Part shown: positions 1 through 34,832 of the stretch, piece by piece | Numbering within the stretch: position 1 is the stretch's first letter | How the letters are laid out: each line of letters opens with the position of its first letter | Source: Patescibacteria group bacterium | Lineage (GTDB): Bacteria > Patescibacteriota > Patescibacteriia > JAHIZJ01 | Direction of reading: 5' to 3' | Length of the DNA: 34,832 nucleotides | Assembly: GCA_028714495.1 (NCBI GenBank) | Contig: JAQTMH010000001.1 | Coordinates: forward strand, 309,036 to 343,867 | The notes under the pieces: model-generated | Database searches by the model: none | Told to the model about the DNA's origin: nothing | The model's input: only the letters and a program-made list of their open reading frames with translations | Program-made: the position numbers and the translations under genes

Positions 1-41
1 GTGTTAAAGAACAAAAAATAATTGGGCGTCATCAACACATC

Positions 42-70
42 AGCCTATAATAAAATAATAAAGCTGTCAA
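42..70 (-). promoter_or_regulatory. possible promoter reading off the left edge
   Basis: On the minus strand a TTGACA box (complement of 65-70) is followed by AT-rich sequence with a poor -10: TATAGG at 15 bp spacing or TAGGCT at 17 bp. It would drive a gene outside the window. No coding sequence is supportable in 1-135. Confidence 0.2.
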
Positions 71-135
71 GAGCAGATCAATGACAGATAGTATACGGAA
101 CCACGGATCGGGAGTTTTCCATCACAAAAAATCTA

Positions 136-330
136 CTAATTATAATTATGGCGGATCCGCCTTTGGCTGGGACTCCCTACGGGCGCACCACTCAGAATCA
201 ACACACCCTCTTTATCCCAGAGGATTTTTTTAATACCACCCTTGACAAGATTTTCCAGCCGTGCTAACATTTTCAAGCATTCTTCAGTCAGTCTAATCGT
301 GGACTGGCATGGCAAAAACTGGAGGATCAT
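136..330 (-). CDS. possible small protein, 64 aa, unrecognised
   Basis: An ATG-initiated ORF of 64 codons. Residues about 10-48 have the look of a helical small protein (TIRLTEECLKMLARLENLVK, then a basic stretch). The tail from about residue 49 is read from GC-rich palindromic sequence (GGCGGATCCGCC at 150-161) and looks non-natural. The same frame stays open upstream of the ATG to a stop near 410 without an obvious start codon, so the true start may be non-standard or the ORF may be chance. The purine-rich GAAGG upstream is more than 20 nt from the ATG, too far for a normal Shine-Dalgarno. No family is recognised. Confidence 0.25.
   Translation of the reverse strand: MILQFLPCQSTIRLTEECLKMLARLENLVKGGIKKILWDKEGVLILSGAPVGSPSQRRIRHNYN
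242..270 (+). promoter_or_regulatory. possible promoter for a short transcript ending at 470
   Basis: TTGACA (242-247), a 17-bp spacer and TAACAT (265-270) give a plausible sigma70-type promoter. The expected start is near 277, and the terminator at 436-470 would yield a transcript of about 190 nt. It overlaps the opposite-strand 64-codon ORF, so at most one of the two readings may be functional. Confidence 0.3.
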
Positions 331-435
331 TCCATGTATGTGTCCCGTTCCTTCACCCGTTCGTACTATTACCTCGCGAACTGACCCCGGCCGCCGGCCC
401 CGCAGCTAGGCTCCTAGCCTAACTGCGAGCCTCGA

Positions 436-470
436 GCCCCTGAGACCACCAATCAGGGGCTTCTTTTTTA
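436..470 (+). terminator. Rho-independent terminator
   Basis: A perfect 8-bp stem (GCCCCTGA 436-443 with TCAGGGGC 453-460) and a 9-nt loop are followed by TTCTTTTTTA. It is preceded by other hairpin-prone GC-rich sequence (an imperfect stem built on CGCAG and CTGCG around 400-427). It must end a plus-strand transcript, although no confident plus-strand gene lies upstream. Confidence 0.75.
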
Positions 471-472
471 AT

Positions 473-500
473 AAAATACCATCCATTAAGGTGGTATTTT
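473..500 (-). terminator. terminator of the tRNA-Lys transcript
   Basis: Stem AAAATACCA (473-481) with TGGTATTTT (492-500) and a 10-nt loop. On the minus strand the stem runs into TGGTATTTTATT. It lies immediately downstream of the tRNA-like array and back to back with the plus-strand terminator at 436-470. Confidence 0.6.
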
Positions 501-518
501 ACATACTAAATTAACTTT

Positions 519-648
519 TGTGCGCGCAGAGGGATTCGACGGGTCATTCGACCCGTCGTTAGGTTGAATAACCTGACGAACTACCGACCCCCGGCATGCG
601 CCGGGGCAGGCTGTTTGTTTAAGTTAGCAACTGCTTAATATCCAAAAC
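519..648 (-). pseudogene. degenerate tRNA-Lys-like copy with palindromic insert
   Basis: Downstream of the intact tRNA-Lys on the same strand the sequence resembles its 3' part. There is an anticodon-arm-like AAGCAGTTGCTAACTTAAAC near 620-640. At the end is a T-arm and acceptor-like GTCGAATCCCTCTGCGCGCA, comparable with TTCGAATCCTCCTGCGCCCA in the real tRNA. Between them lie three strong hairpins: the CCGGC/GCCGG palindrome near 590-606, a 9-bp stem near 556-580, and GACGGGTC with GACCCGTC at 538-557. No functional cloverleaf can be folded. Confidence 0.45.
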
Positions 649-654
649 CGGTCA

Positions 655-730
655 TGGTGGGCGCAGGAGGATTCGAACCTCCGACCGTTTGCTTAAGAGG
701 CAACTGCTCTACCAGCTGAGCTATGCGCCC
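655..730 (-). tRNA. tRNA-Lys(CUU)
   Basis: A complete 76-nt cloverleaf including an encoded CCA end. The acceptor stem GGGCGCA pairs perfectly with TGCGCCC. The D arm is GCTC/GAGC, the anticodon loop CTCTTAA places CTT at 34-36, and the T arm GGAGG-TTCGAAT-CCTCC is perfect. The top pair of the anticodon stem (27-43) is a G-A mismatch. It is read from the promoter at 891-919 as the middle member of a transcript that also contains two degenerate copies. Confidence 0.96.
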
Positions 731-732
731 AC

Positions 733-876
733 CATGACTACTTTCTTAAAGCCACTGCTCTTCCGGTGTCTCACGGTCCCTTCGGGACATCGTTCGACCC
801 GTCTCGGCCGCCGCGACACAAGCAGTTGCGTCGTTCTCGCTTCGCGAGGCGGCCTCGACCCAGTTGAGCTATAGCC
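733..876 (-). pseudogene. degenerate tRNA-like copy with insert in the D-loop region
   Basis: The minus strand begins GGCTATAGCTCAACTGG, which matches the acceptor end and D arm of a tRNA. It is then interrupted by about 95 nt of stacked short hairpins: CGAGG-CGG-CCTCG, CTCG-CTTCG-CGAG and GTCCC-TTCG-GGAC. It resumes with GGAAGAGCAGTGGCTTTAAG, resembling the following D and anticodon portion of the adjacent tRNA-Lys. No T arm is present before tRNA-Lys starts. The insert shares the 11-mer TTCGACCCGTC (793-803) with the insert of the other degenerate copy (547-557). Confidence 0.4.
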
Positions 877-890
877 TATTAGCTTTTTGT

Positions 891-919
891 ACTGTAGCTT
901 AAATATTAAAATATTTCAA
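891..919 (-). promoter_or_regulatory. promoter of the tRNA-Lys array
   Basis: On the minus strand, TTGAAA (complement of 914-919), exactly 17 bp, then TACAGT (complement of 891-896). The predicted start near 884 lies about 8 nt before the first tRNA-like copy, so the whole array down to the terminator at 473-500 would be one transcript of about 400 nt. Confidence 0.7.
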
Positions 920-979
920 GTCCAGCACGACTAATAAATTGTACTGCTATAAATCTGTCCCTACTATGTTTAATAATAT

Positions 980-1005
980 ATAACGCCTCATTTACGAGGC
1001 GTTAT
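980..1005 (-). terminator. terminator downstream of pilT
   Basis: A perfect 10-bp stem (ATAACGCCTC 980-989 with GAGGCGTTAT 996-1005) and a 6-nt loop sit 25 bp after the pilT stop. The following minus-strand sequence is AT-rich (ATATTATTAAAC) rather than a clean T run, so its strength is uncertain. Confidence 0.5.
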
Positions 1006-1029
1006 TGCTAGCAAGCTGTTTAAAAATCC

Positions 1030-2115
1030 TTATTCCAGCGTCTCTGGCTCGCTCATATAGCTCAAGGCTGTCTCCCGGCTGATAAAGCCTTCCTTATAAA
1101 GCCGCTTGATATCCTGATCCATGGTATGCATCCCGTATTCAGCGCTGGTTTGAATTACTGATTTAATTTGAGGGATTTTATTTTCTCGGATCAAATTCGC
1201 GATCGCCGGAGTGTTAATTAACACTTCGCGAGTCGCCACCCTGCCATATGACAATGGTTCGACTTTTGGATTGCCCATCACGCCTTTTTTCGTGCGCAAA
1301 CGGGGCAAGAGCTGCTGCGAAATAATACCCTTTAAAAACAGGGAGAGTTGAAGGCGAATTTGGGATTGCTGATTCGGGGGAAACACATCGATAATACGGT
1401 CAACCGTCTGAGCCGCATTATACGTGTGCAGAGTAGCCAAAACCAGGTGTCCGGTTTCAGCCATGGTAATGGTTGTGGCAATCGTATCAAGATCCCGCAT
1501 TTCGCCAACCAAAATGACATTGGGATCCTGGCGCAACACGTGTTTCAAGGCTTCTTGGAAAGAAAGCATGTCGCTTCCAAGCTGGCGCTGTCGAATTATG
1601 CTTTTTTTCGGGGTATAAATAAATTCGATCGGGTCTTCCAGGGTTATAATGTTGCAGCGCCTTTCGGAATTTATCAAATCAATCATCGCGGCCAGCGTGG
1701 TTGATTTGCCGCAGCCAGTCGGACCAGTCACTAAAATCAATCCCTGCTTCAGCCGTAAAAGCTCAAAGACCACCGGCGGCATCTGTAATTGCTCCAAAGA
1801 CGGAGTAATGGTCGAGATAACCCTGGCTGCCAAGCTTACGCGGTCTTTTTCCCAGTGCAGGTTTACCCGGAAGCGTGACAATCCTTTTATCTCGTATGAG
1901 ATGTCTAGTTCTCGGTTTCCCTCAAAAGTTTTTAGCCGCCGCTCGTCAAGAATGTCAAAAACCATGGTTTTAAGTGCATCCGGATCAATTGGCTTCATAT
2001 CTGGTATTTCAGTCAACTCGCCATCAATTCTCAAAATCGGGGGCATATCAGCTACTAAATGAAGGTCTGAAGCGCCTTTTTCCACCGCAATTTTTAAAAG
2101 TTGTTCTACGGTCAT
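1030..2115 (-). CDS. pilT: type IV pilus retraction ATPase PilT
   Basis: A 361-residue secretion ATPase of the PilT branch. It would sit as a hexamer at the cytoplasmic base of a type IV pilus and power retraction. The N-terminal PAS-like part begins with MTVEQLLKIAVEKGASDLHL. The Walker A GPTGCGKST is at residues 131-139, the Asp box around 160, the Walker B ILVGEMRD has Glu205, and the His box HLVLATLHT is at 223-231. The PilT-specific C-terminal motif near residue 305 reads AIANLIRENKIPQI, close to the usual AIRNLIRE. I chose ATG 2115: an upstream in-frame TTG at 2160 would add 15 residues but would translate through a terminator-like leader hairpin. There is no Shine-Dalgarno. It is transcribed alone, divergently from the giant surface protein gene. 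PilB is encoded about 21 kb away in this window. Confidence 0.95.
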   Translation of the reverse strand: MTVEQLLKIAVEKGASDLHLVADMPPILRIDGELTEIPDMKPIDPDALKTMVFDILDERRLKTFEGNRELDISYEIKGLSRFRVNLHWEKDRVSLAARVISTITPSLEQLQMPPVVFELLRLKQGLILVTGPTGCGKSTTLAAMIDLINSERRCNIITLEDPIEFIYTPKKSIIRQRQLGSDMLSFQEALKHVLRQDPNVILVGEMRDLDTIATTITMAETGHLVLATLHTYNAAQTVDRIIDVFPPNQQSQIRLQLSLFLKGIISQQLLPRLRTKKGVMGNPKVEPLSYGRVATREVLINTPAIANLIRENKIPQIKSVIQTSAEYGMHTMDQDIKRLYKEGFISRETALSYMSEPETLE

Positions 2116-2119
2116 AGAT

Positions 2120-2147
2120 GAAAATAAAAAGTTAGGCTTTCCTAACT
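2120..2147 (-). terminator. terminator-like hairpin in the pilT leader
   Basis: On the minus strand AGTTAGG-AAAG-CCTAACT is followed by TTTTATTTTC. It lies between the pilT promoter (start near 2217) and the ATG at 2115, so it could attenuate pilT transcription. With only a 7-bp stem the effect may be weak. Confidence 0.4.
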
Positions 2148-2223
2148 TCAAATTAAGCAATAAATATAGTACATTCCTTGTTTTTTAGCTTTTCTGTTTC
2201 CATTTTTATTTTCTTACATATAT

Positions 2224-2252
2224 ATTGTAGCATAACGTTTAAAAGTTGTCAA
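2224..2252 (-). promoter_or_regulatory. pilT promoter
   Basis: On the minus strand, TTGACA (complement of 2247-2252), a 17-bp spacer and TACAAT (complement of 2224-2229). The predicted start is near 2217, giving a leader of about 100 nt. Confidence 0.85.
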
Positions 2253-2290
2253 GATGCTTAAACTCCTTGACAACAGGGCAATAATGTTTT

Positions 2291-2319
2291 TTGACAATAA
2301 TCAAAATATTTGTTATTAT
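2291..2319 (+). promoter_or_regulatory. promoter of the giant surface protein gene
   Basis: TTGACA (2291-2296), a 17-bp spacer and TATTAT (2314-2319), with a start near 2326 and a leader of about 97 nt. The TTG that could extend the downstream ORF is the -35 box itself, which rules it out as a start codon. A small GGCTA/TAGCC hairpin (2355-2368) followed by a T-rich stretch lies in the leader. Confidence 0.85.
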
Positions 2320-2422
2320 AAGAGTGGAAATTTATATTGTTTTAGTCTTTTCTAGGCTAATTTTAGCCAATTTTTGTGGTTTTATTCAATTTTTCAATAT
2401 TTCTGATGATTCTTTTTCAGAA

Positions 2423-5400
2423 ATGAAAACAAAAAGGAAGAGACGAGAGGTAAAAAAATTATTTTTGTTGAAAATAACGAGTAAATTCGTCAGGGTTTTT
2501 GCTTGGCCTAAGATCCTCAGCCGATATTCAGTACGGAATATCTTTTCTCCCCATTTCAATCAAAAAAGCCGAAAGAGACAATCCATTATTGCCACAATCG
2601 GCGTATTTTTATTTCTGCTGCTCACTGTGGGCGCTTTTTTAGGCTGGAGGATTTTCTGGGCTTCGGCAACGAGCGACACTATAACATTTAATACTCAGGC
2701 TATCTGGGAAGCGGGCGAATATTATCCCGGCACCATCGATACAAAATCAACGGCTGATAGCATGAAAATCCAATCCGGCTATGTTGGCGACTGGGACAAG
2801 GGTACGCCGGGTTTCTATACTGACCTTGCTGGTTATGATTATTGGAGCTATGATGGCGCATCCTATGGCGCAGATTTTACAACTGATGGAACTTACATTT
2901 ATTTAATTGTCGGCAATCGCCGACCCTATCTCATCCGTTATAATCCCGAAACGAACAGTTGGAAACAACTGGCGAGCGCGCCGACAACTTTTTATTATGG
3001 CGGATCCATAACTTATGACGCTTCGACTAAGTCAATCTTCGCTATCGACGGCGGCGAGCAGAATGAAACAGGAAATGCCACAAAGCACATGTACCAGTAC
3101 GACCTGGCTACTGACGCTTGGAGTCGGGTAACGGACGCGCCGGATCCCTGGGGTCTGGGTTCATCAATCGCGGCCGATGGGGCTGGGACAATCTACGCGG
3201 TCCGCGGCCGAAGCACTGATACACTCTGGTCTTATGACATTGCCAGCGACGAGTGGGATGTAACGCTGCCCGCTCTACCCACTCCTTATTATGTCTATAC
3301 TACGAACGGCCAGCCGCTCGAATTTGTCAACGAGCCGTACTCCGATGTTAATGGCGATCATTGCGCCAGTGGTTGTCTTTTTACGCTCTACGGCAACAAT
3401 AATCGGCAGTTTTTTCGCTACGATATCGCCGAGCGGCAGTGGTACTATAATTCTCCCACTGATCTGACAATTCCTTCGGCCCTCGGCGGCGTCGGTTACG
3501 GTTCGTCATTTGCCTATGACTCAACCAACGGCAATCTCTACCTCCTCCACGGCAATCAAACCGATGATTTTTCAAAATATGATGTTTCAGCCTCTGATTG
3601 GGACGACGCGGCGGCCGATACGCCAGACGCGCCCGGCGTCGTCTATAATGGTGGAGCGCTCGTGTATCTCGATGGGTATATTTACGCGTTTAAGGGTTAC
3701 GGCGTGCCAGACATCTGGCGATTTAAAGTTGACGATCCAGGCGGCAATGCCTGGGAATCGATTTCCACTCCGCTCGCTGTTGGAAACGATGAAAATGGGA
3801 TGATGACATTCGTGCCGAATGGCTCCTATTGTGCTGACGCTACCGGTTGTTTGTTTGTTTTACGCGGGGCTAACATCAATCCCGCCTCCGCGGATACCTT
3901 CTGGCGCTACAATATCGGTGCGCGCACCTGGTCGACGCTTTCCGATACGAATACCACAACCTCGCAAAACCCGACTTCATACTTCCGACAAGGAACAAGT
4001 ACCTGTTGGAATGGCGCCGACTATATTTACGCCCTGAAGGCGAACAATGTCACCAACGGCTCAAACACGGAATTCTATCGTTATACGATTTCCACCGATA
4101 CCTGGTCGAATTCGGTCAACGGTCTACCCCTGAATCACAGCGGCCCGGGCGATTATCCGAGCGGAAACCGCACCGCTCACTATGGAGCATCCCTTGCTTG
4201 TCTCGGGGCCAATGTTTATGCGATTAAAGGCGGGTCAGACGCCAACGGCTCGAATCATTTCTTTAAGTTCGATGGTACGAACTGGAGTTCATTGACGGTC
4301 GTACCGCAACGGACTTACGTCGGCGGCGCTCTCGTCTCGGTTCCAAACGGCGTTGATTGCGCTGACGCAACCGGCTGTGTCTTCGCGCTGATGGGCAATC
4401 AACGCGGAGATTTCTACCGTTATGATACGACCGCCGGAACCTGGACCAGCCGGGCTTCGTTACCAACCGCGACCAATTACACCGCCGCGCTTTCCTATGA
4501 TGCCAGTGGTCAGATTTACGCCACTTCGGGCGACTACGATACACGTATGTGGCGGTATGATATCACCACGAACACCTGGACTCGCGTGGCTGATCTACCC
4601 GCCCGGGTTGGCTACAATAATGCTTTGGCTTATGACGCGACAGCCGGCACAATGTATCTCCAAATGGGCATGTCAACAAACTCAATCTGGCGTTTCACAC
4701 CCTCAAACAACAATTATATCAGCTCGGCTACTTGGATCTCCGCCACCCAGGATCTAGACTATGTCAACGCCTGGGAGCAATTAACTGCCACCAATCCAAC
4801 GCCTGGTTCATCAAGTATCAGTTTTGCTCTGCGTTCCAGCACGGATAAAGTAACCTGGTCTGACTGGGAAACGGTCGTGAATGCTGAAACGGGTGACACA
4901 ACCACCCAGAGTTTATCGTCAATCACCACTCCGGCCCGCCGCTATATCCAAATCAAGATTACTCTCACCTCTGATGGTACGAATACGCCGACCTTAAGTG
5001 ATCTGGCGGTTACTTACACAAAAGACGGTACCGCGCCGACCAATCCAACCATCTCAGGCTATTCGGATTCAACAGAAACCACAGGTCTGACTAGCGACAA
5101 CTCGTATTACTACACCAATCCGTACTTTAAACTGGAGGATGCGGCTGATGCTCATTCTGGGATCGCTGGCTACTATGTACGCTGGTCAGACGATGACGAA
5201 GACGATCCAGCGGCGAGCGAAGATTATTACCAGACCGGTGCAACCTATGTGGTAAATACCGAGTTGACGCCGAATGGAACCTATTATCTGCTGGTCAAAA
5301 CTAAGGATAACGCTGGAAATGTTTCTAGTTCGTCAACTAGTTTTACTTACATTTATTCCGGCATTCTTATTACAGACGAAACTCGCCAAACCTGGACCGC

Positions 5401-8400
5401 TGAGGCGGATTTTGAAGCAGCCGGGACTGACGAGAGCAATATCAATACTGAGGCCGGGACTGGAACAGCCATGACGCTCGATAGTGTATCACCCGGCACC
5501 TGGATGGATTTACCGGCGACCTATGGGGTTAGTCCGGATAATCTTACCGCCTACCGCGATACTTCAATGACATATGACGGAGATAATACCATCTACGTTC
5601 TTCGCGCTGAGAATAGCAAGAAATTCTATTCATATACGATCTCGAGTAAAACTTGGACGAACCTCGCCGATATCACGAGCACAAATGTTGCCTGGTACGG
5701 TGCGGTTATTGAGTACGTCAGCGGCGCCGCCAATTGTCGTGATAACGAGAGTGATGTGACTGGCACGACTAAGTGCGTTTATGCTTTGCCTGGTTCGAGT
5801 GTCAACCCGCCCGTCGGCGATACCTCGAAAGAATTCCTCCGCTATGATATTGATGGCACAGACGCGAATTCCTGGACTAGCCGGGCGGCTATTTCCGGCG
5901 TCCTTTTATACGGCGCTGACCTCGTCTGGGCTGGTGGCGATTATTTGTATGCTGAGCGTGGATATAATCAGTCAAATTTCTACCGGTACAGCATCTCCAC
6001 CAATACCTGGGCTGATCGCGCCACTCCGGATAATGCTTTTTACTATGGGTCGACTCTCGCCTATGTGCCAAACGGAACCTACTGCGGTGACAGCCAGGGC
6101 TGCATTTTTGCCACGCGCGGCGCCGGTTCGGATCACTTCTGGCGCTACGATATTAACGCCAACTCGTGGAGCTATCTGACCGCGCCGCCGAATGCTTCAA
6201 GTTCAAAAGGTAATTACGGCGCCACCTCGCTTTATTACGACGGATATATTTATTTATCCGGCGGCTATGCCGCAACCGATTTCATGAAGTATGACATTCT
6301 AACTGATACCTGGACGTTGCTCGCCGACTTACCCGCCACACACTATTTTGGTTCGACCAATGGTCTGATTTACCACGGCGATACCGATACAATATACATG
6401 TTGCGCGGCTACAACGAATACAGTTTCTTTAGTTACGATGTCGTGAACGACAAATGGCGCAATCCGACCTTGCCGCACGGCATGAGCTCAAATGGTTTCA
6501 GCTACGGCGGCCTGACCTATGACGACAGTGATACGCTCTATGTCGCGCGCGGCGGAAACAATAACGATTTCTATAAATACACCATCTCAACCCAGATCTG
6601 GACCCGACTGGCTGATGTGCCAATGCGAATGTATTACACCTCTGACCTTATTTATGTAGACGGCTATGTTTATGCCCTTACTGGGATACCACCCTATGCT
6701 GAAGGCGTAACTAAATTTTACCGTTACGATCCGACGACCGATCTCTGGACCAGGCTCGATGATACCCCAAGCACAGTTGGCTATGGCACAAAGCTGATCT
6801 ACGACGGCGACCACACGATCTACACGGCGAGAGGCGCTGGCACAGCCACCTATTATTCTTATGACCTAGATGACCCAGGCTGGTCGACCCAGGCCTCGGC
6901 CGTTCCCGGAACGCTCACCAACGGCGCCTGCGCGGTCATGACCGAGATTAGTGACGTGAAATACATATATCAGATCCGGTCATCGAATACATTAGATGTC
7001 TATCGTTGCACGCTCGACACGGAAGCTGGCACCTGCACCTGGACCGCCCAAGGCCAGCCCGGTGATCCAACCGACGCTCCAGCCGGAGCCGGTAGTATTA
7101 ACCTATATTACGGCGCTGCTTGCACGGTCAGTGGTGGTAATATTTTCGTTCCGCGCGGCAATACAAACAATCTCGACTTTCTTGTTTATAATATTTCTGG
7201 TGATTCATGGGCAAGTCGTTCATTAAACAGCTTTTACTACGACGGCCGACTGGTGACTGGACCGGGAGATATTTTATACGGCTTCCGTGGCTATAATACT
7301 TCGTCGTTAGAACGATATGTTCAGCAAACGGATACAACCAGCTTTGAGCGCGTTGGCACCTGGACCTCGCAGATTATTGATAGCGGCACAATCTATGATT
7401 TCGGCGGACTGACGGCGAATGATACCGCACCGGATAATACCGCCTTAAAATACGAAACGCGCACTTGCTCAGATGCGGGCTGCGCTGATGATGTCGACGA
7501 TGAACATTGGTCTGACTGGGATGAGGTGTCAAATGAAAAAACTGTCGGATCGACCGACTACTATACCCTTGATTCAACGCCCGCTCAATACGTCCAGTTG
7601 AAAATAACCTTTACTTCTGATCGAATCTACACGCCGACCGTTAACGATATTACCTTGAGCTATTACGCAGATGGTACGGCGCCGGATAATCCCGATACCT
7701 TGACCGCGAAATCGCAGGCTTCGGGTGGCGTGGATATCGAAAGCGGCGATTGGAACAATTACACAACTCCATATTTTTCCTGGTCCGGCGCGGCTGATAA
7801 TACTGGCGGTATTGGTATCCAAGGCTATTGTGTTTACTTCGGCACTAATTCTGAAGCTGATCCGGCGGATGGTTGCACTCCTCAAACAGCGGCCACCTAC
7901 ACGTCGTCTAGCCTCTCAACTGGGGAGACTTACTATCTCCGGATAAAGACAAAAGACTATCTGGGCAATACTTCGGCTGAAACTTGGGCTCCATTTACAT
8001 ATAGTCTGGATAGTGTCGCGCCCTCTCGCCCGACAAATTTGGCCTCCAGTCCGGCCGTTCCATCGGCCGCCAACAGTTTTAATATTTTCTGGACAGCCGG
8101 TTCTGACTCAGGCGGTTCACCCAGTTTTCAGCATTGTTACAAACGCTATTTCAGCGATGAAATTCAGGATGAAAGTGACACCTGTATTCCAAGCACCGAA
8201 ACCTCGCTCCTCGGCATTGAGGCGCTGGTTGAGGGGGTGAACTATTTCAAAATCAGAACACTTGACGAAGCCGGCAACTATTCCAATGGCGGTGAGTATG
8301 AATCAGTTGCCTATCGCTGGGCTCAAACACCTCCGAGCCTGCCCTTGAATGTTGAGCACGGGGAGGTTGAGGGTGATGACTATTCACATACCTTTGCCTG

Positions 8401-11128
8401 GAGTGAACCGGCTGAACACGCTTTTGACATCGGCGCTTACTGCTATCAAATTAACGAAATTCCAACCGCCAGTTATTGTAACAATAGCACCTATGGACGT
8501 TGGACGACCACGGTCGAAACAGCTGGTAAGTTTCTCGCGGCCTTTCGTACGCCTAACACTCAACCCGGTACTAACACATTTTATGTCGTTGCTAAAGATG
8601 AGGCCGGCTTGGTTGACTGGGACACCGAATCTTTTGACTGTGCTAATGGCCTTGGCTGTATTGAGTTTGAATCGAACACAATTTCGCCGAACGCCCCCCA
8701 GAGCTTTTCCCTGGTTGACGCTTCGAACCGTGACGCCCAAAGCTACCGCTTAACCTTGGGCTGGAAAAAGCCGGCTGACAACCCCGGTTCGGTTCTTTAT
8801 AAATACAATGTCTACCGTTCGACCGACGGCGTTGAATATACCCTGCGCGAAAGCCTGCTTCACGTCGACGGGCAGGATGAATACGCTTATACCGACGTCA
8901 GCCTGACCAGTACCGTCACTTACTACTACAAAGTAACGGCTTCGGATCTAGCCGGCGCCGAATCAGACTATACGTCAGCTATTTCTATGAAACCAGAGGG
9001 CAAATACACCATTCCTCCTGATCTAGTGGGCGCTCCATCAATTCAACCGCGCATTCGTTCAGCTCTGATTGAATGGCTGACTGAACCATCAACTCACCCG
9101 GCTAGCTCCTTCGTTCGCTACGGCTTGACTGAAGAATACGAATTGGGCGAACAGGGATCGTCAGATTTGGTTTCAAGCCACTCAGTTACGCTTATTGATT
9201 TAGAGCCGGCGACTACCTATCATTTCGAGCTAAAATGGCTGGATCGTGACGGTAATATCGGCTCCTCGCCTGACTATGAATTTACCACCAACGACGCGCC
9301 GTCAGCTCCAATCAATTTGACCGTGGACCCAGCTTCAAACACGGTAAACCGCTACACTTTTGATTGGGACCCGCCGGCCGACGAGGGCGTGACGATCAGC
9401 GGGTATTTCTATAGCGTAAACAATGTTCCAACCGTAGATAATGTAAAATTCGTTACTGATTCCCAGGTCGGACCGATCGCCGCGGCGACTCAACAGGGGG
9501 TAAATACTTTATACGTGGTGGCTGTTGATGATGCTGGCAACGTTAATTACGCTAATTATATTTCAGTTGAATTCGAAGTTCATACCGCCGCTCCAGGCGA
9601 ACCTCAAAATGTTACTATTATTGATTCCTCTGATCGAAACGCTGAACGCTATAATATCACCCTGACCTGGGACCCGCCAGCAACAGCCAGCACTGAAGAC
9701 GAAAACGAGATTTATTACTCCATCTACCGCTCGGAAGACGGCGGCATTTCATTTTCAAATATCGCCCGACTGACTTCAACCGGCTATCTTGACACTGGCT
9801 TAAATAATACCGTCAAGTATTATTATAAAATCACCGCCTCAGATAAGGCCGGGGCTTCATCAGAGTCTACTGATCCGGTGGCTGAGATTCCCGAGGGGCG
9901 CTACACCGCGCCGCCGGCTATCACCGAGCTGCCCATTGCCCTGGCTGATTCTTACACGGCCGTAATCACTTGGCGTACTGAGCGTGAAGCCTCTTCATTC
10001 GTGGACTTTGGGATCACCAGCAAAGAATGGGCCGAAGAGCAGGGTACGGCCCAGCTGATAGAAGCGCACTCCGTCAAGATCACCGGCTTAAAACCCGAAA
10101 CAAAATATTATTACCAGGTAAAAAGTATAGATATTGATGAAAATGTCGCTTATTCCGAGGTATATTCCTTTGTCACTCTCGAAGCCCCGAGAGTTTCCGA
10201 AGTGGCAATCACCGACGTCAGGCTATTTGACGCAATCATATCCTGGAAAACCAATAAAGAAACGACAACCTCTCTTGATTACGGCACCACCACTAAATAC
10301 GGCACGACCTATACTGACGTTGGCGGATCATTTACCTTCACCCATACCATTAAATTGGAAAAGCTAACTGACGCCACGACTTACCATCTGCGGATGGCCG
10401 GTCAAGACTCCAACAACAATCCTGTGCAGTCCGATGATTATAGTTTTACCACCCTAACCTTCCCGAAAGTTTCCGACATCAGGTTCCAAAATAAAGCTGA
10501 GGGCGAAACCGAGGTCACCTGGAAAACCAATGTTCCCACCACCTCCAATGTTGAATACTATAATCCGGACATCCCTTCGAAGACTCAAGGCAATACGGCC
10601 CTGGTTACCGAGCACTCAGTTCTACTCTTTGGGCTGGAAGACGCCACCCTTTATTCAACCAAGGTTCGTGGAACTGATCAATTCGGCTATGAGGCTGTTT
10701 CAGACGTGCTTACTTTCACCACTCTCGAAGATACCACGCCGCCAATCATCTCTAATGTCCAGTCAGAGTCTAACACCGTAGGCGCGGGCGACGCTTCTAA
10801 GGTCCAAATTATTATCTCTTGGCGAACTAACGAGCCAACCACATCCAAGGTTGAGTATGGCGAGGGTCTCGGAGATACCGCCTATTCGGGCGAGACCGAT
10901 GAAAACGCTGAGTTGGTTTTTGAGCACCTGGTGGTCGTCTCGAATCTTTCACCGGCCCGGACCTATCATTTCCGCGTGGTTTCAAACGATAAGGCCGGCA
11001 ATGAATCAAAATCCGGCTCATATTCCGTTTTAACCTCGCGCAAGCGCGAATCCTTCCTCCAGTTAGTCGTCTCCCAACTTGAAACCACCTTTTCCTGGCT
11101 AGGCAATATGGGTAATATATTTAAATAG
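2423..11128 (+). CDS. giant membrane-anchored Kelch-like/FN3 surface protein
   Basis: A 2,901-residue protein starting at ATG 2423 (no Shine-Dalgarno). A basic N-terminus of about 53 residues precedes one hydrophobic segment (about 54-80), a signal anchor or uncleaved signal. Then, in order: about 12 Kelch-like blades (about 136-766), each with a pattern like FWRYDI-x-TW and a following YGG; a beta domain (767-866); an FN3-like domain (866-983); a second set of about 12 blades (1023-1640) followed by the same two domain types (1640-1863). Next come ten FN3-like domains (1863-2873), the last of the type with TSKVEYG and LSPARTYHFRV. The tail is short. Several blades carry a C-x(4-5)-C pair next to the strand (as in CADATGC), suggesting extracellular disulfides. 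There is no sorting motif at the C-terminus. I infer a cell-surface adhesin or scaffold; its ligand is unknown. An ABC transporter pair follows 55 bp downstream. Confidence 0.9.
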   Translation: MKTKRKRREVKKLFLLKITSKFVRVFAWPKILSRYSVRNIFSPHFNQKSRKRQSIIATIGVFLFLLLTVGAFLGWRIFWASATSDTITFNTQAIWEAGEYYPGTIDTKSTADSMKIQSGYVGDWDKGTPGFYTDLAGYDYWSYDGASYGADFTTDGTYIYLIVGNRRPYLIRYNPETNSWKQLASAPTTFYYGGSITYDASTKSIFAIDGGEQNETGNATKHMYQYDLATDAWSRVTDAPDPWGLGSSIAADGAGTIYAVRGRSTDTLWSYDIASDEWDVTLPALPTPYYVYTTNGQPLEFVNEPYSDVNGDHCASGCLFTLYGNNNRQFFRYDIAERQWYYNSPTDLTIPSALGGVGYGSSFAYDSTNGNLYLLHGNQTDDFSKYDVSASDWDDAAADTPDAPGVVYNGGALVYLDGYIYAFKGYGVPDIWRFKVDDPGGNAWESISTPLAVGNDENGMMTFVPNGSYCADATGCLFVLRGANINPASADTFWRYNIGARTWSTLSDTNTTTSQNPTSYFRQGTSTCWNGADYIYALKANNVTNGSNTEFYRYTISTDTWSNSVNGLPLNHSGPGDYPSGNRTAHYGASLACLGANVYAIKGGSDANGSNHFFKFDGTNWSSLTVVPQRTYVGGALVSVPNGVDCADATGCVFALMGNQRGDFYRYDTTAGTWTSRASLPTATNYTAALSYDASGQIYATSGDYDTRMWRYDITTNTWTRVADLPARVGYNNALAYDATAGTMYLQMGMSTNSIWRFTPSNNNYISSATWISATQDLDYVNAWEQLTATNPTPGSSSISFALRSSTDKVTWSDWETVVNAETGDTTTQSLSSITTPARRYIQIKITLTSDGTNTPTLSDLAVTYTKDGTAPTNPTISGYSDSTETTGLTSDNSYYYTNPYFKLEDAADAHSGIAGYYVRWSDDDEDDPAASEDYYQTGATYVVNTELTPNGTYYLLVKTKDNAGNVSSSSTSFTYIYSGILITDETRQTWTAEADFEAAGTDESNINTEAGTGTAMTLDSVSPGTWMDLPATYGVSPDNLTAYRDTSMTYDGDNTIYVLRAENSKKFYSYTISSKTWTNLADITSTNVAWYGAVIEYVSGAANCRDNESDVTGTTKCVYALPGSSVNPPVGDTSKEFLRYDIDGTDANSWTSRAAISGVLLYGADLVWAGGDYLYAERGYNQSNFYRYSISTNTWADRATPDNAFYYGSTLAYVPNGTYCGDSQGCIFATRGAGSDHFWRYDINANSWSYLTAPPNASSSKGNYGATSLYYDGYIYLSGGYAATDFMKYDILTDTWTLLADLPATHYFGSTNGLIYHGDTDTIYMLRGYNEYSFFSYDVVNDKWRNPTLPHGMSSNGFSYGGLTYDDSDTLYVARGGNNNDFYKYTISTQIWTRLADVPMRMYYTSDLIYVDGYVYALTGIPPYAEGVTKFYRYDPTTDLWTRLDDTPSTVGYGTKLIYDGDHTIYTARGAGTATYYSYDLDDPGWSTQASAVPGTLTNGACAVMTEISDVKYIYQIRSSNTLDVYRCTLDTEAGTCTWTAQGQPGDPTDAPAGAGSINLYYGAACTVSGGNIFVPRGNTNNLDFLVYNISGDSWASRSLNSFYYDGRLVTGPGDILYGFRGYNTSSLERYVQQTDTTSFERVGTWTSQIIDSGTIYDFGGLTANDTAPDNTALKYETRTCSDAGCADDVDDEHWSDWDEVSNEKTVGSTDYYTLDSTPAQYVQLKITFTSDRIYTPTVNDITLSYYADGTAPDNPDTLTAKSQASGGVDIESGDWNNYTTPYFSWSGAADNTGGIGIQGYCVYFGTNSEADPADGCTPQTAATYTSSSLSTGETYYLRIKTKDYLGNTSAETWAPFTYSLDSVAPSRPTNLASSPAVPSAANSFNIFWTAGSDSGGSPSFQHCYKRYFSDEIQDESDTCIPSTETSLLGIEALVEGVNYFKIRTLDEAGNYSNGGEYESVAYRWAQTPPSLPLNVEHGEVEGDDYSHTFAWSEPAEHAFDIGAYCYQINEIPTASYCNNSTYGRWTTTVETAGKFLAAFRTPNTQPGTNTFYVVAKDEAGLVDWDTESFDCANGLGCIEFESNTISPNAPQSFSLVDASNRDAQSYRLTLGWKKPADNPGSVLYKYNVYRSTDGVEYTLRESLLHVDGQDEYAYTDVSLTSTVTYYYKVTASDLAGAESDYTSAISMKPEGKYTIPPDLVGAPSIQPRIRSALIEWLTEPSTHPASSFVRYGLTEEYELGEQGSSDLVSSHSVTLIDLEPATTYHFELKWLDRDGNIGSSPDYEFTTNDAPSAPINLTVDPASNTVNRYTFDWDPPADEGVTISGYFYSVNNVPTVDNVKFVTDSQVGPIAAATQQGVNTLYVVAVDDAGNVNYANYISVEFEVHTAAPGEPQNVTIIDSSDRNAERYNITLTWDPPATASTEDENEIYYSIYRSEDGGISFSNIARLTSTGYLDTGLNNTVKYYYKITASDKAGASSESTDPVAEIPEGRYTAPPAITELPIALADSYTAVITWRTEREASSFVDFGITSKEWAEEQGTAQLIEAHSVKITGLKPETKYYYQVKSIDIDENVAYSEVYSFVTLEAPRVSEVAITDVRLFDAIISWKTNKETTTSLDYGTTTKYGTTYTDVGGSFTFTHTIKLEKLTDATTYHLRMAGQDSNNNPVQSDDYSFTTLTFPKVSDIRFQNKAEGETEVTWKTNVPTTSNVEYYNPDIPSKTQGNTALVTEHSVLLFGLEDATLYSTKVRGTDQFGYEAVSDVLTFTTLEDTTPPIISNVQSESNTVGAGDASKVQIIISWRTNEPTTSKVEYGEGLGDTAYSGETDENAELVFEHLVVVSNLSPARTYHFRVVSNDKAGNESKSGSYSVLTSRKRESFLQLVVSQLETTFSWLGNMGNIFK

Positions 11129-11149
11129 ATCTAGAATCTATGTTACAAT
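11121..11149 (+). promoter_or_regulatory. possible promoter before the ABC transporter genes
   Basis: TACAAT (11144-11149) is a good -10, but the -35 position (TTAAAT, 11121-11126) is weak. The 55-bp gap contains no terminator, so read-through from the giant gene is at least as likely. Confidence 0.3.
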
Positions 11150-11183
11150 ATACGGCTAAGGAAAAGCAAAATAATAAAAGATT

Positions 11184-12011
11184 ATGGTTAATGGCACTCC
11201 AGTAACTACTGACCAAAAATCAGCTCCTGAACAAAAACCCGCTTCGCCTGTAACAGTCAACGGATCCTTGGTTAGTGAAATTGTGGCTGATCAGCAGGAT
11301 TTATCCAAAGATTCATTCTTCAAAAAACCGATTATCAAGCTGGAGGGTGTCGGCAAGAGTTTTAAGGTCGGCAATGAGTGGGTAAAAATACTCAAGAATA
11401 TTAATCTAGAAATTTTTCCCCGCGAATTTGTGGTAATTCTCGGCCCCTCGGGCTGCGGAAAATCCACCCTGTTAAACACTATCCTCGGCCTGGAAAAGCC
11501 AACCTCTGGCCGGGTTATCATCCGCGGTCACGACATCACCAATTACAATCTCGATCAATTGGCTCAATTCCGTCTCAAAAAGTTCGGGGTCGTCTATCAG
11601 CGACCCGACTGGTTGAGAGCTTTAAATGTTATTGAGAATGTCGCCCTGCCGCTGGCTATCACTGACATACCAAAAAAATATCGTTTAAACCGAGCCTTAG
11701 AACTTTTGCGTAAATTGAAGATCGACCACCGGGCCTACTATAACCCCACTGAACTGTCCGGCGGTCAACAGCAACGCGCCGTCATTGCCCGGGCTCTGAT
11801 CAATAACCCCTGGATCGTCGTAACCGATGAGCCAACCGGTAACCTGGACAGTGAATCAGCTGATAACGTCATGCAAATTTTCCGTTCACTTAACGAGGAT
11901 TCGAAACGTACCTTGATTATGGTCACCCACAATATCGACTATGTCCATTACGCCACCCGGACTGTTTATATGAGAGACGGTGAAATTCTAAATAAGCGAA
12001 TAAACATATAA
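11184..12011 (+). CDS. MacB/LolD-type ABC transporter ATP-binding protein
   Basis: 275 residues. The cytoplasmic ATPase partner of the FtsX-like permease that starts 3 bp after its stop. Residues 50-275 are a full ABC domain: Walker A GPSGCGKST at 87-95, Q-loop Gln139, signature LSGGQ at 191-195, Walker B Asp215 with catalytic Glu216, and switch His249. The sequence is typical of the MacB/LolD/FtsE family, which usually powers mechanical work on envelope substrates rather than import. An N-terminal extension of about 48 polar, low-complexity residues precedes the domain and is not usual for the family. It contains VNGTPVT and a similar VNGSLVS. ATG 11184 is used; there is no clear Shine-Dalgarno. 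Its place after the giant surface protein suggests a role in exporting, folding or releasing surface proteins, but that is inference. Confidence 0.93.
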   Translation: MVNGTPVTTDQKSAPEQKPASPVTVNGSLVSEIVADQQDLSKDSFFKKPIIKLEGVGKSFKVGNEWVKILKNINLEIFPREFVVILGPSGCGKSTLLNTILGLEKPTSGRVIIRGHDITNYNLDQLAQFRLKKFGVVYQRPDWLRALNVIENVALPLAITDIPKKYRLNRALELLRKLKIDHRAYYNPTELSGGQQQRAVIARALINNPWIVVTDEPTGNLDSESADNVMQIFRSLNEDSKRTLIMVTHNIDYVHYATRTVYMRDGEILNKRINI

Positions 12012-12014
12012 ATC

Positions 12015-13211
12015 ATGCGCCTTAGCTATATTGTATTTCTCGCGGTCAGAAGTCTGCGTAACCGTAAACTCCGAAGCGCTCTTACTATCGGCGGTATGAT
12101 TGTTGGAATCGGCGCCATTGTCTTTCTCGTTTCGCTGGGATTCGGTCTGCAAAAACTGATCAAGGAGCGGGTGACGAACATCGAGGCCTTGACCGTTCTC
12201 GAGGTTTCAACCGGCGAATCACTTCTTTTAAAAATTGACAAAAAAGCCATTGATAGTTTCAAGGCCATACCCAACGTAGTCGAAGTCAGCCCCTCGGTAA
12301 ACCTCTCGGGTCAAGCGCTCTACCAAAATGCTGGCACTGATATCGCGGTTTTTGGCATCAATCCGACCTATGCCTCGATCGAAAGTACGCGCCTAGTAAA
12401 TTCCGGTCGGGCCCTAAACGAGGGCACCAAGGACGAGGCGCTGCTTACTACCACTGCCCTGGAACTGCTAGGCATCGCCAATCGTCAAGATATCCTTGGC
12501 CAATCTATCCGCCTAAAAGTTTTTATTCCTGATCCAGATTCAGAAACCGGGGATCAGATTTCAGAAGATGCCACAGTCAAAGTGGTGGGCATTATTGATG
12601 ACGAGGAATTGAGCGTGGCTTACGTCCCGCTTGATTTAATCGAACCCTTCGGGATCAAGGAGTACGACATGGCAAAGGTTAAAGTAACTGAGCGCTCTAA
12701 GCTCAACGACGTCAGGCTTCGGATTGAAACCCAGGGTTACCAGGTTGCTTCCTTGGCTGATACCGTCGGTCAAATCGACCAGATTTTCCTTGTTTTCCAA
12801 GTAGTTATGGGTGGGTTTGGTCTTATCGCCATGTTCGTGGCTTCACTCGGGGCTTTCAATACTCTCACGGTTTCCCTTCTTGAAAGAACCCGCGAAGTCG
12901 GGATAATGAAAGCTCTCGGCTCGACCCGCAAAGATATTTATCGGCTCTTTCTGACTGAGTCGTGGGTTATTTCTCTCACTGGCGGTCTGTTGGGCATTCT
13001 CCTCGGCTGGGGAGGCGGAGCCTTGGGCAACCTCGGCTTAAATTATCTGGCCAATCGCTTCGGTGGGGAAGCGGTTGACGTTTTTTACACGCCCTGGTTA
13101 TTTGTTATCCTGATGGTCACCATCTCGCTGGGCATCGGCTTCTTAACCGGAGCCTACCCGGCCCAGCGCGCTTCAAAGCTCAACCCTCTGGACGCCCTGC
13201 GATACGAATAA
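12015..13211 (+). CDS. MacB/FtsX-type ABC transporter permease
   Basis: A 398-residue membrane protein of the MacB architecture. TM1 is at about 20-48. A large extracytoplasmic domain (about 50-255) holds the family's core fold. Three C-terminal TM segments (about 265-290, 315-345 and 358-382) end in the hallmark RASKLNPLDALRYE. The cytoplasmic coupling motif ERTREVGIMKALGSTRKDI follows TM2. It is almost certainly co-translated with the preceding ATPase (3-bp gap). MacB in proteobacteria works with MacA and TolC. No MacA-like partner is present here, as expected for a cell without a classical outer membrane, so this resembles the Gram-positive two-component type. The substrate cannot be read from the sequence. 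It ends before a strong bidirectional terminator. Confidence 0.92.
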   Translation: MRLSYIVFLAVRSLRNRKLRSALTIGGMIVGIGAIVFLVSLGFGLQKLIKERVTNIEALTVLEVSTGESLLLKIDKKAIDSFKAIPNVVEVSPSVNLSGQALYQNAGTDIAVFGINPTYASIESTRLVNSGRALNEGTKDEALLTTTALELLGIANRQDILGQSIRLKVFIPDPDSETGDQISEDATVKVVGIIDDEELSVAYVPLDLIEPFGIKEYDMAKVKVTERSKLNDVRLRIETQGYQVASLADTVGQIDQIFLVFQVVMGGFGLIAMFVASLGAFNTLTVSLLERTREVGIMKALGSTRKDIYRLFLTESWVISLTGGLLGILLGWGGGALGNLGLNYLANRFGGEAVDVFYTPWLFVILMVTISLGIGFLTGAYPAQRASKLNPLDALRYE

Positions 13212-13222
13212 TATTTCGATAC

Positions 13223-13252
13223 AATAAAACAGCGAGCAAACGCTGTTTTATT
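13223..13252. terminator. bidirectional terminator between convergent operons
   Basis: A perfect 12-bp stem AATAAAACAGCG (13223-13234) / CGCTGTTTTATT (13241-13252) with a 6-nt loop. A and T tracts on both sides allow termination of the ABC operon (plus) and the protease gene (minus), which end 11 bp and 20 bp away. Confidence 0.85.
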
Positions 13253-13271
13253 ATCTAACAATGTCCTTTAT

Positions 13272-16200
13272 TTAGAAGTCTCCGGCTGCGACCGTAATAC
13301 CACTTTTATATGACGCGGCGTAAGCGTTGAATTCTTTCGCCACTTGTTTCCCGGTTTGATCAAAAATTCTAACTGCCGGGCTGCTATCGCTACCGACCCC
13401 GGTAATAATCTCGCTGACTCCATCGCCGTCAATATCGACAGAGGATACCGAGATACCGCCGCGGAAATTGGGGCTGTAGGCCATAAATCCAGGGTTGATT
13501 AAAGCCACCGTCTTGTTTTTACCAAGGCCGAATATTCTCACGTGCGGACCGCCCGCGCTGACAATCCCGGTCATTATTTCATCTCGGCCATCGCCGTTCA
13601 CGTCGCCCATGCAGGAATTTATTCCGCCGCGGAAACTGGGCGCGTAAGCCATAATTCCCAGTGAGACTGCCACATATTTTTTATTTCTAACGCCGAACGT
13701 CCGAATATGCGGCCCGCCTTTGCTAGTCGGCGTAGTTACGATATCGCCGATGCCATCGCCCTCGATATCGCCAATGGAAATCGCGATTCCGCCACGAAAA
13801 TTCTTATCGTAAGCATAGAAGTTTTCTGAGACTGCCACAATTTTGCCGCTACGCAAACCGAATATCCGGACATTCGGACTGCCACCGCTGATCGGAGCTA
13901 CCGCGATTTCAGCCGGGCCATCGCCTTCGATATCGCCAACGGCGATGTTAATTCCGCCACGGAATTTTGAATCATAGGCGTCGAAATCCAAACCCAGATT
14001 ATCCCCATTTTCATTGAATACTTTAATCGTCGGGATACCCCCCTCCCTGGTACTGGTCACAATTTCCGTGTTTCCGTCTCCATTCACGTCTCCGGTAGCA
14101 ACATTTATCCCGCCCCGAAAGCTGTCAGAATAAGCGTTAAAACTCTTGAGAAATTTACCCGACGTGTCAAACACCCTTACTTCGGGCCCACCGCCTTTTT
14201 TCGTGCCGGTGATAACACGGACCGCCGGATTAAAGACATACGTCAAATATACTCCGTCTGAAACATTGCTCAGGTTATCAACCGCCTTGACGTGTAAATA
14301 GTAGGTGCCATGGGTCGTAAGTCGAGGAGCGGCATAGGTGTTTGTCGTCTGAAATGTGCCTGAAAGGGCGTCGGCATAAACGTCAGTTGAAAAGTATACA
14401 TAGTATCCTTGCAGGCCGTTAGTGTCCTCCGCGCCTGTCCATTCGAAGTAGGGCCGGCGGACTGCTTGATCCACCGTATCTGGGTCGACTAAACTAGAAC
14501 TGCCCGACCGGCCGTTGTAAACATAGTAAAGGGTCGGCGCTTGAGTTACCTCCTTATCAATGTTGCTCACGGTAGCTGTGGCTGTGCCACTATTGCCTGC
14601 TAAATCAGCATATTCAAATATAAAACTGCCGTTTTCAGTGAAAGTGTATGAATTCGAACCCAAATTATTGGTTATGGTGATAGTCTCGTCTGATGTTAGC
14701 GTTGCTACCACGTTTCCGCTGATCGGCTCAGTGGTTGAATAGCTGATAGTGACTGTCGCGACTGTTTTATCAATGTTGCTAACCGTGGCAATTGCCGAGC
14801 CCGGATTACCCGCCAAATCAGTAAATTGAAAAGTAAAACTGCCGTTTTCAGTGAAGGTGTAGGCAGCAGAGCCGCTGTTATTCGTCACGGTAACTGTTTC
14901 ATCGGGAACTAAAGTCGCTGTCACGTCTTCATTAGTTGGGTCGGTGGTTGAATAGCTGATGGTAGCGGTCGGAGCATCATCGTCAACGTACTGGAGCGAC
15001 GAGGCGGCATTGATTCTGCTTTCAGTCGCGATTAGACCAGCCAGCGAGCTTTTATAATCCGCATTGTCCAAAATCGCGTTCCTCAATCCCGAATAGCTGT
15101 AGCTGGAGTTGCTTGCCTTAAGTAAAGCCGCTAAGCCCGTAACCTGAGGCGTGGCCATTGAAGTGCCTTGAAAATAATCATAGCTGCCGTTTGCCGCCTG
15201 GGGATAGATTATTCTTACGTTGTCCACATACGCTCCATAATAGTTATTTATCGAGTCATCAGTCACCCATTGGAATCTAACCATAAGGTTGGCATTTTTA
15301 TACTGCGTAATATCGATTGTGTTTTCCCCGTAATCCAAATCGCCGCAATAGTATTCCACTTCGTGCCAATCGCCTCCGTCATATACTTGAACCGAGAGAT
15401 AGTCATACAAACAATCCGCCTCATATTCTGCCTCAACGGCGTAATCATATTGCAGAATAACGGTGCTTTGGGCCGATGCATCCATGGCCTCAGAGGTGAC
15501 ATAGCCATTGGCGTTGTTTTGATAGGGCTCTGACGCTGAATCGGCCCAAGCTTTGATATCTCCGCCGACTGTGGCGCCTGTCACCCAATAACTATTTGTT
15601 CCGCTCTCACTAAACACGGTATTGGTAAAGTCAGGCGTAGCCGCCTCCGTAAAAGTCTCATCAATGTAGCGATAGGGAACTGAGCTATAAATATTCACGC
15701 CGGGCGCGGCCACGTCAACCGAAGTTGTTCCGTAATTGGAAAAAGAGGCTAAATCATCATTTTGATCAGTCGCGGCTACTGAAATAATATTATCCAAGTC
15801 ATAATCAGACGGATAGGCGTGCGTTCCTCCGTCATTATCAGTCGCGCTATTGCCAGCCGCGGCCATGAGTAGGAGTCCGGCATCTCTAGCGTCCGAAATC
15901 GCGTCATAGGATGTTTGGCTATAACCGCTACCGCCGCCGCTGTAATTGGCGATTTTTATCCCCTGGGCCACGGCATAATTAATTGCCGCCGCGAAATCGC
16001 TGGTCGTGCCCGAACCGTTTTCATCAAAGACGCGCAAAGGCATAATTTTTACGGTCCAATTGACTCCAACCACGCCCGTGGCATTGTTGCCGATCGCTCC
16101 GATTGTCCCGGCCACGTGGGTTCCGTGGCCATTTTGATCTTCCGGCGTGCTATCCGAATCAACAAAGTCGTATCCGCTGACCACGTTAGCGTGCAGATCC

Positions 16201-16796
16201 GGATGATTTTGGGCGATGCCACTGTCAATCACCGCCACGGTTACCGAACTTGAACCGGTTTCGATAGTCCAGGCTTCTGGCGCGTCCATATCAGCGTCGA
16301 GCGTACCAGCCGTGCCATTCACCGTCTGGCCGGTATTATGCAAACCCCAAAGCTGACTAAATGAAGTATCATTGGGCATAGTAAAGATGTGTTCAATATA
16401 ATTCGGTTCAGCGTATTCAACTGTCGGGTCAGCCTCCAATTCATCGATCAGCTGGGTCGTGGTTTTGGCTTCTGATTTCAAAAGCAGAACATTTTGTTCT
16501 TTAAGTTGTGTTTTTTCCGAAAGACCCCTGACCTCAGCCAAAGCCGCGGCGCTGGCAATCCCCTGCGGCTGATTCAAGTCTACTTCACTTTTTTTAAATT
16601 TAACCAGTACCTCGCCCTCAACAAAGTTTTTCTCAGCCTTGGCCTGACCTGTCCGGCCGCTGGCGATTCTATGCTCGGCCAGCGACTGGTCATACGGCTT
16701 GGCCTTGCCCTGGTCTTCAGAAGCAACGGCCTTGGGCAGGACAAATACCACCAAAAGAAGAGCTGTTATTAAAGCTAACCTTTTAAAAATAAACAT
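13272..16796 (-). CDS. secreted subtilisin-like serine protease with Ig-like and FG-GAP repeats
   Basis: 1,174 residues. A signal peptide (1-25, cleavage after AVA) is followed by a propeptide-like region (about 57-140, ending VEYAEPNYI) and an S8 catalytic domain: Asp191 in VIDSGIA, His224 in GHGTHVAG, oxyanion Asn316 in AAAGNS, Ser546 in GTSMATP. All catalytic residues are intact. A domain of about 160 residues with two Cys (462, 484) is inserted between the APGVNIYS strand and the Ser loop. Residues about 605-760 hold two near-identical Ig-like repeats ending TVSNIDK. An FN3-like domain resembling those of the giant protein follows. Then come five full FG-GAP/VCBS-type repeats (each with FRGGI and a Ca-binding DxNGDG or DxEGDG loop) and a sixth that stops at GDF. 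A strong Shine-Dalgarno AGGAGG (complement of 16805-16810) fixes the ATG. I infer surface protein processing or nutrient proteolysis. Confidence 0.95.
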   Translation of the reverse strand: MFIFKRLALITALLLVVFVLPKAVASEDQGKAKPYDQSLAEHRIASGRTGQAKAEKNFVEGEVLVKFKKSEVDLNQPQGIASAAALAEVRGLSEKTQLKEQNVLLLKSEAKTTTQLIDELEADPTVEYAEPNYIEHIFTMPNDTSFSQLWGLHNTGQTVNGTAGTLDADMDAPEAWTIETGSSSVTVAVIDSGIAQNHPDLHANVVSGYDFVDSDSTPEDQNGHGTHVAGTIGAIGNNATGVVGVNWTVKIMPLRVFDENGSGTTSDFAAAINYAVAQGIKIANYSGGGSGYSQTSYDAISDARDAGLLLMAAAGNSATDNDGGTHAYPSDYDLDNIISVAATDQNDDLASFSNYGTTSVDVAAPGVNIYSSVPYRYIDETFTEAATPDFTNTVFSESGTNSYWVTGATVGGDIKAWADSASEPYQNNANGYVTSEAMDASAQSTVILQYDYAVEAEYEADCLYDYLSVQVYDGGDWHEVEYYCGDLDYGENTIDITQYKNANLMVRFQWVTDDSINNYYGAYVDNVRIIYPQAANGSYDYFQGTSMATPQVTGLAALLKASNSSYSYSGLRNAILDNADYKSSLAGLIATESRINAASSLQYVDDDAPTATISYSTTDPTNEDVTATLVPDETVTVTNNSGSAAYTFTENGSFTFQFTDLAGNPGSAIATVSNIDKTVATVTISYSTTEPISGNVVATLTSDETITITNNLGSNSYTFTENGSFIFEYADLAGNSGTATATVSNIDKEVTQAPTLYYVYNGRSGSSSLVDPDTVDQAVRRPYFEWTGAEDTNGLQGYYVYFSTDVYADALSGTFQTTNTYAAPRLTTHGTYYLHVKAVDNLSNVSDGVYLTYVFNPAVRVITGTKKGGGPEVRVFDTSGKFLKSFNAYSDSFRGGINVATGDVNGDGNTEIVTSTREGGIPTIKVFNENGDNLGLDFDAYDSKFRGGINIAVGDIEGDGPAEIAVAPISGGSPNVRIFGLRSGKIVAVSENFYAYDKNFRGGIAISIGDIEGDGIGDIVTTPTSKGGPHIRTFGVRNKKYVAVSLGIMAYAPSFRGGINSCMGDVNGDGRDEIMTGIVSAGGPHVRIFGLGKNKTVALINPGFMAYSPNFRGGISVSSVDIDGDGVSEIITGVGSDSSPAVRIFDQTGKQVAKEFNAYAASYKSGITVAAGDF

Positions 16797-16859
16797 TTGG
16801 TGGTCCTCCTAATATTAGATTATTTTTTGATTAAGTTGCTCTTATGCTGCTTCAAGCTT

Positions 16860-16868
16860 ATTATATCA
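16860..16868 (-). promoter_or_regulatory. extended -10 promoter of the protease gene
   Basis: On the minus strand TGATATAAT forms an extended -10 (TGn plus TATAAT). No good -35 is seen 17 bp upstream. The predicted start near 16853 gives a leader of about 57 nt ending in a consensus Shine-Dalgarno. Confidence 0.6.
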
Positions 16869-16898
16869 AAATACGGCCATTAGCAGAAGCCTCGTACA

Positions 16899-16927
16899 TT
16901 GACAGTTCGGCCGGTGGAAATTATACT
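16899..16927 (+). promoter_or_regulatory. tRNA-Glu promoter
   Basis: TTGACA (16899-16904), a 17-bp spacer and TATACT (16922-16927). The predicted start near 16934 is 17 nt before the tRNA. Confidence 0.85.
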
Positions 16928-16950
16928 AGAATAGATTTTCTTTTAAGTAC

Positions 16951-17025
16951 GGCCCTATCGTCTAATGGTTAGGACACCACGCTTTCAATGTGGTAATCGG
17001 GGTTCGATCCCCCGTGGGGCTACCA
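16951..17025 (+). tRNA. tRNA-Glu(UUC)
   Basis: A 75-nt cloverleaf with encoded CCA. Acceptor GGCCCTA pairs with TGGGGCT (G-U at 1-72 and one internal wobble). The anticodon stem CCACG/TGTGG frames loop CTTTCAA, giving TTC at 34-36. The T arm is CGGGG-TTCGATC-CCCCG. Confidence 0.96.
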
Positions 17026-17062
17026 GAATCATACTATTCGAAGTTTTTAAAAACTTTTTGCA

Positions 17063-17084
17063 GGCGAGGATGGTCATCCTCGCC
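17063..17084 (+). terminator. hairpin after tRNA-Glu, overlapping the tsaD promoter
   Basis: Stem GGCGAGGAT (17063-17071) with ATCCTCGCC (17076-17084) and a 4-nt loop, followed only by TTT. A second AT-only stem (AAGTTTTT/AAAAACTT, 17041-17056) precedes it. It may end or process the tRNA transcript. Its 3' arm lies between the tsaD -35 and -10. Confidence 0.4.
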
Positions 17085-17099
17085 TTTGGCGTATATAAT
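17071..17099 (+). promoter_or_regulatory. tsaD promoter, apparently leaderless
   Basis: TGGTCA (17071-17076, 4 of 6 to consensus), a 17-bp spacer and a perfect TATAAT (17094-17099). The normal start distance of 6-7 nt falls on the tsaD ATG itself at 17106. Confidence 0.65.
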
Positions 17100-17105
17100 A
17101 GTGAT

Positions 17106-18101
17106 ATGAAAATCCTAGCCATCGAAACTTCCTGCGATGATACTTCGGTCAGCCTGGTTAATATTGCCAAGGGACGCGTAACCGTTCTCTTGGAAGTTGT
17201 TTCGTCCCAGGTGAATATCCACGCAAAATACGGCGGGGTAGTGCCAGAGGTCGCGGCCCGGAAACACATTGAAAACATCGGCCCGATTCTCAAGGCCGTT
17301 CTAGCCAAACATCCCAGCCGATCAATTGATCGCATCGCCGTTACAACCGGACCGGGTTTGATTACTTCGCTACTGATTGGCGTTGAGACTGCCAAAACGC
17401 TCGCCTATGCCTGGGACAAGCCGATTGTCGGTATTAACCACCTTGAAGGCCATATTTTATCCTGTTTGATTGACTCAGGAAAACCGAGGTTCCCCGCGAT
17501 TGCCTTAGTCGTGTCTGGCGGCCATACGCTGCTGGTTCTGGTAACTAGAATCGGAAAATATTCTATTATCGGTCAAACTCAAGATGACGCGGCCGGCGAA
17601 GCCTTTGATAAGGTGGCCAGGCTATTAAAGCTCGGCTACCCGGGCGGCCCGATTATCGAAAAGCTGGCCCGAAAGGGGAACCCAACCGCTTTTGATCTGC
17701 CCCGGCCCATGCTTGAACAGAAAAACTTTGATTTCAGCTTTGCCGGACTGAAAACCGCCGTGCTCTATCTCTATCGAGACGGAAAAATACCCCGCGGCAA
17801 AATCAATGATTTGTGCGCTTCTTTCCAACAAGCGACAGTTGACGTTTTGGTTTCAAAAACTATTAAGGCCGCCAGGAAATATAGTGCCAAGTCTGTCCTG
17901 CTCTCTGGCGGCGTGGCAGCCAACCAGCTACTTCGATCCGCGCTCAGCCGACAAGTGAAGAATGGCCTGGGTCGTCCGTTTCATGTTCCCAAAGCCAAAC
18001 ATTCAACTGACAATGCAACTATGGTAGCGGTGGCTGGCTACTATCACAAACCTATTCACTGGTCAAAGATAAGGGCTAATCCAAACTTGGAATTAAAATA
18101 G
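17106..18101 (+). CDS. tsaD: tRNA N6-threonylcarbamoyladenosine transferase TsaD
   Basis: 331 residues, family length. It transfers the threonylcarbamoyl group to A37 of ANN-decoding tRNAs in the t6A pathway, working in bacteria with TsaB and TsaE; TsaE is encoded at 26281. The N-terminal MKILAIETSCDDTSVSLV is the classic start. The metal ligands His112 and His116 lie in NHLEGHIL and Asp302 in TDNATMVA. GEAFDKVARLL (from residue 164) and SGGVAANQLLR (about 267-277) are the nucleotide-binding signatures. An in-frame ATG at 16965 lies inside tRNA-Glu and is rejected. ATG 17106 fits the family start and sits where transcription should begin, so the mRNA is probably leaderless; no Shine-Dalgarno is present. 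Confidence 0.96.
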   Translation: MKILAIETSCDDTSVSLVNIAKGRVTVLLEVVSSQVNIHAKYGGVVPEVAARKHIENIGPILKAVLAKHPSRSIDRIAVTTGPGLITSLLIGVETAKTLAYAWDKPIVGINHLEGHILSCLIDSGKPRFPAIALVVSGGHTLLVLVTRIGKYSIIGQTQDDAAGEAFDKVARLLKLGYPGGPIIEKLARKGNPTAFDLPRPMLEQKNFDFSFAGLKTAVLYLYRDGKIPRGKINDLCASFQQATVDVLVSKTIKAARKYSAKSVLLSGGVAANQLLRSALSRQVKNGLGRPFHVPKAKHSTDNATMVAVAGYYHKPIHWSKIRANPNLELK

Positions 18102-18110
18102 TATAAGAGG

Positions 18111-18138
18111 TATTTCGAAATCTTTAGAAATTTCGAAA
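18111..18138. repeat. 28-bp inverted-repeat element, copy 1 (candidate ArsR operator)
   Basis: Two 10-bp arms ATTTCGAAAT, each itself a palindrome, are separated by 8 bp. The copy lies between the tsaD stop and the arsR-type gene stop. It is identical over 28 bp to the copy at 18472-18499 on the other side of that gene. There is no T run, so it is unlikely to be a terminator. Confidence 0.8.
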
Positions 18139-18145
18139 TTCCATA

Positions 18146-18403
18146 TCAACCAACAATCTGCCGGAATAAACGCAATTGTCTGATTCTCTTAGGCACAGAA
18201 TACCAGGTTTCGTTCTTCCGCCGTTGCGCCTCAATATATCCTTCTCGGTACAATTTTCTAAGATGGTACGAGGCGGTTGAGTTTGCGATGCCCAGTTTTC
18301 GCGAGAGCTCTCCTACTGGACATTGGCCGGAATTAAGTAATTGAAGGATGGCTAGTCTCCGATCGCTTCCAAGGGCTTTGAATGTTGAAATTAGTTTTTT
18401 CAT
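18146..18403 (-). CDS. ArsR-family winged-helix transcriptional regulator
   Basis: 85 residues, short but complete: one winged helix-turn-helix with STFKALGSDRRLAILQLL at the N-terminus, recognition helix region ELSRKLGIANSTASYHLRKL (about 34-53) and a beta wing with KNETWYSVP (about 63-71). The only Cys (residue 28) is in the GQCPVGEL turn, and there is no CxC or His-rich metal site, so a classical metal sensor is unlikely. ATG 18403 follows a leader of about 33 nt without a Shine-Dalgarno. The gene is bracketed by identical 28-bp inverted-repeat elements, and the upstream copy touches its -35. I infer autoregulation and probably control of divergent valS. It is the only gene of 20 here that stops with TGA. 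The DNA target and any ligand are inference. Confidence 0.9.
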   Translation of the reverse strand: MKKLISTFKALGSDRRLAILQLLNSGQCPVGELSRKLGIANSTASYHLRKLYREGYIEAQRRKNETWYSVPKRIRQLRLFRQIVG

Positions 18404-18442
18404 TGTAAATAAAAATAATGGCAGTTACCCGTCATTAACTTA

Positions 18443-18470
18443 ATCATATACCCCCAATTCATTCTGTCAA
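18443..18470 (-). promoter_or_regulatory. promoter of the ArsR-type gene
   Basis: On the minus strand, TTGACA (complement of 18465-18470), 16 bp, then TATGAT (complement of 18443-18448). The inverted-repeat copy 2 ends one base upstream of the -35 box, an arrangement that fits direct repression or activation. Confidence 0.8.
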
Positions 18471-18471
18471 C

Positions 18472-18499
18472 TATTTCGAAATCTTTAGAAATTTCGAAA
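18472..18499. repeat. 28-bp inverted-repeat element, copy 2 (candidate operator between divergent promoters)
   Basis: Identical over 28 bp to 18111-18138. It lies exactly between the -35 box of the ArsR-type gene (18465-18470) and the -35 box of valS (18510-18515), so one bound dimer or tetramer could affect both promoters. Confidence 0.8.
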
Positions 18500-18509
18500 A
18501 TCCAAAAAA

Positions 18510-18538
18510 TTGACCAAATAGCCTTTTTTCAGTAAAAT
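18510..18538 (+). promoter_or_regulatory. valS promoter
   Basis: TTGACC (18510-18515), a 17-bp spacer and TAAAAT (18533-18538). The predicted start near 18545 gives a leader of about 26 nt. CAGGAG near 18541 lies about 25 nt from the ATG, too far and too close to the transcript start to act as a Shine-Dalgarno. Confidence 0.75.
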
Positions 18539-18570
18539 TACAGGAGTAATCATACATTTCTGTTTAGTCT

Positions 18571-21219
18571 ATGCCCCAGGAACTCCCAAAAGCCTACGAA
18601 CCAAAAGAAGTTGAAAAAGCGATTTACCTGAAATGGGGAAAATCCGGCTTTTTTAATCCTGACAAATTGCCGGGCAAGCGCTCGAAAAACTTTTCCATCA
18701 GCCTGCCGCCGCCCAATGCCACAGGTATTCTCCATATCGGCCACGCCGTGATGCTGGCGATACAGGATTTGCTGATCCGGTTCGAACGGATGCGCGGGAA
18801 AAAGACGCTTTGGCTGCCTGGCACTGATCACGCGGCCATTGCCACGCAAAATGTGGTGGAGCAGAGTTTAAAAGCCGAGGGTAAGACCAAAAACGATTTA
18901 GGCCGTGAGAAATTCCTTGAGCGTATCAATGAATATGTCGCTTCCAAACGAAATTCGATCCGCGAACAAGTTGTTCGCCTAGGCTCGAGCTGCGATTGGT
19001 CCAGGGAGCGCTTCACGCTTGATGCCGGTTTATCAAACGCCGTGGTTACCGCTTTTAAAACCCTTTATGATGACGGTTTAATTTACCGGGGTGACCGCAT
19101 AGTAAATTGGTGCCCCCGCTGCCAATCCACCCTGGCTGATGACGAGGTGGAGTATATCGAGAAAAAGACGCCTTTTTTCTATTTCAAATACGGCCCAGTA
19201 GTGATCGGCACAGCCCGGCCAGAAACCAAGTTCGGAGACAAGGTTATTATTGTCCACCCAGACGATAAGCGCTATCAGAACATAGTCGGAAAAGACTTCG
19301 AGGTTGAGTGGATCCTGGGAAAAATTAAAGCCCGGGTAATCGCTGACCCGGCCGCCGATCCGGCCATGGGAAGCGGCGCCATGACCATTACGCCAGGACA
19401 CAGCTTTGTTGATTTTGAACTGGCTAAAAAACATAATATTGAAATTGAAAAAATTATTGACGAGCGGGGCTGCTTAACCGAAGCGGCTGGCGAAATGAAG
19501 GGCTGGCCAGTCCGTGAGGCACGAAAGAGGGTAGTGGAAATTCTCCGAGCCAAAGGCCTGATCGAAAAAGTTGACGAAAATTATATTCATAATCTCTCTG
19601 TTTGTTATCGCTGCAACACTCCGGTTGAGCCGCTGGTTTCCAAGCAGTGGTTCTTGGCCGTGGATCAGCCGACTAAACAGCTAAATGGAAAAACTCTAAA
19701 AACACGGGCGCTCGAGGTTATTGATAATAAGGAAATCGAATTCGTGCCTGAACGCTTTGGCAAAATTTACCTGCACTGGATGACCAATTTGCATGACTGG
19801 TGCATTTCGCGGCAGATTTGGTACGGCCATAGAATACCGGTCTGGCACCGAGGGAAAGAAATCGTGGTGAGCGGATCTAATCCAAAAGGCGAGGGCTGGT
19901 CTCAAGAAATCGACACTCTCGACACCTGGTTTTCTTCCTCCTTGTGGACTTTTTCCACGCTCGGCTGGCCAATAACAAAAGAGATTGGTTTTGATGCGTC
20001 ATTGGTTGATTTGGTGAAATCCGGAAAAAAGACAAAAACTTTTCGTTTGCGTGATCACGATCTTTCGGCCGGAGAAACGTGTTTCACGCACGACAGCAAA
20101 ACGAAAAAAAAGTTCGGGTACTTACATATTGTTCGCGCCACCAAAATACGGTTTGACGAGATTGAGCTTCACGCGGTTGGCCACGAACCATACAAAAGTC
20201 GCGCCGAACTGAACACGACATTTCAAAAATATTACCCGGACATTGCGATCACGTCCGACACGCCGGTGTGGCTGTACGAGTTTGTCTATCAAAAAAAATC
20301 GGATTTAGAACTATTTCATCCCACCTCAGTCATGGAAACCGCCTACGATATTATTTTCTTCTGGGTGGCGCGGATGATTATGATGTCCACTTACCTGGTT
20401 AAGGAGATACCCTTCAAAACCGTTTATTTTCATGGATTAGTCCGTGATAAAAAAGGTCGGAAGATGTCCAAATCTCTTGGCAACGGTATTGACCCATTAG
20501 AAATGGCTGATAAATACGGGGCAGACGCGGTCAGGTTAAGTTTAATCATTGGCACCTCGCCGGGTAACGACCAAAAATTAGACGAACAGAAAATCGCCGG
20601 CTACAGAAACTATGTTAATAAGGTTTGGAATATCGGCCGCTTCTTGGCAATGCAGACTAAGGGGAAAAAACTTAATCAGCCGAAAATTAAATCATTGGCT
20701 GATAAATGGATCATTAGCCAGCTTCAATATTTTTCACAAGTAATCACCACAATTGGGCTTGAGCGTTATACTTTTTCTCCTGTTGGTGAATCAGTTTACG
20801 AATTTACTTGGCATTTTTTCGCTGACTGGTATCTCGAAATCGTAAAAGTTGAGGGTAATGTCGCGCTGGCCAAACATATCTTTGGCATCTTGCTTAAGCT
20901 GCTCCACCCCTATATGCCGTTTGTCACTGAACACCTCTGGTCAATCCTTAAATATGATGAGGGATTATTGATGATCGCTCCGTGGCCCGATTCTGGAAAA
21001 GACTTTCTTGGCTGGAAAGATGACAAAAAAACCCGTGAGGATATTGAAATGGAGTTTAGTGAATTAATGAAGGCGGTAATTGACTTCCGCCGCCAGCGCA
21101 AAGAAGCTGGCACTCCAGCTGGTCAACCATGTGAAGTAAAACTTGACGCAAAAAGCCCACTGTGGCAAGATCAAGCGATAATTGAAAAGCTGGCTCGTGT
21201 TAAATTGGTAAAAGCCTAA
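18571..21219 (+). CDS. valS: valine--tRNA ligase with an inserted ASCH-like domain
   Basis: 882 residues. It charges tRNA-Val with valine. Class I signatures are HIGH as HIGH at 55-58 (ILHIGHAV) and KMSKS at 631-635. The CP1 editing domain is present (ARPETKFGD near residue 216), as is DTWFSSSLW (451-459). Cys motifs CPRC (about 185) and CYRC (about 351) are kept. Between the catalytic strand ending STLGWP and the helix FHPTSVMETAYDIIFFW, where most ValRS have about 10-15 residues, there are about 105 extra residues (about 474-578). They read as an ASCH/PUA-like domain: VDLVKSGKKTKTFRLRD fits the GxKxxxxR signature, and the domain ends with VWLYEFV. The C-terminal coiled-coil tRNA-binding arm of longer ValRS is absent; the protein ends at KLVKA. 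No Shine-Dalgarno. A 405-residue gene starts 11 bp downstream. Confidence 0.96.
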   Translation: MPQELPKAYEPKEVEKAIYLKWGKSGFFNPDKLPGKRSKNFSISLPPPNATGILHIGHAVMLAIQDLLIRFERMRGKKTLWLPGTDHAAIATQNVVEQSLKAEGKTKNDLGREKFLERINEYVASKRNSIREQVVRLGSSCDWSRERFTLDAGLSNAVVTAFKTLYDDGLIYRGDRIVNWCPRCQSTLADDEVEYIEKKTPFFYFKYGPVVIGTARPETKFGDKVIIVHPDDKRYQNIVGKDFEVEWILGKIKARVIADPAADPAMGSGAMTITPGHSFVDFELAKKHNIEIEKIIDERGCLTEAAGEMKGWPVREARKRVVEILRAKGLIEKVDENYIHNLSVCYRCNTPVEPLVSKQWFLAVDQPTKQLNGKTLKTRALEVIDNKEIEFVPERFGKIYLHWMTNLHDWCISRQIWYGHRIPVWHRGKEIVVSGSNPKGEGWSQEIDTLDTWFSSSLWTFSTLGWPITKEIGFDASLVDLVKSGKKTKTFRLRDHDLSAGETCFTHDSKTKKKFGYLHIVRATKIRFDEIELHAVGHEPYKSRAELNTTFQKYYPDIAITSDTPVWLYEFVYQKKSDLELFHPTSVMETAYDIIFFWVARMIMMSTYLVKEIPFKTVYFHGLVRDKKGRKMSKSLGNGIDPLEMADKYGADAVRLSLIIGTSPGNDQKLDEQKIAGYRNYVNKVWNIGRFLAMQTKGKKLNQPKIKSLADKWIISQLQYFSQVITTIGLERYTFSPVGESVYEFTWHFFADWYLEIVKVEGNVALAKHIFGILLKLLHPYMPFVTEHLWSILKYDEGLLMIAPWPDSGKDFLGWKDDKKTREDIEMEFSELMKAVIDFRRQRKEAGTPAGQPCEVKLDAKSPLWQDQAIIEKLARVKLVKA

Positions 21220-21230
21220 CCTTCAATTCT

Positions 21231-22448
21231 ATGCCTAGAAATCCCGAAACGAGCATCTACCGAGGAGATCCAAGCGAGGTTTTCGCCCGTGATTTTATTC
21301 GCCGAGCCCCAGAATTAGATCACTACGAGGAGGTTGCTTTTGAAAGAATGGTCGCTCCCTATTTCCACGATAAACCCCAACATACCCAACTCGGCCGAGA
21401 CTTTCCTCCAGGTGCGTATAAAAGGGGCGAGCTTGAATCAGACTATCAAGAAGTGCTGCGCCTCCGGGATCGTGACAAGAAAGACGATACCGAGCGCGGA
21501 CGAATCCTCGAAGCTTTTTTTGGTCAACAAGCCGCTAGGCTAGGCTGGTTTGGCGAGAATTGCCGGGCTGTCAGAACGACCGAGTATGATGACCGCAAAA
21601 ATGCCACTGATCTGGTCTTGGTTTTCAACACCGGTGAGGGTGAACCGCTTTATTTGGCAGTTGATGTCACCACAGCTGAAAATCCAGCCGCCCTCAATGA
21701 AAAACTCAGCCGCTTGGTTAGAGGCATTGATACGGGGAATCTAACTGATTTAAAATATTTTCATGACGAAACCGGCGGGAGCGACAAACAGCCCGCGCTG
21801 AGACAGCTTCACGGCTTGCCGCGGGTAGTTATTGGTCTGACCCCAGAAGGAGTGGCGGCTTTATCAAAAGATTTGGCTCCTTATTTAGCTAGTGGTGGTA
21901 AAAACACAGCCGCGGAAAGGGCGCTTCGGTCACATGATATCCAGTCTCAGTTACTGAAAGACGTTAAACAACAGTTGGAAAACGAGATATTGCGCGCTGT
22001 TTTACGATATATCCAGCTGATTTCTGAAAAGGACGAAGCAACACTTTTTAATTACCGCTGTGAACAGCTTGGCCCGGATAATTATAATAATGTCCGCGCA
22101 CTATTAAACCTAGTGCACGACGGCGTCCTTCTGGAAAAAACTGACGAGAAATTGGTTAGAGAATTCGACAAGCTGCTTGAAGGCATTCCGCTTCTTGAAG
22201 AACTCGGGAAAAAATTTGGGATTACTTATCCCTTAACCGAGATCGTAGAAAAACATAGCCAAATTAGAAACCAGCTTAGTTTAGTTCTAGAAAAAAAAGA
22301 GGGCTCACGAGTCTCACCAGAGACTAGAGCCCGGGTACGAACGCTTGGTTTGTCACGGCCGGCTTGGCTGAGGACCGATCGGCTTGGAGCCGAACCTTTC
22401 AGAAAGTGGCTTAACCACCTCCCGCCCGCCCGGCCACAGGCCGCTTAA
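21231..22448 (+). CDS. unrecognised 405-aa protein, possible PD-(D/E)XK-like fold
   Basis: 405 charged, soluble residues with no signal or TM segment, starting 11 bp after valS, so probably co-transcribed. I cannot assign a family with certainty. Residues 88-150 have the layout of a restriction-endonuclease-like core: a helix with Glu94 (RGRILEAFFGQQ), a strand with Asp127 (NATDLVLVF), a turn, and a strand with LYLAVDVTTAE where Asp145-x-Thr147 replaces the usual (D/E)-x-K. The lost Lys means it may be inactive or only fold-related. The rest is mainly helical, including a Leu- and Glu-rich stretch at about 235-345. The end is Arg- and Pro-rich. The ATG is well placed but has no Shine-Dalgarno. 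It ends 7 bp before a large hairpin terminator. The valS neighbour may hint at RNA work, but this is weak. Confidence 0.8.
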   Translation: MPRNPETSIYRGDPSEVFARDFIRRAPELDHYEEVAFERMVAPYFHDKPQHTQLGRDFPPGAYKRGELESDYQEVLRLRDRDKKDDTERGRILEAFFGQQAARLGWFGENCRAVRTTEYDDRKNATDLVLVFNTGEGEPLYLAVDVTTAENPAALNEKLSRLVRGIDTGNLTDLKYFHDETGGSDKQPALRQLHGLPRVVIGLTPEGVAALSKDLAPYLASGGKNTAAERALRSHDIQSQLLKDVKQQLENEILRAVLRYIQLISEKDEATLFNYRCEQLGPDNYNNVRALLNLVHDGVLLEKTDEKLVREFDKLLEGIPLLEELGKKFGITYPLTEIVEKHSQIRNQLSLVLEKKEGSRVSPETRARVRTLGLSRPAWLRTDRLGAEPFRKWLNHLPPARPQAA

Positions 22449-22455
22449 GCAAGCG

Positions 22456-22578
22456 CAGAAACCGCCACCAAATTCGCGACAGCAACCTCTGATTCTCCTG
22501 GAAGAGGAGCTGTCCGACTGGATGTACATACCTTCTCCTCTTCATCAGGAGCCTCCTTTGGTTTCTGATTTTTGTTTT
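22456..22578 (+). terminator. long structured terminator of the valS operon
   Basis: An outer stem CAGAAACC (22456-22463) / GGTTTCTG (22560-22567) is followed directly by ATTTTTGTTTT. Inside it is a second helix, CTCCTGGAAGAGGAG (22495-22509) with CTCCTCTTC and CAGGAG (22535-22551, a 2-nt bulge). The two-helix fold is larger than an ordinary terminator. Confidence 0.65.
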
Positions 22579-22656
22579 CAGAGATATTATACCTTAGCAG
22601 AGAAGAAAATCAATGTCAAGCCGTTGGCTTCGATGTCAAAAAACTCCCTAAATTCC

Positions 22657-22691
22657 TTACGTCCCCGCAAATTCAATCTGCGGGGACGTAA
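22657..22691. repeat. isolated perfect 13-bp hairpin
   Basis: TTACGTCCCCGCA (22657-22669) with TGCGGGGACGTAA (22679-22691) and a 9-nt loop. It has no T run on the plus strand and only a distant one on the minus strand. It lies between two convergent transcripts. Apart from this hairpin and the flanking terminators nothing else is seen in 22449-22796. Confidence 0.6.
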
Positions 22692-22722
22692 TCTACAACC
22701 CATCACTATTACTAGTCTTAAA

Positions 22723-22763
22723 CAAATAAAAAATGGCCTGACCAATAATGATCTGGCCATTTT
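22723..22763 (-). terminator. terminator of the 110-aa gene
   Basis: On the minus strand, AAAATGGCC (complement of 22755-22763) pairs with GGCCATTTT (complement of 22730-22738), with an extra GATC/GGTC pairing inside the loop, followed by TTTATTTG. It starts 34 bp after the stop. Confidence 0.75.
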
Positions 22764-22796
22764 GAGCGATCAACTCACTAGCTCCCAGTGTGTTGA

Positions 22797-23129
22797 CTAG
22801 CCGTCATCCCGGCCGTTATTCCATTTACTCCAGGCAAAACCAGTAGCCCACGCGAGCAGCTCTTCCTCGGACATTCTCCTAACAGGCCCCGTAGCAGGCA
22901 AATCTTCGGGATGTCTGCTCTGCCTTCTGGCACATTCGAGCTGGCCGGCAAACGTCCTCAAGTCCTGACCAACTGAACCGACCAGTTCACGTTTCTGCCA
23001 GGGAAACCGCGTCTCGTAAATCCTTGCCTGCTTCTCAGCCAGTACCTCGGCGGTTGATCTGAGCACCCGCACTGTGCTCGGGTCGACTCCCTGCAAGGCC
23101 CTTCCGCACGCAGTAGGATCAAAGGACAT
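22797..23129 (-). CDS. unrecognised 110-aa protein
   Basis: A complete single-gene unit: promoter (23197-23225), a strong Shine-Dalgarno GGGAGGAG 6 nt before ATG 23129, and a terminator. This makes the gene convincing although no family is recognised. The protein is soluble and Arg- and Glu-rich with no TM segment. Its middle (about 20-70) is predicted helical, with EVLAEKQARIYETRF and a QDLRTFAGQLECARRQ stretch. The C-terminal part has MSEEELLAWATGFAWSKW, another amphipathic helix rich in Trp. The codon use is G+C-richer than that of its neighbours and the strong Shine-Dalgarno is unlike most genes here, both compatible with recent acquisition. Confidence 0.7.
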   Translation of the reverse strand: MSFDPTACGRALQGVDPSTVRVLRSTAEVLAEKQARIYETRFPWQKRELVGSVGQDLRTFAGQLECARRQSRHPEDLPATGPVRRMSEEELLAWATGFAWSKWNNGRDDG

Positions 23130-23196
23130 GGCTAACTCCTCCCTAGATATAGAGTTGATCTATGGAAAAGGAACACGGCTTTCACTTTCATACATT

Positions 23197-23225
23197 ATCA
23201 TACTTTTATACTAAAATCAATTCAA
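23197..23225 (-). promoter_or_regulatory. promoter of the 110-aa gene
   Basis: On the minus strand, TTGAAT (complement of 23220-23225), a 17-bp spacer and TATGAT (complement of 23197-23202). The leader is about 60 nt and ends in a strong Shine-Dalgarno. Confidence 0.7.
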
Positions 23226-23228
23226 TAT

Positions 23229-23256
23229 CTAAAAAATGCCTAAAATTAGGCATTTT
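23229..23256 (-). terminator. pilB terminator
   Basis: A perfect 10-bp stem AAAATGCCTA (23233-23242) / TAGGCATTTT (23247-23256) with a 4-nt loop. On the minus strand it runs into TTTTTTAG. It starts 16 bp after the pilB stop. Confidence 0.8.
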
Positions 23257-23272
23257 AATTGTTGATAACCTA

Positions 23273-24991
23273 TTATTCTGCTACCCGAAATACTTCCTCG
23301 ATTGTCGTTATCCCGTCGATCGCTTTAAGTATACCGTCCTGAACCATTGTAATCATCCCATGTTTCATGGCTAGGTCTTGAAGTTCGTTTTCAGACACAT
23401 TACCTGAAAGAATGCTTTTTTCAAGTTCCGGGTTCATAGTCATTATCTCATAGAGGCCGACTCTACCCTTCATACCCAATTTCTGGCATTTTGGACAGCC
23501 TTGCCCTTTATAAAATTTGACTTTGCCACTGTCTACCTCATATCCTGAGTTGGCCGGAATTTCACTGATAATCTTTTTAATTTTCTCCATCTCTGTTTCG
23601 TTCGGCTGATATTCAATCTTGCAGTTGGGGCAAATTCTCCTGACCAGCCGCTGAGCCATCACCGAATTTAGGGCTGGCGCGAGGAGAAATGGCTTGGCGT
23701 CTAAAGCGATAAACCGCGGGATAGTCCCGGCCGCGCTATTAGTATGGATTGTCGATAAAACCAGGTGTCCGGTCAAAGCGGCTTGGATGGCTATTTCAGC
23801 CGTCTCGCTATCACGAATTTCACCAACCATTACAATATCAGGATCTTGCCTCAAAATAGCGCGCAACCCCTTGGCAAAAGTATAATCACGGCTTACGTCT
23901 ATCTGGCTTTGACTGATGCCGGCCAGCTTATATTCGATTGGATCTTCTAGGGTGACGATCTTCGCGTCCGGACGATTTAAAAGGTTAAGAATAGCGTAAA
24001 GAGTCGTGGTTTTACCCGAACCAGTCGGCCCGGTAGTAATAATCATTCCGTTGGGCCGATCTATTTCCCGTTTCAGCCAATCATAAGCTCGGCCGCGAAT
24101 ACCCAGATCGTCAAATTTTAAACCCGTGGCTGATGAGCGTAAAAGCCTCATGACTACGCTCTCGCCATAGGCCGTCGGCAGAGTTGAAACACGAATATCT
24201 ATTTTATCATCTCCGGTAGCCACCGTAATCCGCCCATCTTGCGGCATGGTAGTAACGTTCAGTTTCAATCTGGCCATGAGTTTTATTCGGCTAATTACTT
24301 TTGGCCATTGGTTTTTTTCCATTGTCGCTACGTCAAAGAGCAGGCCATCGACTCGAAATCGCACTTTTATTTGCTTCTCTTCCGCCTCAATATGTATGTC
24401 CGAAGCTCCGGCGTTAATCGCCGACGCCAAGATAATCGTAAAGATGTCGGTTATTGACGCTATCTTTATCTTCCGATCAAGGGTAGGGAAATCAGTAATC
24501 TCGTTTTGATAGCGTACGATATCCGCTTGGCTGATTTGAAGGTCGCTCGTTACCTGTTTGATTTTTACTACCCGTTCATAGTTCTTGAGCGCGTGTTCGA
24601 AACTATCCTGCGAAATTAAATAAAGATCGACTCCGCCGTGATATTTCTGGGCAAGTTTTGAGACCATTCCCTGAAGCGTCGGCAGCTCTGGGTCAACTAT
24701 TCCCAGACGCAGTCTTCGGCCGTTCTCAAAAAAAACGATCGCTTTATTATCCCTAGCCTCAACTTCAGTAATCGTGGCAATTGTTTCCGGACTGATCGGA
24801 TAACCCCTGAGACTGACGTAGTTTAGGCCTAATTCCTGGGCCCGATTCCGAGTTAATCTCTCCTGTTCCTTAATGTCAATCTGTTTCATCTTTTCGCTGA
24901 GACGATCGGTCGTCAAAGGTCCAGCGGCCGGCTGACCCGTGGCTTTTGATTCTTTGATTAAATCCTCAATTGAGGGCGTAAGTTTTGTCAT
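23273..24991 (-). CDS. pilB: type IV pilus assembly ATPase PilB (GspE/PilB family)
   Basis: 572 residues. The cytoplasmic hexameric motor that drives pilin polymerisation, the counterpart of PilT at 1030. An MshEN-like N-terminal domain (about 28-150) precedes the N2 domain (GASDIHIEAEEKQIKVRFRV, about 195-214). The Walker A GPTGSGKTT is at 321-329, the Asp box TLEDPIEY at about 347-354, the Walker B VMVGEIRD has Glu391, and the His box HLVLSTIHT is at 409-417. The zinc module is complete, with CPNC at 454-457 and CPKC at 499-502, which distinguishes PilB/GspE from PilT. The transcript starts at an extended -10 only 10 bp before the ATG, so the leader is about 3-5 nt. It stands alone between its own promoter and terminator. 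The pilin, PilC and prepilin peptidase genes are not in the window. Confidence 0.96.
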   Translation of the reverse strand: MTKLTPSIEDLIKESKATGQPAAGPLTTDRLSEKMKQIDIKEQERLTRNRAQELGLNYVSLRGYPISPETIATITEVEARDNKAIVFFENGRRLRLGIVDPELPTLQGMVSKLAQKYHGGVDLYLISQDSFEHALKNYERVVKIKQVTSDLQISQADIVRYQNEITDFPTLDRKIKIASITDIFTIILASAINAGASDIHIEAEEKQIKVRFRVDGLLFDVATMEKNQWPKVISRIKLMARLKLNVTTMPQDGRITVATGDDKIDIRVSTLPTAYGESVVMRLLRSSATGLKFDDLGIRGRAYDWLKREIDRPNGMIITTGPTGSGKTTTLYAILNLLNRPDAKIVTLEDPIEYKLAGISQSQIDVSRDYTFAKGLRAILRQDPDIVMVGEIRDSETAEIAIQAALTGHLVLSTIHTNSAAGTIPRFIALDAKPFLLAPALNSVMAQRLVRRICPNCKIEYQPNETEMEKIKKIISEIPANSGYEVDSGKVKFYKGQGCPKCQKLGMKGRVGLYEIMTMNPELEKSILSGNVSENELQDLAMKHGMITMVQDGILKAIDGITTIEEVFRVAE

Positions 24992-25001
24992 AGGTCTCTA
25001 A

Positions 25002-25010
25002 AGTATATCA
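25002..25010 (-). promoter_or_regulatory. pilB extended -10 promoter, near-leaderless
   Basis: On the minus strand TGATATACT (TGn plus TATACT) lies 10 bp before the ATG at 24991. The -35 position is a T run. The predicted start at about 24995 leaves a 3-5 nt leader. Confidence 0.6.
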
Positions 25011-25024
25011 GATTTTTACAAAAT

Positions 25025-25050
25025 AAAAAAACGGGCGCTGCGCCAGCTGT
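25025..25050 (-). terminator. probable terminator of the DHH-family gene
   Basis: On the minus strand a short GC-rich stem (GGCG-CAG-CGCC, complement of 25034-25044), with alternative GCTG/CAGC pairing, runs into CGTTTTTTTATTTT. It separates this gene from pilB, which has its own promoter immediately downstream. Confidence 0.5.
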
Positions 25051-25060
25051 TTTGAATAAT

Positions 25061-26194
25061 TTAGGACACGTATTGTTCGAGCGTCTTAATCAGTTTTTGC
25101 TCGAGAGTAATAATATCGGTATTATCAATTTGTATCTTGGTAAATCCTTTTCTAATCTCCGGATGGAATTCTCTTAAAATCCTAACCGGGTCGAGATAGT
25201 GCGGCATATAAATGATCCCCTGTACCCGGCCGGGCTTTGCTTCATAAAGAATTAAAATCACTTTGGCGTCCGGGGTGTTGACGATTAGTTCGTCAATTAC
25301 GCCTGGCAAGTCGTCCACCCTGGCTCCTGATTTTACGAAATCGTCAGCCGATAATAGCGACCAGACTATGGTCCGGTGTTTATTGGTTCTTAAGCGGGCC
25401 AGGGTCCTGCCCCATAGTTTCAGCGTGGTGATCGATTTTGTTTGATAGAGATTCTTAATAATCTCATCGCGCCGAGCTCCTGAGTCAATCAGGTAGCTAG
25501 CCACCGCTAATGACTTCGGGGTAACCGCCGGACTCTGAAAGCTTTTGGTTTTTGAGATAATGCCCGTCAAAAGATTAGTGGCGATGTATTCATCCAAATT
25601 TTCCTCACCCATAAACTTTATCAGTTCAAAGACAATTTCCGAAGTTGAAGTGGCGGTAATGTCAACGATGTTTACTTGACCAAAGTTTTCATTGGCCGCC
25701 TTATGATCAATATTGATGGTAGGTGTTTGATAAAAGAATTCGGTATGATCATCATAGAGCTTGCCCAATGAATCGAGATCGGTGGCGCCCAGGACAACGA
25801 TCAGATCGTGGGCAAACTTACCAGATTCAGTAGAAACGTCCTTAGCTTCAAAATGGCCACTGTGTGGTGTAATATAAATGTACAGCTTTTTGTCTCTGAT
25901 ATCGTAGCTTAGTTCCTCGACATTGGTGCGGCTAACATCCAACGTGATAATGAACTGCCTCAAGCTGGTGAGATCATTGTGAATGTTTTCGCTTTTTGGC
26001 AGGAAATTCGCGTTGGGTGGAAGCTGAAATTCATTGCAGACAATCTTGCACTCTTTTTTGAACTTTTCTATGACTAAAAAAAGGGCTAAGCCGGACGCGA
26101 TGACATCAATCGACGGATCGCGCGGCATAACAATTAGTATGTTCTTGGATTTTTTGATAATATCTCGAGCTTGTTGAAACGGGGATAGGGCCAT
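25061..26194 (-). CDS. DHH-superfamily protein with degenerate metal-binding motifs
   Basis: 377 residues with the overall plan of NrnA/RecJ-like DHH phosphoesterases (DHH domain about 10-190, DHHA1-like domain about 260-370). The usual H-x-x-PDGDAIGS motif is MPRDPSIDVIAS here (23-34): the His and the first Asp are lost and only Asp30 is kept. Asp86 (TLDVSRTN) is present. The signature Asp-His-His is NIDHKAANENFG with Lys165 instead of the second His. VVLGATDLDSLG (133-144) lacks the usual Asp at its start but offers Asp139. Two or more metal ligands are missing, so catalysis is doubtful. Active relatives degrade nanoRNA or cyclic dinucleotides; this one may bind rather than cut nucleotides. 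It has its own promoter and terminator, no Shine-Dalgarno, and is divergent from tsaE. Confidence 0.85.
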   Translation of the reverse strand: MALSPFQQARDIIKKSKNILIVMPRDPSIDVIASGLALFLVIEKFKKECKIVCNEFQLPPNANFLPKSENIHNDLTSLRQFIITLDVSRTNVEELSYDIRDKKLYIYITPHSGHFEAKDVSTESGKFAHDLIVVLGATDLDSLGKLYDDHTEFFYQTPTINIDHKAANENFGQVNIVDITATSTSEIVFELIKFMGEENLDEYIATNLLTGIISKTKSFQSPAVTPKSLAVASYLIDSGARRDEIIKNLYQTKSITTLKLWGRTLARLRTNKHRTIVWSLLSADDFVKSGARVDDLPGVIDELIVNTPDAKVILILYEAKPGRVQGIIYMPHYLDPVRILREFHPEIRKGFTKIQIDNTDIITLEQKLIKTLEQYVS

Positions 26195-26226
26195 ATTTGC
26201 TAGCTTTCTTTGGTTTAGAATTACTT

Positions 26227-26255
26227 AGCATATCGCAGCAAAAAAGGTATGTCAA
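26227..26255 (-). promoter_or_regulatory. promoter of the DHH-family gene
   Basis: On the minus strand, TTGACA (complement of 26250-26255), a 17-bp spacer and TATGCT (complement of 26227-26232). The leader is about 25 nt. No comparable promoter is visible for divergent tsaE, apart from a TATTAG at 26262-26267 without a -35. Confidence 0.8.
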
Positions 26256-26280
26256 GATGAATATTAGATAAACCACTTGG

Positions 26281-26712
26281 ATGAAAAAATACCTTTCGAA
26301 AAACGTTAACCAGACATTAGTTTTATCTCTAATATTAGCCAAATTACTAAAAGGTGGAGATGTTGTACTTTTTAAGGGTGGCTTGGGAAGCGGAAAAACC
26401 ACTTTTGTAAAAGGAATCGCTCGTTATTTTGGAATCAGATCTCTTATCCAAAGCCCCACCTTTGTGATTTATAAGCCCTACACCATATCCAAACACCGTT
26501 CTGAGTGTAAGGCTAAATATCTCTACCATATCGACACCTACAGGCTAAATAGCAAAAAAGACGCAGAAAATCTTGGATTATTCGAAATATTGACAAACAA
26601 GAATAATATTGTCTTAATTGAGAATCCAAAGTATTTTTTTGCCAATGTTAGCAATAAAAAGTATGTTACAATCAAGAATAGTAATTCTACAACAAGATTA
26701 TTTCAATTTTAA
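26281..26712 (+). CDS. tsaE: tRNA threonylcarbamoyladenosine biosynthesis ATPase TsaE
   Basis: 143 residues, family length. An ATPase that supports the TsaB-TsaD complex in t6A synthesis. The P-loop GGLGSGKTTF is at about 33-42, followed by the family motif SPTFVIYKPY (about 58-67) and the acidic HIDTYRL (about 83-89). The conserved C-terminal LIEW-type element is changed to LIENPKYF, and the C-terminus is short. The gene is clearly more A+T-rich than its neighbours. It starts at ATG 26281 without a Shine-Dalgarno or a clear promoter. TsaD is about 9 kb away; TsaB is not in the window. Confidence 0.9.
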   Translation: MKKYLSKNVNQTLVLSLILAKLLKGGDVVLFKGGLGSGKTTFVKGIARYFGIRSLIQSPTFVIYKPYTISKHRSECKAKYLYHIDTYRLNSKKDAENLGLFEILTNKNNIVLIENPKYFFANVSNKKYVTIKNSNSTTRLFQF

Positions 26713-26713
26713 T

Positions 26714-26742
26714 TTGACAAATACAAAAATATAAAGTATAAT
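26714..26742 (+). promoter_or_regulatory. consensus promoter of the LysM surface protein gene
   Basis: A perfect TTGACA (26714-26719), 17 bp, and a perfect TATAAT (26737-26742), the best promoter in the window. It begins 1 bp after the tsaE stop. The predicted start is near 26749. Confidence 0.92.
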
Positions 26743-26748
26743 ATAGAT

Positions 26749-26905
26749 ATAAAGCATATCCTCGGGTACACAAAAAACCAATAAAATCCAAATAAACTGA
26801 AATAAAAATTAAATTTGAATAAAATGTCGGTTCGCTCTATCGAACCCTTAATCATTTACCATCACGCCCTTTGGTAATTCCTAGGAGGGTGTTTTCGCGT
26901 TAACT
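26749..26905 (+). promoter_or_regulatory. structured 157-nt leader of the LysM protein gene
   Basis: An A-rich first half is followed by two hairpins: GGTTCG (26829-26834) with CGAACC (26841-26846), and TTACCA (26856-26861) with TGGTAA (26872-26877). A strong AGGAGGG lies at 26883-26889, but it is 16 nt from the ATG at 26906 and no alternative start codon in range gives an open frame. It does not match a riboswitch class I know. Confidence 0.5.
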
Positions 26906-29900
26906 ATGTTTCCCTATTGCAAAAAAATTAGATACTTTTTCGTTGACCTGATATCCCAGATCAGGCGTCGTCAAAGATGCTTGTCTGGCTTTTGGCAAAA
27001 AACTTTTTTGGGCTTCGCCTACTGGCTTGTCTTTATTATATCGCATATCTGCATCTCTATTGTTTGTTTGCCGGTTTATCTCACGAAAAGCCCTTACGAA
27101 AGCTTTCAACTTTTAGCGCGTCAGGGCGGCGGAGGCAAATATCTTGATTCATATGATCAGCATCTAGTCTTTCAAAGAATTTCAGTCGCGACGGCAATTT
27201 TTTCTGTGACTTTGGTCATCATAAAAATTTTGACCGTGGTCTTAATCTCTCTCTATTCAATTTCGCCAGATCTCGGATCGGCCGCGGGCGGCGACGAACA
27301 AGGCGGCTGCCAATGCGATAGACATAATTTCGGCGGAACTGTTTCTGATTGCGTTACCGATCAAACCTTTGTCTTGGGCGGCAGCTGGCTTGAAACTGGC
27401 CATGGCTGCTTGGCCCTTGATTTTGTCTGGGAATATTATGACTATTCGACTGGCCAAACCACTAGCATGGCGCCAGCCGGCACAGCCTTCACCGTACCCA
27501 TCAACCCGATACTAGACGTTCCCGAAGACAATATAGAATCCCAGACTGTAACCTGTAAGACAACGGGTAAGTATTTGGCCAAGGTCGACATCGATAATAT
27601 TCCGCCTGAAAGCTATTTGATTTACATCAATACTCCAGCCGTGCCCTCAGGCGCTTCAGCCACGCCAAATAGTGAAAACGCCCTCACTGTCTCCTGGAAT
27701 GATAACGCAAACAACGAGGAATATTATCGGATTGAATATGCCAGCTATGCTGGAAGCTGCGGCGCCTATTCAGAAGATGGCACGACAAATCAAAATATCT
27801 CTTCGTATAATCTAGACGGGTTAAGTCCAAATCAGCCTTACTGCGCTCGCGTTCGGGCCTCCAATCCGGTCGGCAACACTACCTATTCCACGGCCGCGGT
27901 TGTCAGAACTTATGCACCGGATCCCAACACCAGCTCAGCGCGTTCCGCCTCAACCTGGTATACGAGCGGCGATTTCACCTTTTCAAATAATGACTCCTGG
28001 GGCGCGGGCGGGGTCGAATATTTCCGATACGCCTGGGATACCTCAAGCTCTCATACTTGGACAGGCGCGGAAACCACTTGGTCAGCCGATACGCTGTCAC
28101 TAAATACCACTGATACAACCGGCAAGTATCTCCATCTGAAATCGTATAACGCCGATGACGCCACTTCCGATAGCGCGGTTGTTGATTTGGGTCCATACTT
28201 TTTTGACTCTATCGAACCGCCGGCCACCACCCAAGTCAAAGACGGCGCTAGTTCTGATATCAACTGGGCTAATAGTTCTTCTTCGCTGGCCGCAAACTGG
28301 CCAGAGATTGTTGACGCCACTTCCGGCCTGCTTAAGTATCAATATGCCATCGGAACTTCTTCTGGCGGGACTGACGTACGAGATTGGACTGACCATGATA
28401 CCAGCACTTCAATTTCCCTCACCGGTTTGACTCTGACTGAAGGCAATACCTATTATCTATCGATCAGGGGAGTTGATAACGCTGGTTTGGCCGGCGACGC
28501 TACCAGCTCGGATGGCGTGACACTCGATCTAACCAATCCTCTTATCATTGACAACGAAACAACTGATCGCGGCTGGTTAAACGCTGGCCCCTCTTTTAAT
28601 GTCGATTTTACAAATCAGAGCTCTGGCTCTCTCCTCGATTCTGCCCAGTATGCCGTCGGATCGACTGCCGGCGCTACTGACGTAATTGATTGGACAAATA
28701 TTTTCACCGATGACGTCAATGGCTATACGACAAACTGGACTGTTGATTTCCAGAATCTACGGGAAGGTGAAAACTATGTTTCGGCAAGGACAACTGACTT
28801 GGCCGGTAACACGCTGACTGAATCAGACATATTTACTGTAAAAAAAGATGCGGTCGCGGCTACGATTTCTCAAATCTCAAGCCAATCAGAAACTACTCAA
28901 GCCACCATTACCTGGCAAACCAGCGAACCAGCCACCACTCAAATTGAGTGGGGTTCGACCCAAAACCTCGGCTATACCACAACCCTTATTTCGGAACTGA
29001 CTACCGAGCACACTGTTACCCTCACCGGCTTAAATGAGGGGCAAACCTATTATTACCAAATTTTGGCAAACGACCGCGCTAACAACAATAGCCAATCAAA
29101 TATTCTGAACCTCGCGACTTCAGAGCTTGAACCAACCCTGATCACAAACGCCCTAGTTTCCGAAATTAGCGAAACCTCGGCCAAGGTAACCTGGGAGACA
29201 AATCACCCGGCCACTTCCAAGGTCCGTTTTGGCCCAACCACCGCCTATGGCCAAGAGGTGTTTGATTCTACTCTGGTGGCTGACCACGCCCTGGTTTTAT
29301 CCGATCTAACTCCTGGTACAACCTACCACTACGAAGTTTTATCAACCGGAAATACTGTCGCCATAGATGCCGATGCCACTTTCACCACTTCAGAAGAGAC
29401 CCCGGCCGAGGAAGAACCTGAGGAGGAAGAACCCGAAGAAGAAACACCGCCTTCTGAGCCTGTGCCTGGCCCGTATATCTTTGATCTTCCCACCCCCACC
29501 GTGGTCTCGCCCCAGGCTAACGAAACTACAAAAACCCGCCAGCCGGTCATTACTGGTCTGGCCCTCAGCTCAAATTTAATAAAAGTGTTTATTGACGGTA
29601 TTTACAATGGCTACACTTCCGCTTCAAACGATCAGTCCGGTACAGGCAATTTTTCCTATAAACCATTTCTGAATCTCACGGTCGGTACCCACACTCTCCA
29701 GGTCGAGGCTTGGTCAGAGAAACATCGCAGCCAGAAATCCAGCCTGATAAGCTTCGTGGTGCCTGTTTCTTATGTCACGCCAACCGTTATCCAGCCACTG
29801 GTTAAAGACGGACCGAATCCCGAGGTGGTAATTTCCGGTGTGGCAAAAAATAATTCACGAATTGTCATCCAGATCGACGGCCAGGAAGTGGCTGAAACCA

Positions 29901-30271
29901 AAACTATAAACGACCCCTCTGGTACGGGTAGTTTTTCAGTTGTCGTTTCAACTAATCACATTCTTTCCTCTGGCGAACACAAAATAACCGTGGTGGCTTA
30001 TTCCCAAAACGGTTTGGCGAGCCTACCAACAACGCCGGTGAGTTTTACAAAAACTACGGCCGACAATACGACTAAACCCACTTTAAAATTCGGCCGGACG
30101 ATAACCTACCGGGTAAGTTCCGGCGATTGTCTCTGGAATATTGCTAAAAAGTTTTTAGGTAACGGAGCGCGCTATCAAGAGATTGTCGCTCTAAATATCA
30201 TTTCGTATCCCTCACTCTCGGCTCAACCAAATTACATCAGACCAAACTGGGAATTAAACATCGCGCCATAA
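26906..30271 (+). CDS. membrane-anchored FN3 surface protein with C-terminal LysM domain
   Basis: 1,121 residues. The N-terminus is basic, with two predicted TM segments (about 34-60 and 92-119), then a Cys-containing region (GGCQCD near 133, more Cys to about 190). An FN3 domain (about 245-335) is followed by further beta-rich FN3-like repeats (about 340-650) with a recurrent WTG/DxT pattern. Two FN3-like domains of the kind in the giant protein's C-terminus follow (about 652-828; ATTQIEWG and ATSKVRFG). A Glu- and Pro-rich hinge (about 828-855), two Ig-like domains (about 862-1052) and a LysM motif (about 1064-1121; TYRVSSGDCLWNIAKKFL) close it. LysM domains bind peptidoglycan or other N-acetylglucosamine polymers, so the protein may link membrane and wall or bind a host or neighbour wall. 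The strong promoter suggests high expression. It is convergent with the yidC operon; no clear terminator is seen in the 46-bp gap. Confidence 0.92.
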   Translation: MFPYCKKIRYFFVDLISQIRRRQRCLSGFWQKTFLGFAYWLVFIISHICISIVCLPVYLTKSPYESFQLLARQGGGGKYLDSYDQHLVFQRISVATAIFSVTLVIIKILTVVLISLYSISPDLGSAAGGDEQGGCQCDRHNFGGTVSDCVTDQTFVLGGSWLETGHGCLALDFVWEYYDYSTGQTTSMAPAGTAFTVPINPILDVPEDNIESQTVTCKTTGKYLAKVDIDNIPPESYLIYINTPAVPSGASATPNSENALTVSWNDNANNEEYYRIEYASYAGSCGAYSEDGTTNQNISSYNLDGLSPNQPYCARVRASNPVGNTTYSTAAVVRTYAPDPNTSSARSASTWYTSGDFTFSNNDSWGAGGVEYFRYAWDTSSSHTWTGAETTWSADTLSLNTTDTTGKYLHLKSYNADDATSDSAVVDLGPYFFDSIEPPATTQVKDGASSDINWANSSSSLAANWPEIVDATSGLLKYQYAIGTSSGGTDVRDWTDHDTSTSISLTGLTLTEGNTYYLSIRGVDNAGLAGDATSSDGVTLDLTNPLIIDNETTDRGWLNAGPSFNVDFTNQSSGSLLDSAQYAVGSTAGATDVIDWTNIFTDDVNGYTTNWTVDFQNLREGENYVSARTTDLAGNTLTESDIFTVKKDAVAATISQISSQSETTQATITWQTSEPATTQIEWGSTQNLGYTTTLISELTTEHTVTLTGLNEGQTYYYQILANDRANNNSQSNILNLATSELEPTLITNALVSEISETSAKVTWETNHPATSKVRFGPTTAYGQEVFDSTLVADHALVLSDLTPGTTYHYEVLSTGNTVAIDADATFTTSEETPAEEEPEEEEPEEETPPSEPVPGPYIFDLPTPTVVSPQANETTKTRQPVITGLALSSNLIKVFIDGIYNGYTSASNDQSGTGNFSYKPFLNLTVGTHTLQVEAWSEKHRSQKSSLISFVVPVSYVTPTVIQPLVKDGPNPEVVISGVAKNNSRIVIQIDGQEVAETKTINDPSGTGSFSVVVSTNHILSSGEHKITVVAYSQNGLASLPTTPVSFTKTTADNTTKPTLKFGRTITYRVSSGDCLWNIAKKFLGNGARYQEIVALNIISYPSLSAQPNYIRPNWELNIAP

Positions 30272-30317
30272 CAAAAAGCAACCTGGCCACCCTTTTCTTG
30301 GTTCAGATCGATACCTT

Positions 30318-30611
30318 CTAGCCGCTGGCGGGCACAACTCCCTTCGAGGCCATTCGCGCCTCTTTCTCTACTAATTCTTTTATTACTCCATCCTCAACAA
30401 CCATTTTTTCCACGGTCAGGCTTATAACATTGCTCGGTAAAATAATCAGTTCTTGATCAAAAAACCCGACTATCCCCTGATGGGTCTTAACGTAATAACG
30501 GGTGATCTTTTGTTCCAATTCATCAACGTCGAAATGAGTAATATAGCCAAGATGCGTATTTGACTTGGTGTAGACCGGGAGTTTAATTAGGTCTTTGTTC
30601 TGCAGTACCAT
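30318..30611 (-). CDS. PRC-barrel domain protein
   Basis: 97 residues. Residues 5-75 form a PRC barrel: DLIKLPVYTKSNTHLGYITH is the typical opening, followed by a strand-rich part up to LIILPSNVISLT. Such barrels occur in RimM, the photosynthetic reaction centre H chain and sporulation protein YlmC, and mainly mediate protein or RNA contacts. A charged helix (VEKEARMASK) ends it. The ATG lies inside yidC (29-bp overlap), so translation is probably coupled. The position at the end of the rpmH-rnpA-yidD-yidC operon is where many bacteria have the RNA-binding gene jag/khpB. The function is unknown; a link to membrane insertion or RNA is inference. Confidence 0.88.
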   Translation of the reverse strand: MVLQNKDLIKLPVYTKSNTHLGYITHFDVDELEQKITRYYVKTHQGIVGFFDQELIILPSNVISLTVEKMVVEDGVIKELVEKEARMASKGVVPASG

Positions 30612-31362
30612 TGTTTGCGATATTCTTCTTATGCCAGCGTAGAAATAAATATTGCTGGATTATTTGAAACGCGGTTGAGGCGCCCCAATAGAGGGTCAGC
30701 CCGGCGGGAAAACTGGCGCCAAAAATAAAAGTAATCACCGGCATCAAATACATCATCTGGCGGCTCATGTTTTGAGCCATGCCTCCGCTTTTGGCTTTTT
30801 TGGGTTGCTGGCTCATCAGCATTCGTGATTGCCAGAGCTGGAGAACAGCCGCGATCCCGGCCAAAACATAATTTTTTGTTTGGGTTAGATCAACAAAACC
30901 AAGAAAATGTCCATTAATCGCCGTATTGGCGTAAATATCACTCAACGGCTGATAAAGATGTTCCAGCTGGTTAGCGGCCAAAATGCCGGTGGCTGGATCA
31001 GTCCGCGACACGGCAATAAATACTTGGTACAAGGCGATTAAAATCGGAAATTGTATTAATATCGGCAGGCAAGATGAAAAGGGGCTGATTTTATTTTCAC
31101 GATAAAATACCACCAACTGACGACTTAATTCCTCGCGATTACCGGCATATTTTTTCCTTAGGGCGTCAAGCTTGGGCTGAATTTCCTGCATTGCCTGCTG
31201 TGATTTAATCGAATACCAAGCCGGGTAGAACAGTATTAATTTGAGAATAAAGGTTACTAAAATTATCGATACGCCAAGATCGTGCGGCGGCAAATTATGA
31301 TAAATCGCCATCAGCAGGTTAAATATTGGCTCGAAAAGGATTGTATTAAAAATTTCTACCAT
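30583..31362 (-). CDS. yidC: membrane protein insertase YidC
   Basis: 259 residues, the short form without the large periplasmic domain of proteobacterial YidC. It inserts and folds membrane proteins alone or with SecYEG. The core five-TM pattern is visible: TM1 about 28-50 (SIILVTFILKLILFYPAWYS), a cytoplasmic helical hairpin rich in Lys and Gln (about 52-92), TM2 about 93-118 (CLPILIQFPILIALYQVF), TM3 about 160-182, TM4 and TM5 about 205-245. The usually conserved positive Arg of the hydrophilic groove in TM1 is Lys here. The gene follows yidD with a 3-bp gap and overlaps the PRC-barrel gene. Confidence 0.96.
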   Translation of the reverse strand: MVEIFNTILFEPIFNLLMAIYHNLPPHDLGVSIILVTFILKLILFYPAWYSIKSQQAMQEIQPKLDALRKKYAGNREELSRQLVVFYRENKISPFSSCLPILIQFPILIALYQVFIAVSRTDPATGILAANQLEHLYQPLSDIYANTAINGHFLGFVDLTQTKNYVLAGIAAVLQLWQSRMLMSQQPKKAKSGGMAQNMSRQMMYLMPVITFIFGASFPAGLTLYWGASTAFQIIQQYLFLRWHKKNIANNGTAEQRPN

Positions 31363-31365
31363 AAA

Positions 31366-31611
31366 CTAGTTTACCGGGTCAGCCCCGCCTCGGCTAAATG
31401 GGTGGCAACGGAACAGCCTAAAAAGGCCTTTCCAGCCGCCTCGCCATAAACCATGTTTTTCTATTGCCTGGTATAAATATTCTGAGCAGGTTGGCTTGAA
31501 CCGGCAACATCCAAACATATTGAGAGAGGAGAATACCCCGTGGTCTGGGGAAAGGCTTTTTTGATATATTCTTATTATTCCAAGCGCTAATTTTTTGGCT
31601 ATTTTTAGCAT
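31366..31611 (-). CDS. yidD: membrane protein insertion efficiency factor YidD
   Basis: 81 residues, full length. A small membrane-associated protein thought to help YidC-dependent insertion. An amphipathic N-terminus ([17 protein letters not shown]) is followed by the family core [20 protein letters not shown] (about 35-54) with its three conserved Cys, then [19 protein letters not shown] and a terminal DPV. It begins 2 bp after rnpA and ends 3 bp before yidC, the standard order. Confidence 0.96.
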
Positions 31612-31613
31612 AA

Positions 31614-31955
31614 TTATTTCAATATTCTACTCTTTTTAAACATTTCTTCAAAATCTCTATTCAATTGGCTAATATTAGCGGTAATAAATGATCTTTTGGG
31701 AATAATCACACAGTCAAACCCTCTAGAAATATTAGCTAATCTTAGCCTAATCTTTTCTCTTATCTGTCTTTTTACCCGATTTCTTACTGTCGCATTTTTT
31801 GATATTTTCTGTGAAACTACCACCCCAAAACGGGTACTGTGCTTATTATTTGAGTATAAACGCAATATCAGGTGTTTCGAAAAAAAAGTTGCGCCTTTCC
31901 GGTAGACCTTCTGAAAATCATTTGAAGACGTGAGGCGGTTACTTTTGGGTAACAT
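31614..31955 (-). CDS. rnpA: ribonuclease P protein component RnpA
   Basis: 113 residues. The protein subunit that helps RNase P RNA bind and cut precursor tRNA leaders. It opens with [20 protein letters not shown], the usual N-terminal pattern, and carries the RNR motif as NRVKRQIRE (about 59-67). [15 protein letters not shown] and [10 protein letters not shown] are the flanking strands. ATG 31955 lies 11 bp after the rpmH stop, with a weak purine-rich region (GGTAAGGCAAGAG) upstream. Confidence 0.95.
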
Positions 31956-31966
31956 AAACTCTTGCC

Positions 31967-32110
31967 TTACCCTCCCACCACCATCCTGGCCCGTCCCTTT
32001 TGGCGGCGGCGGCGCAGGGTGTTTCTTCCAGACTTAGTCTTCATCCGGTTACGAAATCCGTGTTTTTTAAGGCGCTTAATTTTTTTTGGTTGATAGGTTC
32101 TTTTCGTCAT
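31967..32110 (-). CDS. rpmH: 50S ribosomal protein L34
   Basis: 47 residues from ATG 32110 to TAA. It starts [20 protein letters not shown] and continues with [12 protein letters not shown] and a very basic RRRRQKGR, the L34 pattern. The common start MKRTFQPS is varied to MTKRTYQP, and the C-terminus MVVGG replaces the usual RLSV or LTA ending. It is the first gene of the minus-strand operon and lies back to back with dnaA, a classical oriC-proximal arrangement. Confidence 0.96.
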
Positions 32111-32128
32111 AGTCTTTTTCTCTATACT

Positions 32129-32157
32129 ATTCTACCAGTAATCCAAGGGCTGGTCAA
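32129..32157 (-). promoter_or_regulatory. rpmH operon promoter
   Basis: On the minus strand, TTGACC (complement of 32152-32157), a 17-bp spacer and TAGAAT (complement of 32129-32134), preceded by TGG as a partial extended -10. The leader is about 12 nt. Confidence 0.8.
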
Positions 32158-32181
32158 TCATGCGGTCTGTTGTTATTACGG

Positions 32182-32190
32182 GTATCCACA
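32182..32190 (+). promoter_or_regulatory. DnaA box upstream of dnaA
   Basis: GTATCCACA matches TTATCCACA at 8 of 9 positions; a weaker CCTTCCACA follows at 32193-32201. The pair lies between the rpmH and dnaA promoters, so it may serve autoregulation of dnaA or belong to the origin. Confidence 0.6.
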
Positions 32191-32251
32191 GGCCTTCCAC
32201 AGTTTATGAACAAATTGTTGTTTTATGACAATATTTATTTTTGCTTTTTTG

Positions 32252-32260
32252 TGGTATATT
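32252..32260 (+). promoter_or_regulatory. dnaA extended -10 promoter
   Basis: TGGTATATT (TGn plus TATATT) has no good -35. The predicted start near 32267 leaves a leader of about 32 nt without a Shine-Dalgarno. Confidence 0.5.
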
Positions 32261-32298
32261 CAAGTGTGAGTTTTAAGCGCCAAATATTTTTATAACAA

Positions 32299-33690
32299 AT
32301 GAACAAAGAACAATTGTGGGAATCCGTTTTGGGCGAACTTGAGCTCACCTTGAGTCGAGCCAACTTCACTACCTGGTTTAAAAACACTTTTGTCGCATCA
32401 TACGAAGACAATCGTATCGTTATTGCCGTACCCAACGCCTTTACTAAAAACTGGTTCGAGAACAAATATCATTCAAATATTTTAAAAATTATTCAGTCGC
32501 TGACCAATAAGGCGGTGGCTGAAGTAGTTTATAAAATTGAGAGCCCCCGGGCCTATTTAACGCGTGAGATAAAAACTGAGTCAGCGGCTAATCTCCGCAA
32601 AGATACGGAGATTAATGAGCCAGCTTCGGTTTCAATTTCTGACACCTCAATTCAAAATCACTCGGGCGGTCTAAATCCACGCTACCTATTCGATAGCTTC
32701 GTGGTAGGCAAGGGGAATGAGCTGGCTAAAGCCGCCGCCTTGGCGGTTGCCAATAAACCGGGTCTGGTCTATAACCCGCTTTTTATTTATGGCGGGGTTG
32801 GCCTAGGTAAAACCCACTTGATGCAGGCAATCGGCAATGAAATTTTAAAAAACAAAAAAGGGGGGCGGATCGTTTACGTGACCAGCGAGAAATTCACCAG
32901 TGAATTTGTCCAGGCAATCAGCCGGGGCGGCGGCGCTGATTTTAAAAACCGCTATCGAAATATTGACGTCCTTCTGGTCGACGATATCCAGTTTTTAGCC
33001 GGCAAGGAAGGTACTCAGGAAGAATTTTTTCATACTTTTAACGCTCTCCACCACGAAAACAAACAAATTGTCATTAGCTCAGATCGCCCCCCCAAGGCCA
33101 TTCCCGCCCTTGAAAATAGGCTGGTTTCACGCTTTGAATGGGGGATGATCGTGGATATCAGCCAGCCTGACTTTGAAACGCGGCTGGCCATTCTTGAGGC
33201 TAAATGCCAAGAAAAAAATTATCAACTTCCGACAGACATCCTCCATCATATCGCCAACACCGTTCACGAAAACATCCGCGAGCTTGAAGGGGCCCTGAAT
33301 CGAATTATGGCCTACCATGAATTAAATCGTAGCCAGCCCACCCTGGAATCAGCCAAGGCGCTTCTGTCCAATATTACTTCCCGTCCCAAAAAAAACGCCC
33401 TCCTGCCGAAACAGGTTATTTTAACAGTCGCCACCTTTTATGATACAAAACTTGAGGACATAACCGGCGTTAGCCGCAAAAAAGAACTGGTCGTACCGCG
33501 ACAAATTATTATGTTTCTCTTGCGCGAAGAATTGGGCTGTTCCTATCCCTTAATCGGCCAGGAGCTGGGAGGCCGCGATCATACCACGGCCATGCACGCT
33601 CATACCAAAATCAAAAAAGAATTGAGTACAAACGAGAAAATTAATCAAGACATCGCTCTAATAAAACAACGCCTGTACAACAACGCTTAG
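32299..33690 (+). CDS. dnaA: chromosomal replication initiator DnaA
   Basis: 463 residues, full length. It binds DnaA boxes at oriC and opens the duplex. Domain I (about 1-80; LWESVLGELELTLSRANFTTW) mediates self-interaction and helicase loading. Domain II is a short polar linker (about 90-125). Domain III is AAA+, with Walker A GGVGLGKT at 165-172, Walker B LLVDDIQF with Asp228-Asp229, and sensor 2 NIRELEGALNR at about 325-335. Domain IV binds DNA, with SRKKELVVPRQIIMFLLRE and the signature GGRDHTTAMHAH at 424-435. It is divergent from rpmH and followed by dnaN after a 228-bp gap. Confidence 0.98.
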   Translation: MNKEQLWESVLGELELTLSRANFTTWFKNTFVASYEDNRIVIAVPNAFTKNWFENKYHSNILKIIQSLTNKAVAEVVYKIESPRAYLTREIKTESAANLRKDTEINEPASVSISDTSIQNHSGGLNPRYLFDSFVVGKGNELAKAAALAVANKPGLVYNPLFIYGGVGLGKTHLMQAIGNEILKNKKGGRIVYVTSEKFTSEFVQAISRGGGADFKNRYRNIDVLLVDDIQFLAGKEGTQEEFFHTFNALHHENKQIVISSDRPPKAIPALENRLVSRFEWGMIVDISQPDFETRLAILEAKCQEKNYQLPTDILHHIANTVHENIRELEGALNRIMAYHELNRSQPTLESAKALLSNITSRPKKNALLPKQVILTVATFYDTKLEDITGVSRKKELVVPRQIIMFLLREELGCSYPLIGQELGGRDHTTAMHAHTKIKKELSTNEKINQDIALIKQRLYNNA

Positions 33691-33918
33691 GTTGTTGGTA
33701 TGAGGTGAATATGCTGTGCATTGAATTTAACAACTTTCATCCCGGCTGGCTGGGTCAATAATTTTTTACACCGTCGCCTCACCAGTTACCTACAGGTTTT
33801 CCCAACTGAGTAAAAAATTTATTCAAATAATTCTCAACAAAAACTTGCTAATTAAAACCTTTTACACTTATCCACGCCCTTCCTACTCCATTACTATCTT
33901 TATTAATTAAATAAACTT
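33691..33918. other. candidate replication origin (oriC) between dnaA and dnaN
   Basis: A 228-bp non-coding gap in the classical oriC position. It holds one good DnaA box (33868-33876) and a weaker TTACCTACA (33786-33794). An AT-rich stretch from about 33805 to 33860 and a second at 33900-33917 could serve as unwinding elements. Canonical boxes are few, so boxes upstream of dnaA may contribute. No ORF is supported in the gap. Confidence 0.6.
33868..33876 (+). promoter_or_regulatory. DnaA box in the dnaA-dnaN gap
   Basis: TTATCCACG matches TTATCCACA at 8 of 9 positions and lies 42 bp before the dnaN start. It is the best box in the gap. Confidence 0.7.
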
Positions 33919-34832
33919 ATGAAATTTTCCTGTCTCCAAGAACATCTAAACAAGGGACTTAATCAAGTCAGTCATCTGGCAAGCAAAAATGTTTCTTTGC
34001 CGATTTTGAACAACGTACTGATTTCTTGCGAGAAAGGCATTATAAAACTTTCCGCCACTAATTTGGAAATGGGCATTAACACGATTGTTCGTGGAAAAGT
34101 TGATGAGGCTGGAAAAATAACCGTGCCAGCCAAAACCCTGGCCGACCACATAAATCTTTTGCCCGACGAAAAAATTGAGCTAACGAGCCAGGAAAACAAC
34201 CTATTGGTCAAAAGTAAAAGCACCCAAACGACAATTCGTGGCCAATCAGCCGATGAATTTCCGGTGATTCCGGTGGTTGAACAAAAAACCAGCCACGCGG
34301 TAAAAGCGAAAGATTTTAAAAAATCCATCGGTCAGGTGGTCTACGCGGTGGCCCAAGACGAATCGCGTCCAGAAATCAGCGGTGTTTATATAAAAATCAA
34401 GTCCGGTCGCGCGACCATCGTGGCTACTGATAGTTACCGCCTGGCTGAAAAAAAGACGCAATTAGCCAAGCCCAACGAACATGACGTCGAAGCTATTATA
34501 CCAACCCGAACGATCCAGGAGCTTGCCCGGATTGTTTACGACGACGCCAATAATCTTGAAATGTATTTTAGTGACAATCAGGTGATGTTTGTTTGTGAAG
34601 GAGTTGAGCTTATCTCGAGGATTATTGAGGGCCAATATCCAGACTACCGGCAAATAATCCCCCAGGATTACAAAACCGTGGCCAAGTTTTCTTGCGACGA
34701 GATGATCAAGGCGGTAAAAAGCGCCGCGCTCTTCTCTAAGACTGGGATAAACGACGTCAATCTGAAATTCAACGCCAAGGCGGGAAGAATTATGGTGTCT
34801 TCGGCCAACACGCAATTAGGGGAAAGCACTAC
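33919..34832 (+). CDS. dnaN: DNA polymerase III beta sliding clamp, 3' truncated by the window
   Basis: 304 full codons are visible and the frame is open at the window end; about 60-70 residues should be missing. The ring-shaped clamp tethers the replicative polymerase. It starts MKFSCLQEHLNKGLNQVSHL, with the usual pattern SLPILNNVLISCEKG (about 26-40), which opens domain 1. TTIRGQSADEFPVIP (about 104-118) closes it. Domain 2 has ESRPEISGVYIK and ATDSYRLAE (about 169-177). YPDYRQIIPQDY (about 242-253) marks the domain 2 to 3 transition. ATG 33919 has no Shine-Dalgarno. It follows dnaA in the normal order. Confidence 0.97.
   Translation, partial: MKFSCLQEHLNKGLNQVSHLASKNVSLPILNNVLISCEKGIIKLSATNLEMGINTIVRGKVDEAGKITVPAKTLADHINLLPDEKIELTSQENNLLVKSKSTQTTIRGQSADEFPVIPVVEQKTSHAVKAKDFKKSIGQVVYAVAQDESRPEISGVYIKIKSGRATIVATDSYRLAEKKTQLAKPNEHDVEAIIPTRTIQELARIVYDDANNLEMYFSDNQVMFVCEGVELISRIIEGQYPDYRQIIPQDYKTVAKFSCDEMIKAVKSAALFSKTGINDVNLKFNAKAGRIMVSSANTQLGEST

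Follow-up and report, generated by a model that had tools for sequence, protein, structure and literature searches.

Predicted operator sites on both sides of a small ArsR-type regulator gene in a Patescibacteria group bacterium

Background

Operators of SmtB and ArsR proteins are reported to be 12-2-12 imperfect inverted repeats that lie upstream of genes or inside them (PMC8790569). The locus described here carries inverted repeats of this form on either side of a small regulator gene. It is part of a window of 34,832 nucleotides (the whole stretch of DNA that was analysed) from a Patescibacteria group bacterium. Small-genome bacteria of this kind are mostly uncultured, and their gene regulation is little understood. 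The genome that contains the window measures 1.17 Mb and is 98.9% complete, and all of its class-mates are small-genomed.

The arsR Gene and Its Neighbours

The gene arsR occupies positions 18146-18403 on the minus strand and encodes a small ArsR-type winged-helix regulator of 85 amino acids. By its winged-helix HTH domain the protein is a member of the ArsR/SmtB family, matching Pfam HTH_5 with E = 2.5e-13 (50 bits, cut-off 22) and NCBIfam NF033788 with 62.5 bits (cut-off 55). It has a single cysteine (C28), which by eye does not align with the ELCVCD pattern, and no alpha-5 ligand pattern was seen when the sequence was read by eye. A metal-sensing cysteine or alpha-5 site is a criterion for metalloregulators, not for the ArsR/SmtB family as a whole. 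A scan of species genomes returned no close relatives of the protein.

The gene ends in a TGA stop codon. According to a preliminary description of this DNA, it is the only one to do so; this is true among the identified genes of the window, but an unassigned ORF at 33972-34328 also ends in TGA.

Two promoter-like sites lie between arsR and valS. The site for arsR (18443-18470, minus strand) reads TTGACA-16-TATGAT and is strong, with 11/12 matches, and the site for valS (18510-18538, plus strand) reads TTGACC-17-TAAAAT, with 10/12 matches. The valS gene itself (18571-21219, plus strand) codes for valyl-tRNA synthetase, with the Pfam domains tRNA-synt_1 and Anticodon_1 and orthologues in relatives. 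Residues 473-571 of ValS match an ASCH domain inside the catalytic part, in a region of poor alignment among relatives. On the other side of arsR lies tsaD (17105-18101, plus strand). The ATG at 17105 is its likelier start; the mechanical ORF start, 16965, is inside a tRNA-Glu gene.

The Repeated Element

The sequence TATTTCGAAATCTTTAGAAATTTCGAAA is found at 18111-18138 and again at 18472-18499. The preliminary description had placed a 28-bp element on both sides of arsR, and the two copies are indeed identical at 28/28 positions; the match lengthens to 33 bp at 97%, with one difference. The downstream copy, D (18111-18143, no strand assigned), is 2 bp past the arsR stop, where the 3' ends of tsaD and arsR converge on it. 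The upstream copy, U (18472-18504, no strand assigned), has the -35 box of arsR on one side and that of valS on the other. It had been described as exactly between them. Between them it is, but not midway, as the -35 box of arsR (18465-18470) is 1 bp from copy U and that of valS (18510-18515) is 10 bp away.

Every copy forms an imperfect inverted repeat of the 12-2-12 type, TTTCGAAATCTT-TA-GAAATTTCGAAA. Its arms pair at 10/12 positions in all three copies known from the genome, a level attained by 0.35% of composition shuffles. The arm sequences first given need one small correction, at the last base of the second arm, which in U is ATTTCGAAAA, not ATTTCGAAAT. The copies share 26 identical bases, the centre included. 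This exceeds what a regulator usually needs and suggests recent copying.

Copies in the Genome and Beyond

The genome contains exactly three copies of the element: D, U and a third copy, T, which lies on contig 3 at 71664-71690 (L038 3665-3691), in frame inside tgt. Neither D nor T precedes any gene start. A dispersed repeat, with many copies unlinked to promoters, had been named in the preliminary description as a finding that would refute its reading. The genome-wide search returned the three copies only, and a dispersed repeat is rejected on copy number. Chance is excluded: the number of additional 26-mer copies to be expected in the genome is about 2e-8.

When the genome was searched with a profile built from the three copies, no diverged copy emerged at E values up to 10, and two genomes of the same family gave no convincing copy. 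With up to three mismatches, the element is absent from 380 other genomes of the class. With two free positions, it is absent from about 85,000 species genomes, a set in which the window's own genome is possibly not included. A viral origin was also considered and rejected: the exact 26-mer is in no viral contig, and the ArsR protein has one weak phage match.

One alternative is that the element is a REP-like dispersed palindrome which flanks arsR by accident. The copy inside the coding sequence of tgt would agree with this, as would other dispersed palindromes of the genome, some of which end in GTAG or CGTC, as do those of known REP superfamilies. (Other repeats in the genome were sought by pattern and in selected stretches.) However, the element has exactly three copies, none of them diverged, and lacks a GTAG or CGTC tag. 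The layout described below is moreover specific to ArsR genes when compared with controls, and the site sequence follows the helix of the regulator. An accidental REP-like palindrome is therefore very improbable here.

Copy T encodes ISKFLKISK in a variable loop of the tgt product. Insertion of T into tgt is rejected, as tgt has no net length gain against its relatives. T is thus either a copy that displaced the native sequence or the native sequence itself, and codon usage does not discriminate between tgt and the spacer as the source of the sequence.

A Recurrent Layout around ArsR Genes

The arrangement of site, gene and site is found around many other small ArsR genes of the group, with a site sequence particular to each. 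In the class, 22 of 88 ArsR ORFs (86 loci) are bracketed by a pair of near-identical sites with a score of at least 18. One site lies upstream of the start codon, and the other mostly lies close to the stop codon. By the same measure only 4 of 189 control genes are bracketed (Fisher p = 7e-9), and at least one of these four has its sites in common with a bracketed ArsR gene next to it. Random windows gave one case in 1465 at a score of at least 17, by a slightly different measure. The other two ArsR genes of the window's genome are each bracketed by a palindrome of their own.

In the wider phylum, 12 of 27 new loci are bracketed. These loci were found with a profile of bracketed proteins, which favours similar proteins, so that the count demonstrates the layout in new genomes and is not an unbiased rate. 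In a tree, most bracketed genes belong to one clade; the window's arsR, its two paralogues and one more fall outside it. The layout thus arose, or persisted, in several lines. In these small-genome bacteria it appears to be a genuine regulatory design.

Some loci have features of their own. At L139, one palindrome occurs in four direct copies around arsR at short spacing, like a small array, with one site 70 bp before the arsR start and three beyond its stop, at distances of 73, 225 and 352 bp. At L014 (7-582, 579-854) and L027 (1480-1758), the operator-like sequence is also coding and provides the C-terminal SNSRE of the ArsR protein. At L014, the gene that precedes arsR also contains operator-like sequence close to its end, translated as SISNSRE.

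Sites and Recognition Helices

Cognate operators predict that a site should change together with the part of the protein that reads it. Across 34 bracketed loci, the similarity of the sites correlates with the identity of the recognition helices (r = 0.67). The relation persists after correction for similarity in the rest of the protein (partial Mantel r = 0.51, p = 0.0002, 34 loci), and the rest of the protein contributes little once the helix is given (0.17). Because the sites track the recognition helix in this way, the bracketing sites are very probably the cognate operators of their ArsR proteins. The set contains nothing closely similar to the protein and site of the window, the nearest helix being 53% identical, and the rule thus backs them by analogy only.

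For the present locus, D, U and T are predicted to be binding sites of the ArsR-type protein encoded between D and U. This interpretation is probably correct. The preliminary description had proposed operators, and comparison supports the proposal well, through the 12-2-12 form of the copies, the recurrent layout and the way in which sites follow the recognition helix. The small protein would bind all three copies. Since copy U adjoins the -35 boxes of both arsR and valS, the protein bound there would most likely control its own synthesis and might also control valS. The tie between the regulator and an aminoacyl-tRNA synthetase gene is a hypothesis, its one ground being the position of copy U. 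Binding, autoregulation and any effect on valS or tgt are all predictions read from the DNA. Together with copy D behind the stop codon, copy U would place arsR between two operators, in a unit like those seen repeatedly at small ArsR genes of this group. Weighing against this reading are the positions of D and T, neither of them ahead of a gene start, the long identity of the copies, and the other palindrome families of the genome, some of them inside ORFs.

There is an alternative candidate for the operator of arsR. A weaker imperfect palindrome, AATGGCAGTTACCCGTCATT, lies at 18417-18436 (no strand assigned), between the -10 box and the start codon of arsR. It is nearer to the start of the gene and could be the true operator. 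A TGACGGG motif is also present between promoter and start codon in all three ArsR genes of the genome (L008, L042 and L043).

The Role of the Second Site

Under the operator interpretation, copy D could act as a bridge to U, could block transcription leaving arsR or tsaD, or could be a remnant of the arrival of the unit. In some relatives, the second site lies ahead of the next gene, for example one that by eye is glpK-like or ribF-like, and in one relative three consecutive genes are preceded by such a site. In these relatives the second site may simply be an operator for the neighbouring gene. In the window and in the two relatives that were checked, the gene downstream of arsR converges with it, which rules out this role there. 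The second site keeps a steadier distance from the arsR stop (SD 24 bp) than from the next gene (SD 54 bp), a comparison biased toward the arsR stop because the arsR gene was the centre of the search.

DNA looping between D and U may be put forward as a hypothesis. In the class set, the two sites showed 10.5-bp phasing with p = 0.007, several periods having been examined. The signal did not recur in the phylum set (p = 0.66), and helical phasing was dropped as evidence for looping.

Alternatively, copy D could work at the RNA level, as a hairpin that terminates or protects transcripts of tsaD and arsR, independently of ArsR binding. Copy D does lie between convergent genes, and it folds on the two strands with -11.3 and -12.8 kcal/mol (z = -3.3 and -4.2). 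However, the region has no U-tract and no called terminator-like site, and a terminator was rejected for the latter reason. Copy U is upstream of both predicted promoters and would escape transcription from them. A hairpin also leaves the relation between site and helix unexplained, and it is a most unlikely account of copy D.

Evidence for and against Mobility

The direct repeats around arsR could also be the ends of a recombination event, in which arsR and one copy of the repeat (361 bp) entered the spacer between tsaD and valS. Such an event would be compatible with operator function. The preliminary description had raised a small mobile or recombined cassette, and the comparison of relatives at tsaD-valS is compatible with it. 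In a genome of the same family but another genus, tsaD and valS are direct neighbours, and the roughly 122 bp between them contain neither arsR nor the repeat; removing one 361-bp unit from the window would leave a spacer of 108 bp. In that genome, however, loss of arsR and the repeat is as possible as a site that was always empty. Related bracketed ArsR genes have unrelated neighbours, with no homologous adjacent genes, and in the set of bracketed genes the repeats are direct in 24 cases versus 4.

Against this, gene order is often lost between genera anyway. The single tyrosine recombinase of the genome, although encoded on the same contig, is far from this locus. The lack of a net insertion at T does not fit either, and a cassette would leave the site-helix relation without explanation. 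Entry of arsR by recombination is for these reasons considered unlikely. A broader and rather tentative proposal is that the small ArsR genes of the phylum may be self-contained units, each a regulator between its own two operators. Such units would move whole among unrelated neighbourhoods and capture new promoters, with both sites acting jointly on the gene between them.

Sites of a Sister Regulator

About eight more genomic sites carry the bracketing palindrome of a sister ArsR gene (L043), a CACCTTTTAGTTAAAAGGTG-like sequence. One is upstream of the queH promoter (L195 1192), another lies about 10 bp before the start of tgt (L038 4212), and a third is inside queA (L190 1102). The element of the window likewise has a copy in tgt. 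A queuosine regulon of the sister regulator is suggestive only, because the distance from queH to queA is no more than about 2 kb and other sites are near unrelated genes.

Caution is also advised by further families of palindromes of 24-29 bp in the genome, several with GTAG or CGTC ends and some inside ORFs (queA, queH). Such palindromes are located at L195 1430-1457, L190 816-839, L196 2226-2253, L043 3350-3377 and L191 1878, and at 17062-17085 of the window.

If the layout is regulatory, it pairs a palindrome with its regulator from sequence alone, so that regulons might be read directly from genomes; a first lead, from one sister site, is to the queuosine genes. The layout also raises a mechanistic question, namely why a second operator should be kept directly behind the regulator's own stop codon.

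Comparison with Known Systems

The dif sites and pdif modules are site-specific recombination sites of about 28 bp. The element resembles them in length, in having inverted arms that enclose an asymmetric 8-bp centre, and in forming direct repeats that flank one gene. It differs from them in having three copies, one of which is inside tgt, in a genome with only one tyrosine recombinase. Two of the three copies lie about 14 kb from dnaA and not at the terminus; the number of copies and the position near dnaA rule out a chromosomal dif site.

In REP/RAYT systems (PMC3733652), a gene for a DNA-binding protein likewise lies between short palindromes. Unlike these systems, the arsR product has no transposase domain, and the element has no GTAG or CGTC tag and only three genomic copies.

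The ArsR/SmtB autoregulators SmtB, ZiaR and AzuR (PMC8790569) share with this locus a winged-helix protein, a 12-2-12 repeat at the regulator's own promoter and a possible intragenic site. The open-access literature searched yielded no description of the recurrent operator-gene-operator layout. In contrast to SmtB, ZiaR and AzuR, the protein described here is by eye without the canonical metal-binding cysteine pattern, and a second, near-identical copy of the repeat lies directly behind the stop codon of the regulator, where it serves no downstream gene.
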